Source of the DNA: a bacterium HR40
GTDB taxonomy: Bacteria; Pseudomonadota; Alphaproteobacteria; Geminicoccales; Geminicoccaceae
NCBI GenBank assembly: GCA_002898275.1
Contig: BEIQ01000003.1
Span: 1 to 64,000, forward strand
DNA length: 64,000 bases
Reading direction: 5' to 3'
Made by a program: the position numbers and the translations under genes. The notes under the pieces were generated by a model. That model had not been told where the DNA came from. It worked only from the letters and a program-made list of their open reading frames with translations, and made no database searches. The first letter of the stretch is position 1. Each line of letters opens with the position of its first letter. Positions 1-64,000 of this stretch are shown in pieces.

Positions 1-1
1 C

Positions 2-559
2 CGGGCGCAGATCGAGGAGACCACCTCGGACTACGACCGCGAGAAGCTGCAGGAGCGGCTCGCCAAGCTGGCCGGCGGCGTGGCGGTGATCCGGGTGGGG
101 GGTGCCACGGAGGTCGAGGTCAAGGAGCGCAAGGACCGCGTCGAGGATGCGATGCACGCCACCAAGGCGGCGGTCGAAGAGGGCATCGTTCCCGGCGGCG
201 GGGTGGCGTTGCTCTACGCGAGCCGAGTGCTCGATTCCCTGAAGCCCGCCAATGACGATCAGGCGACCGGCGTCAATATCGTACGCCGCGCCTTGCAGGC
301 TCCGGTGCGGCAGATCGCCGAGAACGCCGGCTTCGATGGCGCGGTGGTGGCGGGCAAGCTGCTCGAGAGCCACGACGACAACTGGGGTTTCGATGCCCAG
401 GCAGGCGAGTACTGCAACCTCGTCGAGCGCGGCATCATCGACCCGGTCAAGGTGGTGCGCACCGCCCTGCAGGATGCCGCCTCGGTAGCCGCGCTGCTCG
501 TGACGACCGAGGCGCTCGTGGTGGAGCGGCCCAAGGAGGAGGCGAAGGAGGCGGCCTGA
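2..559 (+). CDS. groEL: Chaperonin GroEL (Hsp60), C-terminal part
   Basis: This is the last 185 residues of the 60-kDa chaperonin; the 5' part lies before the window and the frame is open from base 2. GroEL forms the double-ring cytosolic folding chamber with GroES. The conserved intermediate/equatorial segment is clear: [11 protein letters not shown], then [14 protein letters not shown] (ATP-site glycines) and the closing [10 protein letters not shown] and [17 protein letters not shown] blocks. The tail ends in KEEAKEAA and lacks the usual Gly-Gly-Met repeat, which some alphaproteobacterial copies also lack. A strong terminator follows, so it is the last gene of its (presumably groES-groEL) operon. 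Confidence 0.98.
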
Positions 560-584
560 GGCGGTCACCTTTGCCGTTTGCGCC

Positions 585-615
585 GACGCCCGCCGCACGG
601 CGGGCGTCTGTTTTT
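585..615 (+). terminator. Rho-independent terminator of groEL
   Basis: A perfect 11-bp stem (585-595 with 598-608, arms gacgcccgccg / cggcgggcgtc) is followed directly by tgttttt. It begins 25 bases after the groEL stop codon and is the cleanest terminator in the window. Confidence 0.9.
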
Positions 616-678
616 GCCGGCTATGGCTTCTGTCGTCCCTTCGGCGGTGGTAGAGTGAGTGCCGGAGGGAAGCCGGGA

Positions 679-1029
679 TTGGGGGCGGTGCGCAGGCTTG
701 TCGGCGCCCTCGGGCTGTTGCCCGTGCTGTTCCCCGCCGTCGTCGCGCAGGCGGGCGATCCGGCGCGCGGCCGCGAGATCACCGCGCGCGTGTGCGGGCG
801 ATGTCATGCCTTCGAGCCGGAGCGTCCATGGAACAGCATCGGCAGCACGCCCTCCTTCATGTGGATGGCGCGCGAGCTGCCGTTCTGGCGCGAGCGGGTG
901 CTGAGCGTCACCGACCGCCGCCCCCATATCGCGCAAAAACTCGAGGTTTCCGCCAAGGATCTGGAAGACGTTCTCGCCTTCATCGAAACGCTGCGCCCGC
1001 CCGCGACCGGTGCGGGCACCGGGCGGTAG
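679..1029 (+). CDS. Small exported c-type cytochrome-like protein
   Basis: The product is about 116 residues: a signal peptide (positive GAVRR, hydrophobic LVGALGLLPVLFPAVVAQA) and then a short mature domain with one haem-attachment motif C-G-R-C-H at residues 39-43. A possible distal Met lies in SFMWM, about 20 residues later. Covalent haem and periplasmic location are inferred from the family. I chose the TTG at 679 because ggaggga lies 8 bases upstream and it gives a compact signal peptide; GTG at 655 in the same frame is an alternative. A longer in-frame start at 571 would run through the groEL terminator and is rejected. The electron partner is unknown. Confidence 0.7.
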   Translation: MGAVRRLVGALGLLPVLFPAVVAQAGDPARGREITARVCGRCHAFEPERPWNSIGSTPSFMWMARELPFWRERVLSVTDRRPHIAQKLEVSAKDLEDVLAFIETLRPPATGAGTGR

Positions 1030-1206
1030 CCCCGTCGCCGTTCCGCCGCCACCCATTCGGCCCGTAGCCGTCCGCAAGGCCAGGGAGGTGGTGGGGCGCC
1101 ACCGGCGAGGATCGCGGTTGTGGCATTGCTGCAATGCAGCAGCCGCAGTTCTGCCACAGCCACTGCGGCGCATATGCAGCTCGGCAACTGCGTGTGGAGC
1201 TGCGCC

Positions 1207-1443
1207 ATGACCACCCGAACTCTCGAACCGACACCCGCGACCGGAGGGATACGCGGGGAAGGCGCTCTCGCTGCCCTGCGCGGTCTCGTCGCGCGCATCC
1301 GCGAGCGGATCGAGGAAGAGCGGCGCTACCGTCAGACCCTGCGCGAGCTCTCGAGCCTGAGCGACCGCGAGCTCGACGACATCGGGATCGGCCGCGGCCA
1401 GATCCGAGAGGTGGCGCGCGAGGCCGCGCGCCGTCGGATGTGA
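1207..1443 (+). CDS. DUF1127 (YjiS-like) small protein
   Basis: A 78-residue protein whose C-terminal half carries the DUF1127 signature: an Arg-rich helix (ARIRERIEEERRYRQTLREL), then SLSDRELDDIGIGRGQIREVA. Such proteins are abundant in alphaproteobacteria; some small members have been linked to RNA or phosphate metabolism, but no function is established for this type. The ATG at 1207 begins just before the conserved part. A longer in-frame start at 1120 would add a low-complexity Ser/Ala/Cys stretch and is unlikely. Confidence 0.75.
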   Translation: MTTRTLEPTPATGGIRGEGALAALRGLVARIRERIEEERRYRQTLRELSSLSDRELDDIGIGRGQIREVAREAARRRM

Positions 1444-1481
1444 TGTCTGCGTCCCGACCCGGTCTGCGAGCCCCATGGGCA

Positions 1482-1520
1482 ACCGGCCGTGCCCTCTGCG
1501 GGCACGGCCGGTCGTTCTCG
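1482..1520 (+). terminator. Hairpin terminator after DUF1127 gene
   Basis: A perfect 13-bp stem (1482-1494 with 1500-1512) with a 5-base loop lies 38 bases after the DUF1127 stop. The following bases, cgttctcg, form only a weak T tract, so termination is likely but may be partial. Confidence 0.65.
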
Positions 1521-1594
1521 TGACCGGGCGCCAGCGTGACCGCCCTCCTCCCGGGCGCTATGTTGGGTCCCGGCCAAAACGAGGAGGCATCCCC

Positions 1595-3121
1595 ATGCGC
1601 GGCGCCCAGCCCACGATTCGGCTCCATCCTGCGGACAATGTGGTGGTGGCACGGCACCGGATCGCCGCCGGCAGCGACATCCGCCAGGAGCAGGTGCGCA
1701 CCCTCGCGGACATTCCAGCCGGTCACAAGCTGGCAACGCGGCCGATCGGGCGTGGCGAGCCGGTGCGCAAGTACAACCAGATCATCGGCTTCGCGAGCAC
1801 CGACATCGCGCCCGGCGAGCACGTCCACACCCACAATGTCGAAATGCGCGACTTTTCCCGCGACTATGCCTTCGGCGCCGACGTGCGACCCACTGCCTAT
1901 GTGCCGGAAAGTGAACGGCGCACCTTCCTCGGTTACCGCCGAGCGAACGGCCGGGTGGGAACCCGGAACTATATCGGGGTGATCTCCACCGTGAATTGTT
2001 CGGCGAGCGTCTGCCGCTTCGTTCAGCAGTCTTTCCCGCGAGAGGTGCTCGCACGCTATCCGGAAGTCGACGGGATCGTCGCCCTCACTCACGCCACCGG
2101 CTGTGGCATGGCCGATCGCGGCGATGGCATGAGGGCGCTGCAGCGGACACTCTGGGGCTTCGCTCGGCATCCCAATTTCGCTGGCGTCCTGATGATCGGG
2201 CTCGGCTGCGAAGTGAACCAAATCGACTTCCTGCTGGAGGCCTATGGCATCGAGCGCGGACCACTCTTCTGCACCATGACCTTGCAGGAGACCGGTGGCA
2301 CCCGCAGGACGGTGGACCGTGCCATCGGCATCCTCCGCGAGATGCTGCCGGAGGCGGCGAAGGCGCGACGGGAGCCGGTTCCGGCGAGCGAGTTGGTGCT
2401 CGCCCTGCAGTGCGGCGGGTCGGACGGTTATTCGGGTATTTCGGCCAATCCGGCTCTCGGCCATGCCGCGGATTTGCTGGTGGCCCAAGGCGGTACCGCG
2501 ATCCTCTCCGAGACTCCGGAGATCTACGGCGCCGAACATCTGCTCACCCGCCGGGCGGTGAGCCGAGAAGTGGGCGAGAAGCTCGTCGCCCGCATCCGTT
2601 GGTGGGAGGACTACACGGCGCGCAACGGCGGCGAGATGAACAACAATCCGAGCCCTGGCAACAAGGCGGGTGGGCTCACCACCATCCTCGAGAAATCGCT
2701 CGGTGCGGCAGCCAAGGGTGGCACCACCAACCTCACCGGGGTCTTCGAATATGCCGAACCCATCGACGTGCGGGGCCTCGTCTTCATGGACAGCCCGGGA
2801 TACGATCCTTGCTCGGCGACGGGCCAGGTCGCCTCGGGGGCCAACATCATCGCCTTCACCACCGGCCGCGGCTCCTGTTTCGGTTTCAAGCCCGTACCTT
2901 CGGTGAAGCTCGCCACCAACACGCCGATGTACGAGCGCATGATCGACGATATGGATCTCAATTGCGGCACCATCGTCGACGGCGAGGAGACCATCGAGCA
3001 GGTGGGCGAGCGGATCTTCGAGCTGCTCCTGCGGGTGGCCTCCGGCGAGAAGAGCAAAAGCGAGGCGCTCGGGGTGGGAGACTTCGAATTCGTACCCTGG
3101 CAGATCGGCGCGGTGATGTGA
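1595..3121 (+). CDS. UxaA-family sugar-acid dehydratase (altronate/galactarate dehydratase type)
   Basis: A 508-residue protein with an N-terminal SAF-like domain (residues about 8-85) and a UxaA catalytic region. Conserved Cys-containing segments suitable for metal or Fe-S binding are ATGCGMADRG, IGLGCEVNQ, LQCGGSDGYSG, GYDPCSATG and GRGSCFGFKP. The family removes water from hexonic or hexaric acids such as D-altronate or D-galactarate, giving 2-keto-3-deoxy acids. The ATG at 1595 has gaggagg 7 bases upstream. No uronate isomerase, oxidoreductase or KDG kinase is adjacent, so the substrate cannot be named. Confidence 0.85.
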   Translation: MRGAQPTIRLHPADNVVVARHRIAAGSDIRQEQVRTLADIPAGHKLATRPIGRGEPVRKYNQIIGFASTDIAPGEHVHTHNVEMRDFSRDYAFGADVRPTAYVPESERRTFLGYRRANGRVGTRNYIGVISTVNCSASVCRFVQQSFPREVLARYPEVDGIVALTHATGCGMADRGDGMRALQRTLWGFARHPNFAGVLMIGLGCEVNQIDFLLEAYGIERGPLFCTMTLQETGGTRRTVDRAIGILREMLPEAAKARREPVPASELVLALQCGGSDGYSGISANPALGHAADLLVAQGGTAILSETPEIYGAEHLLTRRAVSREVGEKLVARIRWWEDYTARNGGEMNNNPSPGNKAGGLTTILEKSLGAAAKGGTTNLTGVFEYAEPIDVRGLVFMDSPGYDPCSATGQVASGANIIAFTTGRGSCFGFKPVPSVKLATNTPMYERMIDDMDLNCGTIVDGEETIEQVGERIFELLLRVASGEKSKSEALGVGDFEFVPWQIGAVM

Positions 3122-3200
3122 TTCCCGACCGGCGCCGGGGCGGCGATGGCGGGAAACCGCAGGGAGCGCTCCTGCCGCTGGCGGGAAGCGGCGGTCGCCC

Positions 3201-4622
3201 ATGACCGCCACGCTGCGCTGCGATCTCTGCGTGATCGGCGCCGGGGCCGGTGGCCTCACGCTCGCCGCCGGCGCGGCACGGATGGGAGCGCGGGTGGTGT
3301 TGATCGAGCAGGGAGAGCTGGGCGGCGACTGTCTCCATACCGGGTGCGTGCCGTCCAAGGCCTTGCTCGCCGCGGCAGCCGCAGTCCGGACCGCGCGTCG
3401 GGCCCAGGAATGGGGTGTCCTTCGCACTCCGCCCGGGGCGGTCGACTGGCAGGCGGTCCGCCGGCACCTCCGGCGTGCCCAGGCCGCCATCGCCCAGCAC
3501 GATCGTGTCGAGCGTTTCGAAGCCCTCGGGGTCCGCGTGCTGCGCGCCCGCGCCCGTTTTTCCGATCCCCGGACGATCGAGGCGGGAGGCGTGCGGGTGC
3601 GAGCCCGGCGCTTCGTCCTGGCAACCGGCTCGCAGCCGGCGATTCCGTCGATCGCCGGTCTCGAGCGCGTGCCCTTCCTCACCAACGAGACCATTTTCGA
3701 CCTCCCCGAACTGCCCCGCCATCTGCTCGTCCTCGGCGCCGGCCCGCAGGGCTGCGAGTTGGCCCAGGCGTTCGCCCGGCTCGGCTCGCGGGTCACATTG
3801 GTCGAGGCTGGGGCGATGCTCGGGCGCGAGGATCCCGACCTCGTTGCACCCGTCCGCCAAGCGCTTTCCGCAGACGGGATCGAGATCCGCGAGCAGGCAC
3901 GGGTGCTCGCGGCCGAGCCGGGGCCCGTCCTGGTCGTAGCGGGGCGTACCGGCGAGGTGGCGCGCATCGCCGGAAGTCATCTGCTGGTGGCGACCGGTCG
4001 TCGCCCGACGGTCGACGGCCTCGCTCTCGAGCGAGCGGGGATCGCCTTCGATGCGACCGGAATCCGCGTCGATTCCACCCTCCGGACGACCAACCCCCGC
4101 GTCTTCGCCGTAGGCGATGTCACGGGCGGGCCGCCGTTCACCCATGCCGCGGCCTGGCAGGCCGGGATCGTCTTGCGGCGGGTGCTGCTGCGGATGCCGG
4201 TGCAGGCGACGACCCGGGCCATGCCGCGGGTGACCTACACCGACCCGGAGCTCGCCTGGGTCGGCAAGGACCGGAGGGACCTCGAGGCGGAAGGCGGCAC
4301 CGTGCAGGTGCTCGATCTGCCCTTCGCCCAGGTCGACAGGGCCTGGTGCGAGGGGCGTAGCGAAGGTCTCCTGCGGCTGCTGCTGGGCCGAGGCCGGCGC
4401 GTGCTCGCCGTCGGGATCGTTGGCCCGCAAGCGGGGGAACTGCTCCTTCCCTGGTGCTTGCTCCTCGCCCGGCGCCTTCCGCTCGCCGCCATGGCCACCG
4501 CCATCGCTCCCTATCCCACCCTCTCGCTCGTCTCGACCCGCGCCGCGCAGGCCGCCTTCGAACCGCTCATCGCCAGTCCGTGGGTGCGGCGGCTCGTGCG
4601 CCTTTTGCATCCCTGGGGATAG
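3201..4622 (+). CDS. Class I pyridine nucleotide-disulfide oxidoreductase (MerA/LPD-like)
   Basis: A 473-residue flavoprotein. It has an N-terminal FAD fold (VIGAGAGGLTLAAG), the redox disulfide C-L-H-T-G-C with VPSKAL, a second NAD(P)H Rossmann motif (VLGAGPQGCELAQAFARLG) and the FAD-ribityl motif FAVGDV. The C-terminal dimerisation block reads AIAPYPTLSLVSTRAA. It lacks the His-Glu pair (HAHPTLSE) of true dihydrolipoamide dehydrogenase and resembles the MerA-like branch, but no N-terminal heavy-metal domain or paired C-terminal Cys is present, so mercury reduction is not supported. The next gene starts 5 bases downstream and encodes a TVP38 protein; these two families are fused in some bacteria, suggesting they act together at the membrane. 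Confidence 0.85.
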   Translation: MTATLRCDLCVIGAGAGGLTLAAGAARMGARVVLIEQGELGGDCLHTGCVPSKALLAAAAAVRTARRAQEWGVLRTPPGAVDWQAVRRHLRRAQAAIAQHDRVERFEALGVRVLRARARFSDPRTIEAGGVRVRARRFVLATGSQPAIPSIAGLERVPFLTNETIFDLPELPRHLLVLGAGPQGCELAQAFARLGSRVTLVEAGAMLGREDPDLVAPVRQALSADGIEIREQARVLAAEPGPVLVVAGRTGEVARIAGSHLLVATGRRPTVDGLALERAGIAFDATGIRVDSTLRTTNPRVFAVGDVTGGPPFTHAAAWQAGIVLRRVLLRMPVQATTRAMPRVTYTDPELAWVGKDRRDLEAEGGTVQVLDLPFAQVDRAWCEGRSEGLLRLLLGRGRRVLAVGIVGPQAGELLLPWCLLLARRLPLAAMATAIAPYPTLSLVSTRAAQAAFEPLIASPWVRRLVRLLHPWG

Positions 4623-4627
4623 AGTCG

Positions 4628-5383
4628 GTGACCGCGGTCGACCCGTCGTCCCGCACAGCCTCGCCCGATCGTCGCAAGCGTCTTTTGCGCCTGTCGCCCG
4701 TCGCCCTGCTCCTCGCCTTCGCCTGCATCGCCTGGGCTTCCGGTCTCGGCGACTGGCTCGATCCGGCACGACTCGGCCCCTATCGGAAGATGCTCTTGGC
4801 CGTCGTGGAAAGCTACCCGCTGACCGCAGCCGGCTGTTTCGTGCTCGTCTACGCCGTGTCGGTCGGGCTTTCCGTGCCGGGCGCGAGCTTGCTCACCATC
4901 ACCGCCGGGCTCCTCTTCGGCCCGCTGCTGGGGGCGCTCCTCGCCGTTTGCGGAGCCACAGCAGGAGCCGTCGTCCTCTTCCTCCTCGTCCGCACCGCCC
5001 TGCTCTCCGGGCTCGAAGAACGCGGAGGGCAGCGGCTCGCGCGCCTCGTCGCCGGCTTGCGCAACGACGGCTTCTTCTGGTTGCTCGCGCTGCGCCTCTT
5101 GCCGGTGTTCCCCTTCTGGCTCGTCAATCTCGCGGCGGCCCTTCTCGGCATGCGGCTTTGGTCGTACACCCTCGCCACCGCTCTCGGCATCGTGCCGGGA
5201 GCTCTCGTCTATGCCAGTCTCGGCCATGGCCTCGAGGCGGTCTTCGAGAACGGCCTCCAGCCTCGGCTCACCGCGCTCTCCGAACCGCGCCTCTGGCTGC
5301 CGCTTGCCGGGCTCGCGGTACTCTCCCTGCTGCCGGTCCTCTGGCGCCGTCTGTTCGACCGCACCGAGACGGAAGATCGCTAG
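4628..5383 (+). CDS. TVP38/TMEM64 (SNARE-associated/DedA-like) membrane protein
   Basis: A 251-residue polytopic inner-membrane protein with about six hydrophobic segments. The core family signature is residues about 75-115: [21 protein letters not shown] followed by a Gly/Ala-rich helix, then a conserved [20 protein letters not shown] stretch. TVP38/VTT proteins are thought to act in lipid or small-molecule movement across membranes. The GTG start is 5 bases after the oxidoreductase stop, so the genes are co-transcribed. Its stop overlaps the stop of the convergent accA. Confidence 0.85.
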
Positions 5384-6327
5384 ACGGCGGCGAGCCGCCC
5401 CATCTGCAGATATTTGTGCCGACGACGGCGCCGCAGCTCCTCGCCGTCGAAGGTGGCGAGCTGTTCGAGCTGACGGGCCAAGACCTCGCCCACCCGTTCG
5501 ATGGTGGTCTGGCGGCCGCGGTGGGCACCCCCGAGCGGTTCCGGGATCACTTCGTCCACGATACCGAGCTCGAGCAAGTCCTTTGCCGTGAGTCGCAACG
5601 CCTCCGCTGCCTCCGGCGCCTTCTCGGCGTCGCGCCAGAGAATGGCCGCACAGCCCTCGGGCGAGATCACCGAGTAGACGGAGTGCTCGAGCATGGAGAC
5701 ACGGTCCGCGGCGGCGATCGCGATGGCGCCCCCCGACCCACCCTCGCCGATGATGCAGGAAACGATCGGCACCCGGAGATCGAGGCAAGTGGCGATCGAA
5801 CGGGCAATCGCCTCGGCTTGGCCGCGCTCTTCCGCCCCCACGCCCGGATGGGCACCGGGTGTGTCGACGAGGGTGATGACCGGGATCCGGAAGCGTTCGG
5901 CGAGCCGCATGAGCCGCACGGCTTTGCGGTAACCCTCGGGCCGCGCCATGCCGAAGTTGTGACGCACCCGGTCCTCGGTCTCGCGCCCCTTCTCGTGCCC
6001 CATGATCAGCACCGACCGCCCGCGGAAGCGGCCGAGCCCGCCGATGATGGCCGGATCCTCGCCGAAACTGCGGTCGCCCGCGAGCGGCGTGAAATCGGTG
6101 AGGAGCACCCGGACATAGTCGGAGAAGTGCGGCCGGTCCGGATGGCGGGCGACCTGGGTCTTCTGCCAAGCGTTCAGCCGGCTGTAGGTCTGGGCGAGCA
6201 GCCGCGCCGCCCGTGCCTCGAGACGGGCGATCTCGTCGCCAAGGTCGAGTTCGCTGCCCTGCATGAGCCGGCGCAGCTCCTTGACCTTGCCCTCGAGCTC
6301 GATGATCGGCTTCTCGAATTCCAGCAT
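5380..6327 (-). CDS. accA: Acetyl-CoA carboxylase carboxyltransferase subunit alpha
   Basis: 315 residues, the usual AccA length. With AccD it moves the carboxyl group from biotin-BCCP to acetyl-CoA, giving malonyl-CoA for fatty-acid synthesis in the cytosol. The N-terminal helix [18 protein letters not shown], the crotonase-like core ([18 protein letters not shown]), the oxyanion glycines [12 protein letters not shown] and [12 protein letters not shown] are all present. It lies 57 bases downstream of the sirtuin gene on the same strand, and its stop codon overlaps that of the convergent TVP38 gene. Confidence 0.98.
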
Positions 6328-6384
6328 GCTCCGACCGAGTCCCCGGACAGCCCTCGCGGCAGGTGGTGCGAGAGACGCATCCCG

Positions 6385-7155
6385 TCAACGCGCCCGGCCG
6401 GAGCCCGTGCACGAGACCGCCCGCATCCGCTCGAGGAGCTCCCCGACGAAGGCGGGGACGATCTCGGAAGCCCGCCCGAAACGCCGTTCGTCGAAAAGAT
6501 CGCTGACCGCCGAGGGCTCGAGATTGAGCTCCACGGTGTGCGCCCCTGCCCGATGGCGCGCCACCTCGACGAAGCCCGCTGCCGGATAGACCTGTCCCGA
6601 GGTGCCGATGGCGACGAACACGTCGCAGCTGCCGAGGGCGGCGTAGATCCGCTCGAGGTGTTTCGGCATCTCGCCGAACCACACCACATCGGGCCGGAGA
6701 CTGCCCATGGTGGCGCAGGCAGGACAGCAATCGGAGCGCTCGAGATCCTCGCGCCATTCCCGGACGTCGCCGCAGGCGGTGCAGCGGACCTTGAGGAGCT
6801 CGCCATGCATGTGCACCAGTTGCCGCGAGCCGGCGCGTTCGTGCAGATCGTCGACGTTCTGGGTGACCAGCAGGAATGCCCCCGGCCATTCCCGCTCCAG
6901 CCGGGCCAGCACCGCATGCGCGGGATTGGGACGGACCGATGGATCGAGAAGTTGCCGCCGCCGCAGATTGTAGAAGCGGTGCACGAGCTCGGGAGCGCGG
7001 GCGAAGGCCTCGGGGGTCGCCACATCGTCGATCCGCTGGCCTTCCCACAACCCTCCCGCACCGCGGAAGGTGGCCAGACCGGATTCGGCGGAAATCCCCG
7101 CGCCGGTCAGGATCACCAGACTCGCGCCCGGGCGCCCGCCCTGCCCTTCGCCCAT
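6385..7155 (-). CDS. NAD-dependent protein deacylase, sirtuin (CobB/class III type)
   Basis: A 256-residue Sir2 protein that removes acyl groups from protein lysines using NAD. It has the NAD loop [15 protein letters not shown] near residue 20, [13 protein letters not shown], the catalytic His in VHMHGEL, and a zinc site made by C-T-A-C and C-P-A-C. The pair Tyr-Arg in FYNLRR matches the YxxR acid-binding pocket of class III sirtuins (SIRT5/CobB), so desuccinylase/demalonylase activity beside deacetylation is likely by family. It is divergent from the threonine aldolase gene. Confidence 0.93.
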
Positions 7156-7309
7156 CGCCCGCTCTCCCTCCCGAAACCGCAGCCGGCCCCTGCCGTGCTC
7201 GCCAAAATTATGGCGATCGGCTGTTCCTGCGGAAGCGGAATCGGGGCTGCGCCTACAGTCGCCGGCGACGACCGCTTAGGATGGCGGCGGGCTTGCGGGA
7301 GGCACAGGC

Positions 7310-8353
7310 GTGATCGACCTGCGCAGCGATACGGTGACCCAGCCGACGGCGGCGATGCGCGAGGCCATCGCCCGCGCCGAAGTCGGTGACGACGTCTACG
7401 GCGAGGATCCCACGGTACGCGCCCTCGAGGAGCGGGTCGCGAGCCTCCTCGGCAAGGAGGCCGCGCTCTTCGTCCCCTCCGGGACGATGGCCAACCAAGT
7501 GGCCATCCGCACCCACACCGAGCCCGGCGACGAAATCGTCGCCGATGCCCGAGCGCACGTCCTGCTCTACGAACGCGCTGCGCCCACCGCCCTGTCCGGG
7601 GTGATGCCGCGTCCGATCGAGAGCGAAACCGGAGTGTTCGGTGCGGACGAACTGCGGGCGCGCGTGCGGTTGCCGGTGCCCGGTATGCCGCCCGGCCTGT
7701 TCCCCCCAACCCGCCTGGTCTGCCTGGAGAATACGCACAACGCCGGCGGTGGCACGGTGTGGCCGTTCGATCGCTTCGCCGAGGTGGCACACGAGGCCCG
7801 GCGCCTCGGGCTTGCCGTTCATCTCGACGGCGCGCGGTTGTGGAACGCGGCGGTGGCGAGTGGCATCCCCGAACACCGTTGGGCCGGGCTCTGCGACAGT
7901 GTCGCGGTCTGCTTCTCGAAAGGGCTCGGGGCGCCGGTCGGGTCAGCCGTCGCTGGCACCCAGGGCTTCATCGACCGGGCGCGCCGTTTTCGCGGCATGT
8001 TCGGGGGAGCCATGCGCCAGGCCGGCGTCCTCGCAGCCGCGGCCCTATTCGCCCTCGAGCACCACCGGGAGCGACTCGCCGAAGACCATGCCAACGCCCG
8101 ACGGCTGGCGGAAGGACTGGCACAGCTACCCGGAACCGAGGTCGATCCGACACGGGTCGTGACCAACATCCTCTACGTCCGCCTGACGCGCGTCCCCGCC
8201 GGCCGTTTTGCCGAACGCGCCGAGGCGATGGGTGTGCGGGTGCTGCCGGTGGCGGAGGACAGGATCCGCTTGGTCACCCATCTCGACGTTTCGGCCGCGG
8301 ACATCGACCGGGCGCTCGCCATCTTCGCCGCCATCCTGCGCGCCGGAGGCTGA
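7310..8353 (+). CDS. ltaE: Low-specificity L-threonine aldolase
   Basis: A 347-residue fold-type I PLP enzyme that cleaves L-threonine/allo-threonine to glycine and acetaldehyde. It opens with [12 protein letters not shown], a hallmark of the family, followed by [11 protein letters not shown]. The PLP lysine lies in [12 protein letters not shown], and the cofactor-binding Asp-Arg segment is [10 protein letters not shown]. Length is normal. The GTG start at 7310 follows gggaggcacag. It stands alone between the divergent sirtuin gene and the DUF6969 gene. Confidence 0.95.
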
Positions 8354-8458
8354 CCCTCGCCCCAGGCCCGACAGCTTCTCCTGTTGGCCCGCGCCGACCA
8401 TCGTTCCCATATTGCGGGTCGAAGACCCGGCTCCCCTTGTCGGCCGACACGGCTTCGA

Positions 8459-8474
8459 AGGCCGACGTCGGCCT
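8459..8474. repeat. 16-bp perfect palindrome before the DUF6969 start
   Basis: The sequence aggccgacgtcggcct reads identically on both strands. It ends 13 bases before the ATG at 8488 and partly overlaps the ribosome-binding area. It could be an operator or a small hairpin; no T tract follows, so it is not a terminator. Confidence 0.5.
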
Positions 8475-8487
8475 GTCGGAGGATGGT

Positions 8488-9231
8488 ATGGTCCGCGCCG
8501 CACACGACACGACGAGAGGCGCCGCCGCCGACCCCTTTGCCGGCTGCTCGCAGGAGGAACTCGAACTGTGCCTGGCCGCCGGCTACGAGGTCAAGGAATG
8601 CATGCGCGTGCTCGCCAAGGTGGGGCTCAATGTCGTTTCGGAGGTCCTAAAAGAGCAAGGTCCGTTTTACGAACTGCAGCACTATCCGAGGGGGGACGTG
8701 GCCGATCCTGAAACTCACTGCCAATACTATTACCATGCCCACCGTCCGGAATCGGGAGAGCACGGGCACTTCCATACCTTCGTTCGAGCCGGCGCCATCC
8801 CGCCCGGCATCGAACCCTCGCCTCCGCCGGGCAGCGCGCCGGGCCCGCTCGGCCGGCACGCGGTCGCCCATCTCGTCGCCATCTCGATGGACCGGCACGG
8901 CCATCCCACCCATCTCTTCACCACCAATCGCTGGGTCACCGACGAGACATGGTACCGGGCAGAGGACGTGATCGCGCTGCTCGACCGCTTTGCCATCGAC
9001 CATGCCTGGCCGTCGTGGGCGACCAACCGCTGGATCACTGCCATGATCCAGCTGTTCCGACCGCAGATCGCAGCGCTGCTGCGGGAGCGGGACCAGGTGG
9101 TGGCGGAATGGGCGCGACGGCATCCGGGCCGCGATGTGCTCGAAATGCGCGAGCTCGAGATCACCTCGATCCTCCCCGTTTCCATCGACGCCCAGATCGC
9201 CGAGCTCGAACGCCGGCTCTCCGCTACCTGA
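8488..9231 (+). CDS. DUF6969-type conserved protein of unknown function
   Basis: A soluble protein of 247 residues with no signal peptide or membrane helix. The recognisable block is ECMRVLAKVGLNVVSEVLKE, then a His/Tyr-rich core (YELQHYPRGDVADPE, QYYYHAHRP, EHGHFHTFVR) and a second His-rich stretch (VAHLVAISMDRHGHPTHLF). The many conserved-looking His residues suggest metal binding, but that is inference. I recall this pattern from a DUF6969 family; that name should be checked. The ATG at 8488 has ggagg 5 bases upstream; a second ATG 5 bases earlier is out of frame. Confidence 0.7.
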   Translation: MVRAAHDTTRGAAADPFAGCSQEELELCLAAGYEVKECMRVLAKVGLNVVSEVLKEQGPFYELQHYPRGDVADPETHCQYYYHAHRPESGEHGHFHTFVRAGAIPPGIEPSPPPGSAPGPLGRHAVAHLVAISMDRHGHPTHLFTTNRWVTDETWYRAEDVIALLDRFAIDHAWPSWATNRWITAMIQLFRPQIAALLRERDQVVAEWARRHPGRDVLEMRELEITSILPVSIDAQIAELERRLSAT

Positions 9232-9332
9232 GTATGGCCGCCGCCGACCCGCGATTGCCGGCGCGACCGAACCGTCCTAACCGTGGAGCAGCATTCGGCT
9301 CGGTTGTAACACGGCCGAGAGGAGGGAGACCG

Positions 9333-10088
9333 ATGCGGCGTTCCATCGTCGCGGTCCTGGGGGTCCTCGCCACTACGCTTTTAGGAATGACGCCGGCAGC
9401 GGCGGCGCTCGAGGTCGGCGAGCGAGCAGTGGTGGCGGTGCGTCCGGGGGTACGGGTGAACGTGCGCGCCACCCCCGAGATCGCGAACGGCAATGTGGTG
9501 GGCGTCGCCACCGCTGGGCGTGAAGTGGAGATCGTGGCCAGCGAGCGACGTGGCGACCAGCTGTGGTACCGAGTGCGCGCGCTCGACCGCAGCTTCGAGG
9601 GTTGGATGCGCGGCGACATGTTGCAGGGCGAAGCAGTCGCGCGACCCGCAGTGACCGCCGACCCCCCCGCGGTCGAGCAAGTGCGCCTGCAAGCTCCCGA
9701 GCCCGCAGCCAGCGTGCCGCCACGGCCCGCTACCGACTGGTCGATCCGACTGCGCGAGCTCTTGCCGGCGATCGACAGTTGCCTGCGCCAGGGGAGTGCG
9801 CCTCCGCTCGCCGTGCTCAGGGCGCGGGAGATGCCGCTCGACATGGTCGAGGTGGTGCTGCGGGATGCCTCGAACCGCTACTGGTCCTGTGTCGTCGATC
9901 GTCAGGGTCGCACGCCCATCGCCTGGAATCCCGTCCCCGCGCCCTCGACTACCGCGCGCTCCAGCGGTCCGGTGTTCTACCGCCAAACGGCGAACCCTCT
10001 CGAGGATCGTTGCTACCAGGCCGAGCCGGTGCGCGACGAGCGCGACGGTACGCTCCTCGGCACCCTCCTCTACCCCATCTGCCGCTGA
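9333..10088 (+). CDS. Secreted SH3-domain protein of unknown function
   Basis: A 251-residue exported protein. The signal peptide is MRRSIVAVLGVLATTLLGM ending near PAAAA. Residues about 30-95 form a bacterial SH3-like domain (VRPGVRVNVRATPEI, WYRVRALDRSFEGWMRGDML), a fold often used for binding cell-wall or extracellular ligands. A Pro/Ala linker follows, then a C-terminal domain with four Cys residues (DSCLRQG, YWSCVVD, EDRCYQ, final ICR) that could form two disulfides in the periplasm. The ATG at 9333 has gagaggaggga upstream. Confidence 0.7.
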   Translation: MRRSIVAVLGVLATTLLGMTPAAAALEVGERAVVAVRPGVRVNVRATPEIANGNVVGVATAGREVEIVASERRGDQLWYRVRALDRSFEGWMRGDMLQGEAVARPAVTADPPAVEQVRLQAPEPAASVPPRPATDWSIRLRELLPAIDSCLRQGSAPPLAVLRAREMPLDMVEVVLRDASNRYWSCVVDRQGRTPIAWNPVPAPSTTARSSGPVFYRQTANPLEDRCYQAEPVRDERDGTLLGTLLYPICR

Positions 10089-10175
10089 CTCTGTCCTGCC
10101 CGACTGGCGTCACGGTCCGGGTGCCGCCATTTCGGAGGAGAGAGCCGTCACCGTTTCGGCAGGGACGCCGCGCGC

Positions 10176-11015
10176 ATGTGCACCCTGATCCTGTTCCGTC
10201 AGCCCGGCCACGAGTGGCCCGTCCTGCTCGCCGCCAACCGTGACGAGCTGCGATCCCGCCCGGCACGGCCGCCGGGCCCCCACTGGCCCGACCGTCCTGG
10301 CGTCGTCGCCGGTCTCGACCTTCAGGCCGGTGGCAGCTGGCTCGGCCTCAATCGCCACGGGCTGATCGCGGCAGTGCTCGATCGGCGCGGCAGCCTCGGT
10401 CCGGCACCCGGCAAGCGGTCGCGCGGCGAACTCGTGCTGGAAGCCCTCGACCATACCGACGCGGCGAGCGCTTCCCGGGCGCTCGCCACTATCGATCCCC
10501 TGGCCTACCGACCGTTCAATCTGCTGCTGGCAGATGCCCGCGACGCCTTCGTGCTGTGCCACGAGGGCCTGGGATGCCCGCGCAGGCTCGCCCTGCCGCC
10601 GGGCCTCACCATGCTCACCGCTGGCGACCCGGACGATCCCCTCTGTCCGCGCATCGCCCACTTCCGCCCCCGCTTCGCTCGGGCTCCCCTCCCCGATCCC
10701 GACCGCGGCGACTGGCGAGCATGGCGAGCCTTGCTCGCCGACCGCAGCTCGCCCACCGGCGATCCGCGCGACGCCCTGTGCATTCGCACCGCCGGCGAGT
10801 ATGGAACGGTGAGTTCGGCCCTGATCGCCCTGCGACGCGATCCCTCTCGTCCCGCGGTATGGCTATTCGCCGACGGTCCGCCCGACGAGGCCGCGTTCCA
10901 TCCCATCGCCCTCTCGGCCGCGACCGCGATGGCGGGAGCGCGTGCCGACGCCTCGCTGCCGCCGCGTGCGCCGGAAAATGATTTCCCTATGCGCTGGGAG
11001 GGCAGCACGGCCTGA
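10176..11015 (+). CDS. NRDE (TANGO2-like) family protein
   Basis: A 279-residue protein of the NRDE/TANGO2 family, named for its Asn-Arg-Asp-Glu motif, here AANRDELRSRPA near residue 23. The protein starts MCTL, with the Cys at position 2 as in Ntn-hydrolase-like members, and has GGSWLGLNRHG and the family block TAGEYGTVSSALIAL. TANGO2 proteins have been linked to haem trafficking in eukaryotes; the bacterial role is not settled. Start is the ATG giving MCTL. Confidence 0.85.
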   Translation: MCTLILFRQPGHEWPVLLAANRDELRSRPARPPGPHWPDRPGVVAGLDLQAGGSWLGLNRHGLIAAVLDRRGSLGPAPGKRSRGELVLEALDHTDAASASRALATIDPLAYRPFNLLLADARDAFVLCHEGLGCPRRLALPPGLTMLTAGDPDDPLCPRIAHFRPRFARAPLPDPDRGDWRAWRALLADRSSPTGDPRDALCIRTAGEYGTVSSALIALRRDPSRPAVWLFADGPPDEAAFHPIALSAATAMAGARADASLPPRAPENDFPMRWEGSTA

Positions 11016-11465
11016 GGCGCACGAGCCTCGTCGCCGCCCCGGCCCGAGCCTGGTGCGGCGGCCCGAAACCCTCGGCATCGGCTCGGCTCCCGCGGCGTTC
11101 CCTCTGCCTCCTCGCCAACCCCGCAGCGACAGCCGCAGCTCGCCCCCGGGGAAGCTTCCGGCAGCGCGCCCTAGGCATTCGCTACCGAACGATACCCGGA
11201 GCGCGCAGCGATCGTGGAAGGGTGCGGCAAGCGGTCGATGCGGATCGCCATCGACCGCATGCCGACCCGGCCGGCGTTCCACCACTCCTGCCTTCGAGGC
11301 CGGTAGACGCCGTCCCGAGCCGATCGGCGACGCCCCGAGAACGGGAGTCGTTGGGCCGGTCGCTGCTCGCCTCGGACATGTCCTGCGGAAACGGGGATGG
11401 GGAGGTCCGGCAGCAGCCCCCTCGCCCGTCCCTTCCGCGCACGGCTGCCGCCCTGCTGGCTCGCT
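11016..11465. other. Intergenic region between convergent genes, no gene seen
   Basis: This 450-base stretch separates the 3' ends of the NRDE gene and the CNB-FHA gene. Open frames here have Arg/Pro/Ser-rich shadow composition and no ribosome-binding site, and I find no protein family. The only structure is the inverted repeat at 11231-11258. Confidence 0.5.
11231..11258. repeat. 10-bp inverted repeat with 8-base loop
   Basis: The arms gcggtcgatg (11231-11240) and catcgaccgc (11249-11258) are perfect complements. The position between convergent genes suits a bidirectional transcription stop, but there is no T tract on either side, so the role is open. Confidence 0.5.
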
Positions 11466-12350
11466 TCAGCGGGCGCTCGCCGCCGAGGTCGTTGCGCCTT
11501 GCGCATCTGCCGCAGCCGCCGCCTCTTCCACCCGGATGCGGAATCGCCAGGGGGAACGGAGACCGCCCGCCACGACCTCGTGCTCGCCAGGTCCGAGACG
11601 CGTGCGGGTGCGGGCGAAGATCTCCCCGAGGGGCAGCTCGTCGACGATGGTTCCGAGACGGCTATCCCGGTCGACGAGATAGACACCGTCCGCTTCCAGC
11701 ACGATCGCGAAATGGCGACGCGACAGCCGATATGGTCGACCGTCGGGCAGGGCGAGGTCGACGCCCTCCTCGGGAGCCCTCTCGTCCGGTGCGGGGCGCC
11801 GGCCGACGGTGAAAGGAAGCCGGCGCAACAACAGTCCTTCGGGCGGAATCCATCGCGCCAGTTCGGGTGTCCCCGGAAACAGCCGGATCTCCGGCCGATT
11901 GGCCGCTGCCACCTGCCGTCCCTTGTGCGTTTCCACGAGCGCCACGAGCCTTTCGTCGGTCCGGCGCAACCGCTCGCTCAACCGCAGCAGCAGCTCGCGC
12001 GCGAGCTCGGGCTCCCTGACCACGCGGGACACGAACTCTTGCCGGTCGAGGAAACGGACACGCACATCGCTGCGCGCCCGCACGCTCGCGGCGCGCCGCC
12101 GGCCTTCGAGCACGCCCATCTCGCCGACATACTCTCCCGGTCCCAACACCGCAAGCACCACCTCGTGAGCGCCCAGGGTGCGGAACACCTCGACCTCGCC
12201 CGAGAGCAGGAAGGCGACGTGATCGCTCGGTTCGTTTTCGGAAAACAACAAGGCCCCAGCCTGGAGCTCGATTTCGCGTGCGGCCATCTCGGGTTCCTGC
12301 GTCTTCTCCTCTTCGGCGGTGACCATAGCCGCCGGCGACGTTGCCACCAA
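11466..12350 (-). CDS. Cyclic nucleotide-binding domain plus FHA domain protein
   Basis: A 294-residue soluble regulator with two domains. Residues about 25-135 form a CRP-like cyclic-nucleotide-binding fold (LLFSENEPSDHVAFLLSGEVEVF, LGPGEYVGEMGVLEG, RAASVRARSDVRV). Residues about 170-275 form an FHA-like phosphopeptide domain (FTVGRRP, LSRRHFAIV, VYLVDRDSRLGTIV). No DNA-binding helix-turn-helix is seen, so it more likely modulates a partner than binds promoters. The cNMP-pocket Arg follows RRAASV. Neighbours give no partner kinase. Confidence 0.8.
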   Translation of the reverse strand: MVATSPAAMVTAEEEKTQEPEMAAREIELQAGALLFSENEPSDHVAFLLSGEVEVFRTLGAHEVVLAVLGPGEYVGEMGVLEGRRRAASVRARSDVRVRFLDRQEFVSRVVREPELARELLLRLSERLRRTDERLVALVETHKGRQVAAANRPEIRLFPGTPELARWIPPEGLLLRRLPFTVGRRPAPDERAPEEGVDLALPDGRPYRLSRRHFAIVLEADGVYLVDRDSRLGTIVDELPLGEIFARTRTRLGPGEHEVVAGGLRSPWRFRIRVEEAAAAADAQGATTSAASAR

Positions 12351-12392
12351 CCCATTCCTCGGGCCGGCGAGGGGTGAACGGGCAGCGCACCG

Positions 12393-13634
12393 TCAGGCGA
12401 AACGCCGATCCGCCCGGTAGGGTGCGAGGTCGAGGCCGGGATCGCGACCGGCCAACAGATCGGCCACGAGCCTGCCGGTGAGCGGGCCCAGGGTGAGGCC
12501 CAGATGGTGGTGACCGAAGGCGAGCCAGATGCCCTCGCGTCGGGGGGCCGGACCGATGACTGGCAGACTGTCGGGCAGCGAGGGCCGGAAACCCAGCCAC
12601 TCGCTCCGCACGGTCGTGCCGATCCCGGGCACGAGGCGGGGGGCACGCGCGACGAGACAGTGGAGCCAGCGGAAATCGGGAGCAGCGATCGGGCGGCCGA
12701 GCTCGACGCCGCTCGTGAGGCGGATGCCGTCGCGCATGGGCGCCAGGACGAACCCCTCCGCGAGTCCGTAGACGGGATGGCGGAGCGGCGGATCGCCCGG
12801 ATCCAGCATGGCATGGTAGCCGCGTTCTGCCGCAAGCGGCAGGCGCAGGCCGAACATGCGGCAGATGCGGTCGGAAAAGGCCCCAGCGGCGACCACGAGC
12901 GCATCGGCCTCGATCTCGCCGGCCGCCGTGCGGACAGCGCGGAACCGGCCGCGCTCCACGCGCAGCGCCTCGACGGTGGTCTGGCGCCAGATGCCGCCCC
13001 GCTCCTCGATGGCGCGGAAGATGCCGCGGCTGAAGTCGTAGGGACTCGCGAGCTGACGATCGTCGACGAGCCAGAGGGCGCGGACGAGCTCGGGCGCGAG
13101 CGCCGGCTCGAGCTGGTGCAGTCGCTCTCCGTCGAGGATCTCGTAGGGCATGCCGAAACGGTCGAGGGCACGCCGTTCCACCGCGATCATCGCCAAGAAG
13201 CGGTCGGGGTCGCGCGCCACTTTGAGCCAGCCGGTACGGCGGACGAGCGAGCCAAGACCACAGGCGTCGATCACCGTGTCATGGGCGGCTTCGGCTTTGC
13301 GAACCAGGGCCACGAGATGTTCGGCGATCGCATCCGCCCGCTTTCGCCGCGAGGCGGCGAAAAAACGCCAAAGCCACGGGGCAAGCCAGGGCAGATCCGC
13401 CCAGCGCAGGCGCAGGGGTCCGCAAGGGTCGAGGAGCAGGCGCGGCAGCCGATGCAGCAGTTCCGGATAGCCGACGGGCAAGCAGCTCTCGAGACTGAGA
13501 ATGCCGGCATTGCCGAAGGACGTGCCAGCCCCCGGCGGCAGCGGATCGACAAGGGTCACGCTATGGCCATCGCGGGCGAGGAAGAAGCCGCAGGAAAGGC
13601 CGACGATCCCGGCGCCGGCGATCACGATGTGCAA
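12393..13634 (-). CDS. FAD-dependent D-amino-acid dehydrogenase-like oxidoreductase
   Basis: A 413-residue DAO-family flavoprotein. The N-terminal FAD motif is HIVIAGAGIVGLSCGFFLA; the GTSFGNAGIL stretch and the C-terminal GIWLAFGHHHLGLTLGP are typical of DadA-like enzymes, which oxidise D-amino acids and pass electrons to the quinone pool. The start is TTG at 13634 with aaagga about 9 bases upstream; a longer frame to 13775 runs into the LysR gene without a signal. It overlaps the 3' end of the upstream LysR regulator by 13 bases, so the two are co-transcribed. The exact substrate is not determined. Confidence 0.85.
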   Translation of the reverse strand: MHIVIAGAGIVGLSCGFFLARDGHSVTLVDPLPPGAGTSFGNAGILSLESCLPVGYPELLHRLPRLLLDPCGPLRLRWADLPWLAPWLWRFFAASRRKRADAIAEHLVALVRKAEAAHDTVIDACGLGSLVRRTGWLKVARDPDRFLAMIAVERRALDRFGMPYEILDGERLHQLEPALAPELVRALWLVDDRQLASPYDFSRGIFRAIEERGGIWRQTTVEALRVERGRFRAVRTAAGEIEADALVVAAGAFSDRICRMFGLRLPLAAERGYHAMLDPGDPPLRHPVYGLAEGFVLAPMRDGIRLTSGVELGRPIAAPDFRWLHCLVARAPRLVPGIGTTVRSEWLGFRPSLPDSLPVIGPAPRREGIWLAFGHHHLGLTLGPLTGRLVADLLAGRDPGLDLAPYRADRRFA

Positions 13635-14551
13635 GGCTGGGGTTCCTTTCGCTGCCCCTGACGCGGAGCGCTCGCCAAGGCGGCGGTCAAGAAGTCGACG
13701 AAGGCCCGCACCGCAGGGTTGGCCGGACGGTGACGAGGAAAGACGGCGTAGATGCCAAACCCGGTCGTCGTCCAATCCTCGAGGAGAGGCTCGAGCCGCC
13801 CCGCCGCGAGATCGCGAGCGACGAGAAAGGAAGGCAGTCGGGCGATACCGAAGTCGGCGAGCGCTGCATCGCGCAGCACGTCGCCGTTGTTGGCGATGAA
13901 GCGACCGCGAACCGGCACCACCACTCGCCGACCGTTCTGTTCGAAGGACCAGGCTTGGAGTTCACGGCCGTTGAGATAACGCAGGCAGTCGTGGTCGATG
14001 AGCTCGCGCGGATGTCGCGGCCGGCCGCGGCGGGCGAGATAAGCCGGGCTCGCGACACAGAAGGTGCGAGCCTCGCCGAGCCGGCGGGCGACCAGGCTGC
14101 TGTCCGGCAGCCGGCCGATGCGCACCGCAAGGTCGAAACCCTCGGCGACGAGATCGACGTGCCGGTCATCGAGCACCAACTCGAGCTCGATTTGCGGGTG
14201 GGCAGCGAGGAACTGCGGCACGAGCGGCGAGAGATGCAGGAGACTGAAGCTCACCGGCGCACTCACCCGCAGCCGCCCTCGGGGCAAGCCGCTGCGGGCG
14301 GCGAGCTCCCCTTCTCCCGCCTCGACTTCGGCGAGCACCCGCCGGCAGGTGGCCAGCCACGCCTCGCCCGCGGGCGTCAGCGACAGACGTCGAGAATTGC
14401 GGTTCACCAGCGCGAGCCCGAGGCGGCGTTCCAGCTCGCCGATTTGTTTGCTCACCGTGGATTTGGCGAGGCCGAGGCGGCGTGCCGCGTGGGTCATCCC
14501 GCCGCATTCCGCGACAGCGACGAAGCTGCGCATGGCCTCGAGGGTGTCCAA
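13622..14551 (-). CDS. LysR-family transcriptional regulator
   Basis: A 309-residue LysR regulator. An N-terminal winged helix-turn-helix (ECGGMTHAARRLGLAKSTVS, then KQIGELERRLGLALVNRNSR) is followed by the periplasmic-binding-like effector domain from about residue 90. The start is TTG at 14551 with cggaga upstream; the longer frame extends past nadE's start and is a shadow. Its gene overlaps the DadA-like gene downstream, so it may control that enzyme's operon, and it is divergent from nadE with 103 bases between. Confidence 0.92.
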   Translation of the reverse strand: MDTLEAMRSFVAVAECGGMTHAARRLGLAKSTVSKQIGELERRLGLALVNRNSRRLSLTPAGEAWLATCRRVLAEVEAGEGELAARSGLPRGRLRVSAPVSFSLLHLSPLVPQFLAAHPQIELELVLDDRHVDLVAEGFDLAVRIGRLPDSSLVARRLGEARTFCVASPAYLARRGRPRHPRELIDHDCLRYLNGRELQAWSFEQNGRRVVVPVRGRFIANNGDVLRDAALADFGIARLPSFLVARDLAAGRLEPLLEDWTTTGFGIYAVFPRHRPANPAVRAFVDFLTAALASAPRQGQRKEPQPCTS

Positions 14552-14654
14552 CGCAGGTCTCCGAGGTTGCCGGCCGCTGCCCGCAGCGACTACGATCGTG
14601 CCCGGTCCCGCCCCGCGCCGTTCTAGCGCGGTCGTTGCGGAAGGGAAACCGCAG

Positions 14655-16397
14655 GTGTCCGTCTCCTTCACCCTCGCCCTCGCCCAGATCGATACCCTCG
14701 TCGGCGATCTCGACGGCAATCTCGAGCGGGTGCGCGCCCTACGCGCGCGGGCAGCGGCAGCCGGAGCGCGCATCGTCGTTTTCCCGGAGCTCGCCCTCTG
14801 CGGCTATCCCCCGGAAGACTTGGTGCTGAAAACGGCTCTCACCGACTACGCGGCGCGGCTCGTCGCGCGGCTGGCGGCGGAAACCGCCGATGGCGGACCG
14901 GCGGTGATCCTCGGTGTTCCTTGGCGCGAGCCGGGCTGGGCGAAGCCCCGCAACAGTGCGGTGGTGCTCGACGGCGGCAGGCTGGTCGCGCGCATCGATA
15001 AACATGCCCTGCCGAACTACGGCGTGTTCGACGAGGTCCGGGTGTTCGAGGCAGGGCCCGTACCGGGGCCGGTCCGGCTTCCCCTCGCCGAGGGCGGATC
15101 GGTGCGGGTCGGGGTCATGATCTGCGAGGACATGTGGGTCGAGGACGTCGCCGAGGGGCTCGCGGAATCCGGAGCCGAGCTGCTCGTCGTCATCAATGGC
15201 TCGCCCTTCGAGCTCGGCAAGGCGGATGTCCGGTTGCAGATGGCCGCGGCGCGGGTGACAGAGAGCGGCCTTCCTTTGGCTTATGTCAATCAGGTCGGCG
15301 GGCAGGACGAGCTCGTCTTCGATGGCGGATCGTTCGCCATGACGAGCCGCTGCCGACTCGTGGCGCAGGCGCCGTTCTTCGAGGAGGATTTGCTGCTCGT
15401 GCGGTTCGAGCGGGATGCGACCTCGGGCGTGTTCGAACCCGGTCCCGGGACGATCGCCGGCCCACCTCCCGCCCATCTCGAATCGATCTACCGCGCCATG
15501 ATGCTCGGCCTCCGCGACTATGTCGACAAGAATCGGTTCCCCGGAGTGGTGCTCGGTCTCTCGGGTGGTATCGATTCGGCCCTCTCGGCAGTGGTCGCGG
15601 TCGATGCGCTAGGTGCCGAACGAGTGTGGGCGCTCTTCATGCCCTCGCGCTTCAGCTCCCAGGAGAGCCGGCAAGACGCCGAGGCGGTCGCCAACAATCT
15701 GGGCATCCGCTTCGATGTGGTGCCGATCGAGGCGCCCTACGCCGCCTTCCTCGATCTCCTGGCACCGCTCTTTTCCGGTCGGCCGTTCGATGTCACCGAG
15801 GAGAACATCCAGGCCCGCATCCGCGGCCTCATCTTGATGGCCGTCTCCAACAAGTTCGGGCCGATGCTGCTCACCACGGGCAACAAGTCGGAGATGTCCG
15901 TGGGTTATGCCACCCTCTACGGCGACATGTGCGGCGGCTTCTCGGTGCTCAAGGACGTCTACAAGACCACTGTCTTCGAACTCGCCCGCTGGCGCAACGA
16001 ACATCTGCCGAAGGGCGGGCGCGGTCCGGCAACGGCGGTGATCCCCGAACGCGTGCTCACCAAGCCGCCCTCCGCCGAGCTGCGACCCGGCCAGAGGGAC
16101 GAGGACACTCTGCCGCCCTATCCGGTCCTGGATGCCATCCTCAAGGGACTCATCGAGGAGGATCTGGCTCCCCCCGACCTGGTCGCGCGTGGCTTCGACC
16201 CGGAGACCGTGCGACGGGTCTCGGTCATGCTCGACACGGCCGAATACAAGCGGCGCCAGGCGCCCCCCGGGGTCAAGATCACCCGCCGGGCCTTCGGCCG
16301 CGACCGCCGCTATCCCATCACCAACGCCTTCCGGCATACCGGGATCGTTCGCGGCGAGCCTGCCCCGACCGAGCGAGCGAGCCAGTCTCGGGGGTAG
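14655..16397 (+). CDS. nadE: Glutamine-dependent NAD+ synthetase
   Basis: 580 residues, the two-domain form. Residues about 5-260 are a nitrilase-type glutaminase with the Glu (VFPELALCGYPPED), Lys (RIDKHALPNYGVFDE) and Cys (VMICEDMWVED) triad. Residues about 290-560 form the ATP-pyrophosphatase synthetase with the PP loop GLSGGIDSALSA and TTGNKSEMSVGYATLYGD. It converts deamido-NAD, glutamine and ATP to NAD. The GTG at 14655 gives the standard start VSFTLALAQIDTLVGDL. It is divergent from the LysR gene. Confidence 0.97.
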   Translation: MSVSFTLALAQIDTLVGDLDGNLERVRALRARAAAAGARIVVFPELALCGYPPEDLVLKTALTDYAARLVARLAAETADGGPAVILGVPWREPGWAKPRNSAVVLDGGRLVARIDKHALPNYGVFDEVRVFEAGPVPGPVRLPLAEGGSVRVGVMICEDMWVEDVAEGLAESGAELLVVINGSPFELGKADVRLQMAAARVTESGLPLAYVNQVGGQDELVFDGGSFAMTSRCRLVAQAPFFEEDLLLVRFERDATSGVFEPGPGTIAGPPPAHLESIYRAMMLGLRDYVDKNRFPGVVLGLSGGIDSALSAVVAVDALGAERVWALFMPSRFSSQESRQDAEAVANNLGIRFDVVPIEAPYAAFLDLLAPLFSGRPFDVTEENIQARIRGLILMAVSNKFGPMLLTTGNKSEMSVGYATLYGDMCGGFSVLKDVYKTTVFELARWRNEHLPKGGRGPATAVIPERVLTKPPSAELRPGQRDEDTLPPYPVLDAILKGLIEEDLAPPDLVARGFDPETVRRVSVMLDTAEYKRRQAPPGVKITRRAFGRDRRYPITNAFRHTGIVRGEPAPTERASQSRG

Positions 16398-16441
16398 AGC
16401 TTCGCCTCGCTCGGGAACGCGCGCGCGGCGCTCGACATCCG

Positions 16442-16939
16442 TCAGCGAGAGGCGAGCTCGAGCCGGCTTCCCGCGCTAATCCCGAAGCGTTTCACGCTGC
16501 CCGCCGGCAGTTCGAGAACGTAGGCCACCGGCATGGGCGGCGCGATGATCTCGAGGGACAGCGGCTTTGCCCCTTCGTGGATCCACACGACGCGCAGCTC
16601 GGCGTCGAAGAACACCATGTCGAGCGAGAGAAGGGTGTCCTTCATCCACATGGCGACCCGCTGCGTACCCCCGAAGTCGAAGAGCATGCCCGAGTCGGTG
16701 GCGAGCTCGCGCCGGTGCATGAGGCCGTACGCCCGCTCCTCGTCGGTCCTCGCGACCTCCAAGGAAAGCGGGAACCGGCCGTCCGACGTCACGAGTTGCG
16801 CCGTTACCCGAGAGAAAGAGGGCTCGCCGGCGAAAAGATTCGCGATCGGTCCCAACAGCGCCACGAGGAGCAGGGCGCGCCGTCCCCGATGCTCATGGCG
16901 GCTCTCGACCCGAGGACCGAGCTGGGATAGGAGCGCCAT
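16442..16939 (-). CDS. DUF192 exported protein
   Basis: A 165-residue protein. It has a hydrophobic N-terminal segment (ALLLVALLGPIANLFAG), consistent with a signal peptide or anchor, and then the DUF192 domain: ARTDEERAYGLMHRREL, MLFDFGGTQRVAMWMKDTL, LDMVFFDAELRVVWIHEGA and VAYVLELPAGSVKRFGI. Function unknown in bacteria. The ATG at 16939 sits inside ccatgg and overlaps an ATG on the other strand, just upstream of the apt start, so the two divergent genes have nearly abutting starts. ATG at 16966 is an alternative. Confidence 0.82.
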   Translation of the reverse strand: MALLSQLGPRVESRHEHRGRRALLLVALLGPIANLFAGEPSFSRVTAQLVTSDGRFPLSLEVARTDEERAYGLMHRRELATDSGMLFDFGGTQRVAMWMKDTLLSLDMVFFDAELRVVWIHEGAKPLSLEIIAPPMPVAYVLELPAGSVKRFGISAGSRLELASR

Positions 16940-16964
16940 GGAGAAAGCGCGGCGGAGCCGTGAC

Positions 16965-17483
16965 ATGGTCGATCTCGCTTCTCGGATCCGAAAAATCCCC
17001 GATTTCCCGAAGCCTGGCATCCTTTTCTACGACATCTCCACCATCCTCGTCGATCCGTTGAGCTTTCGCGAGGCCATCCGCAGGATCGCGCAGCTCGCCC
17101 GCGAGTTCCGACCGCAGGTGCTGGCGGCCATCGAATCGCGCGGATTTCTCTTCGCCGCACCGCTCGCCCTCGAGCTCGGCATCGGCTTCGTCATGGTGCG
17201 CAAAGTGGGCAAACTGCCGGGCACGGTGGTGAGCCATTCCTACGATCTCGAATATGGCAGCGACACGCTCCAGCTCGCCGACGGACTCGTCGCCCCGGGC
17301 AGCCGCGCCCTCGTCGTCGATGATTTGATCGCGACCGGGGGGACGGCGCGGGCCACCGTCGAACTTCTGGCCAAGGTCGGGGCGGAGCCGGTCGGCGCCG
17401 TGTTCCTGATCGAGCTCGTGGGCCTCGGCGGCATGTCGCGGCTCGGTGTCCCGGCGAGGAGTGTCCTGCAGTTCCCCGGCTGA
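16965..17483 (+). CDS. apt: Adenine phosphoribosyltransferase
   Basis: 172 residues, the standard Apt length. It makes AMP from adenine and PRPP in purine salvage. Family landmarks are IRKIPDFPKPGILFYDIS at the N terminus, ESRGFLFAAPLALELG, the flexible loop VRKVGKLPGTVVSHSYDLEY and the PRPP motif ALVVDDLIATGGTARA. The ATG at 16965 (ggag 10 bases upstream) matches the usual N terminus; an upstream in-frame ATG at 16938 would overlap the DUF192 start codon. Its stop lies 4 bases from the stop of convergent nadK. Confidence 0.97.
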   Translation: MVDLASRIRKIPDFPKPGILFYDISTILVDPLSFREAIRRIAQLAREFRPQVLAAIESRGFLFAAPLALELGIGFVMVRKVGKLPGTVVSHSYDLEYGSDTLQLADGLVAPGSRALVVDDLIATGGTARATVELLAKVGAEPVGAVFLIELVGLGGMSRLGVPARSVLQFPG

Positions 17484-17487
17484 GCGC

Positions 17488-18246
17488 CTAGGGGATGAAC
17501 TGCTCCTTGAGGATGCGCTCCTCGAGATTGTGTTCCGGGTCGAATAGCAGGCGGAATGCGATAGAGCGATCCTCCCACACCTCCACTTCGACCACATCGC
17601 GGAACTCGGAATAGTCGGCGGTTGCGCTCACCGGCCGCTTCTGCGGATCGAGCACACGGATGCGAAACCGCGTGCGGCTCGGCAACAGCGCCCCCCGCCA
17701 GCGACGCGGCCGGAAGGCGGAGATCGGAGTGAGGGCGAGGAGATTGGCGCCAAGCGGAATGATCGGGCCATGGGCCGAGAGATTGTAGGCGGTGCTGCCG
17801 GCCGGCGTGGCAACCAGCACACCGTCGCATACGAGTTCCGGCATCCGGCATACGCCATCGATGTCGATCGCCAGATGAGCGGCCTGGCGGGTCTCGCGGA
17901 ACACGGCCACCTCGTTGATGCCCAGGCTCTCGTGCTCGCGGCCGTCCGTGTCGCGAGCCCGCATGCGCAGCGGGTAGAGATCCACCGGGGTGGCGATGGC
18001 GACGCGTTCGAGCAGGCGGTCCGGGCTGTAGCTGTTGAGCAAAAAGCCCACCGTGCCGAGATTCATGCCATAGATGGGCAACTGGCGATCGAGGAAACCG
18101 TGCAGGGTCTCCAGCATGAAGCCGTCGCCGCCGAGCGCGACGATCAGATCGGCCCGTTCGATGGGGGTCTGGCCATAGCGCGCGGTGAGCTCGGCATGCG
18201 CCCTTTGGGCTTCGCCGGTCTGGGCTGCGAGAAAACAGATCCGCAA
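17488..18246 (-). CDS. nadK: NAD kinase
   Basis: 252 residues, the short alphaproteobacterial NadK form. It phosphorylates NAD to NADP with ATP. The catalytic GGDG motif ([15 protein letters not shown]), the loop [14 protein letters not shown] and the NAD-binding [18 protein letters not shown] are intact, followed by the beta-sandwich C-terminal domain. It is convergent with apt and divergent from moaA. With nadE nearby this forms a loose NAD(P) metabolism group. Confidence 0.96.
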
Positions 18247-18362
18247 GGCCGTCCCCGCTGCGTCCGGTAGGCGCGCCTTTCCTACACGCTATTCCCATCC
18301 GCGCCAGATGGTTCTAGTCTGGCGTCCGTCCCGACCACACGATCGGGGGGAGGAAGGCGCAG

Positions 18363-19355
18363 ATGCTCGTCGATCCCTTCGGCCGCGAGATCACCTACGT
18401 GCGGATCTCGGTCACCGACCGCTGCGATTTCCGCTGCGTGTACTGCATGGCCGAGCATATGACCTTCCTGCCGAAACGCGATCTCCTCACCCTCGAGGAA
18501 CTTCTGCGGCTTTCCGATGTCTTCATCCGCATGGGGGTCAAGAAGATCCGGCTCACCGGCGGGGAGCCGCTCGTGCGGCGCAACATCGTCTGGCTCATCG
18601 AGCAGCTGGGCGAGCGGGTCAAGCGGCGCGAGCTCGAGGAGCTCACCATCACCACGAACGGCAGTCAGCTGCCGCAGCTCGCCGAGCGCATCGCCGCCGC
18701 CGGGGTGCGCCGCATCAACGTCTCCCTCGACACCCTCGATCCCGCGCGCTTCGAGGCCATCACGCGCTGGGGCCGATTCACCCAAGTCATGGCCGGGATC
18801 GAGGCGGCGAAGGCGGCGGGGCTCGCCATCAAGATCAACATGGTGGCGCTGCGCGGGGTCAACGAGGACGAATTCGACCGCATGATCGCTTGGTGCGGCG
18901 AACAGGGCTTCGATCTCACCCTCATCGAGACCATGCCCATGGGAGAGATCGACGGCGACCGCACGGCGCAATACTTGCCGCTATCGATCGTCCGCCGTCG
19001 GCTGGAGGAAAAGTGGACCCTCACCGACATCCCCTACCGCACGGGCGGCCCCGCCCGTTACGTTCGGGTCGAGGAGACCGGCCGCCGGCTCGGCTTCATC
19101 ACTCCTCTCTCGCACAATTTCTGCGAGAGCTGCAACCGGGTGCGGGTCACCTGCACCGGCACGATGTACATGTGCCTGGGCCAGGAGGACAAGGCCGAGT
19201 TGCGAGAGGTGCTGCGCACCTCGGAAAGCGACGGACCCGTCGAAGCAGCGATCCGGGCGGCGATCGCGCGCAAGCCGAAGGGCCACGATTTCGTCATCGA
19301 CCGCCGTCATCGCCGTCCGGCAGTGGCCCGTCACATGAGCGTGACGGGCGGCTAG
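18363..19355 (+). CDS. moaA: GTP 3',8-cyclase (molybdenum cofactor synthesis)
   Basis: 330 residues, normal for MoaA. This radical-SAM enzyme starts molybdopterin synthesis from GTP. The N-terminal cluster motif C-D-F-R-C-V-Y-C (Cys 21, 25, 28), the [14 protein letters not shown] motif, and the second-cluster Cys residues (CESC, then a Cys 13 residues on) are present. The protein ends in the required Gly-Gly. No moaC, moaE or moeA is beside it. Start ATG follows ggaggaaggcgcag. Confidence 0.97.
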
Positions 19356-19651
19356 GTGGCGGACGTTCGCACCCGCGACCCCGGTCGCCGCGAGGCGGCG
19401 GTGGGCTCCGTCCTGTCCTTCGCCGGAGCGGTGGATCGCTCGTACCCCTGATGACGACCGTCGCCGCGACGGTGGAGAGCCGTTTTCTCCGAAGCCTCGC
19501 GCCGATGGCGGAACGACCGGCAGGCAAGGGACGATGGCGCGGCGCGCCCAGCCCTAGCGGTTCGCTCTCGCGAGCCTGCGGAAACCGATCCTCGCGCTCC
19601 GTGGCGCCTCGGACGGCGTGCGGTCGATGACGAGGGCCGATGGGCCAGCCG

Positions 19652-20029
19652 TCAACCTTCCTGCTCCACCACCTCCCGGGCGACATGGAAGGCGTGGTTG
19701 GCGGCCGGGACACCGGCATAGATGGCCGTCTGCAGCAGGACCTCGGCGATCTCGGCTGGCGTCACGCCGTTTCGCCGTGCCGCTCGCAGGTGCAACCGGA
19801 ACTCGTCCCAATGGCCGAGAGCCGCGAGAATGGCGAGGGTGACACAGCTGCGGGTGCGGCGGTCGAGGCCCGGGCGCGTCCAGATCTCGCCCCAAGCATA
19901 GCGGGTGACGAGGTCCTGGAAGTCAGCGGTCAAAGACGTGCGTCGGGCGAGCGCCTGCTCGACATAGTCCGCACCCAACACCTCGCGGCGCACCGCGAGT
20001 CCGCGCTCGAAACGTTCACGCTCGTCCAT
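19652..20029 (-). CDS. pcaC: 4-carboxymuconolactone decarboxylase
   Basis: 125 residues, AhpD-like fold. It decarboxylates gamma-carboxymuconolactone to beta-ketoadipate enol-lactone in protocatechuate breakdown. Landmarks are MDERERFERGLAVRREVLG, EIWTRPGLDRRTRSCVTLA and the catalytic region HWDEFRLHLRAARRNGVTP. The ATG at 20029 has ggaggagga directly upstream; it overlaps the end of pcaB by 14 bases, showing translational coupling. Last gene of the pca run. Confidence 0.95.
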   Translation of the reverse strand: MDERERFERGLAVRREVLGADYVEQALARRTSLTADFQDLVTRYAWGEIWTRPGLDRRTRSCVTLAILAALGHWDEFRLHLRAARRNGVTPAEIAEVLLQTAIYAGVPAANHAFHVAREVVEQEG

Positions 20030-21392
20030 TTCCTCCTCCCCGACGCTGAGCTCGCCAGCGCTGCAGTACCGCATTCGCGAACTTCCGCGCCGCACCCAGA
20101 TAGTTCTCGGGCACCAAGAGCTGCGCCAGCCGTTCTTCGCCGAGCGCCGCACGTATCGCGGGATCGGCTTGCAGCACCTCGCCAAGCCCGAGATCGCGGG
20201 CGATCGCCTCCCGGCAGGCAGCTTCGACGCGTTTTTTCGCCTCGATCCGTCCCAAGCGCGGGGCGAGCGCCATTTGCACCGCTTCGGCGAGCAGAAGGCC
20301 GCGGCTGTCCGCCAGCCGTCGCCGCATCCGCTCGCTGTCCACTTCGAGGCCGGTCAAGATCTGCCGCACACCCACGAGCGCCCCGCCCACGGTCACGACG
20401 AGATCGGCGAGCGTCTCCCATTCCGCATGCCAGCCGCCGGCGCCGCGTTCGAACTCCTGGACCGCGGTGGCAAAGAGGGTGGCGGCGAGCCCCGGGGCCC
20501 TGAGCGCCGCCTGGCGGACGAGGATCGCGCCGACGGGATTGCGCTTCTGCGGCAGGGTCGAGGAGCCGCCGCGACCCGGTGCCGGCGGCTCGCGCAGCTC
20601 GTCCACCTCGGCTTGCATGGAAAGCACGAGATCGGTGGCGATCTTGCCGAGGCTGCCGGAAAGCCCGGCAAGCCATCCGGCGAGCTCGCCGATGCGATCG
20701 CGCTGGCCGTGCCAGGGCAGGTCCGGACACTCGAGGCCGAGCGCGTCGGCGAGAGCCATGACGACATCGGGGCCGGCATCGCCGAGCGCCGCCAGGGTTC
20801 CCGCCGCCCCGCCGAGCTGCACCACGAGCAGCCGCGGCCGCATCTCGGAAAGACGCATCCGGTGACGCAACAGGGCATCGAGCCAGCCTGCCACCTCGAA
20901 CCCGAAGGTGGTCGGCAAAGCGGGCTGCAAGAGGGTGCGGGCGGTGCGCAGTGTGTCGCGGTGCGCTTCCACGAGCTCGGCACAGACCGCGATCACCTCG
21001 TCCAGCACGATCTCGATGGCGTCGAGCGCCTCGCGCAGGCAGAGCACGGTGGCCGTATCGATGACGTCCTGGCTGGTCGCTCCCCAGTGGACGTAGGCGG
21101 CCGCCTCCGGGTCACGCTCCTGCACCTTGGCCATGAGCGCGCGCACGAGGGGGATCGCCGGATTGCCACCCTCGGCCGCCTCTTCGCCGATGGTCTCGGG
21201 ATCGTAGAGAGCCGGTTCGCAGCAGGCGACGATGGTGGCCGCATGGGAAGGTGAGAGCAGGCCGCAGGCGGCCTCGGCGCGGGCAAGCGCGCTTTCGAAG
21301 GCGAGCATGGCGGAAAGCCGCGCGCGGTCGTCGAAAAGCCGGCGGAGATGGGCCGGGTCGAACAGGCCACCGTGCAGCGCCGGCGCGTACAC
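20016..21392 (-). CDS. pcaB: 3-carboxy-cis,cis-muconate cycloisomerase
   Basis: A 458-residue member of the fumarase/aspartase superfamily. The signature loop GSSTLPQKRNP carries the catalytic Ser, and the VHWGATSQDVIDTA segment marks the PcaB branch rather than adenylosuccinate lyase or argininosuccinate lyase. It lactonises carboxymuconate. Its start lies 3 bases after the pcaF stop and its end overlaps pcaC, within a five-gene minus-strand run. Confidence 0.95.
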   Translation of the reverse strand: MYAPALHGGLFDPAHLRRLFDDRARLSAMLAFESALARAEAACGLLSPSHAATIVACCEPALYDPETIGEEAAEGGNPAIPLVRALMAKVQERDPEAAAYVHWGATSQDVIDTATVLCLREALDAIEIVLDEVIAVCAELVEAHRDTLRTARTLLQPALPTTFGFEVAGWLDALLRHRMRLSEMRPRLLVVQLGGAAGTLAALGDAGPDVVMALADALGLECPDLPWHGQRDRIGELAGWLAGLSGSLGKIATDLVLSMQAEVDELREPPAPGRGGSSTLPQKRNPVGAILVRQAALRAPGLAATLFATAVQEFERGAGGWHAEWETLADLVVTVGGALVGVRQILTGLEVDSERMRRRLADSRGLLLAEAVQMALAPRLGRIEAKKRVEAACREAIARDLGLGEVLQADPAIRAALGEERLAQLLVPENYLGAARKFANAVLQRWRAQRRGGGNGRA

Positions 21393-21395
21393 GGC

Positions 21396-22604
21396 TCAGC
21401 CGATCCGCTCGACGGCCATCGCCACCCCCTGGCCGACACCGACGCACATGGTGGCGAGACCGAGCCGGCCACCCGTCTTCTCGAGATGATGCACGAGGGT
21501 CAGCACCAGGCGGGCACCGCTCATTCCGAGGGGATGGCCGAGGGCGATCGCTCCGCCGTTGGGATTGACGTGCTCGGCGTCGTCCGGCAACCCGAGTTGC
21601 CGCAAACAGGCGAGAACCTGGGCGGCGAAAGCCTCGTTGAGCTCGATGGCATCGAAGTCGGCGAGCCTCCGGCCAAGACGGTCGAGCAGCCGGCGCACCG
21701 CCGGCACCGGGCCGATGCCCATGATTCGCGGCGGGACCCCGGCCGCGACCGCGGCGACGATGCGGGCCCGCGGTCGCAGGCCGAAGCGCTCGGCCGCCCG
21801 CGGCGAAGCCAGGATCATGGCCGCCGCCCCGTCGTTCACGCCCGAGGCATTGCCGGCGGTGACCGTGCCAGGCGTCCGGAAAGGGGTGGGCAACCGGGCG
21901 AGCCCTTCGAGCGTGGTGTCGGGCCGTGGATGCTCGTCGTGGTCCACCCACAGGGGTTCGCCCCGCTTCTGCGGAACCGGCACGGGGACGATCTCTTCGG
22001 CGAAAAAGCCGGCAGCGATGGCACGAGCCGCCCGCTTCTGGCTCCGCAGGGCATAGGCATCCTGATCGGCGCGCGAGATGGCGAATTCGGCCGCGACATT
22101 CTCCGCCGTCTCCGGCATCGAATCGATGCCGTATTGCTGCTTCATGAGCGGATTGACGAAGCGCCAGCCGATCGTCGTGTCGTGGATTTCGACGCTGCGC
22201 TGGAACGGCGCTTCGGCCTTGCCCATGACGAAGGGGGCGCGAGTCATGTGCTCCACACCGCCGGCAATGGCGAGCTCGATCTCCCCGGTGCGAATGCGCG
22301 CCGCTGCCGTTGCCACGGCGTCGAGACCCGAGGCGCAGAGACGGTTGACGGTGATCCCTGGAACCGAGGGCGGGTAGCCGGCGAGCAAGAGCGCCATGCG
22401 GGCGACGTTGCGATTGTCCTCGCCCGCCTGATTGGCGCAGCCCAGCACCACCTCGTCGACCGCCGCTGGATCGAGGCCGGGATTGCGGGCGAGCAACGCC
22501 CTCAACGGCACGGCGGCGAGATCGTCGGCCCGTACCGCGGCGAGGATACCACCGAAGCGGCCGATGGGGGTGCGGACCGCGTCGCACACGAAAGCCTCGG
22601 TCAC
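21396..22604 (-). CDS. pcaF: 3-oxoadipyl-CoA thiolase
   Basis: 402 residues, a type II thiolase that cleaves beta-ketoadipyl-CoA to succinyl-CoA and acetyl-CoA. It begins [17 protein letters not shown], and has the acyl Cys in [21 protein letters not shown], and the catalytic His and Cys in [19 protein letters not shown] and CVGVGQG. The GTG start (gagaggga upstream) overlaps the preceding CoA-transferase stop as GTGA. Paralogous thiolases exist, but the pcaB/pcaC neighbours fix the pathway. Confidence 0.93.
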
Positions 22605-23386
22605 GATCCCTCTCCCGACGTTTCCCCGTGCGCTTCCGCCGTCCGTCGCCACAGATCGCGCAGCGCCGCGAGCTCGCTCGGCGTCGGCGGCTCGGTGACG
22701 ACGAGATCCGCGGCAAAGCGCACCGGCCAACCTGTCGCTCGGGCCACCTGGTCGCGCGCGATGCCTGGGTGGAGCGCGGTGACGACGAGCTCTTTGGTCT
22801 CGGGATCGGGCCTGAGCAAGCAGAGATCGGTGATCACCACCGTCGGCCCCGCGCCCGGCAAGCCCAGCCGGGCGCGGCTGTCGCCACCCGTTCCGTGGCC
22901 CACGCTGGTCACGAAATCCAGTTCCTCGACGAAGGCGCGACGCGTATGGCGCAGCACGATGAACACCTCTTTGGCCATGGCGGCGATCTCCGGAGCACCT
23001 CCGGCACCGGGGAGACGCACCTTCGGCTTCCGGTAGTCCCCGATCACGGTGGTGTTGATATTGCCGAAGCGGTCGATCTGGGCCGCGCCGAGAAAACCGA
23101 TGTCGATGCGCCCGCCCTGCAGCCAGTAGCGAAAAATCTCGGGGGTCGAAACGACGGTATCGGCGGTGGCGGCGAGCTCGCCGTCACCGATCGACAGGGG
23201 TAGGACCGAGGGCTTGGCGCCGATGGGTCCGGATTCGTAGATCAGCACCACCTCCGGCGCGTGGGTGAGGCGAGCGAGATTGGCGGCGGTACTCGGTAAG
23301 CCGATGCCGACGAAGCACACCGTGCCATCGCGCAGCATGCGAGCCGCGGCAACCGCCATCATCTCGCTGGCAGAAAAATCCGTCAT
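22601..23386 (-). CDS. 3-oxoadipate CoA-transferase subunit B (CatJ type)
   Basis: A 261-residue beta subunit of a class I CoA-transferase in the glutaconate/CatIJ branch. The catalytic Glu is Glu51 in [14 protein letters not shown]. The family also includes GctB and IpdB; the pcaF-pcaB-pcaC context favours transfer of CoA from succinyl-CoA to 3-oxoadipate. Size is near 260 residues, as in CatJ, and larger than typical PcaJ (about 210). It overlaps both neighbours by 4 bases. Confidence 0.87.
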
Positions 23387-24249
23387 GCCGATCTCTCCGG
23401 CGGTACGGTGATCCCGGCCGAGCGCAGATATTCGGCAAAGTCCGCGGTCTCGAGCACGTGGCGTACCATCCATTCGCGGAACCGTTCGCGGTCGCGCGAA
23501 ATATCGTCCCACGCCCGGTAGAAGCGGTTGTCGCGGGCATAGTAGCCCTGGGCGTAGGAGGGATGGGCGCCGAAGGGCACCCGACAGACTGCCGTCACCA
23601 CAAAACGCGGCAACACGCAGGCGTTGGGCGGGGCGTCGAGCTCCTCGACGATCTCTTCCACGGTGACGATCGCGCGCTTGGCGGCCAACACCGCCTCCTT
23701 CTGAACCCCGAGGATCCCCCATAGCAGCACATTGCCCCGGCGGTCGGCCTTCTGGGCGTGGATGATCGCGACATCGGGCCGGACCGCCGGCACGGCAGCG
23801 TACTCCTCGCCCGTGAAGGGACAACGGAGGAAGCGGATGTTGGAATTGTACGCCGGCAAGTCGGTGCCGGCATAGGCGCGCAGCACGGCGAAGGTGAGAC
23901 CGGAAGCCCCCGCCACATAGGCGTTGGCAAGGGCGGCGTGGCTGTGTTCCTCGAGCTCGAGCGGCCGCGGATGACCGTTCTCGACGGCGTCGCGGAAGCG
24001 GTGCAGCGAGCCGACACCGGGATTGCCGCCCCAAGAGAAGACGAGCTTGCGGGCGCAGCCCATACCGATGAGCTGGTCGTAGATCACATCGGGAGTGAGC
24101 CGTACGAGGGTGAGATCTCGCTTGTTTTGCCGGATCAGCTCGTGGCCGGCGGCATGGGGAATGAGGTGCGTGAACCCCTCGCAGGCCACGGTGTCGCCGT
24201 CGCGAACGAGGGCAGCGATCGCTTCCCGAAGACTGGTGATCTCGGCCAT
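23383..24249 (-). CDS. 3-oxoadipate CoA-transferase subunit A (CatI type)
   Basis: A 288-residue alpha subunit of the same CoA-transferase. It has the CoA-binding domain of the GctA/CatI branch: VACEGFTHLIPHAAGHELIR, VFSWGGNPGVGSLHRFRDA, RPDVAIIHAQKADRRGNVLLWG. It overlaps the B subunit by ATGA at 23383-23386, so the subunits are made together. I chose the ATG at 24249; an in-frame GTG two codons earlier is also possible. First gene of the pca run; the upstream neighbour is bolA, 104 bases away. Confidence 0.87.
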   Translation of the reverse strand: MAEITSLREAIAALVRDGDTVACEGFTHLIPHAAGHELIRQNKRDLTLVRLTPDVIYDQLIGMGCARKLVFSWGGNPGVGSLHRFRDAVENGHPRPLELEEHSHAALANAYVAGASGLTFAVLRAYAGTDLPAYNSNIRFLRCPFTGEEYAAVPAVRPDVAIIHAQKADRRGNVLLWGILGVQKEAVLAAKRAIVTVEEIVEELDAPPNACVLPRFVVTAVCRVPFGAHPSYAQGYYARDNRFYRAWDDISRDRERFREWMVRHVLETADFAEYLRSAGITVPPERSA

Positions 24250-24353
24250 CGGCACCGTTCCGAAAGCCCCCGGCTATTGGGCACAGTGCGCCCTGCCGCG
24301 CAAGATGGGCAGGCGGATCCCAGGCTCTCGGCAGCGTCGGGGCTTGCCGCCGG

Positions 24354-24647
24354 TCATCGCACTTCCTCCGGCGTTCGGGCGATCACCTGCAGAGCGTGCA
24401 CCGGCTTTTCCAAGAGATCGGCGACGGTCGCCATGACCCGCCGCTCCCGTTCGATTCGCGAAAGCCCCCGGAAGGCCTCGGATACGATCCGCACCACGAA
24501 GTGGGTGCCACCGCCTTCGCGGTGACCGGGATGACCGCGGTGGCGCTCGGAATCGTCTCGGATGTCCAAAGCCACGGGCGCGAACGCCGCCTGCAATCGC
24601 CGCTCGAGCTCTGCCGCGATCGCCATACCCCTGCCTTCTTCCGTCAT
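24354..24647 (-). CDS. BolA family protein
   Basis: A 97-residue BolA-like protein. The fold is evident in AAELERRLQAAFAP, a GHREGGGTHFVVRIVSEAF segment bearing the conserved His, and GLSRIERERRVMATVADLL. BolA proteins bind Fe-S clusters together with monothiol glutaredoxins. The ATG at 24647 has gagg 5 bases upstream; the ATG seven codons later (24626) is an equally reasonable start. It begins 7 bases after the pyk stop, so pyk-bolA is a transcription unit. Confidence 0.88.
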   Translation of the reverse strand: MTEEGRGMAIAAELERRLQAAFAPVALDIRDDSERHRGHPGHREGGGTHFVVRIVSEAFRGLSRIERERRVMATVADLLEKPVHALQVIARTPEEVR

Positions 24648-24654
24648 CCTGCCC

Positions 24655-26073
24655 TCACGTGATCCAGGCGAGACGCAGGAGATTGGTCGCTCCTGGCGTC
24701 CCGAAGGGCATGCCGGCGGTGATCACGATCGCCGACCCGGGCGCACCCAGGCCGGCCCGGCGCACCGCGGCGCGCGCCTTCTCCACCATATCGTCGACAT
24801 TCTCGGCATCGCCGCTGACCACCGGATGCACACCCCAGGCGACGGTGAGCTTGCGCGCCGTGGATACCCGGGTGACGAGACCGAGGATCGGCCGGTCGGG
24901 TCGCTCTCGCGATGCCCGCAGCGCCGTCGCCCCGGAAGTGGTATAGGTGACGATCGCCGCCGCCTTCATGGTGTGCGCCACCTGCGCCGCGGCCAAGGTG
25001 ATGGCGTCCGCCGCCCGCGCCTCGACCTCTGCCGTATAGGCCTCGAGATAGGAGCGATAGAGCTCGTCCGCCTCCACCCGCTCGATGATCCGGCGCATCA
25101 TGTCGACGGCCTCGACGGGATAGGCGCCGGCCGCCGTTTCGGCCGACAGCATCACCGCATCCGCCCCATCGTAGACGGCTGTCGCCACGTCCGACGCCTC
25201 GGCGCGCGTCGGCCAAGGCGAATGCACCATGTTCTCGAGCATCTGCGTGGCCACCACCACCGGCTTGCCGGCATCGCGGCAGCGCCGCACGATGCGCTTT
25301 TGCAGCCCCGGCACCATTTCCGGCGGCAGTTCGACGCCGAGATCGCCGCGTGCGACCATGATCCCATCGGCGAGCTCGACGATCCGCTCGAGCCGCTCCA
25401 CCGCCGAGGGTTTCTCGATCTTGGCCATTATCGCCGCCCGTCCCGAGACCAGCCGACGGGCATCGGCGACATCCTGGGGTCGCTGGACGAAGGAGAGCGC
25501 GATCCAGTCGACCCCGAGCTCGAGGGCCGCCGCGAGATCGCGCGTGTCCTTGCGGGTGAGAGCCGGGATGGGCAGTTCCACCCCGGGCAAGTTCACCCCC
25601 TTGCGCGGCAAGAGCGTCCCTCCGGCTACCACCCGCACCACCGCCTCGGTGTCGGCCGGCTGTTCGACCATCAAGCGGATGCGGCCGTCGTCGAGCAACA
25701 GTTCCCGACCCGGCTCGAGCACCGTGAAGACCTCGCGATGCGGCAGCGGCAAGCGGGTGGGGTCAGCGGAGCTCGCGGCAAGAACGAGGGTGAGCCGGTC
25801 GTCGGGGGCGAGGGTGAGACTCGCGAAGCCCTCGAAGTCACCGAGCCGGATCTTCGGGCCCTGGAGATCGAAAAGGATGCCGATGGGCCGCCCGAGCTTC
25901 TCCTCCACCTGGCGGACCTGCTCGACATGGGTCCGCCAGTTCGCTTCCTCGCCATGGCTGGCGTTGATGCGAAAGACATCGGCACCCGCGCGCGCCAGCG
26001 CTTCCACTCGCTCGAGGCTGGCCGAGGCTGGCCCCAGGGTGGCGACGATCTTGGTGCTGCGGCGAACAGTCAT
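24655..26073 (-). CDS. pyk: Pyruvate kinase
   Basis: 472 residues, normal length. It transfers phosphate from phosphoenolpyruvate to ADP at the end of glycolysis. TKIVATLGPAS opens the protein; GADVFRINASHG, IMAKIEKPSAVERL (catalytic Lys), MVARGDLGVELPPE and the potassium/metal region KPVVVATQMLENM are intact, with a C-terminal effector domain. The start ATG at 26073 gives MTVRRSTKI; the longer frame upstream has no conserved residues. Divergent from the binding-protein gene at 26209. Confidence 0.97.
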   Translation of the reverse strand: MTVRRSTKIVATLGPASASLERVEALARAGADVFRINASHGEEANWRTHVEQVRQVEEKLGRPIGILFDLQGPKIRLGDFEGFASLTLAPDDRLTLVLAASSADPTRLPLPHREVFTVLEPGRELLLDDGRIRLMVEQPADTEAVVRVVAGGTLLPRKGVNLPGVELPIPALTRKDTRDLAAALELGVDWIALSFVQRPQDVADARRLVSGRAAIMAKIEKPSAVERLERIVELADGIMVARGDLGVELPPEMVPGLQKRIVRRCRDAGKPVVVATQMLENMVHSPWPTRAEASDVATAVYDGADAVMLSAETAAGAYPVEAVDMMRRIIERVEADELYRSYLEAYTAEVEARAADAITLAAAQVAHTMKAAAIVTYTTSGATALRASRERPDRPILGLVTRVSTARKLTVAWGVHPVVSGDAENVDDMVEKARAAVRRAGLGAPGSAIVITAGMPFGTPGATNLLRLAWIT

Positions 26074-26208
26074 GGGCGCCTCTCCCGTCGCCCGACGGTT
26101 TCCGACACGGCAGCTCTCCCGCGGCCCGACCCGTCTTGGCATTAGGCCGGAATCGTCCAATTGTCACCGCGCAAGCGGGAGGCCGGAAAGGAAGAGGAGG
26201 TCCACGAC

Positions 26209-27873
26209 ATGCGCCCACAGCTCTACCGCCTGTGCGCCCTCGTGGCCATGCTTCTGCCGCTCGCTGCCACGGCGGCCAAACCCCGCACCCTGATCATCGG
26301 CATCACGCAATATCCGGCGACCCTGCATCCCCTCATCGATTCCATGGCCGCCAAGAGCTATGTGCTGGGTGCCACGCTCAGGCCACTGACCGCCTACGAC
26401 GCCGCCTGGCAGCGGACCTGTCTCCTGTGCGTCGAGCTTCCGACCTTCGAGAACGGACTCGCGGTGCGCGAGATCCTACCGGATGGACGCACCGGGGTGG
26501 CGGTCACCTACGAGATCCGTCCGGGGGCGCGATGGGGCGACGGTGTCCCGGTTTCCACCGACGACGTGATCTTCGCCTGGGAGGTGGGCCGCCATCCCCT
26601 TTCGGGCGTGGCGAGTGCCGAGAGCTTCCGCCGCATCCACGCGATCGAACGCCTCGACGACCGCCGCTTCGTCGTTCACAGCGATCGCCTGACCTATCAA
26701 TACAATCTGATCGCCCCCGATCCTTTGCCGGCCCATCTCGAGCGACCGGTCTTCGAGGCCGACCCCGCCACTTACCGCAACCGGACCCTCTACGATACCG
26801 ATCCGACCCATCCCGGCTTGTGGTACGGACCCTACCGGGTGGTCGAGGTCGCGACGGGGAGCCACATCGTGCTCGAGCGCAACCCCACCTTCTTCGGCGA
26901 TCCCCCCTTCTTCGATCGGGTGGTGATCCGCGCCATCGAGAACACGGCGGCGCTCGAGGCCAATCTGCTGTCGGGCAACCTCGATATGATCGAGGGGGCC
27001 CTCGGTATGAGTCTCGATCAGGCGATCGCCTTCGAAAAGCGCGCGGGTGACCGGTTTCGGGTGCACTATCAGCCGGGGCTGGTCTACGAGCACATCGATC
27101 TCATGCTCGACAATCCGATGCTGTCGGATGTGCGGGTCCGGCAGGCGTTGCTCTATGCCCTCGATCGCGAGACGCTGGTGCGCCAACTGTTCGCCGGTCG
27201 CCAGCCGGTAGCGCACGGCCCGGTCCATCCGAACGATCCCATGTACGATCCGGAGGTGCCGACCTATCCCTTCGACCCGACGAAGGCTGCCGCGCTCTTC
27301 GCCGAGGCAGGCTATCGCCGCGGGCCGGACGGTGTGCTCGTGGATGCATCCGGCCGCCGCCTGCGGTTGGAGCTCATGACCACCGCCGGCAACCGCAGCC
27401 GCGAGTTGGTGCAGCAGGTGCTCCAAGGCATGTGGCGGCGAGCGGGTGTCGAGGTGACGATCCGCAACGAACCGGCGCGCGTCTTCTTTGGCGAGACGGT
27501 GAGCCGACGCGCCTTCACCGGTCTCGCCCTGTTCGCCTGGATCAGCGCGCCCGAGAGCGTGCCGCGGAGCACGCTGCACAGCGGCGAGATCCCGCGCCCC
27601 GACAATGGGTGGTCGGGCCAGAACTACACCGGCTATCGCAACCCGCGCATGGACGCGCTCCTCGATGCCATCGAGAACGAGCTCGACCCCGAGCGGCGTC
27701 GCGGGCTGTGGGCGGAACTGCAACGGCTCTACGCGCACGATCTCCCGGCCCTACCCCTCTATTTTCGCGCCGAGCCGCACGTTTGGCCGATCTGGCTCGA
27801 GGGGCCGCAGCCGACCGGCCATCTCGCACCCACTACCTTCGGCATCGAGCATTGGCGTCGGGTGAGCGACTGA
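26209..27873 (+). CDS. ABC transporter substrate-binding protein, family 5 (peptide/opine type)
   Basis: A 554-residue periplasmic binding protein. The signal peptide is MRPQLYRLCALVAMLLPLAA before TAAKPRTL. The SBP_bac_5 core is seen in ITQYPATLHPLIDS, RPGARWGDGVPVSTDDVIFAW, YGPYRVVEV, VRQALLYALDRETLV and the C-terminal LPLYFR. No lipobox Cys follows the signal. No permease or ATPase genes are next to it, so the transporter partner must lie elsewhere. The ATG at 26209 has gaggagg 7-8 bases upstream. The ligand is not predictable. Confidence 0.9.
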   Translation: MRPQLYRLCALVAMLLPLAATAAKPRTLIIGITQYPATLHPLIDSMAAKSYVLGATLRPLTAYDAAWQRTCLLCVELPTFENGLAVREILPDGRTGVAVTYEIRPGARWGDGVPVSTDDVIFAWEVGRHPLSGVASAESFRRIHAIERLDDRRFVVHSDRLTYQYNLIAPDPLPAHLERPVFEADPATYRNRTLYDTDPTHPGLWYGPYRVVEVATGSHIVLERNPTFFGDPPFFDRVVIRAIENTAALEANLLSGNLDMIEGALGMSLDQAIAFEKRAGDRFRVHYQPGLVYEHIDLMLDNPMLSDVRVRQALLYALDRETLVRQLFAGRQPVAHGPVHPNDPMYDPEVPTYPFDPTKAAALFAEAGYRRGPDGVLVDASGRRLRLELMTTAGNRSRELVQQVLQGMWRRAGVEVTIRNEPARVFFGETVSRRAFTGLALFAWISAPESVPRSTLHSGEIPRPDNGWSGQNYTGYRNPRMDALLDAIENELDPERRRGLWAELQRLYAHDLPALPLYFRAEPHVWPIWLEGPQPTGHLAPTTFGIEHWRRVSD

Positions 27874-27892
27874 CAGCGAGAAGGGGGAAACC

Positions 27893-29046
27893 ATGGAAGA
27901 GATCCGGGTCGCCGTCTTCGCCGGGCCGGGTGCCCGGCCCGAGATCCGCCGGGTGCCGCGGCCGCGCGTGCCGGAGAAGGCGGCACTCGTTCGCGTCGCC
28001 TGCTGCGGGGTGTGCGGCACGGATCTGCATATCCTCAAGGGTCACTGGCCGAAGCCCCTACCCTGGCCGTTCACCCTCGGCCACGAGCTCTCGGGCGAGA
28101 TCGTCGAGATCGGAAGCGAGCTCACCCGCGACTGGGTGGGACAACCCCTGCACGTCGGAGCGCGGGTGATGATCCCGCCCCTCCAGCCCTGCCACATGTG
28201 CGACTGGTGCCAGCGCTATCCCGAGCACGCCAACAAATGTCCGAACCCGGTCTATTACGGCCGCTACCTCGGCTTCGACAAGCCACCGCACCTGTGGGGG
28301 GCTTTGCCGAGATGGTCTACGTCGACTTCGACATGCTCCCGGGAACCAAGATCTATCGCCTGCCCGACGACCTGCCGCACCGCCTGGGCTCCCTCGCCGA
28401 GCCCCTGACCTCGGTGATCCGTGCCTTTGAACGGGCCAAGAAGGCGGGGGGCTTCCCCTGGGGAGCGTCGGTCGTGGTCCAGGGGACGGGACCGATCGGC
28501 ATTCTCGCGGTGGCGGCGGCGCAGGAAATGGGGGCCGGTCGGGTGGTCGCGGTGGGAGCTCCCGAGAACCCCAGACTCGCCCTCGCTCGGCGCTTCGGTG
28601 CCGATGCCACCGTCGACATCGACGAGCTGCGACGACCCGAGGAGCGCATCGCGGCCGTCCGCGAGGCGGTGGGTGGCTACGGTGCCGACCTCGTGATCGA
28701 CTGCAGCGGCCATCCCTCGGCCGGCCCCGAGGGCATCGAGTTCCTGCGCGACGGCGGGACCTATGTCGAGATGGGCCAGTTCACCGATGCCGGCTCCATC
28801 GACACGAACTGGCACCGCATTTGTACCAAGGACATCACCATCGTCGGCTCGTGGGGCTTCACCGCCAACGATCTGCCCCTCGGTATCGCGATGCTCGATC
28901 GGGCGCGCGACCGCTACCCCTGGCTCGCCATGCAGACGCTGTTTCCCTTCGATGAACAGGGGCTCGCGGCTGCGATCGAGGAGGCGATGGCGATGCGTAC
29001 GGTGAAGTCGACCGTGGTGCTCGACCCGGAACTCGCGGCGCGCTAG
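27893..29046 (+). pseudogene. Zinc-binding alcohol dehydrogenase, frameshifted
   Basis: Two frames together make one medium-chain zinc dehydrogenase of about 384 residues. The first (from 27893) holds the catalytic zinc Cys (CCGVCGTDLHIL), GHELSGEIVEIG and the structural-zinc cysteines (CHMCDWC and later NKC). After HLWG it drifts into Ser/Thr/Pro nonsense and stops at 28408. The homologous continuation GGFAEMVYVDFDMLPG, with the NAD motif VQGTGPIGILAVAAAQEMG, runs in the next frame to 29046. The break lies in a run of six G at 28296-28301; seven would restore HLWGGFAEMVYV. It may be a real mutation, a sequencing error or slippage. It starts 19 bases after the binding-protein gene. Confidence 0.85.
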
Positions 29047-29060
29047 AGAGGAGGGGGATC

Positions 29061-29135
29061 TGGCGGCCCCAACGGGACTCGAACCCGTGTTTCAGCCTTG
29101 AGAGGGCTGCGTCCTAACCGCTAGACGATGGGGCC
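29061..29135 (-). tRNA. tRNA-Glu (anticodon CTC)
   Basis: On the minus strand a complete cloverleaf is read: acceptor GGCCCCA pairing with TGGGGCC, discriminator G and encoded CCA at 29061-29063. The anticodon stem CAGCC/GGCTG encloses the loop CTCTCAA, giving anticodon CTC. The T arm contains GGGTTCGAGTCCC. It is antisense to, and lies between, the dehydrogenase and NHase-like genes. Confidence 0.96.
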
Positions 29136-29233
29136 TGCCCGAGCGGTACCGGGCCGGCATGTAGCGGCAAGCGCAGCGGGAATCAAGGGTGCGCGGGCGG
29201 CGTTGCGGGCCCGAGCCGGGAAGCGGAGGAAGC

Positions 29234-29548
29234 GTGCAGCGGCATCACGATCTCGGCGGTCTCGAAGCCGGCCCCATCGATCGGCACGAGCACGAGCTCG
29301 CGCCCTGGGAGAAGAAGGTCGATGCCATCCTGCGGCTGCTCGTCGGACGGGGGGTCATGACCCTCGACGAGCTGCGCCGCGGCATCGAGGAGCTCGGTCC
29401 GGGAGCGTACGATCGTCTGTCCTACTTCGAGCGCTGGATCCAGGCCATCGCCAACATCCTGCTCGAGAAGGGGATCGTCGAGCCGGCCGAGCTCGGCGCG
29501 GCGATGGAGGAGGCGCGGCGACGACGCGCCGTGGCGGAGGCGCGATGA
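29234..29548 (+). CDS. Nitrile hydratase beta-subunit N-terminal domain protein (ScnB/ToyK-like)
   Basis: A 104-residue protein equal to the N-terminal half of a nitrile hydratase beta subunit. It begins QRHHDLGGLEAGPI, matching the HDLGG start of NHase beta, and ends with the helical block YDRLSYFERWIQAIANILLE. In thiocyanate hydrolase the equivalent is a separate beta subunit (ScnB). The GTG at 29234 has cggaggaa about 5 bases upstream; an in-frame ATG at 29189 is less likely. It overlaps the next gene by ATGA, forming a three-gene coupled operon in the order scnB-scnA-scnC. Confidence 0.83.
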   Translation: MQRHHDLGGLEAGPIDRHEHELAPWEKKVDAILRLLVGRGVMTLDELRRGIEELGPGAYDRLSYFERWIQAIANILLEKGIVEPAELGAAMEEARRRRAVAEAR

Positions 29549-29838
29549 CCGCGGCTCTCCGCCCGGGCATGCGGGTGCGCGTGCGGCGTTGGGATCCACC
29601 GGGACACGTGCGCACGCCCTTCTACACCCGCGGCAAAATCGGCGAGGTGGTGGCGGAGATCGGCCCGATGCCCAACCCCGAACATCTCGCCTACGGACGC
29701 CACGACCGACCGCCCGTGCGATTCTACCGCGTCGCCTTCCCGGCGGGCGGACTGTGGTCGAATGCCACCTTCCCCGACGATCTCGTGATCGTCGATCTCG
29801 CCGAGCATTGGCTCGAACCGCTGGAACAGCAGCCATGA
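29545..29838 (+). CDS. Nitrile hydratase beta-subunit C-terminal domain protein (ScnA-like)
   Basis: A 97-residue SH3-like barrel equal to the C-terminal half of NHase beta. RPGMRVRVRRWDPPGHVRTP, the YTRGKIGEVV strand, and FPDDLVIVDLAEHWLEP are family landmarks. In the complex it packs over the metal site of the alpha-type subunit; the conserved Arg/His of GHVRTPFYTRGK sit in that interface. ATGA overlaps on both sides show that the three proteins are made in step. The separate coding of the two beta halves is typical of thiocyanate hydrolase and toyocamycin-type nitrile hydratase. Confidence 0.83.
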   Translation: MTAALRPGMRVRVRRWDPPGHVRTPFYTRGKIGEVVAEIGPMPNPEHLAYGRHDRPPVRFYRVAFPAGGLWSNATFPDDLVIVDLAEHWLEPLEQQP

Positions 29839-30485
29839 GCGCAGCCCACGGCCATCCCCACCGCCACCCACCCCAGCCCGATCTCGAAGACGGACCCTAC
29901 AGCTGGCACATGGCGCTCACCGATGCCCTCGCCCAGCTCTTGATCGCGAAAGGGGTGTTCGACCGCGAGGCATTGCGCGCGACCCTCGAGCGCATCGACG
30001 CCGCGACCCCGGCTCAAGGAGCCCGCCTCGTCGCCCGCGCCTGGGTCGATCCGGCGTTCCGCGAGCGGCTCCTCGCCGATGTCAACGCCGCGGCGCGCGA
30101 GCTGGGCATCGATCCCGGTCCGATCCCGATTCGCGCCGTCGCCGACACCCCGGACGTCCACAATGTCATCGTCTGCACCCTGTGCTCCTGCTATCCTCGC
30201 TTCCTCCTCGGCGCGCCGCCGGACTGGTACAAGTCCCGGGCCTATCGCGCACGGGTGGTGCGGGAACCGCGGGCGGTGCTCGCGGAATTCGGCCTCGAGC
30301 TGCCACCCGAGGTGCGGGTCGTGGTGCACGACAGCACGGCCGAGCTCCGGTACATGGTCCTGCCGCTGCGCCCGCTCGGCACCGCGAACTGGAGCGAGGA
30401 ACAGCTCGCTCGCCTCGTCACGCGCGACTGCATGATCGGCACGGCAGTGCCGCGCCTGCCCGATCCGGCTTGTCTCGACGCTTGA
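29835..30485 (+). CDS. Cobalt-type nitrile hydratase alpha / thiocyanate hydrolase gamma subunit
   Basis: A 216-residue metal-bearing subunit. The claw motif VCTLCSC places ligands Cys114, Cys117, Ser118 and Cys119; Thr after the first Cys marks the non-corrin cobalt type. Further landmarks are GAPPDWYKSRAYRARVVREPR and AELRYMVLPLRPLGTANWSEEQL. The residues after the claw are YPRFLL, unlike the YPWPVLG usual in nitrile hydratases, which leaves the substrate (nitrile or thiocyanate) open. No activator/metallochaperone gene is found beside it. Confidence 0.88.
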   Translation: MSAAHGHPHRHPPQPDLEDGPYSWHMALTDALAQLLIAKGVFDREALRATLERIDAATPAQGARLVARAWVDPAFRERLLADVNAAARELGIDPGPIPIRAVADTPDVHNVIVCTLCSCYPRFLLGAPPDWYKSRAYRARVVREPRAVLAEFGLELPPEVRVVVHDSTAELRYMVLPLRPLGTANWSEEQLARLVTRDCMIGTAVPRLPDPACLDA

Positions 30486-30630
30486 CCGCCGGCGGAAGTC
30501 GCCGTTTCGTGCCGTTTGCGCAACAGTCACCGATGTTCTCGAGCGAAACCACGATGTTTCAGACATTTGCAAGAGCTTCGCTTCGTGATAGTGATGAGGA
30601 CCGCGGACCCGCGAACATGGGAGTGATGCG

Positions 30631-30906
30631 ATGACACTCGACGAGCTCACCGCCGCAGTCGCCAAGGAGACCGGTATGACCAAGGCGAGTGCCTCGAAGG
30701 CGGTGCATGCGGTCCTGAATGCCATCCAGAACGCCCTCGCCCAAGGTCAGCGCGTCTCGATCGCCGGCTTCGGCGTGTTCGAGGTGTCGCATCGTCCCGC
30801 CCGCACCGGTCGCAATCCCCGCACCGGCGAGACCATCCAGATCGCCGCTACCAATGCCATCAAGTTCAAGCCGGGGAAGGGTCTCAGAGACGCCGTGAAC
30901 AAGTAG
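30631..30906 (+). CDS. HU-family DNA-binding protein
   Basis: A 91-residue HU/IHF fold nucleoid protein. It has the helical N terminus MTLDELTAAVAKETGMTKAS, the VSIAGFGVFEV strand, and the DNA-binding arm RPARTGRNPRTGETI with the Pro that intercalates into bent DNA. The sequence is closer to HU than to IHF. It has its own 145-base upstream region that is less GC-rich than its surroundings, so it probably has its own promoter. Confidence 0.95.
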   Translation: MTLDELTAAVAKETGMTKASASKAVHAVLNAIQNALAQGQRVSIAGFGVFEVSHRPARTGRNPRTGETIQIAATNAIKFKPGKGLRDAVNK

Positions 30907-30924
30907 GAAGGGCGTCCTCGGATG

Positions 30925-30960
30925 GGGATGCGCGCCACCCGACGCGGTGGTCCGCATCCC
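30925..30960 (+). terminator. Possible hairpin terminator after HU gene
   Basis: Arms gggatgcg (30925-30932) and cgcatccc (30953-30960) enclose a second short stem (ccacc/ggtgg). The structure starts 19 bases after the HU stop. No T tract follows, so intrinsic termination is uncertain. Confidence 0.4.
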
Positions 30961-31117
30961 GAGAAGGCGCGGTGATGGACAGAAGCCGCTGAGCCCCGGC
31001 GGGATACCGGGTGGTGCGCGAGCCGCCGGGAGCGCGCGGCTGGCATTGCATCGGGAAGGTGCGTCGCCCTAACCTCCTCGACACGAGGGGGACCGATGCA
31101 GGGCCCGCGGGTTCTCG

Positions 31118-32431
31118 ATGCGCGATATCCTGCTCCTTTCGATCGTGCTCGGGCTCGTGCCGGTGGTGTGGCTGCGGCCGCACGCCGGCATGTTAGCCTA
31201 TGCCTGGTTCTCGCTCATGAACCCGCACCGGCTGACCTTCGGCTTCACCTACGGTCAGCCGTTCGCCCAGGGTTTCTTCGCTCTGACCCTGCTGTCTTGG
31301 CTGTTCGCCGGCGGGCCGAAGCTGCCCCGCATGCACCTGCTGTTGTGGCTGTTGTTGGTCTTCGCGCTGTGGTTCAGCCTCACCACCCTGTTTGCCTGGG
31401 CACCCGAGGCGGCATTCACGAAATGGGACCGGGCGATCAAGACGGTGGTGGTGATGATGGTGACGGCGGCTCTCGTCACCGACCTCGCTCGCTGGCGACA
31501 GCTGCTTTTGGTCGTCACCCTGTCGATCGCCTTCTTCGGGGTGAAGGGCGGTCTCTGGACTCTCCTCACTGGCGGCCACTACCTCGTCTGGGGGCCACCC
31601 GAGAGCTGGATCACCGACAACAACGCCATCGCCGTGGCGCTCGTGATGGTGATTCCGCTGCTGCTCTACTTTGCCGAAACCGCATCGCGACGCCTGTCGC
31701 GCCTCGCCTTCCTCGCCGCTGCCGGACTGACCGCGGTCGCCGTGCTCGGCACCCATTCCCGCGGCGGCCTGCTCACCCTCGCGGTGTGCGGCTTCCTGCT
31801 CTGGTTGCGCACGGATCTGCGCCTTTTGACCGGGCCCTCGATCCTGGCCTGCCTCGGCCTCGCCATCGCCTTCATGCCGGAGGAATGGCTCGCGCGCATG
31901 GAGACGATCGGCCAATACGAGCAAGACGCTTCCGCCAACATGCGTTTTGCCGCCTGGTCCTGGGGTCTGCAAGTGGTCGCCGAACGTCCCGTTCTTGGCG
32001 GCGGGTTCATGGTCTACACGCTCAACGGTATCGAGCACGCCCGCGGCACCCTCAATTACCTGAACGCCCACAGCATCTACTTCGAGGTCCTCGCCGAACA
32101 CGGCTGGCCCGGACTCGCTCTGTTCCTCGCCCTCCTCGTGGGCGGCATCCTCACGGCGCGGCGCATCGTGCGGGACAGTCGCGGCGTTCCCGAACTCGGC
32201 TGGGCCGAGCGTTTCGGCGCCCTCGTCCAGGTGAGCTTCGTCGCGTTTGCCACGGGCGGGGCGTTGCTCACCCTCGCCTTCTACGATCTCTTCTATTACC
32301 TCGTGCTGCTCACCGCCCTCGCCCGGATCGAGGTGCGCGAAGCCCTCGCCCGACAGCGGCCGGCGTTGCCGGACGCAACCGCGAGCCGCCTGCTCGACCT
32401 CGCCGCCCCCGCGCGAGCGGAGCGGGCTTGA
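31118..32431 (+). CDS. Putative O-glycosylation ligase, exosortase A system-associated
   Basis: A 437-residue inner-membrane protein with about ten hydrophobic helices, of the Wzy/O-antigen-ligase superfamily. The segment YAWFSLMNPHRLTFGF and SWITDNNAIAVALVMVIPL match the exosortase-A-associated ligase subfamily as I know it; the periplasmic loop with HSRGG and the later NAHSIYFEVLAEHGWPGLALF are typical of Wzy ligases. In its family it is thought to act in exopolysaccharide or glycoprotein export clusters. No exosortase, PEP-CTERM protein or glycosyltransferase lies in this window, so this copy is isolated. Confidence 0.85.
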   Translation: MRDILLLSIVLGLVPVVWLRPHAGMLAYAWFSLMNPHRLTFGFTYGQPFAQGFFALTLLSWLFAGGPKLPRMHLLLWLLLVFALWFSLTTLFAWAPEAAFTKWDRAIKTVVVMMVTAALVTDLARWRQLLLVVTLSIAFFGVKGGLWTLLTGGHYLVWGPPESWITDNNAIAVALVMVIPLLLYFAETASRRLSRLAFLAAAGLTAVAVLGTHSRGGLLTLAVCGFLLWLRTDLRLLTGPSILACLGLAIAFMPEEWLARMETIGQYEQDASANMRFAAWSWGLQVVAERPVLGGGFMVYTLNGIEHARGTLNYLNAHSIYFEVLAEHGWPGLALFLALLVGGILTARRIVRDSRGVPELGWAERFGALVQVSFVAFATGGALLTLAFYDLFYYLVLLTALARIEVREALARQRPALPDATASRLLDLAAPARAERA

Positions 32432-32437
32432 GCCCGC

Positions 32438-33226
32438 TCAGAAGCGGTCCTTGCGCCGGCGGAGTTCGGCGAAAACCTCGACTTCCGATGCCGCCTCCAT
32501 GCCGAGGCGGGCCCGGATCGCCGGATCGTTCGCCCGAAGGAAGGGATTGGTGCGCAGTTCGAGGCCCAGGGTCGAAGGCACGGTCGGTCGGCCCTCGGCA
32601 CGCAGCGCTTCGACTTCGCGCACGCGCTCGGCCAGTTCGGCATTGTCCGGATCTACGGTCAGCGCGAAGCGGCCGTTGGCGAGGGTATATTCGTGGCCGC
32701 ACCAGACGCGGGTGGAAGGAGGCAGCGCCGCGAGCTTGCCGAGCGATTGCCACATCTCCTCGGCCGTTCCCTCGAGCAGCCGGCCACAGCCCATGGCAAA
32801 CAGGGTGTCCCCGCAAAAGAGCGCCTCTTCCCCGGGAAACCAATAGCACACATGGCCCCGGGTATGACCTGGCGTCTCCAACACCCGGAAGACCACATCG
32901 CCGAAGCTGCCTTCGTCGCCTTCGCCGAGGGCGAGGTCGCGGTCGGGGGCAAAGCCGGGAATCCTCGCGATATCGCGCCGGGCGGCGAGGATGCGGGCCC
33001 CGAACTCCTGCTGGAGGGCGACGACCCCGCCCGTATGATCGGCATGATGATGAGTCACGAAGATGAGATCGAGCCCGCGGCCGAGCTCCGCCAGCCGAGC
33101 CCGTACCGGCTCGGCCGCACCGGGATCGACGACACCGCTCGTCCCGCTATCGGGGTCGAACAGAAGATAGCTGTAGTTGTCAGCGAGAACCGGCAGCAAT
33201 TCGATCTCGAAAGCCTTCCGCCGCAC
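32438..33226 (-). CDS. gloB: Hydroxyacylglutathione hydrolase (glyoxalase II)
   Basis: A 262-residue metallo-beta-lactamase fold enzyme that hydrolyses S-lactoylglutathione to lactate and glutathione in methylglyoxal detoxification. Metal ligands are seen in FVTHHHADHTGG, the His of GHTRGHVCYW, Asp in ALFCGDTLFAMGCGR and the His of VWCGHEYT. The C-terminal glutathione-binding part includes LGLELRTNPFLRA. Divergent from the methyltransferase gene, an arrangement common in alphaproteobacteria. Confidence 0.95.
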   Translation of the reverse strand: MRRKAFEIELLPVLADNYSYLLFDPDSGTSGVVDPGAAEPVRARLAELGRGLDLIFVTHHHADHTGGVVALQQEFGARILAARRDIARIPGFAPDRDLALGEGDEGSFGDVVFRVLETPGHTRGHVCYWFPGEEALFCGDTLFAMGCGRLLEGTAEEMWQSLGKLAALPPSTRVWCGHEYTLANGRFALTVDPDNAELAERVREVEALRAEGRPTVPSTLGLELRTNPFLRANDPAIRARLGMEAASEVEVFAELRRRKDRF

Positions 33227-33330
33227 GAGCCTCCTCCCCGTTCCGCCCCATCCCCACCCGGGCGCTTCAAATCCGCTCCTGGCACGGTATATGTGGGAGG
33301 GGTCGAGGGCTGTCGAGAAGGTCCTTTCGG

Positions 33331-34104
33331 GTGCGCCCGCAGATCGACGAGCTCCAGCGTTTTTACGACGGTCCGACCGGACGGTCGGTGCAGCGTCTGC
33401 TTTCGGCTCGCGTCCGCGAACTGTGGCCCGACCTCGGCGGCCGGCGCCTGCTCGCGATCGGCTATCCGCTGCCGCTTTTCACCCAGACCGCGATGGCGCA
33501 GGCCGTCGTCGCCATGCCCGAGACCCAAGGGGCGCGGCCCTGGCCGGAGCAGGGTCCGAACCGCGTGGTGCTGGTCCGCGAGGACGAACTGCCCTTCCCC
33601 GATGCCGCATTCGAGCGGCTCCTCCTCGTCCACGCGTTGGAAAACGTGCGCCATCCGAACCGGCTGCTGCGCGAAGCCTGGCGCGTGCTCGAGGACGGCG
33701 GCCGGATGCTGGTGGTCGTGCCGAACCGCCACGGCCTCTGGTGTTGGAGCGACAGCACCCCCTTCGGCAGTGGCCGGCCGTTCTCCGCCTCGCAGCTCGA
33801 CCGCCTGCTCGCCAACCATCTCTTCGCTCCGCTGGCGGAAGGCCAAGCGTTGTGGATGCCGCCCCTGCGCTCGCACCTCGCCCGCAGGCTGGCCGGCCCG
33901 CTGGAACGGGCCGGACGGCGGCTCGCTCCGGGCTTCGCCGGCGTACTGTTGCGAGAGGCGGAGAAGCGCATCTACGCTGCGCCTCCCGTGTTCGCGGCGG
34001 TACCGACGCGGCGGCGGCGTTATGTCCCGCTTCCCGAAGGCGCCGCGGCGCGCGAGGAGAACGGCCGCATGGCGGCGCGCCGAGCGGCCGGCCGGCCCAG
34101 CTGA
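33331..34104 (+). CDS. Class I SAM-dependent methyltransferase-like protein
   Basis: A 257-residue protein with the Methyltransf_11 pattern: LLAIGYPLPLF in place of a classical glycine-rich motif I, then LPFPDAAFERLLLVHALENV (motif IV region), RLLREAWRVLEDGGRMLVVV and PNRHGLW. The degenerate motif I suggests SAM binding should be tested. The partner or substrate is unknown. Its position divergent from gloB is conserved in many alphaproteobacteria. The C terminus is Arg-rich. The start is GTG at 33331; the stop lies 9 bases from the metA stop. Confidence 0.8.
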   Translation: MRPQIDELQRFYDGPTGRSVQRLLSARVRELWPDLGGRRLLAIGYPLPLFTQTAMAQAVVAMPETQGARPWPEQGPNRVVLVREDELPFPDAAFERLLLVHALENVRHPNRLLREAWRVLEDGGRMLVVVPNRHGLWCWSDSTPFGSGRPFSASQLDRLLANHLFAPLAEGQALWMPPLRSHLARRLAGPLERAGRRLAPGFAGVLLREAEKRIYAAPPVFAAVPTRRRRYVPLPEGAAAREENGRMAARRAAGRPS

Positions 34105-34113
34105 GCGGCCCCC

Positions 34114-35067
34114 TCAGGCGGCTTTCGCCTCCACCTTGTCGCTGCCGATCTTCGAGATGTCGTAGGGCGTCGTTTGGTACATCTCGTTGATCCAATTGCC
34201 GAACAACAGATGGGCATAGGCGCGCCAGCAATTGCGCGGCGGCCGTTTCGGATCGTCGTCGGGATAATAGTTGATGGGCATGTCGACGTCGTTGCGCTTT
34301 TCCTTGTCGCGCGTGTATTCCTCGTGCAGGGTATAAGTGTCGTACTCGAGGTGATTGAACATGTAGACGGCGCGATGCCGCTCCTCCCACAGGATGCACG
34401 GGCCGGCGGCATTCGAGACTGCCAGCACTTCGAGCCCCACATCTTTGGGGATGTCCTCGAGTCGCACTTCGGTATGGCGCGATACCGGTACGTGGAAGAT
34501 GTCGTCGAAGCCGCGCATGAGCGGTGGCCGTCGGGCGTCACGGTGCTCGATGACATAGTGAACGTAGATGCCGAAGCGCTTGCACGGCAGGATGTGCTTC
34601 GGTACTCCGTAGAAGTGATAGAGTGCCGCCTGGGCGCCCCAGCAAATGAAGAACGAGGAGTGGACGTTGGTCCGTGTCCAATCGAAGATGCGGGTGAGCT
34701 CGTCCCAATATTTCACTTCCTCGAACGGCATCATCTCCACTGGCGCGCCGGTCACGATGAAGCCGTCGAACTTGCGATCCTTGACGTCCTCCCATGTGCG
34801 GTAGAACGCCTGCAGGTGCGAAAGCGGCACGGTTTTGGGCTGATAGCTGGAGGTGGTGAGCAGCGTGAGCTCCACCTGCAGCGGGGTGGCGCCCAGCAGG
34901 CGGGCCAGTTGTGTTTCGGTCTTGGGTTTCTCGGGCATGAGATTGAGGAGGGCGATCTGCATGGGCCGGATGTCCTGGCGCAGCGCCTCCTCCTCGCCGA
35001 TCACCCGCACCCCTTCCGCCTTGAGCTTTTCGGCGGCGGGAAGATCGTTGGGGATCTTGATGGGCAT
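34114..35067 (-). CDS. metA: Homoserine O-acetyltransferase (MetA type, Glu111 form)
   Basis: 317 residues, MetA fold. It acylates homoserine in the first step of methionine synthesis. The catalytic Cys142 is in FFICWGAQAAL and the His/Glu pair is in VYMFNHLEYD. Residue 111 is Glu (TGAPVEMMPFEEV). From published work on MetA enzymes, Glu at 111 marks acetyl-CoA use, whereas Gly marks succinyl-CoA; the name follows that rule and is a prediction. The gene is preceded by a SAM-II riboswitch, so excess S-adenosylmethionine should switch it off. Confidence 0.95.
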   Translation of the reverse strand: MPIKIPNDLPAAEKLKAEGVRVIGEEEALRQDIRPMQIALLNLMPEKPKTETQLARLLGATPLQVELTLLTTSSYQPKTVPLSHLQAFYRTWEDVKDRKFDGFIVTGAPVEMMPFEEVKYWDELTRIFDWTRTNVHSSFFICWGAQAALYHFYGVPKHILPCKRFGIYVHYVIEHRDARRPPLMRGFDDIFHVPVSRHTEVRLEDIPKDVGLEVLAVSNAAGPCILWEERHRAVYMFNHLEYDTYTLHEEYTRDKEKRNDVDMPINYYPDDDPKRPPRNCWRAYAHLLFGNWINEMYQTTPYDISKIGSDKVEAKAA

Positions 35068-35114
35068 TCGGGCCTCCAGTTCGATCCTCCCGACCGGCTA
35101 GATCGGGTCACGGA

Positions 35115-35182
35115 GGCCCCGACCTTTTAGCCGCTTGTTTAACGTGGCCGCAAGCCGGTCGGCGCAAATCACCACGGATCGC
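35115..35182 (-). promoter_or_regulatory. SAM-II riboswitch (metA motif)
   Basis: Reading the minus strand from 35180, the hallmark elements occur in order: CCGTGGTGATTTG, then CCGGCTTGCGGCCACGTTAAA, then CAAGCGGCTAAAAGG. These match the conserved H-type pseudoknot of the SAM-II aptamer, including the GTGATTT and CACGTTAAA strands. It lies 48 bases before the metA ATG, where sequestration of the ribosome site is the known mode for this class. Confidence 0.92.
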
Positions 35183-35187
35183 CTTCC

Positions 35188-35215
35188 TTGGTAGTGGCAC
35201 TTGCCCCCCTGTCAA
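35188..35215 (-). promoter_or_regulatory. Likely sigma-70 promoter of metA
   Basis: On the minus strand, TTGACA (35215-35210) and TACCAA (35193-35188) are separated by 16 bases. Transcription would start near 35180, exactly at the 5' end of the riboswitch. The -10 match is weak (3 of 6) but the -35 is perfect. Confidence 0.55.
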
Positions 35216-35338
35216 GGGCGCGCCAGGCCGCCGCGACGGCATGCGTTGCATTCCGCCGCTACCATGCTATGCCTTGCTCGCTCCCCGGCACCACAGTCCG
35301 GAGGAGCGAACACGACCTTGGATCGGGGAGAGTCCTCA

Positions 35339-36400
35339 ATGACACGTCAGCTTGCCTCAGCGCTGCTTGCCGGCGCGCTGGCTTTCGCCGTTGCCGACCA
35401 AGCCGGTGCTGCTTGTTCGCCGGAGAATTGGCAGGAGTGCGAAGGCAAACCCTGGGTGACGGGAAAGGCGGAGACGCCCATCGGCAGCAAGTGGTGGCCG
35501 AACCCGCAATGGGGCGAAGGGGACGAAGCCGGGGCCACCAACTGGTACACCAAGCCCGAAGTGGTCCGCCGCGGTCTCGCCGAAGCCGACCGCGGTCGTG
35601 CCTATCGCATCGGCCGTCCCTACGAGGCCGATATGCCGCTCTTCGGTTCGCGCAAATTCAGCCTGCGCATTCCCGGCACCCCGACCGGCGGGCCGTTTGG
35701 CGCGAACCGCATCATCTGGCACGACGAGTTCCTCGCTACCGAGGTTGGCCAAGTCGGCACGCAGTTCGACGGTCTCGGCCACATCGGGGTGATGATCGGG
35801 CGCGAGGGCGACAAGGATGAGATGCGCTTTTACAATGGCTTCAGCGAGACCGAGGTGGGCGCCCCCTACGGCCTGCGCAAGCTCGGGACGGAGAAGCTGC
35901 ATCCCATCGTCGGCCGCGGCATCCTGATCGACGTGGCGGGTGCGAAGGGCGTGGAGATGCTCGATGCGGGCTACGAGATCACCATGGCCGATGTGCGCGC
36001 CGCGCTGGCCCGCCAAGGCATGGCCGACTTCCGCTTCGCCGAGGGCGATGTAGTCCTCTTCCACACCGGTTGGGGCAAACTGTGGAAGGTCGATAACGCC
36101 AAGTACAACTCCGGCTGCCCCGGGATCGGCATGGAGGTCGCACGCTGGCTGAGCGACGAGGTCCGCGCCGGGGTGGTCGGGGCCGATACCTGGCCCGTCG
36201 AGGCGGTCCCCAATCCGGATCCGGCCTGTGCCTTCTGTGTGCACCAGCACCTGATCACCCGCCACGGCATCCTGTTGCACGAGAACCTGTTCCTCGACGA
36301 GCTGGCGGCCGATGGGGTGTATCGTTTCCTCTACGTCTTCTCGCCGGCGCCGATCGTCGGAGCGACGGGATCCATGGGCGCTCCGCTGGCGATCGACTGA
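35339..36400 (+). CDS. Exported cyclase-family (PF04199) metal hydrolase
   Basis: A 353-residue protein with a signal peptide (TRQLASALLAGALAFAVADQ, cut near AGAA). The cyclase/kynurenine-formamidase fold is marked by EVGQVGTQFDGLGHIG; here the usual HxGTHxDxxxH metal motif is Q-V-G-T-Q-F-D-G-L-G-H, with both His replaced by Gln. A subset of family members has TQ(F/W)D, so it may still bind metal through Gln, Asp and the last His. Other blocks are GRGILIDVAG and GDVVLFHTGWGKLW. It is followed by a Tat-exported SMP-30 protein in the same direction, which suggests joint breakdown of a lactone- or amide-type compound in the periplasm. Confidence 0.83.
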   Translation: MTRQLASALLAGALAFAVADQAGAACSPENWQECEGKPWVTGKAETPIGSKWWPNPQWGEGDEAGATNWYTKPEVVRRGLAEADRGRAYRIGRPYEADMPLFGSRKFSLRIPGTPTGGPFGANRIIWHDEFLATEVGQVGTQFDGLGHIGVMIGREGDKDEMRFYNGFSETEVGAPYGLRKLGTEKLHPIVGRGILIDVAGAKGVEMLDAGYEITMADVRAALARQGMADFRFAEGDVVLFHTGWGKLWKVDNAKYNSGCPGIGMEVARWLSDEVRAGVVGADTWPVEAVPNPDPACAFCVHQHLITRHGILLHENLFLDELAADGVYRFLYVFSPAPIVGATGSMGAPLAID

Positions 36401-36537
36401 GCGCCTCCTGGCTGCGGCCCGGACGGCCGACGCCGCCCGGGCCGTCCCATGGCACCCCTTGCGCGCTCTGCAGTGGACCCGATAATCGCTGCGTTCGCAT
36501 CCCTGCGAACGATACCACCGATCGGGGAGGACTGTCC

Positions 36538-37683
36538 GTGACACGCGTCCAACTGCACCGCTTCATCGATCTCGCGGCATCCCAGCCGCCGGTCGAACGG
36601 CCCGGCTTCGATCGCCGGCGCTTCATGGGCTGGGCGGCGACCCTGGCTGCCGCCACCGCCATGGCGAAGGATGCCTTCGCCCGTAGCTTCGCGCCGGACG
36701 CCGAGCCGGTGCGCTATCCCGAACCCGACGTCGTCGTGCTCGACAAGCGGTTCAAATACAAGCTCGGCAACACGCCGATCGTCCGGCTCTACCGTGGCAC
36801 GCTCTGGGCCGAGGGGCCAGCCTGGAACGCGGTCGGGCGCTATCTGTTGTGGTCGGACATCCCCAACAACGAGCAGCTGCGGTGGATCGAGGAGGACGGT
36901 CACGTTTCGCGTTTCTTCCGTCACCCCTCCTTTCATTCGAATGGCAACACCTTCGATTTCCAGGGCCGGCAGATCAGCTTCTGCCATTACCCGCGCCAGG
37001 TGGTCCGCTACGAATGGGACGGCAGCGTCACGGTGCTCGCCGACAAAAACGACGAGGGCAAGCCTCTCAACGCGCCCAATGACGGGGTCGTGCATCCCGC
37101 CGACGGCGCCATCTGGTTCACCGATCCGGGTTATGGCGCCCTCATGAATTACGAGGGCCAGCGGGTGCCGGAGAGCGCCACCAACCCGCAGCCTTTCATC
37201 AAGGAGGCGATTTACCGCATCGACGCCCAGACCGGGAAGATCAGCAAAGTCGCCGACGAGCCCTACAAGCCGAACGGCATGTGCTTCAGCCCGGATTACA
37301 AGATCCTCTACGTCGCCGACACTGGCGCCTCGCACTATCCCGACGCCAAGAAGGTAATTTGGGCCTTCGACGTCGTGGACGGGGTCAAGCTCAGGAACCC
37401 TCGGATCTTCGCCGACATGACTCTCGACGGCCGAGCCGGCTTCGCCGACGGCATCCGCTGCGACGAGGACGGGAACGTCTGGGCCTCGGCCGGCTGGGTC
37501 GGGGACGGCTACGATGGGGTGCACGTGTTCGCCCCCGACGGTGTCCGCATCGGCCAGATCCGGCTACCGGAAATCTGCTCGAACGTCTGTTTTGGCGGCA
37601 GCAAGCGCAACCGGCTGTTCATGACCGGCAGCCAGTCCCTCTACGCCGTCTACGTCGAGACCCGTGGCGCCCATATCACCTAG
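36538..37683 (+). CDS. Tat-exported SMP-30/gluconolactonase family protein
   Basis: A 381-residue beta-propeller protein. A twin-arginine signal, FDRRRFMGWAATLAAATAMA, suggests export in folded form. Metal-site residues of SMP-30 lactonases are visible: Glu in WAEGPAWNAV, Asn in LNAPNDGVVH, Asn in YKPNGMCFSPD, and Asp in FADGIRCDEDGNVWAS. These enzymes hydrolyse sugar lactones with a divalent metal. The gene starts with GTG at 36538 after ggggagga and follows the cyclase-family gene by 137 bases. Confidence 0.88.
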   Translation: MTRVQLHRFIDLAASQPPVERPGFDRRRFMGWAATLAAATAMAKDAFARSFAPDAEPVRYPEPDVVVLDKRFKYKLGNTPIVRLYRGTLWAEGPAWNAVGRYLLWSDIPNNEQLRWIEEDGHVSRFFRHPSFHSNGNTFDFQGRQISFCHYPRQVVRYEWDGSVTVLADKNDEGKPLNAPNDGVVHPADGAIWFTDPGYGALMNYEGQRVPESATNPQPFIKEAIYRIDAQTGKISKVADEPYKPNGMCFSPDYKILYVADTGASHYPDAKKVIWAFDVVDGVKLRNPRIFADMTLDGRAGFADGIRCDEDGNVWASAGWVGDGYDGVHVFAPDGVRIGQIRLPEICSNVCFGGSKRNRLFMTGSQSLYAVYVETRGAHIT

Positions 37684-37700
37684 GGCCGGAGCTCCTGCCG

Positions 37701-37726
37701 GCACCGGCGGCGTCAGCCGCCGGTGC
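37701..37726. terminator. Possible bidirectional hairpin terminator
   Basis: A perfect 10-bp stem (37701-37710 with 37717-37726) and 6-base loop lies between the convergent SMP-30 and FMN reductase genes. No T tract follows on either strand. Confidence 0.45.
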
Positions 37727-37734
37727 GGCCCGGT

Positions 37735-38295
37735 CTAGCGCCGCAACCGCTCCGTCCACTCGGCGAGCGCCGCGAGCAATCGGACCACGAGCTCGCGCGT
37801 CTCCGTGTCGACGAGTTCGCCGCGCTCGTCGAATTTCTGGGTCGCGTCGCGGATCAGAACGTCGGGCCGCCAGAGCACCTGGGCACCGAGGCTGGCCAGG
37901 ACGAAGCGCAGATGCGGCTGCATGCGCACCGTGCCGAAGGCGCCAGGCGACGCCCCCATGGTGGCGATAGGCTTGCCGGCGAAGGGTTGCTCGGGCGGGC
38001 GCGACACCCAGTCGATGGCATTCTTGAGCACGCCCGGAATCGAATAGTTGTACTCGGGCGAGACGATGAGCAGCGCGTCGGCTGCGCGGATGGCATCTCG
38101 CAGGGCCTGGACGGGCGGCGGGAACGCGCCGCCGGCGCGCAGATCCTCGTTATAGGGCGGGATGTCGTGCAGCAGCACGAGCTCGCCGCTCCAGCCGGCG
38201 GGCAGCAGCGCGAGGGCAGCGCGCGCGGCCGCGGTGTTGAGGGATGCACGCCGAAGGCTTCCGGATATCGCCAGCAGCCTACGCGGGGTGGTCAT
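37735..38295 (-). CDS. NADPH-dependent FMN reductase family protein
   Basis: A 186-residue flavodoxin-like oxidoreductase. FMN phosphate loop: LLAISGSLRRASLNTAAAR; second family motif: IVSPEYNYSIPGVLKNAIDW. Members reduce quinones, azo dyes, chromate or free FMN with NADPH. It lies 15 bases downstream of pntB on the same strand, so it is likely co-transcribed with the transhydrogenase that supplies NADPH. Confidence 0.9.
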   Translation of the reverse strand: MTTPRRLLAISGSLRRASLNTAAARAALALLPAGWSGELVLLHDIPPYNEDLRAGGAFPPPVQALRDAIRAADALLIVSPEYNYSIPGVLKNAIDWVSRPPEQPFAGKPIATMGASPGAFGTVRMQPHLRFVLASLGAQVLWRPDVLIRDATQKFDERGELVDTETRELVVRLLAALAEWTERLRR

Positions 38296-38310
38296 GGCCG
38301 TCTCCCCTCC

Positions 38311-39768
38311 TCACGGATCGAGAGCGCGCACGATCTCTTCCGTGACCTTCTTGGCATCGCCGAACAGCATCATCGTATGAGGCCGATAGAACAAGGGATT
38401 GTCGATCCCGGCATAACCCGGAGCCATCGAGCGTTTCACGAAGAATACCGCCTTGGCCTTCTCGACATCGAGCACCGGCATACCGTAGATTGGCGACTTC
38501 GGATCCTCTTTCGCCGCTGGATTGGTAATGTCGTTGGCGCCGATCACATAGGCGACATCGGCGGTCTGGAACTCGTTGTTGATCTCCTCCATCTCGAAGA
38601 CGACATCGTAGGGAATGTTCGCTTCCGCGAGCAGCACATTCATATGCCCCGGCATCCGCCCGGCCACCGGGTGGATGGCGAACTTCACCTCCACCCCTTT
38701 TTCCGTGAGCTTGTCGTAAAGCTCGCGCACCGCATGCTGAGCCTGCGCCACCGCCATACCATAGCCCGGCACGATGATGACCTTTTGGGCGTTCTCCATG
38801 ATGAAGGCGGCATCCTCGGCGGAGCCCGCCTTCACCGTCTTCTCGCCCTCCTCGGCGGCCGCCACTGCCGATTCGCCGAATCCGCCCAGGATCACCGAGA
38901 CGAAGGAGCGGTTCATCGCACGGCACATGATGTACGAGAGGATGGCACCCGAGGAGCCGACGAGAGCTCCGGTGATGATCAGCATCGGATTGTTGAGGGT
39001 GAAACCGATTCCGGCCGCCGCCCAGCCCGAGTAACTGTTGAGCATGGAAATGACCACCGGCATATCGGCGCCGCCGATCGGGATGATGAGCAGTACCCCG
39101 AGGGCGAAAGACAGAAGCGCCAGTAGCAGAAAGACGAAGCCGTTGCCACTCGCCAAAAAGACGGCAAGCAACGCCAGGAGGACGATACCGAGGGCAATAT
39201 TGATGACATGACGGCCGGGCAACAGGATCGGCTGACTGCGCATGAACAGCCGGCAGACGGCGAGCACCGGCTCGGGGATCCGCTCTTCGATATGCTTCGG
39301 GAAACGCGCCTGGAGCTTGCCCCAGGCGATGACCGAGCCGGTGAAGGTGACCGCGCCCACGATGGTGCCGAGACCCATCTCGAGGAGCGAGGCGGTCTTC
39401 ACACCGTGCGGCCCGAGAATGCCGAAATCGGCTGGATTGGAAAGCGCCGCTCCGGCGACGAGGACGGCAGCGAGACCGACCAGGGAGTGAAAGGCGGCCA
39501 CCAGCTGCGGCATGGCCGTCATCTGGATGCGCCGGGCCACCACCAAGCCGATGCCGCCGCCAATCGCCATGCCGATGGCGATGAGCACCCCCGAAAGCAG
39601 GCTGGGATGCGGCAACACCATGAGGGTGATCAGCACCGCGAGGGCCATGCCGGTCATGCCATAGACGTTCCCGGCGCGGGCGGAGGCCGGGTGGGAGAGG
39701 CCGCGCAGGGCGAGAATGAAGCAGACGGCTGCAACGAGATAGCCGAGGGCAGCGAGATTGGCGCTCAT
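38311..39768 (-). CDS. pntB: NAD(P) transhydrogenase subunit beta
   Basis: 485 residues. It provides most membrane helices and the NADP(H)-binding domain III of the proton-translocating transhydrogenase, which reduces NADP with NADH and the proton gradient. The N-terminal half is hydrophobic; the C-terminal domain shows VIIVPGYGMAVAQAQ, HPVAGRMPGHMNVLLAEA, IGANDITNPAA and FYRPHTMMLFGDAKK, all typical. It ends a three-subunit operon pntA1-pntA2-pntB with gaps of 12-14 bases. Confidence 0.97.
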   Translation of the reverse strand: MSANLAALGYLVAAVCFILALRGLSHPASARAGNVYGMTGMALAVLITLMVLPHPSLLSGVLIAIGMAIGGGIGLVVARRIQMTAMPQLVAAFHSLVGLAAVLVAGAALSNPADFGILGPHGVKTASLLEMGLGTIVGAVTFTGSVIAWGKLQARFPKHIEERIPEPVLAVCRLFMRSQPILLPGRHVINIALGIVLLALLAVFLASGNGFVFLLLALLSFALGVLLIIPIGGADMPVVISMLNSYSGWAAAGIGFTLNNPMLIITGALVGSSGAILSYIMCRAMNRSFVSVILGGFGESAVAAAEEGEKTVKAGSAEDAAFIMENAQKVIIVPGYGMAVAQAQHAVRELYDKLTEKGVEVKFAIHPVAGRMPGHMNVLLAEANIPYDVVFEMEEINNEFQTADVAYVIGANDITNPAAKEDPKSPIYGMPVLDVEKAKAVFFVKRSMAPGYAGIDNPLFYRPHTMMLFGDAKKVTEEIVRALDP

Positions 39769-39780
39769 GGCCGCGGCTCC

Positions 39781-40071
39781 TCAACCACGCCGGCGGAACA
39801 TGGCAAGCATTCTCTGGGTCACGGCGAAACCGCCGAAGATGTTGACCGAGGCGAGCACCACGGCGAGGAAGCCGAGCAACGTGTGGACGCCGAAGCCGCC
39901 GGCACCGGTGGCGATGAGCGCCCCGACCACGATCACGCTCGAGATGGCGTTGGTCACCGACATGAGGGGCGTGTGGAGCGCCGGGGTAACCGACCACACG
40001 ACATAGTAGCCGACGAAGATGGCGAGCACGAAGATGATGAGGTTGACGATTCCCGGATCGACGGCTGCCAT
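39781..40071 (-). CDS. pntAB: NAD(P) transhydrogenase subunit alpha 2 (membrane part)
   Basis: A 96-residue membrane protein with three hydrophobic helices ([32 protein letters not shown], and [20 protein letters not shown]). It equals the C-terminal membrane part of E. coli PntA. A separate gene for this part is characteristic of Rhodospirillum-type alphaproteobacteria. It lies 14 bases after pntA1 and 12 before pntB. Confidence 0.96.
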
Positions 40072-40085
40072 AGCGGGCCTCCGGC

Positions 40086-41204
40086 TCAGCTCTGGAAGTT
40101 GGGATGAACGATGCTGCCGCCGCGGGTGAGCAGGGTCGCGGCCACCAGTTCGTCATTCGTGTCGATGTGGACCTCGTTCGCTCCCTCGGGCACGAGGAGC
40201 GAGAGGAAGTTCAGGAGATTCTTGGCATAGAGCTGGCTGGCCGTGGGCGCGACGCGGGAGGGGAGATTGCGCGGCCCGAGGATCGTCACCCCATCCATCT
40301 CCACGGTCTCGCCCGGCCGGCTGCCCTCGACATTGCCACCGCTCTCCACCGCCATATCGAGGATCACGGCTCCCGGCTTCATGCTGCGCACCATGCCCGC
40401 GGTCACGATCCGCGGTGCCGGACGGCCGGGGACCTGAGCGGTGGTGACGACGATGTCCTGACTGCGGATGTGATCCGCTAGCACCTGCCGCTGCCGTTCC
40501 AGTTCCTCAGCCGTCAGCGGTCGGGCATAGCCGCCGGCGGTTGCGGCATCCTCGGGGATATAGCCGACGAAGCGGGCGCCGAGGGATTCGATCTCCTGCT
40601 TGGCGGCCGGCCGGACATCGGTGGCGCTCACCACGGCTCCCATGCGGCGGGCGGTCGCGATCGCCTGCAGGCCGGCCACCCCGGCACCGATCACGAACAC
40701 CTTGGCGGGGGTGACGGTTCCCGCTGCGGTCATCATCATCGGCACCACCCGCCGATAGGCGGTCATCGCCTCGAGCATGGCGCGGAATCCGGCGAGATTG
40801 GCCTGGCTCGAGAGCACGTCCATGGCCTGCGCACGGGTGGTGCGCGGCAGCAGTTCGAGGGCGAAGGCGGTGACACCGCGTTCGGCGTAGGCGGCGACCT
40901 GCGCCCGGTTCGGATAAGGGTCGAGCATGCCGACGAGGACCTGACCGTGGCGCAGAAGCGGCATTTCCGCGTCCGTGGGACGTTGCACCTTGAGCACGAT
41001 GTCGGCCCGTTCCCAGATCTCTTCCGCCTCGACCAGGGTCGCCCCCTTCTGTTGGTATTCGGCGTCCGACCAAAGCGAACCGGCACCGGCTCCGCGCTCG
41101 ATCCACACCTGCTGACCGAGCGCGACCAAGCGTCCCACCGTCTCCGGCGAAGCGGCGACACGCGCCTCCGGTTCGCGCCGTTCCTTCGGCACTCCGATGA
41201 TCAT
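40086..41204 (-). CDS. pntAA: NAD(P) transhydrogenase subunit alpha 1 (NAD(H)-binding)
   Basis: 372 residues, the soluble domain I that binds NAD(H). It opens [20 protein letters not shown]; the Rossmann motif is [21 protein letters not shown], preceded by TVTPAKV; the mobile loop region includes [14 protein letters not shown] and [20 protein letters not shown]. It is homologous to alanine dehydrogenase, but the pntA2-pntB genes immediately downstream fix its identity. First gene of the operon. Confidence 0.97.
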
Positions 41205-41343
41205 GACCCGAGGCTCTCCGAGGCTCGATTTCCTGACCGGGTGGCCCGCGAGCGTGCACTGGGCACGAGCCTTCTAGGAGAGCCCTGGCGCGGATGCAAT
41301 GCGACGGATGAGGGAAGACCGCGGCTTCGCGAGATCCGACGGC

Positions 41344-42189
41344 TCAAGCCGCGAAGACTGCCCGGCGGCCGCTCTTGTGGCGATACATGAGCCGATCGGC
41401 CTGTCGCAGCAACAGCGGCGGGTCCTCGCCCTCGACGGGGAAGAGGGACATGCCCAGCGAACAAGAGATGGCGATGGTCCCATGCGGCAGGGCGATGGGT
41501 TCGGCGATCCGGCGGCGCAGCTTGTCGGCCACCGCTTGCGCCGTGAGTAGCGACGACACGCTGTCGAGCAGCACGACGAACTCGTCGCCACCGAAACGGG
41601 CCACCGTATCGCAGGCGCGCAACGAGGCCCGCAGCCGCTCGGCTGTGGTTCGCAGCACGGCATCACCGGCCTCGTGGCCGAAACAATCGTTGATCGCCTT
41701 GAACCCGTCGAGATCGAGAAAGAGGAGGGCACCGGTGGTGCCGTTGCGGCGCGCACGGGCGATCGCGTCCGCGAGCTTGTCCTCGAACAGCCAGCGGTTG
41801 GCGAGTCCGGTCAGGCGGTCGTGGGTGGCCCAATGGACGAGACGACGGCGGTCGACGCGCTGGCGGTAGAGACGGCCGAGGGTGCGCACGAGCAAGGCCA
41901 GATCCCGCTGCGGCTCGCCTCCACCCCACGCCGAGAGCGGTAGCGGTAGCACCGAACAGTCGGGTGCGGTGCAGACCAGTCGCAAAATCGCCTCTTCCCG
42001 ATTCCCCTCGTCGGTCGGCGTGCCGACGAAGACGACGTCCGTCGGCTCCTCGACCAGCCGGCCCACCGCCTCGTGCACGCTCGCCACATGGTCGAGCCGG
42101 AGCTCGACGAGACCGGCCTCGCCCGCCGCACGCGCGAGCAGGGCCAGGCCGTCGCCCGCCCGGTCGACGAGCATCACGCGAAAGGTCAT
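41344..42189 (-). CDS. Diguanylate cyclase with degenerate receiver-like domain
   Basis: 281 residues. Residues about 1-115 resemble a response-regulator receiver (FRVMLVDRAGDGLALLARAA), but the phospho-acceptor position in DVVFVGTP lacks Asp, so phosphorylation is unlikely. Residues about 120-281 are a GGDEF domain with the intact active motif RFGGDEFVVLLD and the product-inhibition I-site R-A-C-D five residues before it. The enzyme should make cyclic di-GMP from GTP and be feedback inhibited. It is soluble. Neighbours (pnt, DUF72) give no obvious target. Confidence 0.9.
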   Translation of the reverse strand: MTFRVMLVDRAGDGLALLARAAGEAGLVELRLDHVASVHEAVGRLVEEPTDVVFVGTPTDEGNREEAILRLVCTAPDCSVLPLPLSAWGGGEPQRDLALLVRTLGRLYRQRVDRRRLVHWATHDRLTGLANRWLFEDKLADAIARARRNGTTGALLFLDLDGFKAINDCFGHEAGDAVLRTTAERLRASLRACDTVARFGGDEFVVLLDSVSSLLTAQAVADKLRRRIAEPIALPHGTIAISCSLGMSLFPVEGEDPPLLLRQADRLMYRHKSGRRAVFAA

Positions 42190-42274
42190 GGCAAGCGCCC
42201 CGCGTCCGTGCTCCTGCTTCGCCTCTGATTAGCACACGCGAGCCGCGACGCAACTTCGGTTTGCAAAACTACAC

Positions 42275-43045
42275 CTAAAATTGCCGCGATCCCGGGCACG
42301 TCCCCAGCCTCTCCGCCATGCCACCGAGCAGGGCGCGGAGGCGACGGGCGTCGGTCACCGCATGCGCCTCCTCGTCGGTGTTGTCGAAGAACACCCAGAC
42401 GTCGCGCCCCTCGGCGCGGCAATCGGCGAGCCACTCTGCCCACTGCCGCAGTACCGGCTCGGGATAGGCCCCGCGGTACCGCCGAAGATGCCCGTGGAGA
42501 CGGACGTACACGAAGTCCGCAGTGGCCACGCGCGGCGCCGCGAGACCAGCGAGGTCGAAGGAAGAGAAGGCCGCACGGTGCCGCCGTAGCACCTCGTAGA
42601 CGGTATCGCGATGCCAGCTCGTGTCGCGGAACTCGAAGGCGTATCGCCGGCCGGGCGGCAGGGACGCCAAAAAATCGTCCAAAAGCGGCGGATCCGCCGG
42701 AAAACGCGGGGGAAGCTGGAACAGCACGGGCCCCAGTCGCTCGCCGAACAGATCGGTCGTGGCGAAAAAGGGGGACAGCAGCTCGCTGCAGTCGCGCAGC
42801 CGGCGGTAGTGGGTGATCGCCCGCCAGGCCTTGACGGCGAACCGGAAGGGCTCCGGCGTGCGCGCGAGCCAGCCGCGAACGATCGCCGGCCGCGGCAGCC
42901 GATAGAAGCTGGCGTTCACTTCGACCGTGTCGAATTCCGTTGCGTAATGCGCGAGCCACTCGCTCGGGCGCAGTCCCGCCGGGTAGAAACGGCCGCGCCA
43001 GTTGGCATAGGCCCAACCCGATGTGCCGATGCGGATCTCGGGCAC
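42275..43045 (-). CDS. DUF72 domain protein (YecE-like)
   Basis: A 256-residue TIM-barrel-like protein of the DUF72 family. Landmarks are EIRIGTSGWAYANWRGRFYP at the start, TVEVNASFYRLP, RFAVKAWRAITH and GPVLFQLPPRF, then FEFRDTSWH and VYVRLHG, with the end WVFFDNTDEEAHAV. No function is established. The GTG at 43045 has aggagg 8 bases upstream. It lies 68 bases after asd on the same strand. Confidence 0.9.
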   Translation of the reverse strand: MPEIRIGTSGWAYANWRGRFYPAGLRPSEWLAHYATEFDTVEVNASFYRLPRPAIVRGWLARTPEPFRFAVKAWRAITHYRRLRDCSELLSPFFATTDLFGERLGPVLFQLPPRFPADPPLLDDFLASLPPGRRYAFEFRDTSWHRDTVYEVLRRHRAAFSSFDLAGLAAPRVATADFVYVRLHGHLRRYRGAYPEPVLRQWAEWLADCRAEGRDVWVFFDNTDEEAHAVTDARRLRALLGGMAERLGTCPGSRQF

Positions 43046-43113
43046 CCCGCCCCTCCTCGCCTCGCCCCCCTGCATGTGGGGATGGCCGGGAGGGGATGCA
43101 GCCTGGTCGGCGC

Positions 43114-44130
43114 TCAGAGATAGCCGTCGTCGACGAGCCGATGGGCGATCTGCACGGCGTTGAGGGCCGCACCCTTGCGCAGATTGTCGGCGACCACCCA
43201 CATGGCGAGGCCATTTTCGACCGTGGGATCGCGACGGATGCGAGAGACGAAGACCGCATATTCGCCGACGCAGTCGACCGGTGTCGCGTACTGACCTTCC
43301 TCCGGCCGATCGAGCACCACCACCCCTTCGAAATTGTCGAGCGCCGTGCGCGCTTCCTCGACATCGACCGGTTCGTGGAACTCGGCGAACACCGCCTCGG
43401 AATGGCCGACGAATACCGGGACCCGCACGCAGGTCGCCACGACATCGATGGCGGGATCGAGGATCTTTTTGGTCTCGACCCGCATCTTCCACTCTTCCTT
43501 GGTGAAGCCATCCTCGAGGAAGCGGTCGATCTGCGGAATGAGGTTGAAGGCGATGCGCTTCGGGAAGATCTTCGGCTGCGGCTCGCGGTTCATGTAGATG
43601 CCCTTGGTCTGCTCGAAGAGCTCGTCCATGGCCCGCTGGCCGGCACCGCTCGTCGACTGGTAGGTGGCGACCGCCACTCGCTTGACCCGCCAGAGGTCGT
43701 GCAAGGGCTTGAGCGCCATCACCATTTGGATGGTGGAGCAATTGGGATTGGCGATGATGTTCTTCGCCCGGAAGCCGGCAAGCGCTTCGGGATTGACCTC
43801 GGGGACGACGAGCGGGACTTCCGGGTCCATGCGCCACTGCGAACTGTTGTCGATGACGACGCAGCCAGCGGCTGCCGCCTTGGGAGCGTATTCCGCCGAC
43901 ACGCTGCTGCCGGCCGAGAAGAGGGCCAGATCGACGCCCTCGAAGTCGAAGCTGGCGAGATCCTTGACCCTCAGTCGGATGTCGTCGCCGAAGCTGACTT
44001 CCTTGCCCACCGACCGGGCCGAGGCGACGGCGTAGACTTCATCGACCGGGAAACCGGTCTCGTGGAGAATCTCGAGCATCTGGTTGCCGACCGCCCCGGT
44101 CGCACCGACCACTGCCACCCTGTAGGCCAT
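43114..44130 (-). CDS. asd: Aspartate-semialdehyde dehydrogenase
   Basis: 338 residues. It reduces aspartyl phosphate to aspartate semialdehyde with NADPH, the branch point to lysine, threonine and methionine. RVAVVGATGAVGNQMLEIL binds NADP; the catalytic Cys is in NPNCSTIQMV; STSGAGQRAMDEL and SHSEAV-like VFVGHSEAVFAEF follow. The ATG at 44130 is favoured because gggag lies 6 bases upstream; an ATG two codons earlier overlaps that site. In relatives asd follows leuB closely; here 936 bases intervene. Confidence 0.96.
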   Translation of the reverse strand: MAYRVAVVGATGAVGNQMLEILHETGFPVDEVYAVASARSVGKEVSFGDDIRLRVKDLASFDFEGVDLALFSAGSSVSAEYAPKAAAAGCVVIDNSSQWRMDPEVPLVVPEVNPEALAGFRAKNIIANPNCSTIQMVMALKPLHDLWRVKRVAVATYQSTSGAGQRAMDELFEQTKGIYMNREPQPKIFPKRIAFNLIPQIDRFLEDGFTKEEWKMRVETKKILDPAIDVVATCVRVPVFVGHSEAVFAEFHEPVDVEEARTALDNFEGVVVLDRPEEGQYATPVDCVGEYAVFVSRIRRDPTVENGLAMWVVADNLRKGAALNAVQIAHRLVDDGYL

Positions 44131-45066
44131 GTCCATCTCCCGTCCGGGTGCCGCAAGCTCACCCTCTCGGTGAGTGCGTTCTCCAGCCCCAACTCCTCGT
44201 TGCGGATCTCCTCGAAGCTCGAGGAACATTCCTTCGCCAGCGTCTCCTCGACCGCCTGGTCGTGGTCGCGATCCCGAAGGCGCCCCGTGACCATGCGCCC
44301 CGCACGTCCATCGGCCTCGGGCACTCCCTCTTCGAACCGCTCGCGCTCGCTCGGCCAGCGAGGGTGGCGACCTCGGTCGATCTCGTTTCGCAGGATGGGC
44401 ACTCCATGCTGCCAGAAGCCCTCGGGAGATTACGCCGGCGAACGTGCAGCCAAAAGCAGGTCCTCTAAGACCCGATCGCGGCGATGGACCGGCCGCGCAG
44501 GAATTGCGGACACGACGGCGATCGTAGGCAGGCAGAGCCGCCGCTCGCCACGTGCACGGATGGCCGAGACTCCGCGGTCCCTCGATGGTCCGGGGCGAAA
44601 TCGCCGTCCACGGGCTGCGTCGACGTGCGTGGACAGGACCTGGGCGGCGACTGGACTGCCCGATCCTCGTGCTGGCGACGAGCGTGGCGGTCGAGATCGG
44701 ACAGTCGGAAGGCGACCCCCCGCTGCAGGCCGGACGACCGCCCGGGCGCGCTCGCGCCGCGGGTGCGATGGCCCGCCTTCGACCGGGCGGATGCGCCTCG
44801 TCGGCTCGGAAGACAAGCCAGCGCGCGCGGCTGTTCGATCATCCGCTCCAGTCGCGCTCGCGTCTCGAGCCGATGCTGGGGTCCGAGCGCTTCCATGACC
44901 TCCGCCAGTTCCTCGAGCGCGAGCTCCTCCGGCGAGGCGGCAGAAAGAAGGGCGAGCGGAGCTCGGGCAAGGGCCTCCTGCGTCCAGGTACGAGAGTCTC
45001 GCTCGTAGTCGGTCGACGGCATGGACCCGCTCCGGTTCGCGCGAGCGGAGGATCGCCGACCGCGCC
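44131..45066. other. Long gap between leuB and asd, no supported gene
   Basis: The gap is 936 bases, the longest in the window. The best open frames are on the minus strand. One from 45022 to 44465 starts MPSTDYERDSRTWTQEALAR and has a plausible acidic helical segment (SPEELALEELAEVMEALG), but it turns into Arg/Ser/Pro-rich sequence. Another, from 44402, has a Glu-rich mixed composition (QAVEETLAKECSSSFEEI) but runs deep into asd in another frame. Either could be the remains of a decayed gene. I see no family, RNA or repeat. Confidence 0.45.
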
Positions 45067-46176
45067 TCAGCGCGGCAGGGAGGCCAGAGCGGCGAGGACC
45101 CGCCGGCCCATCTCCTCGGTGCCCACGCGGATGGTGCCCTCGCTCCAAATGTCCGGCGTGCGATAGCCCTCGGCCAGCACGCGAGCCACCGCCTGCTCGA
45201 GGCGGTCCGCTTCGAGCGGCAGATCGAAGGAATAGCGCAACAACATAGCGAAGCTCAGGATGCAGGCCAAGGGATTGGCGACTCCCTTGCCGGCGATGTC
45301 CGGAGCACTGCCGTGCACCGGCTCGTAGAGGGCCTTGCGTCGGCCCAATGCGTCCGGCGCACCGAGGGACGCCGAAGGCAGCATGCCGAGGGAACCGGTG
45401 AGCATCGCGGCCACGTCCGACAGCAGATCGCCGAAGAGGTTGTCGGTGACGATGACGTCGAACTGCTTGGGCTGTCGGACGAGCTGCATGCCGCAATTGT
45501 CGGCATACATGTGATTGAGCTCGACGTCCGGGAATTCGCTGTCATGCACCTGCTGCACGGTGCGCCGCCACAGCACCCCGGTGTACATGACATTGGCCTT
45601 CTCGACCGACGTCACTTTGTTGCGGCGCTTGCGCGCGAGGTCGAAAGCGACCCGGGCGATGCGCCGGATTTCCGGCGTGGTGTAGACTTGCGTGTCCACG
45701 GCCCGCTGCTCGCCGTCGGGCAAATCCTCGATCCCGCGCGGCTCGCCGAAATAGACCCCGCCGGTGAGCTCGCGCAGGATCAAGATGTCGAGCCCGTCGA
45801 CCAGCTCCCGCTTGAGACTCGACGCCTCGGCCAGCGCCGGAAAGACCATCGCCGGCCGGAGATTGGCAAAGAGCCCGAGCTCCTTTCTCAACCGCAGCAG
45901 ACCTTGCTCCGGCTTGAGATGGAAGGGCAATTCGTCCCACTTCGGTCCGCCCACCGCCCCGAACATGACAACGCCGATGCGCTTGGCCTTCTCGAGCACG
46001 GCATCGGTGAGTGGCGTGCCATGGCGGTCGATCGAGCTGCCGCCGACCAGATCCTCCTCGATCTCCAGGGGCAGACCCTGGGCCGCGTACCAGTCGGCAA
46101 TGCGGCGCACCTCGCCCATGATCTCCGGGCCGATGCCATCGCCCGCCAGGAACAAAATCCCACGCGCGTTCGTCAA
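45067..46176 (-). CDS. leuB: 3-isopropylmalate dehydrogenase
   Basis: 369 residues. It oxidatively decarboxylates 3-isopropylmalate with NAD in leucine synthesis. [17 protein letters not shown] opens the protein; [16 protein letters not shown], the metal-binding [19 protein letters not shown] and the NAD-specificity loop [16 protein letters not shown] are intact. It lies 16 bases after leuD in a leuC-leuD-leuB operon. Confidence 0.98.
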
Positions 46177-46192
46177 TCCTGCCCCTCCCCAC

Positions 46193-46816
46193 TCAGGCCG
46201 CGCGCGTCCACAGCCACGGCTGCTCGCGCCGCTGGCGGGCCTCGAAGGCTTCGATACGCTCGAGCCGCTTGAGGGTGAGACCGATGTCGTCGAGCCCCTC
46301 GAGCAGGCAGTGCCGCTTGAACGGATCGACCTCGAACGGCACCGGCTGGTTACCCGAAGGCCGATGGATGAGCTGCTCTTCGAGATCGACGGTGAACACG
46401 GGCTCGCTCGCCGTCTCCGCTTCCGCCATCAGGGCGTCTACCGTCGCTTGCGGCAGGACGATCGGCAGGATCCCGTTCTTGAAACAGTTGTTGAAGAAGA
46501 TGTCGGCAAAGGAGGGCGCGATCACGCAGCGAATGCCGAAGTCGAGCAGTGCCCATGGCGCGTGCTCGCGCGAGCTGCCGCACCCGAAGTTCTCGCCGGT
46601 GATCAGGATCACCGACCGGCGATAGGGTTCGCGGTTCAAGACGAAGTCCGGGTTCTCGCTGCCGTCCTCGCGGTAGCGGAGGGACTCGAACAGACCGACG
46701 CCCAACCCCGTGCGGCGAATGGTCTTGAGCCAATGGGCCGGAATGATGCGGTCGGTGTCGACATTGACGAGCGGCAGCGGCGCCGCGATGCCGGTGAGCT
46801 TGCGGAAGGGCTGCAT
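46193..46816 (-). CDS. leuD: 3-isopropylmalate dehydratase small subunit
   Basis: 207 residues. The swivelling domain of isopropylmalate isomerase, working with Leu[17 protein letters not shown], the [19 protein letters not shown] motif and [14 protein letters not shown] are conserved. It starts 10 bases after the leuC stop. The start ATG gives [15 protein letters not shown] as in relatives. Confidence 0.98.
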
Positions 46817-46826
46817 GGACGTCTCC

Positions 46827-48236
46827 TCAGGCGACGAGCTTGCGCACGTCGGTGAGCCGGCCGGTGATCGCCGCGGCTGCGGCCATCGCCGGACTGACGA
46901 GGTGGGTCCGTCCGCCCTTGCCCTGCCGACCCTCGAAGTTGCGATTGCTCGTAGAGGCACAGCGCTCGCCTGGCTGCAAGCGGTCGGGGTTCATGCCGAG
47001 GCACATGGAGCAGCCCGGTTCCCGCCACTCGAAACCGGCGTCGCGGAAAATCCGGTCGAGCCCCTCCTCTTCGGCCAAATGCTTGACGATGCCCGAGCCG
47101 GGGACGATCATCGCATGCACCTGCGGGGCCACCTTCCGCCCCTGGACGATCCTCGCCACCACCCGCAGATCCTCGAGTCGGGCGTTGGTGCAGGAGCCGA
47201 TGAACACTTTGTCGATGCGGATCTCCTGCATCGGCGTGCCGGGTTCGAGGCCCATATAGGCAAGCGCCCGCTCCATCGCCGCCCGCCGCTTCGGGTCCGG
47301 TTCGTCTTTGGGATCCGGCACCCGGCCGGTGATGGGCACCACGTCCTGCGGCGAAGTCCCCCAGGTCACCATCGGCTCGATGGTCGAGGCGTCGAGCACC
47401 ACCTCCCGGTCGTAGCGAGCGTCGGGATCCGAGGGAAGGGTGCGCCAGAATGCAACCGCCTGCTGCCAGAGCGCCCCTTTGGGCGCCATCGGCCGCCCCT
47501 CGAGCCAGCGGAAGGTCTTCTCGTCGGGGGCGATCAGCCCCGCCCGCGCACCCGCCTCGATGGACATGTTGCAGATGGTCATCCGCCCTTCCATCGACAG
47601 CGCCCGCACCACCGGCCCGGCATATTCGATGACATGCCCGGTACCGCCGGCGGTGCCGATCTTGCCGATGATGGCGAGGATCACGTCCTTGGCGCCCACG
47701 CCGAAGCCCAGCTCCCCCTCGACCGCGATGCGCATGGTCTTGGGCTTCTTCTGCAGAAGCGTCTGGGTGGCGAGCACATGCTCCACTTCCGAGGTGCCGA
47801 TGCCAAAGGCGAGCGCCCCGAAGGCGCCGTGGGTGCTGGTGTGGCTATCGCCGCAGACGATGGTCGTGCCGGGCAGGGTGAAGCCCTGTTCCGGTCCGAT
47901 GACGTGGACGATCCCCTGCCGCACGTCGTTCATGCCGAAGAGCTCGATGCCGAACTCCCGGCAATTCTGCTCGAGGGTCTCCACCTGGATGCGCGAGGTC
48001 TCGTCGGCGATCCCGCGAGCGCGGTCGGTGGTCGGTACATTGTGGTCGGGCACGGCGAGGGTCGCATCCGGGCGCCGCACCCGTCGCCCGGCCTGGCGAA
48101 GACCCTCGAAGGCCTGCGGGCTCGTCACCTCGTGCACGAGATGGCGGTCGATATAGAGCAGGCAAGTTCCGTCCTCCTGCTCCTCCACCACATGGCTGTC
48201 CCAGATCTTCTCGAACAGGGTCTTCGCTTCGCCCAT
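46827..48236 (-). CDS. leuC: 3-isopropylmalate dehydratase large subunit
   Basis: 469 residues, aconitase family, with a 4Fe-4S cluster. It isomerises 2- to 3-isopropylmalate. Cluster ligands are the Cys in [14 protein letters not shown] and the pair in [29 protein letters not shown] and [20 protein letters not shown] are family blocks. The start ATG gives [17 protein letters not shown]. It follows rplS by 32 bases and may be read with the ribosomal operon. Confidence 0.98.
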
Positions 48237-48268
48237 CGCTCGCCTGTCCTCCCCGCAAGAGGCGGGCG

Positions 48269-48697
48269 TCAGTCCTGCCGGTCCTCGGCGGGACCGGCTT
48301 CGGCCTCCGCCCCTGCCCGCTCGTAGCCGCGCAGCTGGTCCGGTCGACGTTCGGCGATCCGCGCCGCCTTGCCGCGGCGTCCGCGCAGATAGTAGAGCTT
48401 CGCCCGCCGCACCCGGCCGCGGCGCACCACCTCGATCTTGTCGATGCGGGGGCTGTAGAGCGGAAAGATCCGCTCGACACCCTCGCCATAGGAGATCTTG
48501 CGCACCGTGAAGGAGGAGTTGATGCCGCGGTTGCGCCGCGCGATGCACACTCCCTCGAAGGCCTGCACGCGCTCGCGGTTGCCTTCGATCACCCGCACAT
48601 GGACCCGCACCGTGTCGCCGGGCCGGAAGTCCGGTACCGGGCGCTCGGCCACCAGTCGTGCGATCTGCTCCTGTTCCAGCTGTTCGAGAAGGTTCAT
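48269..48697 (-). CDS. rplS: 50S ribosomal protein L19
   Basis: 142 residues. Conserved L19 core: [74 protein letters not shown]. An acidic extension of about 20 residues ([15 protein letters not shown]) follows, common in alphaproteobacteria. Its start overlaps the trmD stop by ATGA. L19 sits at the subunit interface of the ribosome. Confidence 0.97.
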
Positions 48698-49446
48698 GGA
48701 TGTTCTCCGCTCGCCGGGGCCGGCCGCACGCCGACCGCGTTCTTGGGCTTTCCTCCGCCGTCTTTCAAGAGGTCGGGCCGGCGCGCCAAGGTGACGGCCA
48801 GCGCCTGCTCGCGCCGCCACTGCCGGATCCGGGCATGGTCGCCGGAGAGAAGGACCGCCGGCACCTCCCGCCCCTCGAAGACGCGCGGCCGCGTGTACTG
48901 AGGATATTCCAGCAGGTCCTCAGCGAAGCTTTCCTCGGCAAGCGAGGCGGCATCGCCGACGATACCCGGCAAAAGGCGCACGCAGGCATCGATCACCGCC
49001 ATGGCGGCGATCTCGCCGCCCGAGAGCACGAAGTCGCCGATCGAGACCTCGCGGAAGCCCCGCGCCTCGATCACCCGCTGGTCGACCCCCTCGTAGCGCC
49101 CGCACAGCAGCACGAGACCGGGCTCCTCGCTCCAGGCCCGGACCAGGGCCTGGGTGAGCCGCTCGCCCCGCGGGGTCAGATAGACGAGCGGCCCGGGTGC
49201 ACCCTCGCCGCGCACCGCATCGACCGCTCGGGCGACCACGTCCGGTCGCATCACCATCCCGGCTCCGCCCCCAAAAGGCGTGTCGTCGACGCTGCGGTGG
49301 CGGTCGCTGGCGAAGTCCCGGAGATCCACCGCCCGCAATCGCCACAGGCCACGTTCGAGACCGCGACCGGAGAGCGAAAAGCCGAGCGGCCCCGGGAACA
49401 TCTCCGGGAAAATGGTGAGCACTGTCGCTGTCCAGGGAGCGTTCAT
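48694..49446 (-). CDS. trmD: tRNA (guanine-N1-)-methyltransferase
   Basis: 250 residues, SPOUT family. It methylates G37 of tRNAs reading CNN codons to prevent frameshifting. [49 protein letters not shown] and the knot region [20 protein letters not shown] are conserved. It overlaps rimM upstream and rplS downstream by 4 bases each, the standard coupled arrangement. Confidence 0.97.
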
Positions 49447-49994
49447 GCCACGCCTTCTCGCGTCCCCGGCTCCTCGGCCAGGGCCTCCCGACGGACCACG
49501 ACATGACCCGCGGCCAGCGCCACCTCGGGCACCGCCGCGCGGGTAAAGGGTACGAGCAGCGTGCGTCCGGAGGGCAGGGCGAACTCCAGCAACTCGCCGG
49601 CGCCATAGTCCTGCACCGCCACCACCCGGCCGAGGACCGCCCCGCTCTCGTCCCGGACTTCGAGGCCGATCAAGTCGACGTGGTAGTATTCCTCTTCCGC
49701 CGGCTCCGGCAACCGCGCACGCGGCACATAAAGCCGCAGGCCGCGCAGGAACTCGGCCTGGGTACGATCGCGCACGCCCTCGGCCTCGACGATGACCCCG
49801 GACCGCCAGTAGCCGAGAATCCGAATGCGCATGACCTCCCGCCCGCGCTCGTCGAGCAGCGGCCCGTAGTGGGCCACGTTCTCCGGCGCTTCGGTGAAGC
49901 ACCGCAGTTTGAGTGCGCCATGGACACCGTGGGCGGTAGCGACTTCGGCCACGCACACGAGGTCACGGCGCAGGGCGGTGCGCGCATCCGTCAC
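49443..49994 (-). CDS. rimM: Ribosome maturation factor RimM
   Basis: 183 residues with the two RimM barrels: [18 protein letters not shown] at the N terminus and [19 protein letters not shown] as the PRC-barrel link, followed by [20 protein letters not shown]. It binds S19 and helps 30S head assembly. The GTG at 49994 has cggaggagc upstream at good spacing. The preceding gene rpsP ends 22 bases away. Confidence 0.96.
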
Positions 49995-50016
49995 CTGCAG
50001 CTCCTCCGGCTCGGCT

Positions 50017-50331
50017 TCAGCTCCCGCTTTCCGCCTGCTGCTGGGCCCGCTTGCCGGTGCCCCGCATCCGCGTCGCCCCCGGGACGATGCCGGCCTTGTC
50101 GAGGAAACGCGCCACCCGGTCGGTGTACTGGGCACCCACCGACAGCCAGTAGCGAATCCGCTCCTCGTTCAGCACCACCCGCTGCGGATGGCCATCCGGC
50201 AGACGCGGATCATAGTGGCCGAGCCGCTCGAGATAGCGACCGTCGCGCGGGCTGCGCGAATCGGCAGCGACGATGCGGTAGAAGGGACGCTTGCGGGCAC
50301 CCATGCGGGTGAGACGGATCCTAACGGCCAT
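50017..50331 (-). CDS. rpsP: 30S ribosomal protein S16
   Basis: 104 residues. Starts [20 protein letters not shown] and continues [22 protein letters not shown], the invariant S16 block, then [20 protein letters not shown] short Gln/Arg/Ser tail follows. It lies 39 bases after ffh and begins the small ribosomal set rpsP-rimM-trmD-rplS. Confidence 0.98.
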
Positions 50332-50370
50332 GGATTGCTCTCTCTCCCCTGGCTTGTTCGCGACGAGTCC

Positions 50371-51723
50371 TCAGCGCGGCAGCAGGCCCGGCGGCAGGCC
50401 GCGGCCCAAAAGGCCCTTGAGACCTCCCGCTTTCTGCACCCGTTTCAGCATGTCCTGCAGCTGGCGATGCTGCTTCAGGAGCCGGTTGACGTCCTGGACG
50501 GTCGTGCCGGATCCCCTAGCGATGCGACGCTTGCGCGAGGCGTGGATGATCTCCGGATGACGCCGCTCTTCCGGGGTCATGGAGTCGATGATGGCGCATT
50601 GGCGGATGATCATCTTCTCGTCGAGCTTCGCCTCGGCGAGCTGCTGCCGGATCTTCCCCATTCCTGGCAACTGGGCGAGGATGCCTCCCATGCCGCCCAT
50701 GCGCCGCATCTGTTCGAGCTGGCTTTTCAAGTCCGACAGATCGAACCGGCCTTTCGCCAGCTTCCGCGCCATCTTCTCGGCCTGCTCGCGGTCGACCACC
50801 TCGGCCGCTTTCTCCACGAGCGACACCACATCGCCCATGTCGAGGATGCGCGCCGCCATCCGCTCGGGATGGAAAGGCTGCAACGCCTCGAGCTTCTCGC
50901 CGACCCCGACGAACTTGATGGGCTTGCCGGTCACCGCTCGCATCGACAGGGCGGCGCCACCGCGGGCGTCGCCATCCAGGCGCGTGAGCACGATGCCGGT
51001 GATCCCGACCCGCTCGTCGAAGGTACGGGCGACGTTCACCGCGTCCTGGCCGGTGAGCGCATCCGCGACCAGCAGGATCTCCGCAGGCCGCGCGAGATCG
51101 CGCACGGCCACGAGCTCGGCCATGAGTTCCTCGTCGACGTGCAGGCGCCCGGCGGTATCGAGGAACAACACGTCGAAGCCACCGCGGCGGGCCGCATCGA
51201 GGGCGCGGCGAGCGATGAGGAGCGCATCCTCGCCCTCGAGGATGGGGAGCGACGCCACTTCGGCCTGGCGGGCAAGAGTCGCGAGCTGTTCGCGCGCCGC
51301 CGGCCGTCGCACATCGAGGGAGGCGACGAGAACGCGGCGGCGCAATTTCTGCTGCACGAAGCGGGCGAGCTTGGCAGTGGTCGTCGTCTTGCCCGAGCCC
51401 TGCAGGCCCACCATCAGCACCACGGCGGGCGGCGATCCGAGCCTGAGCTCCGCATGCGCGCCGCCCAGGAGCTCCACGAGGCGGTCGTGCACGATCTTGA
51501 CGACCATCTGGCCCGGGGTCACGCTGCGGACGACCTCGTGGCCGACTGCGCGCTCGCGCACACTCTGGACAAAGTCGCGCACCACCGGCAGCGCCACATC
51601 GGCCTCGAGCAGCGCCACCCGGATCTCGCGCAGGGCCGCATCGACATCGGCCTCGGTCAGCGCACCGCGCCGCCGCAGCCGGTCGAACAGATTGCCGAGA
51701 CGGGTCGTCAGATTCTCGAACAT
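50371..51723 (-). CDS. ffh: Signal recognition particle protein Ffh
   Basis: 450 residues. NG GTPase domain: P-loop GLQGSGKTTTTAKLA, DTAGRLHVDEELM and TRLDGDARGGAALSM. The Met-rich M domain (MRRMGGMGGILAQLPGMGKI and SMTPEERRHPEII) binds 4.5S RNA and signal sequences. With FtsY it brings ribosomes making membrane proteins to the Sec translocon. No 4.5S RNA gene was recognised nearby. First gene of the rpsP operon, 169 bases after tgt. Confidence 0.98.
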   Translation of the reverse strand: MFENLTTRLGNLFDRLRRRGALTEADVDAALREIRVALLEADVALPVVRDFVQSVRERAVGHEVVRSVTPGQMVVKIVHDRLVELLGGAHAELRLGSPPAVVLMVGLQGSGKTTTTAKLARFVQQKLRRRVLVASLDVRRPAAREQLATLARQAEVASLPILEGEDALLIARRALDAARRGGFDVLFLDTAGRLHVDEELMAELVAVRDLARPAEILLVADALTGQDAVNVARTFDERVGITGIVLTRLDGDARGGAALSMRAVTGKPIKFVGVGEKLEALQPFHPERMAARILDMGDVVSLVEKAAEVVDREQAEKMARKLAKGRFDLSDLKSQLEQMRRMGGMGGILAQLPGMGKIRQQLAEAKLDEKMIIRQCAIIDSMTPEERRHPEIIHASRKRRIARGSGTTVQDVNRLLKQHRQLQDMLKRVQKAGGLKGLLGRGLPPGLLPR

Positions 51724-51746
51724 GCGTTTCCACGCGAAAGCGGGCC

Positions 51747-51767
51747 CTCGGACGCTCCGTCCGAGGC
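51747..51767 (-). repeat. 8-bp hairpin just upstream of ffh
   Basis: Arms cctcggac (51747-51754) and gtccgagg (51760-51767) are perfect complements around a 5-base loop, 24 bases upstream of the ffh ATG. It may affect ffh mRNA; no T tract, so a terminator role is less likely. Confidence 0.45.
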
Positions 51768-51861
51768 CTCGGGGCGGGCTCGGGTCGAGGATCGCGGCTG
51801 CCTTCGCCGGCCGCGCGAAGCAAGCGTTCTTATGGGCCTGCCCCCCGCGAAGTCAAGCCGC

Positions 51862-51880
51862 TGCCGGCGGCGAGCCGGCA
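51862..51880 (-). terminator. Weak hairpin terminator after tgt
   Basis: Arms tgccggc (51862-51868) and gccggca (51874-51880) lie 13 bases past the tgt stop on the minus strand. The bases that follow, gcggcttgactt, give a poor T tract. Confidence 0.4.
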
Positions 51881-51892
51881 CCGGCCGGCGCC

Positions 51893-53023
51893 TCAACCGC
51901 GCCAGGGCGGGATGTCGCCGCGCTGCCAATCCGCAGCAAAGGCCGCCGCGAAAGCCCCGAGCCTTCCCTCCTCGATCGCCCGCCGAATGTTGCGCATCAG
52001 CTCCTGGTAGAACCAGACATTGTTCCATGTGAGGAGGATGCTCGCGAGGATCTCGTTCGCCCGCACGAGATGGTGGAGATAGGCCCGGCTGTAGTCGCGT
52101 GCCGCCGGACACAGGCTCTCGCCATCGAGGGGACGCGGGTCGTCGGCGTGACGGGCATTGCGCAAATTGACCGGACCGAAGCGGGTGAAGGCCTGACCGG
52201 TGCGGCCGGAGCGGGTCGGCAAGACGCAGTCGAACATATCCACACCCCGCAGGACCGCACCCAGGATGTCGAGGGGTTTGCCGACCCCCATGAGATAGCG
52301 CGGGCGGTCCTCCGGCAAAAACGGCACCGTGGCCTCGAGGGTGGCGAACATCTCGGCTTGCGGTTCGCCCACCGCGAGTCCGCCGATCGCATAGCCATCG
52401 AAGCCGATGCCGACCAGCGCCTCGGCCGAACGGCGGCGGAGCCCCTCGTCCGTTCCACCCTGGACGATGCCGAACAGCCCATAGCCAGGCCGTTCGGTGA
52501 AGCTTCGGCGACTGCGCTCGGCCCATCGCAGCGACAGCTCCATCGCCCGCCGTACTTCCTCGGGCGGAGCCGGGAGCTTCAAACATTCGTCGAGTTGCAT
52601 GGCGATGTCGGCGTCGAGCAGCTGCTGGATCTCGATCGCCCGCTCGGGCGTCAGCTCGTGAAGACTGCCATCGAGATGCGAGCGGAAACGCACCCCCCTC
52701 TCGTCGAGGCTGCGCAGACTGGCCAGCGACATCACCTGATAGCCGCCGCTGTCGGTGAGGATGGGCTTTTCCCACCGCATGAAGCGGTGAAGACCACCGA
52801 GGCGCGCCACCCGCTCGGCACCGGGCCGCAACATCAGATGGTAGCTATTGGCGAGCACCATCTCGGTGCCGGTGGCGTGCAGCATATCGACGGTGAGCGC
52901 CTTGACGGTGGCGGCCGTGCCGACCGGCATGAAGGCAGGCGTCTCGACGGTACCATGCGCGGTGGTCAGACGGCCGCGGCGGGCGGCGCCGTCGCGGGCC
53001 AGCACTTCGAAGCCGATGGTCAA
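51893..53023 (-). CDS. tgt: Queuine tRNA-ribosyltransferase, zinc site degenerate
   Basis: 376 residues. It swaps G34 of GUN-anticodon tRNAs for preQ1. Core blocks are intact: [52 protein letters not shown] and [17 protein letters not shown] with the nucleophilic Asp. The structural zinc site is not: where relatives read CxCxxC before YSRAYLHH, this protein reads S-L-C-P-A-A, and the His 25 residues later is Asn ([10 protein letters not shown]). The start is TTG at 53023, overlapping the queA stop as TTGA; no better start exists. Activity without zinc needs testing. Confidence 0.94.
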
Positions 53024-54078
53024 GCCTCCTCCGGGGGCTGGTCGCTGCCGTCCTGACGATCGAGCAGACAGGCATCGCCGTACGAAAAGAAGCGGTAGCC
53101 TTGCGCGATGGCGTGCCGGTAGGCGGCATGCACGCGGCGGAACCCGGCGAAGGCACAGACCATCGCGAAGAGCGTCGACTTCGGCAGGTGGAAGTTGGTG
53201 AGCAGGCGGTCGACCACCCGAAAGCGAAAGCCAGGCAGGATGTAGAGGGCGGTTTCGCCGCTTCCCGGAACCACCGTGCCATCCTCGCGCGCCACCGATT
53301 CCAGAGTGCGCACCACGGTGGTGCCGACCGCCACCACCGCGCCCCCCTGCCGACGCGTCTCGGCGATGGCAGCCGCCGTCGTCGCCGGCACCTCGAACCA
53401 CTCGGCATGCATATCGTGGGCCTCGAGATCGGCAGTCCGCACCGGCTTGAAGGTGCCGAGACCGACATGGAGCGTGATGGTCGCCAGTCGCACGCCCCGC
53501 TCCTCGAGCGCCCGCAGCAGCCGCTCGGTGAAGTGCAGACCGGCGGTCGGTGCGGCGATGGCCCCCTCGCGACGAGCGAACAGAGTCTGATAGTCGACGC
53601 GATCGCGCGCCAGCGGCTCGCGCCGGCGGATATAGGGCGGAACCGGCATCGCGCCGTGCTGGCGGATCGCCTCGAGCAGCGCGGTTCCTTCGCGGTCGAA
53701 GGCGAGGACGACCTCGCCCTCGCGGTCCCGACCCTCGACCGTGGCCGAAAAGCCGGGAGCGAGTTCGATGAGATCGCCCGGGCGCAGGCGCCTCGCCCCC
53801 TTGGCAAGGGCCCGCCACCGCCGCTCGTCCACCGCAGTCGTCAGGGTGAGCTCGAGGCGCCCATCGCCCCGCCGCGCATAGAAACGTGCGGGGAGCACGC
53901 GCGTGTCATTGACGACGAGGAGGTCGCCGGCTGCGAGATGCCAGGGCAAGTCGAGCACCCGGCGATCCTCGAAGCGATCGTGACGGACCACGAGCAGGCG
54001 CGCCAGATCGCGCGGTTCCACCGGGTGCTGCGCGATCCGCTCGGTCGGCAGCTCATAGTCGAACAGCTCGAGCCGCAT
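53020..54078 (-). CDS. queA: S-adenosylmethionine:tRNA ribosyltransferase-isomerase
   Basis: 352 residues. It transfers the ribosyl part of SAM to preQ1 in tRNA, giving epoxyqueuosine. Family blocks: [67 protein letters not shown] and [17 protein letters not shown]. It is coupled to tgt and lies 3 bases after coaD. Confidence 0.97.
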
Positions 54079-54081
54079 GCC

Positions 54082-54597
54082 TCAAACGCTGCGCCCCCGT
54101 TTGCGGTCGAGCTCCGCTAGGACGAAAGGCGAGACGAAGCTCGATACGTCACCGCCGAGCGCGTGGATTTCTTTGACGAAGCGCGAGGAAATGAACTGCA
54201 CCGTCTCCGAGGCCATGAGGAAAACGGTCTCGAGTCTCGGCGCGAGACGTTTATTGTTGGCGGCCATTTGGAATTCGTACTCGAAATCCGACACGGCGCG
54301 CAGCCCTCGGATCACCATCTCCGCCCCTTCGGAGAGCGCGAAATTGACGAGCAGATTGTCGAAGGTGCGGACCTCGATCCGCGCCCCGTTGGTGGCATTG
54401 GCGGCCATCAGGCCCGACACATCGGCCTCGACCATGCGCCGCCGTTCCTCGAGCGAGAACAAGGGCTCCTTGCCGGCGTTGACGGCCACGGCCACCACCA
54501 GACGATCGACCAGCATGGTGGCGCGCCGGATGATGTCGGTGTGGCCATTGTGGATCGGATCGAAGGTACCCGGATAGACCCCGACGCGCGTGCGCAT
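54082..54597 (-). CDS. coaD: Pantetheine-phosphate adenylyltransferase
   Basis: 171 residues. It adenylylates 4'-phosphopantetheine in coenzyme A synthesis. Nucleotidyltransferase motif GVYPGTFDPIHNGHTDII, then IRGLRAVSDFEYEFQMAANN and the ISSRFVKEIHALGGDVSSFV end block. The ATG at 54597 gives the usual MRTRVGVYPG start. It lies 41 bases after gyrA. Confidence 0.97.
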   Translation of the reverse strand: MRTRVGVYPGTFDPIHNGHTDIIRRATMLVDRLVVAVAVNAGKEPLFSLEERRRMVEADVSGLMAANATNGARIEVRTFDNLLVNFALSEGAEMVIRGLRAVSDFEYEFQMAANNKRLAPRLETVFLMASETVQFISSRFVKEIHALGGDVSSFVSPFVLAELDRKRGRSV

Positions 54598-54638
54598 GCT
54601 CCCGATCCTCGTCCTGCGGTCCCGTCGTGCCGGTCGTC

Positions 54639-57329
54639 TCAGTCGTCTTCCCGCTCGCTGCGGCCGAGACGCGCTGCCGAAACGATGTGTTCGTCCGGCT
54701 CGATGTCGAAGAGCCGCACCCCTTGCGTCTTGCGTCCCGCGATCCGGATCTCGGCGACGGGGATGCGGATCAGCTTGCCGCGGTCGGTGACCAGCACGAG
54801 ATGGTCGTCGTCCTCGACCGGAAACGTCGCAGCGACCCGGCCGTTGCGCTCGCTCGTGTCGACATTGATGATCCCCTGCCCCCCGCGGCTCGTGATCCGG
54901 TACTCGTAGGCCGAGCTGCGCTTGCCGAAGCCGTTGGCGGTGACCGCGAGCACGAACTGTTCCTGCCGGGCGAGCTCCGCGAACCGCTCCGGGGTCAGCA
55001 GCTGCAGGGGCGGCACGGGAGCCTCGCCCTCCTCGCCACCACCCCTCCGCATCGCTCCGGCAATGCGCAGATATTCGTCGCGCTCTTCGGCAGTCGCCTC
55101 GACGTGGGAGAGGATCGACATCGAGATCACTTCGTCGCCCGGCGCGAGCTCCATGCCCCGGATGCCCTCCGAGGCCCGCGAGCGGAACACCCGGAGGCTG
55201 GAAACCGGGAAGCGGATCGCCTTCCCGCGGGCGGTGGCGAGCAGCACGTCGTGGCTGTCGTCGCACACCGCCACGCCGATCAGCCGGTCGCCGGTCTCCA
55301 ACCCCATGGCGAGCTTGCCGTTCTGCGGCACGCGGACGAAGTCGGAGAGATCGTTGCGACGGACCTTGCCGCGGGCGGTAGCGAAAACCACGCTGAGGCT
55401 CGCCCACCGCGCCTCATCCTCGGGCAAAGGCAGGACCGCCGTGACGACTTCGCCCTCCGACATGGCGGGGAACAGATTGATCATCGCCTTGCCACGCGCC
55501 TGGGGCGTGCCGAGCGGCAGTTTGTACACCTTGAGCTTGTAGACCCGGCCGAAGTTGGTGAAGAACAGCACCGGCGTGTGGGTATCGGCGATGAAGAGCC
55601 GGCTCACGAAATCGTCCTCGTGGGTCTTCATGCCGGCCCGACCCTTGCCGCCCCGCCGCTGCGCCCGGTAGCTCGACAGCGCGACCCGCTTGATATAGCC
55701 GCGGTGGGTGACCGTCACCACCATGTCCTCGCGCTGGATCAGGTCTTCGACATCGGTGTCGATCTCGGCCTCGGTGTCGATCACCGTCAGCCGCGGCGTG
55801 GCGAAGCGCGCCCGCACTGCCTCGAGCTCCTCGATCATGACGGCGAGCAGGCGCTCGCACGAGCGCAGGACGGCGCGCAGGTCCTCGATGCGGCGGGCCA
55901 GCTCGTCGAGTTCCGTCTGGATCTTGTCGCGCTCGAGGGCGGTCAGGCGCTGCAGACGGAGCTCCAAGATGGCCTGCGCCTGCCGTTCCGACAGCCTGCA
56001 CGTGGTCACTCCCTCGGCCGGCGTGTCGGTAGCCCCTGCCTCCTCGACGAGACGGACGAGCGGCAGCACGTCACCCGCGGGCCAGTCGCGGGCGCAGAGC
56101 TCGGCCTTCGCCGTCTGCGGATCGGGAGCCCGCCGGATGAGGGCGATGACCTCGTCGATGTTGGCCACCGCTAGGGCGAGGCCGACCAGCACGTGCGCCC
56201 TCTCGCGCGCCCTCTCGAGCTCGTGCGCGGTGCGCCGCAGCACCACTTGCTCGCGGAAGGCGAGGAAGGCCTCGAGCACCTCCTTGAGGTTGAGGGTGAC
56301 CGGCCGGCCACCGGAAAGGGCGACCATATTGACGCCGAAGCTCGTCTGCAGCGGCGTGAAGCGATAGAGCTGGTTGAGGACGACCTCGGGGTCCGCCTCG
56401 CGCCGGAGTTCGATCACCACCCGCACCCCGTGCCGGTCGGACTCGTCGCGCAGGTCCGCCACCCCATCGACGCGCTTGTCGCGCACCACTTCGGCGATGC
56501 GCTCGACCAGCCGGGCCTTGTTGACGAGCCAGGGGATCTCGCTCACCACGATGGCGTAGCGGTCGCGGCGGAGCTCCTCGATGGTGGCGCGACCGCGCAC
56601 GACGATGGTGCCACGGCCAGTCGCGTAGGCCTGCTGGATCCCCGCCCGGCCGAGGACGATGCCGCCGGTCGGGAAATCCGGCCCCTGCACGATCTCGAAG
56701 AGATCGGACAGTTCGAGGTCCGGGTCGCGCAGGAGCGCGATGCAGGCGTCGATCACCTCGCCGAGATTGTGGGGCGGGATATTCGTCGCCATGCCGACCG
56801 CGATGCCGCCCGCTCCGTTGACCAAGAGATTGGGGAACTGCGCGGGCAGCACCACGGGCTCGCGCGCGCTCTCGTCGTAGTTCGGCCGCCAGTCGACCGT
56901 GTCCTTGTCGATGTCATCGAGGAGTGCGGCTGCCGCCGGCGCGAGCCGCGCCTCGGTGTAGCGCATGGCGGCCGGCGGGTCGCCATCCATGGAGCCGAAA
57001 TTGCCCTGGCCGTCGATCAGCGGCAGGCGCATGCTGAAGGGCTGCGCCAACCGCACCATGGCGTCGTAGATCGCGGCATCGCCATGCGGATGGTATTTGC
57101 CCATCACGTCGCCGACGATGCGCGCGCTCTTGCGGAAGGGTTGGCCGATATCGTAGCCGCCTTCCCGCATCGCATAGAGGATCCGACGCTGCACGGGCTT
57201 GAGCCCGTCGCGCACATCCGGCAGCGCCCGGCTGACGATCACGCTCATCGCGTAATCGAGATACGAGCGCTTCATCTCCTCCTCGAGGGAGACGAGCTCC
57301 ACGGAACGCGGCGCGAGACTGTCGGTCAA
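54639..57329 (-). CDS. gyrA: DNA gyrase subunit A
   Basis: 896 residues. The breakage-reunion domain shows [20 protein letters not shown], the quinolone region [18 protein letters not shown] and the active-site Tyr in [12 protein letters not shown]. The C-terminal DNA-wrapping propeller has the GyrA box [10 protein letters not shown]. At the position equal to E. coli Ser83 the residue is Ala; this occurs naturally in some alphaproteobacteria and tends to lower quinolone sensitivity (a prediction here). Head of the gyrA-coaD-queA-tgt unit. Confidence 0.98.
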
Positions 57330-57407
57330 GGTCGGTACATCCGGAGATGCAGAGGCAGAGACGCCGGGCAGCGTGCGGGCACGCTAGCAGACAGGTCGCG
57401 TCGCGAC

Positions 57408-57435
57408 AACATATTGCACCGCAACAGAAAGGCAA
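57408..57435 (-). promoter_or_regulatory. Candidate promoter of gyrA
   Basis: On the minus strand TTGCCT (57435-57430) and TATGTT (57413-57408) are 16 bases apart, each matching 4 of 6 consensus bases. They lie in the only AT-richer patch upstream of gyrA, about 80 bases before its start codon. Confidence 0.45.
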
Positions 57436-57606
57436 GCGGGGCGCAGGGAATGGCCCGTGCGCGGTCGGGGACGCTTTCGCGGCGCAGTAAGCCCTTTACA
57501 GCCGCGGCGAATTCCCCCATATCGCGAGCCCCGTTCAGCCCAAGCACTGCGGCGCGCGCGGCGGCGGCTGACTGATCGTCTCGACTCGACCGGTTGGGAG
57601 GTCGGT

Positions 57607-58773
57607 ATGGCTGAGTGGCTCGGCAGCGCCGTGGCGCTGCACACGCGTGTTGCGGACGCAACCCCGCTCGTCCTCGTCCGGCCCCGGCAGATCCGGGCGC
57701 GGGCCCAGCGCGTCCTCGCCGCTTTTCCCGGCGAAGTGCTCTATGCCGTCAAGTGCAACGACGCGCCGGAGGTCCTCGATGCGCTGGTGGCGGGTGGGAT
57801 CCGCGGCTTCGATGTCGCCTCCATCGGCGAGATCCGCAACCTGCGCCAGCGCTTCGGCGAGCACATCGCGCTCGCCTTCATGCACCCGGTCAAGCCTGCG
57901 CCAGCCGTGCGCGAGGCCTATTTCGCCCATGGCGTGCGGCGCTTCGCCTTCGACCACCCGGACGAGCTCGCCCGCATCCGTGCCGCAACCGACGGAGCCG
58001 GGGACCTCGAGCTCGTGGTCCGCATCGCCGTCTCCGGCGAAGGCTCGGCCCTGCCGCTTTCCGGCAAGTTCGGCGCCACCCCCGAAGAGGCAGTGGCTCT
58101 GCTGCGCCTCGCCCGTCCCCACGCCCGCAGCCTCGGCCTCACCTTCCACGTCGGCTCGCAGTGCACCGAGCCTGCGAGCTTCGAGCGCGCGATCGCCCTT
58201 GCCGGCGAGATCGCTCGACGGGCCGGGGGCATCGACCACCTCGATGTCGGCGGGGGCTTTCCGGCCCGCTACACGGGCAGCGAGCCAGCGTTCGAGAGCT
58301 TCGTTCAGGCGATTCGGCGCGCCGTGCAGCGCGCCGGGCTGGGCCATGTCCGTCTCGCCTGCGAGCCCGGGCGGCTGCTCGTGGCCGACGGAGCCTCCGT
58401 GCTCACCCGCGTGGAGCTCAGACGCGGCCACAGCCTGTTCCTCGACGACGGCATCTACGGCAATCTCGCCGAACTGCGCTGGCTCGGACCTTGCTTCCCG
58501 ATCCGCGCCTTGCGCGACGGCCGGGTGCTGCACGGCCCGTCCGCCGACTTCGAGCTCTTCGGCCCGACCTGCGATTCCATCGACAGCATGCCAGGCCCCC
58601 ACCGCCTGCCCGAGGGTGTGCGGGCGGGTGACTTGCTCGAGGTGGGTATGGCCGGCGCCTACACCTGGGCCCTGAGGACACGCTTCAACGGCTTCCCCGA
58701 GGCGCGCCGGTTGTCGGTCGACGACCCCGCCTGGTACCTGCGAGAGGATCCGCAGGTCGCGCGCGCCGCTTGA
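57607..58773 (+). CDS. Type III PLP-dependent decarboxylase (ornithine decarboxylase-like)
   Basis: 388 residues, alanine-racemase fold. PLP lysine in VLYAVKCNDAPEVL; phosphate-binding GGGFPARY and CEPGRLLVADG; the second-subunit Cys/Asp motif GPTCDSIDSMPG; and the last block AGAYTWALRTRFNGF. The short length and lack of LysA-type inserts favour ornithine (or lysine/ornithine) decarboxylase making putrescine. The ATG at 57607 has gggagg 5 bases upstream. It is divergent from gyrA and followed by a clear terminator. Confidence 0.9.
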   Translation: MAEWLGSAVALHTRVADATPLVLVRPRQIRARAQRVLAAFPGEVLYAVKCNDAPEVLDALVAGGIRGFDVASIGEIRNLRQRFGEHIALAFMHPVKPAPAVREAYFAHGVRRFAFDHPDELARIRAATDGAGDLELVVRIAVSGEGSALPLSGKFGATPEEAVALLRLARPHARSLGLTFHVGSQCTEPASFERAIALAGEIARRAGGIDHLDVGGGFPARYTGSEPAFESFVQAIRRAVQRAGLGHVRLACEPGRLLVADGASVLTRVELRRGHSLFLDDGIYGNLAELRWLGPCFPIRALRDGRVLHGPSADFELFGPTCDSIDSMPGPHRLPEGVRAGDLLEVGMAGAYTWALRTRFNGFPEARRLSVDDPAWYLREDPQVARAA

Positions 58774-58860
58774 CAGGGTTTTCAATTCATGGTTGAAATC
58801 GGTTCGCGTTCGATCCCACGGTCGGGATCGGGCGTGACGTACCGACGAGACGGGACCCGG

Positions 58861-58890
58861 GGGGCCGTCCCGATGGACGGCCCCTCTCCT
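58861..58890 (+). terminator. Hairpin terminator after the decarboxylase gene
   Basis: A perfect 10-bp stem (58861-58870 with 58875-58884) and 4-base loop, followed by tctcctcgttctt. It lies between convergent genes and may stop transcription from both sides. Confidence 0.6.
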
Positions 58891-58895
58891 CGTTC

Positions 58896-59756
58896 TTAGC
58901 GCCCCATCTCGGCGCGGATCGCGGCGATCTCCTCGTCGGACGGGGCCGCGAGCAAGAACCGCAGGTCGATGCGGCGGTTGCGACGACGGCCTTCCGGCGT
59001 CGCCTCGGCGACCGCTGGTCGGCGCGCCTCATAGGCCGCGATTCCGAGCAAGGCTTCGCCGCGCGCGTTGCGCAACAGTTCCAGGGCAGGCTCGAATCCG
59101 ACGAGGGCGGTGAAGGTGTGGACACCGCGGGCAGCGGAAAGCTCCCAGTTGTCGCGGAAGGGACCGCCCTGCACCGGTACGTCGTCGGTATGTCCTTCGA
59201 TCAGCACCGCCTCGAGGATCGGTTGGGCTCCCTCCGGGCAGTGAGCCTGCAGAGCTGGCGGCGCGGCGCTGTAGCAAGGCAGTACCCGGACGAGGGCTGC
59301 GGCGAGTTCCCGCAGCGCGCGTTCGCCATCGCCGCGAAGCACGGCACTCCCGGAAGCGAACAGCAGTTCCTCCGGCAGCCGCAGGATGCCCTCTTCGGGC
59401 GAGAGTGCCACCCGCACCTCTCGCGCCGCGAGCAGCTCCACCACATCCTGGAGCATCTGGAGCCTTCGGCTCTCGCGACCGGCGAGGCGTTGCAGCACTT
59501 CCCCCACCGTGCGGCGTTCGGCCAGCAGCCGGTCGCGCTCGGCCGCGAGCCGCTGCCGCTCCTCCTGGGTTTGGGCGAGTTCCTGGAGGAGCCGCTGCGC
59601 CTCGACCCCGGCGTTGCGTTCAGCCACCCGGAAATTGAGGGCGAAGGCCATGAGCAGTATGATGAAGACGAACAACAGCCCGACCATGAGGTCGGACACC
59701 GAGGCCAGGTAGTTCCCCTCCTCGCCACCGGCGCGATCGGGCGCACCGACCTTCAC
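58896..59756 (-). CDS. ZorB-like OmpA/MotB-domain motor protein
   Basis: 286 residues. One transmembrane helix near the N terminus (residues about 20-42) is preceded by S-V-S-D-L-M-V-G, placing an Asp where MotB carries its proton-binding Asp. A helical linker rich in Arg/Glu/Leu follows, then a C-terminal OmpA-like peptidoglycan-binding domain: ILEAVLIEGHTDDVPVQGG, NWELSAARGVHTF and RRRNRRIDLRFLL. The GTG start overlaps the stop of the ZorA-like gene as GTGA. The pair would form a membrane proton channel anchored to the cell wall. No ZorC/D/E gene follows; the next gene is convergent. Confidence 0.83.
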   Translation of the reverse strand: MKVGAPDRAGGEEGNYLASVSDLMVGLLFVFIILLMAFALNFRVAERNAGVEAQRLLQELAQTQEERQRLAAERDRLLAERRTVGEVLQRLAGRESRRLQMLQDVVELLAAREVRVALSPEEGILRLPEELLFASGSAVLRGDGERALRELAAALVRVLPCYSAAPPALQAHCPEGAQPILEAVLIEGHTDDVPVQGGPFRDNWELSAARGVHTFTALVGFEPALELLRNARGEALLGIAAYEARRPAVAEATPEGRRRNRRIDLRFLLAAPSDEEIAAIRAEMGR

Positions 59757-61144
59757 CCTCCGCCTCCCGCACTCGATGGCGGCCGCAGCTCGCCATAGCC
59801 GAGCCGTTCGAGCTCGCGGCCGGTAGCAGTCAGCGCGGCCTCCAGTCGGGAGAGGACCGCGCCTTCGGCTTCGCGGCCGACCTGGTCCGTTCGGGCGAGC
59901 TCGGCCCGCAGGCGGCGGACCGCCTGCAAGCCGTCGTGGAGCCGCACCCACAGCTCGCGCAACACCGGCACGAGCTCGGCGCGGGCACGCTCGTCGCTAG
60001 CCGTCGAAAGCCGCTGCCAGACGGCCCGCAGTTGCTCGCCCAGCCGTTCGAGCAGGCTGGCGGCCCGCTCGACCGTCGTCCATGATTCCGGCTGCGCCGG
60101 CGACGTCGCGTCGCCCCCGCCTTTCGCCGACGGCCCCGGAGAGGACTGTGCCATCTCGAGCAGCCGGCGGATCTCCCGCAGCTCGTCCAGCACCGACCGA
60201 CCGAGATCGCGCTCGCCCACTACCTCCACTCGGGGAAGGGTCGGGCCCTGCCACCGCCGGGCCGGCTCGGGCTGGGCGATGTGCCCGAGCCACGAAGGAT
60301 CGCGGCCGAGACGCAGGGCGAGCTCGGCGATGGCCGCGCGCAGGGGTGCGACAGCCTCGCGCAGTTCTCGCTCGAGCTGCTCCTCGACGCGTGCCGGCAA
60401 GTCGTGGAGCCCCGTCCCGACGAGCCGCTGCAACTCCGTCGACTGCCGGCGCAGTTCTTCGATCTGCACGAGGGCGAGGCTCTCGCTGGTGAGCGGTACG
60501 GTGCGCGCCTCGAGGGCGTGGCAGAAGCGCAAAATCCGTGCCTGCACCCGGTGCAGTTGCGTTTTCTCCCGCCAGGAGAAGAGGATCGAACTCGCGAGCC
60601 CGGCGATCGAGGTGGCGAACTTGAAGGTCGCAGCCGCCAAGAGGTCGCCGAGAGCCGACTGGGCGACCGCCACGTCCGGGGCCCGTACGCCGCCGCTGGC
60701 GAAATGGAGGGCGGCGATGAGACCGACGAAGGTGAACAGCAGCCCGAGGCCGACCAGCAGGTTGGGTACGGCCTGATAAAACCTCAGGTTGAAGCCGCTC
60801 GCCAGCAGCAGACTTTCGTCGAAATGTTCCTGGGGCCGCCGCGTATAGCCCAGGACCTCGGTCGGGCGGGGTGCGGGCTCGAGCGTCGGAGCGAAGGCCC
60901 GCCAGGCGCCACCGACCACGGGATTGTCCGCCAGGGCTCGCGAGATGGTGGCGAAGCGATTGCGAAAACCGGCCGGGCCGTCGCTCTCTTCCACGACCGC
61001 GATCGCCCGGTCGAGGGCGTCGAGGACGACGGCGAGGCGACTGCGGAACACCCCCCAGATCACGAGCGCCCCGCAGGCAATGGCTGCCGAGAGCAGCCAC
61101 GGCAATTCCGGTCGTGCTAGAAGTCGGAAGAGATCGTCGCTCAC
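59753..61144 (-). CDS. ZorA-like MotA/TolQ/ExbB-family proton channel protein
   Basis: About 463 residues. Three membrane segments are seen: ELPWLLSAAIACGALVIWG, then VPNLLVGLGLLFTFVGLIAA, and then ATFKFATSIAGLASSILFS, the latter two matching the MotA/TolQ/ExbB channel helices. The order and the long cytosolic tail of about 260 residues (coiled-coil-like, with RVEEQLERELREAVAPLR and repeated Leu/Arg/Glu) resemble ZorA of Zorya defence systems. The GTG at 61144 has ggaacggg upstream; an ATG six codons earlier has no ribosome site. Coupled to the ZorB-like gene; divergent from the EAL gene. Confidence 0.8.
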   Translation of the reverse strand: MSDDLFRLLARPELPWLLSAAIACGALVIWGVFRSRLAVVLDALDRAIAVVEESDGPAGFRNRFATISRALADNPVVGGAWRAFAPTLEPAPRPTEVLGYTRRPQEHFDESLLLASGFNLRFYQAVPNLLVGLGLLFTFVGLIAALHFASGGVRAPDVAVAQSALGDLLAAATFKFATSIAGLASSILFSWREKTQLHRVQARILRFCHALEARTVPLTSESLALVQIEELRRQSTELQRLVGTGLHDLPARVEEQLERELREAVAPLRAAIAELALRLGRDPSWLGHIAQPEPARRWQGPTLPRVEVVGERDLGRSVLDELREIRRLLEMAQSSPGPSAKGGGDATSPAQPESWTTVERAASLLERLGEQLRAVWQRLSTASDERARAELVPVLRELWVRLHDGLQAVRRLRAELARTDQVGREAEGAVLSRLEAALTATGRELERLGYGELRPPSSAGGGG

Positions 61145-61389
61145 GCTGCCCGTTCCGCGCATGCGGGCGGGGCCGCCCGCTCGCTCTCGGCATCTCCTGC
61201 CGCGGCAAAGATCGATCCGCCAGTCGTCGGCCGCAAGAGTCGTACCTCGATGCCCGTTCGCTGTCGCGGCGCGACATCGCTCGCCTCGGATGTTCGCCTA
61301 GAACTTGCGACCCACCGGCTGTGGCCCTATTTCTGAGCCATTGCTGGAGGGTCCGCCCCAGTGCCCAGCGCGACGAGCCGGATCGGTCC

Positions 61390-63522
61390 ATGGCCGAGGT
61401 AGTGGTCGTCGACGACCGCGTCACCAACCGCAACATCCTCGCCCGGCTCGCCCAGTCGGTCGAGGAGGGGGTGGTGGTGCGGACCTTCGCCAGCGCCCGC
61501 GAGGCCCTGCAGGCGATGCTGGCGGCCCCGCCTCCGGATCTCATCGTCACCGACTACAGCATGCCGGAGATGGACGGGGCGACCTTCGTCACCCTCGTGC
61601 GCTCGCAGCCCGGCTTCGAGGACCTGCCGATCATCGTCGTCACCGTCTACGAGGAGCGGGATTTCTGCTATCGCGCGCTCGAGGCAGGGGCCACCGATTT
61701 CCTCCTCAGTCCCGTCGACCATGTGGAGTTCCGCGCCCGCGTCCGCAATCTTCTCACTCTGCGGCGGCAGCAGAAGATGCTGGCGCAGCGCGCGGCGCAG
61801 CTGGAAGAGGTGCTCAAGCAGCAGCCCCACCCCGGGTTCTGGGGCCCGCAGGCGGACTTGCGCCTTCTCCTCGACTCCCTTCCGGCCGCGATCAGTGTCG
61901 CCGACGAGCAGGGTCGGCTCGTCTACGTCAATCCGGCCTACGCCGGACTGTTCGCGACCACGCCCGAGCGGCTCGTCGGCCGCCTCATCGGCGAGGCCCA
62001 TGGCGAGGACTTCGCCACCCGGCACGCGGTGCTCAACGAGAAGGTGATGCAGTCCGGCCGCCCCCTCTTGCTCCCCAACCGGGAGCTGCTCGAGAACGGG
62101 CAGGAAACCCACGCTCTGCTCACCGTCAAGACCCCGCTCGACTGCCCCACCGGCCTGGGTCGGTGGGTGGTGTCGCTGTCCCTCGACGTCTCCGGCCTCG
62201 ACTTCGCCCAAGGCGAGCGACGGCGGGCCCACGATCCGCTCACCGGATTGCCCGGCGAGGAGATGATCCGGGAGCGCCTCGCCGAAGAGCTGGTGCGCGG
62301 CCGCCGTCATGGTCGCATGGTGGCACTCCATCTGCTCGACCTGGACCGTTTCAAGGGAATCGTCGAGGCCTTTGGCGACACCTTCGGCGACGAGCTGCTC
62401 GCTGCGGTAGCTCGGCGCCTCGCCGACCGGCTGCGCGAAACCGACTATCTCGGCCGGGTCCGGAGCGACGAGTTCGCCATGATCCAGACCGGCATCACCC
62501 GCATCGACGATGCCGCGGAGCTGTGCCGACGGGTGAGCGAGGCCTTCGCCGAGCCCTTCGTCGTGGCGGGACGGGAGGTCCATCTCAGCGCCAGCACCGG
62601 CATCACGCTCTTTCCCGGCGACGGGCGGACGGTCGAGACCCTGTTCAGGAACGCCGAGCTCGCCCTCATGCGCGCCAAGAAAGGCGGGCGCGACACCTAC
62701 CGGTTCTTCGCTGCCGAGATGAACACGGCGGCGCGCCGGGCCGTGGCTCTCGAACGCGAGCTGCGCCAGGCGCTCGCCGCCGATCAGTTCCTGGTCCACT
62801 ACCAGCCGAAGGTCGACCTCCACAGCGGGCGCGTGATCGGCATGGAGGCGCTACTGCGCTGGAACCACCCGCACCGCGGCGTCGTCCGGCCGGGCGAATT
62901 CATCGGCCTTGCCGAGGACATCGGTCTCATCGTGCCACTCACCCACTGGGTGCTGCAGTCGGCTTGCCGGCAGCTGCGCGAATGGCTCGCGATGGGTGCC
63001 CGCGGCCTCCAGCTGTCGGTCAATCTCTCGCCGGTCCACTTCCGCGAGCGCGGCATCGAATTCATGATCGAGCGGGTGCTCGCCGAGAGCGGCGTGCCAC
63101 CCCATCTCTTGGAACTCGAGTTGGTCGAGAGCGCGGTGATCGACAACACCCGCACCGCGCACGCGAGCTTGCGCTATCTGCAGAAACTCGGGGTGCAGCT
63201 CGCCATCGACGACTTCGGCACCGGCTACTCCTCGCTCTCCTACCTGCGGCGCCTGCCGGTGCATCGGCTCAAGATCGATCAGTCCTTCGTCCACAATCTC
63301 GAAAAGGGCTCGAGCGACGAAGTGATCGTACGGGCGATCATCGGCCTCGGCCACAGCCTCGACCTCAGGGTAGTGGCGGAAGGCGTGGAAACCGAGGCCC
63401 AGCTCGCGCGCCTGAGGGAGCTCGGCTGCGACGAGGCGCAAGGGGACTTCGTCGGGCCGCCGATGTCGGCCGAGGAGTTCGAAGAACGCTGCGTGCGGCC
63501 GCTGCTCGCAGCCGCGGAGTGA
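61390..63522 (+). CDS. REC-PAS-GGDEF-EAL cyclic di-GMP signalling protein
   Basis: 710 residues, soluble. An N-terminal receiver (VVVVDDRVTNRNIL; phospho-Asp in IVTDYSMPEMDG) has Ser where the conserved Lys is expected (FLLSPVD). A PAS domain follows (SLPAAISVADEQGRLVYVNP). The GGDEF domain has R-S-D-E-F in place of GGDEF and is likely inactive or a GTP sensor. The EAL domain is intact: GMEALLRWNHP, AIDDFGTGYSSLSYL and VVAEGVETEAQL. The protein is therefore predicted to break down c-di-GMP under control of phosphorylation. The sensor kinase gene begins 4 bases after its stop. Confidence 0.9.
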   Translation: MAEVVVVDDRVTNRNILARLAQSVEEGVVVRTFASAREALQAMLAAPPPDLIVTDYSMPEMDGATFVTLVRSQPGFEDLPIIVVTVYEERDFCYRALEAGATDFLLSPVDHVEFRARVRNLLTLRRQQKMLAQRAAQLEEVLKQQPHPGFWGPQADLRLLLDSLPAAISVADEQGRLVYVNPAYAGLFATTPERLVGRLIGEAHGEDFATRHAVLNEKVMQSGRPLLLPNRELLENGQETHALLTVKTPLDCPTGLGRWVVSLSLDVSGLDFAQGERRRAHDPLTGLPGEEMIRERLAEELVRGRRHGRMVALHLLDLDRFKGIVEAFGDTFGDELLAAVARRLADRLRETDYLGRVRSDEFAMIQTGITRIDDAAELCRRVSEAFAEPFVVAGREVHLSASTGITLFPGDGRTVETLFRNAELALMRAKKGGRDTYRFFAAEMNTAARRAVALERELRQALAADQFLVHYQPKVDLHSGRVIGMEALLRWNHPHRGVVRPGEFIGLAEDIGLIVPLTHWVLQSACRQLREWLAMGARGLQLSVNLSPVHFRERGIEFMIERVLAESGVPPHLLELELVESAVIDNTRTAHASLRYLQKLGVQLAIDDFGTGYSSLSYLRRLPVHRLKIDQSFVHNLEKGSSDEVIVRAIIGLGHSLDLRVVAEGVETEAQLARLRELGCDEAQGDFVGPPMSAEEFEERCVRPLLAAAE

Positions 63523-63526
63523 TCCC

Positions 63527-64000
63527 GTGAGGTCCGCCGAGCCGGCGCGGAAAACTCGCGCCGCCAGCGCGACCACTGGCGGGAGCGCGATCGCACGCAC
63601 CTTCGCGTGGCTGCACGGGCGTCTGTCCGGTCGGCCGGACAGCGAGCATGAGCAGGCGATCATCCGCATCGTCGTCATCTGCGGCATGTATGCCTACATG
63701 CTGCTCGCACCTTTCCCGCCCGCCGAGCGCGAGGTCGTCGTCTTTTGGAGCTCGCTGCTGTTCGCGGCGGGCATGTTCGCCAGCCTCGGCATCCTCGGGC
63801 ATATCCTCTGGCAGCCCGGGATCTCGCCGGTTCGCCGCGTGATCGGCATCGTCGTCGATGCGGCGGGCATCAACGGCGCCATGCTGATCGGCGGGATCCT
63901 GACGACCCCGTTCTATCCGCTGCTTCTGTGGATCATCTTCGGGCACGGCTTCCGCTACGGCAACCGCTACCTCTTCACTGCCGCCACTCTGTCGCTAGCC
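63527..64000 (+). CDS. RpfC-like membrane sensor histidine kinase, N-terminal part
   Basis: The first 158 codons are in the window; the frame is open to the edge. After a basic N terminus comes LHGRLSGRPDSEHEQAIIR and then several hydrophobic helices (IVVICGMYAYMLLAPF, VVFWSSLLFAAGMFASLGIL, GINGAMLIGGILTTPFYPLL). The PDSEHEQA and FGHGFRYGNRYLF segments match the membrane sensor of RpfC, the receptor for diffusible-signal-factor fatty acids. Kinase and receiver domains would follow outside. The GTG start is 4 bases after the EAL gene, so they form a two-component pair. Confidence 0.8.
   Translation, partial: MRSAEPARKTRAASATTGGSAIARTFAWLHGRLSGRPDSEHEQAIIRIVVICGMYAYMLLAPFPPAEREVVVFWSSLLFAAGMFASLGILGHILWQPGISPVRRVIGIVVDAAGINGAMLIGGILTTPFYPLLLWIIFGHGFRYGNRYLFTAATLSLA

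What the first reader, a model, noticed from the sequence alone, without database searches (positions are those of the whole stretch)
58896..61144. Orphan ZorA/ZorB-like motor pair without known Zorya effectors
The two overlapping genes encode a MotA/TolQ-type channel with a long helical tail and a MotB-type protein with a membrane Asp and an OmpA-like domain. This is the architecture of the ZorAB module of Zorya anti-phage systems. Known systems add ZorC and ZorD, or ZorE, but the next gene downstream is a convergent decarboxylase and upstream is a divergent c-di-GMP/RpfC signalling pair. It could be a motor of a new minimal or split system, or a housekeeping energy-transducing pair.
Basis: partly seen in the sequence, partly recalled or inferred. 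Interest (0 to 1): 0.75.

Follow-up and report, generated by a model that had tools for sequence, protein, structure and literature searches.

The report
Zorya-type motor pair without its effectors
A bacterium carries the membrane motor of a known anti-phage defence system without that system's usual DNA-attacking partners, and relatives have inherited it at the same chromosomal spot, which suggests the motor was taken over for another job in the cell.

Summary
Window 58896-61144 (-) encodes a ZorA/ZorB-type pair whose genes overlap by 4 nt. Best profile matches are Zorya I ZorA and ZorB, not MotAB or TolQR, which the genome encodes elsewhere. ZorC and full-length ZorD are absent from this genome; both occur in 5 of 31 family genomes, all of one other genus. 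The ZorA tail is about 190 residues, against about 460 in a solved type I protein.

The pair is no stray fragment. It occurs in 13 of 31 family genomes (6 genera), with a divergent REC-PAS-GGDEF-EAL gene next door in 12 of 13. It is one clade, its tree follows GyrA (5 of 6 splits, 9 taxa), and it is under purifying selection. It sits inside a conserved stretch, NUDIX-(FIST)-EAL-kinase; in 12 genomes lacking the pair, NUDIX or FIST lies directly beside EAL.

So the signalling genes are older at this site than ZorAB, and the link to c-di-GMP is positional, not shown functional. Best reading: a Zorya-type motor, vertically inherited and probably re-used for a cellular task. A reduced defence system with effectors in trans is not excluded; phage protection was not testable here.

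The parts
59753..61144 (-). ZorA-like motor subunit (463 aa from GTG 61144; 469 aa if ATG 61162 is used): membrane/collar head about residues 1-275, then a ~190-residue tail of variable linker and partly conserved C-terminal helices
   Evidence: PADLOC ZorA1 5e-43; PDB ZorA chains are the top hits; relatives' alignment A1; AlphaFold model of low confidence, mean pLDDT 63
58896..59756 (-). ZorB-like subunit (286 aa from GTG 59756): one TM helix with the conserved Asp, long helix, OmpA/MotB-type peptidoglycan-binding domain with an invariant Cys pair
   Evidence: PADLOC ZorB1 5e-78; Foldseek best match type I ZorB 8vvn_B, E 2e-12; alignment A2
59753..59756 (-). 4-nt GTGA overlap of the zorA stop and zorB start (translational coupling inferred)
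   Evidence: sequence; same overlap in L027-L029, not in L030, L031, L036-L039
61145..61389 (.). Divergent intergenic region; promoter-like motif TTCGCCTAGAACTTG at 61293-61307 (+), 97 nt upstream of the EAL gene, also found upstream of EAL in genomes without ZorAB
61390..63522 (+). REC-PAS-GGDEF-EAL response regulator; EAL motifs intact, GGDEF degenerate (RSDEF), so probably a c-di-GMP phosphodiesterase (inferred). Conserved neighbour, older than ZorAB at this site
   Evidence: Pfam; motifs; distribution
63527..64000 (+). RpfC-like hybrid histidine kinase (HisKA-HATPase-REC-Hpt); continues to about 66112 of contig C3. Conserved neighbour
   Evidence: Pfam; family-wide search
57457..58773 (+). 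PLP-dependent Orn/DAP/Arg decarboxylase ORF, convergent with zorB; no counterpart found at the other ZorAB loci
   Evidence: Pfam

Best explanation
The two genes encode an ion-driven inner-membrane motor of the ZorA5B2 type: five ZorA-like subunits around two ZorB-like subunits, anchored to peptidoglycan by ZorB, with a cytosolic tail shorter than in Zorya I. Shown: homology to ZorAB over the motor core and periplasmic anchor, conserved Asp and Ser/Thr-bearing motifs, absence of ZorC, full-length ZorD and ZorF, one clade at one chromosomal site, a tree that follows the marker, purifying selection. Inferred: that it assembles 5:2 and turns, that ion flow moves the tail, and that the tail works on a cellular partner rather than on ZorC/ZorD. 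I think it most likely does a constitutive envelope or signalling task in this bacterial family, having been taken from a Zorya-type ancestor.
For: Profile and structure matches to ZorA/ZorB. Separate TolQ, MotA, MotB-like and PomA-like proteins are encoded elsewhere in the genome. ZorC in 5 of 31 family genomes, all genus g6, in none of the 13 with the orphan pair; full-length ZorD only in the same 5. Orphan pair in 13 of 31 genomes, 6 genera; divergent EAL neighbour in 12 of 13. Orphan ZorA (13 rows) and ZorB (11 rows) each one clade, support 100 and 86. ZorAB tree shares 8 of 10 splits with GyrA+EAL+RpfC (13 taxa) and 5 of 6 with GyrA alone (9 taxa), 0 of 5000 shuffles as good. dN/dS in five pairs: ZorA head 0.10-0.22, ZorB 0.18-0.21, tail 0.27-0.47. 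Of 72,556 plasmid records 1 had a match at E 1e-5, over 43% of the query.
Against: No function was measured. The ZorA tree puts the clade with other-class orphans (support 95) while the ZorB tree puts it with alphaproteobacterial Zorya I (support 95), so 'derived from Zorya I by loss of ZorC/D' rests on ZorB alone. Absent from some relatives (G008, G026, G011, G013, genus g6), so it is not essential to the family. The tail evolves faster than the head. Chromosomal stability does not by itself exclude defence.
Confidence: 0.6

Rival explanations
1. Reduced or split Zorya defence: the motor senses phage entry at the envelope and recruits effectors encoded elsewhere (for example a SNF2 helicase or a nuclease).
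For: The motor core is Zorya-type. A SNF2-type helicase occurs in the genome at C2:530625, 38% identical to ZorD over the helicase domain only. The NUDIX gene beside ZorB in relatives has a weak match to a phage-defence candidate model (PDC-S07, 30 bits, E 7e-8), though NUDIX is a common domain.
Against: The helicase match also occurs in family genomes without any ZorAB (G008, G009, G016, G018, G024, G026). Deleting any component abolished Zorya I protection (PMC11890865, section 6 part 1). The fixed site and marker-like tree are unlike the patchy spread usual for defence systems (general knowledge).
Confidence: 0.2
2. The motor is the output or input of the neighbouring two-component c-di-GMP module: the kinase/EAL regulator controls ZorAB, or ZorAB reports envelope state to it.
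For: Divergent adjacency to the EAL gene kept in 12 of 13 genomes over 6 genera.
Against: The EAL ortholog occurs in 28 of 31 family genomes, 12 of them with NUDIX or FIST directly beside it and no ZorAB there. The motif upstream of EAL is found in 8 of 14 genomes without the orphan pair. In G014 ZorAB stays beside NUDIX while EAL and kinase lie on another contig. Adjacency may be only the inherited insertion site.
Confidence: 0.15
3. Decaying remnant of a Zorya I operon that lost zorC and zorD.
For: ZorC/ZorD absent; shorter, faster-evolving tail.
Against: No stop codon inside any listed match; dN/dS below 0.5 in head, ZorB and tail; persists across 6 genera.
Confidence: 0.03
4. Ordinary flagellar stator or TolQR/ExbBD energiser.
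For: Same 5:2 superfamily; the ZorB OmpA-like domain matches MotB models.
Against: ZorA models are the only strong matches of the first protein; no MotA_ExbB Pfam match; the genome has its own MotA/MotB-like pair and TolQ.
Confidence: 0.02

Closest known systems
Zorya type I anti-phage system (ZorABCD)
   Same: ZorA head, ZorB TM Asp and peptidoglycan-binding domain; ZorB groups with alphaproteobacterial Zorya I
   Different: No ZorC or full-length ZorD; ZorA tail ~190 residues against residues 237-696 in Shewanella ANA-3; inherited at one site
Orphan ZorA-like proteins of other-class genomes in the same phylum (e.g. L147, L154, L167, L168)
   Same: ZorA-type head and a ZorB-like partner, no ZorC found in the stretch read; same side of a supported branch in the ZorA tree
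   Different: Separate clade; many have whole open frames of 1000 to over 4500 residues; no EAL/kinase block of this kind seen beside L147, L154, L167
Flagellar MotAB / PomAB
   Same: 5:2 motor superfamily; OmpA-like peptidoglycan anchor
   Different: No flagellar model fits the ZorA-like protein; MotA and a MotB-like protein are encoded separately
TolQR / ExbBD
   Same: 5:2 motor superfamily, adjacent genes
   Different: ZorB has an OmpA-like domain; TolQ is encoded separately
Zorya types II and III
   Same: ZorAB motor plus variable partners
   Different: ZorA2/ZorA3 and ZorB2/ZorB3 models score far lower; no ZorF domain in the genome; ZorE not seen among scanned neighbours, not searched genome-wide

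Membership tests
Zorya type I | ZorA motor head | tested here: met
   PDLC00605 E 5e-43, best stretch residues 20-280; but below the NCBIfam cut-off (149 against 190 bits)
Zorya type I | ZorB with TM Asp and peptidoglycan-binding domain | tested here: met
   PDLC00610 E 5e-78; motifs; fold
Zorya type I | Long ZorA cytoplasmic tail | tested here: not met
   ~190 residues after the head; best PADLOC stretch ends at 280. Type I tail is residues 237-696 (PMC11890865). A profile of the orphans does align weakly along PDB ZorA tails, which may be coiled-coil likeness
Zorya type I | ZorC (EH_Signature) | tested here: not met
   No PF15611 match in own genome or in any of the 13 orphan-pair genomes; present in 5 of 31
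Zorya type I | ZorD | tested here: not met
   Full-length ZorD only in the same 5 genomes; own genome has only a helicase-domain match
Zorya type I | Protection against phage | not testable with these tools
   needs an experiment
Zorya type II | ZorE nickase next to ZorAB | tested here: inconclusive
   No ZorE among 10 neighbour proteins scanned with PADLOC; no genome-wide search
Zorya type III | ZorF (DUF3348) | tested here: not met
   No PF11828 match in own genome; 0 of 31 over cut-off, 1 weak match below it in G019
Flagellar MotAB | MotA/MotB equivalog match | tested here: not met
   No MotA model among the matches of the ZorA-like protein; MotB models for the ZorB-like protein far below cut-off (best 61 against 300 bits)
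TolQR/ExbBD | MotA_ExbB domain, TolQ/ExbB equivalog | tested here: not met
   Not among the 4 PF01618 matches of the genome; no match

The most novel reading that the evidence does not exclude
A phage-defence rotary motor has been permanently domesticated in a bacterial family: stripped of its DNA-attacking partners, its tail shortened and re-tooled with a conserved C-terminal helical module, and fixed beside a c-di-GMP two-component switch to turn ion flow into an intracellular signal or envelope movement.
Probability: 0.25. Interest if true: 0.75.

Novelty: new variant of a known kind. Interest (0 to 1): 0.5.

Why it matters
In the passages I read ZorAB appears only as a part of anti-phage systems, and a phrase search for orphan, standalone or ZorA-like/ZorAB-like pairs returned no paper from the held library. 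A lineage that keeps the motor alone is a natural test of what the motor does without ZorC/D, of which tail features are needed for effector recruitment, and of whether defence motors are taken over for housekeeping. It also warns that ZorA/ZorB profile hits alone should not be annotated as Zorya defence.

Tried and rejected
Rejected: flagellar or Tol/Ton assignment. Rejected in its strong form: 'EAL/RpfC as the dedicated new partner', because the pair is widespread in the family without ZorAB. Rejected: a regulatory element made for the divergent pair. The motif TTCACCT-N3-ACTTG upstream of EAL is present with 2 or fewer mismatches in 18 of 27 upstream regions (a 28th, G024, was cut to 2 nt): 10 of 13 with the orphan pair, 8 of 14 without. 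Mononucleotide shuffles gave 0.4% per region. I chose the motif by eye from the ZorAB-bearing regions, so only the 14 others test it, and six of the eight positives there are one genus (g6). My first regex had the wrong spacer; its result is void.

Led nowhere: the genome-contig scan gave only two named loci; L046 matches G025's contig (same length, proteins 100% identical) and is labelled a Rhodospirillales MAG. The AlphaFold model of ZorA used three sequences and is of low confidence; I draw only rough secondary structure from it. No multi-chain prediction was run. The Nature 2025 Zorya structure paper was not held.

Of the wider matches I fetched 40 loci, not all; several stretches are cut by contig ends, so 'no ZorC' there is weak.

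Full report
OBSERVATION. The window encodes on the minus strand a ZorA-like ORF (59753-61162, likely GTG start 61144) and a ZorB-like ORF (GTG 59756 to 58896), overlapping by four bases. PADLOC ZorA1 matches best over residues 20-280 at E 5e-43, and ZorB1 matches nearly the whole second protein at 5e-78. NCBIfam antiphage_ZorA_1 scores 149 bits, under its cut-off of 190. Pfam gives no MotA_ExbB match for the first protein, and OmpA is just under its cut-off for the second (26.6 against 27.2 bits). The best PDB relatives are ZorA and ZorB chains, and Foldseek of the ZorB model (mean pLDDT 81) finds type I ZorB 8vvn_B first (E 2e-12). The genome's TolQ and MotA (both over cut-off), a MotB-like protein (268 against a cut-off of 277 bits) and a PomA-like protein (below cut-off) are separate loci.

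WHAT IS MISSING. EH_Signature (ZorC) is absent from this genome and from all 13 genomes with this type of pair; it is present in 5 of 31 family genomes, all in one genus. Full-length ZorD is in the same five only; other matches, one in the window's genome, cover the helicase domain and also occur in genomes without any ZorAB. DUF3348 (ZorF) is over cut-off in 0 of 31. Ten proteins from the locus and from relatives' conserved neighbourhoods were scanned with PADLOC: there were hits of common domains (NUDIX to candidate PDC-S07, E 7e-8; HTH proteins to RmrA and capH, best E 1e-10; kinase domains, best E 3e-5) and no Zorya effector. ZorE was not searched genome-wide.

DISTRIBUTION. Searching 96 relatives (this genome included) with the ZorA-like protein gave 19 genomes with a match: 13 of the orphan type (this one included), 4 with Zorya I in genus g6, and 2 outside the family (G065, G043). 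ZorB agrees: 17 of 31 family genomes, 12 orphan-type and 5 Zorya I; the thirteenth, G028, has its contig end inside zorA. Neighbourhoods point to an ancestral block HTH-NUDIX-(FIST)-EAL-kinase-ECH. In twelve genomes without the orphan pair (G002, G004, G005, G008, G009, G010, G016, G018, G023, G027, G029, G030) NUDIX or FIST is directly beside EAL; five of these carry Zorya I elsewhere. In the orphan genomes ZorB-ZorA lies between: NUDIX or FIST is seen on the ZorB side in 7 (G001, G007, G012, G014, G015, G020, G025); in G006, G017, G022 and G028 the contig ends first; in G021 and in the window's genome no NUDIX or FIST was found there, the latter having the decarboxylase and gyrA. EAL is next to ZorA in 12 of 13. 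The kinase follows EAL in those, though in G028 only a 62-residue match is seen at the contig end. In G014 EAL and kinase lie on another contig while ZorAB stays with NUDIX.

INHERITANCE. Orphan ZorA is one clade (13 rows, support 100) and orphan ZorB one clade (11 rows, support 86) among 60 and 46 sequences. The ZorAB tree shares 8 of 10 splits with the GyrA+EAL+RpfC tree and 5 of 6 with GyrA alone; 0 of 5000 label shuffles did as well in either case. EAL and RpfC are linked to ZorAB, so GyrA (9 of the 13 taxa) is the independent test. The simplest history is one insertion and later losses (G008, G026, and the branch of G011, G013 and genus g6); two gains are not excluded, some nodes have low support, and G026 (89% complete) and others are incomplete assemblies.

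SELECTION AND TAIL. Pairwise dN/dS in five pairs from two trios of close relatives: ZorA head 0.10-0.22, ZorB 0.18-0.21, tail 0.27-0.47, EAL 0.07-0.10, kinase 0.17-0.35. The tail is a variable linker followed by partly conserved helical stretches; the model is too weak to say more. In type I Zorya the tail is residues 237-696, and both it and the ZorB peptidoglycan domain are needed for defence (PMC11890865, section 6 part 1 read).

NEIGHBOURING SIGNALLING PAIR. The regulator has intact EAL motifs and a degenerate GGDEF in the window's genome (RSDEF), so it is probably a phosphodiesterase. Its ortholog is in 28 of 31 family genomes, and a near full-length kinase ortholog in 28 of 31. A motif upstream of EAL is conserved with and without ZorAB (10 of 13 and 8 of 14 regions). 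The signalling pair was therefore there first, and a functional link to the motor is possible but not shown.

WIDER VIEW. In 385 genomes of the class, 12 had a match. Of the 9 outside the family, all 9 have ZorC beside ZorAB and 8 a ZorD-type match; the ninth is G065. Of 6 further same-class genomes in the phylum search, 5 loci were read: four have ZorC and one (G584, L140) does not. L045 (G043, a 3.6-kb contig) also shows no ZorC. So the orphan type looks particular to this family within the class as sampled. In other-class genomes of the phylum, 20 of 27 loci read had no ZorC in the stretch, some cut by contig ends, and many of their ZorA-like frames are very long. They form clades of their own, but in the ZorA tree most share a supported branch with the window's clade.

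LITERATURE. Searches for Zorya terms, rotary motors and orphan/ZorA-like phrases showed, in their listings and the passages I read, no description of a stable ZorAB-only lineage; the library is partial. [quoted passage not shown] The MotAB evolution paper (passages) leaves ZorAB placement open.

VERDICT. A real, conserved, Zorya-derived or Zorya-related motor pair without its effectors; function most likely cellular, unproven.

Noticed in passing
L146-L172, other-class genomes of the same phylum: Many genomes carry one to three ZorA-like genes, often with very long open frames (1000 to over 4500 aa), several with a ZorB-like gene and no ZorC in the stretch read; they form clades apart from Zorya I. 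Function unknown.
   Followed up: partly
L167 (4511-6927) and L168 (7329-9700): Short orphan ZorAB-like pairs (476/329 and 469/321 aa) of the window pair's size in another class, but a different clade.
   Followed up: partly
L140 (7580-9153, genome G584): A same-class ZorA-like protein of only 277 aa followed by a divergent ZorB-like protein, with no ZorC: nearly tail-less.
   Followed up: partly
L004 (855-2172, contig C3:83253-86513): A MotA_ExbB-domain protein of 239 aa with no NCBIfam match at E 1e-5, followed by an overlapping 207-aa protein with one hydrophobic stretch: another unnamed motor-like pair in the same genome.
   Followed up: partly
window 61293-61307 and upstream of EAL orthologs: Promoter-like motif TTCACCT-N3-ACTTG upstream of the REC-PAS-GGDEF-EAL gene in 18 of 27 upstream regions of the family, with and without ZorAB.
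   Followed up: yes
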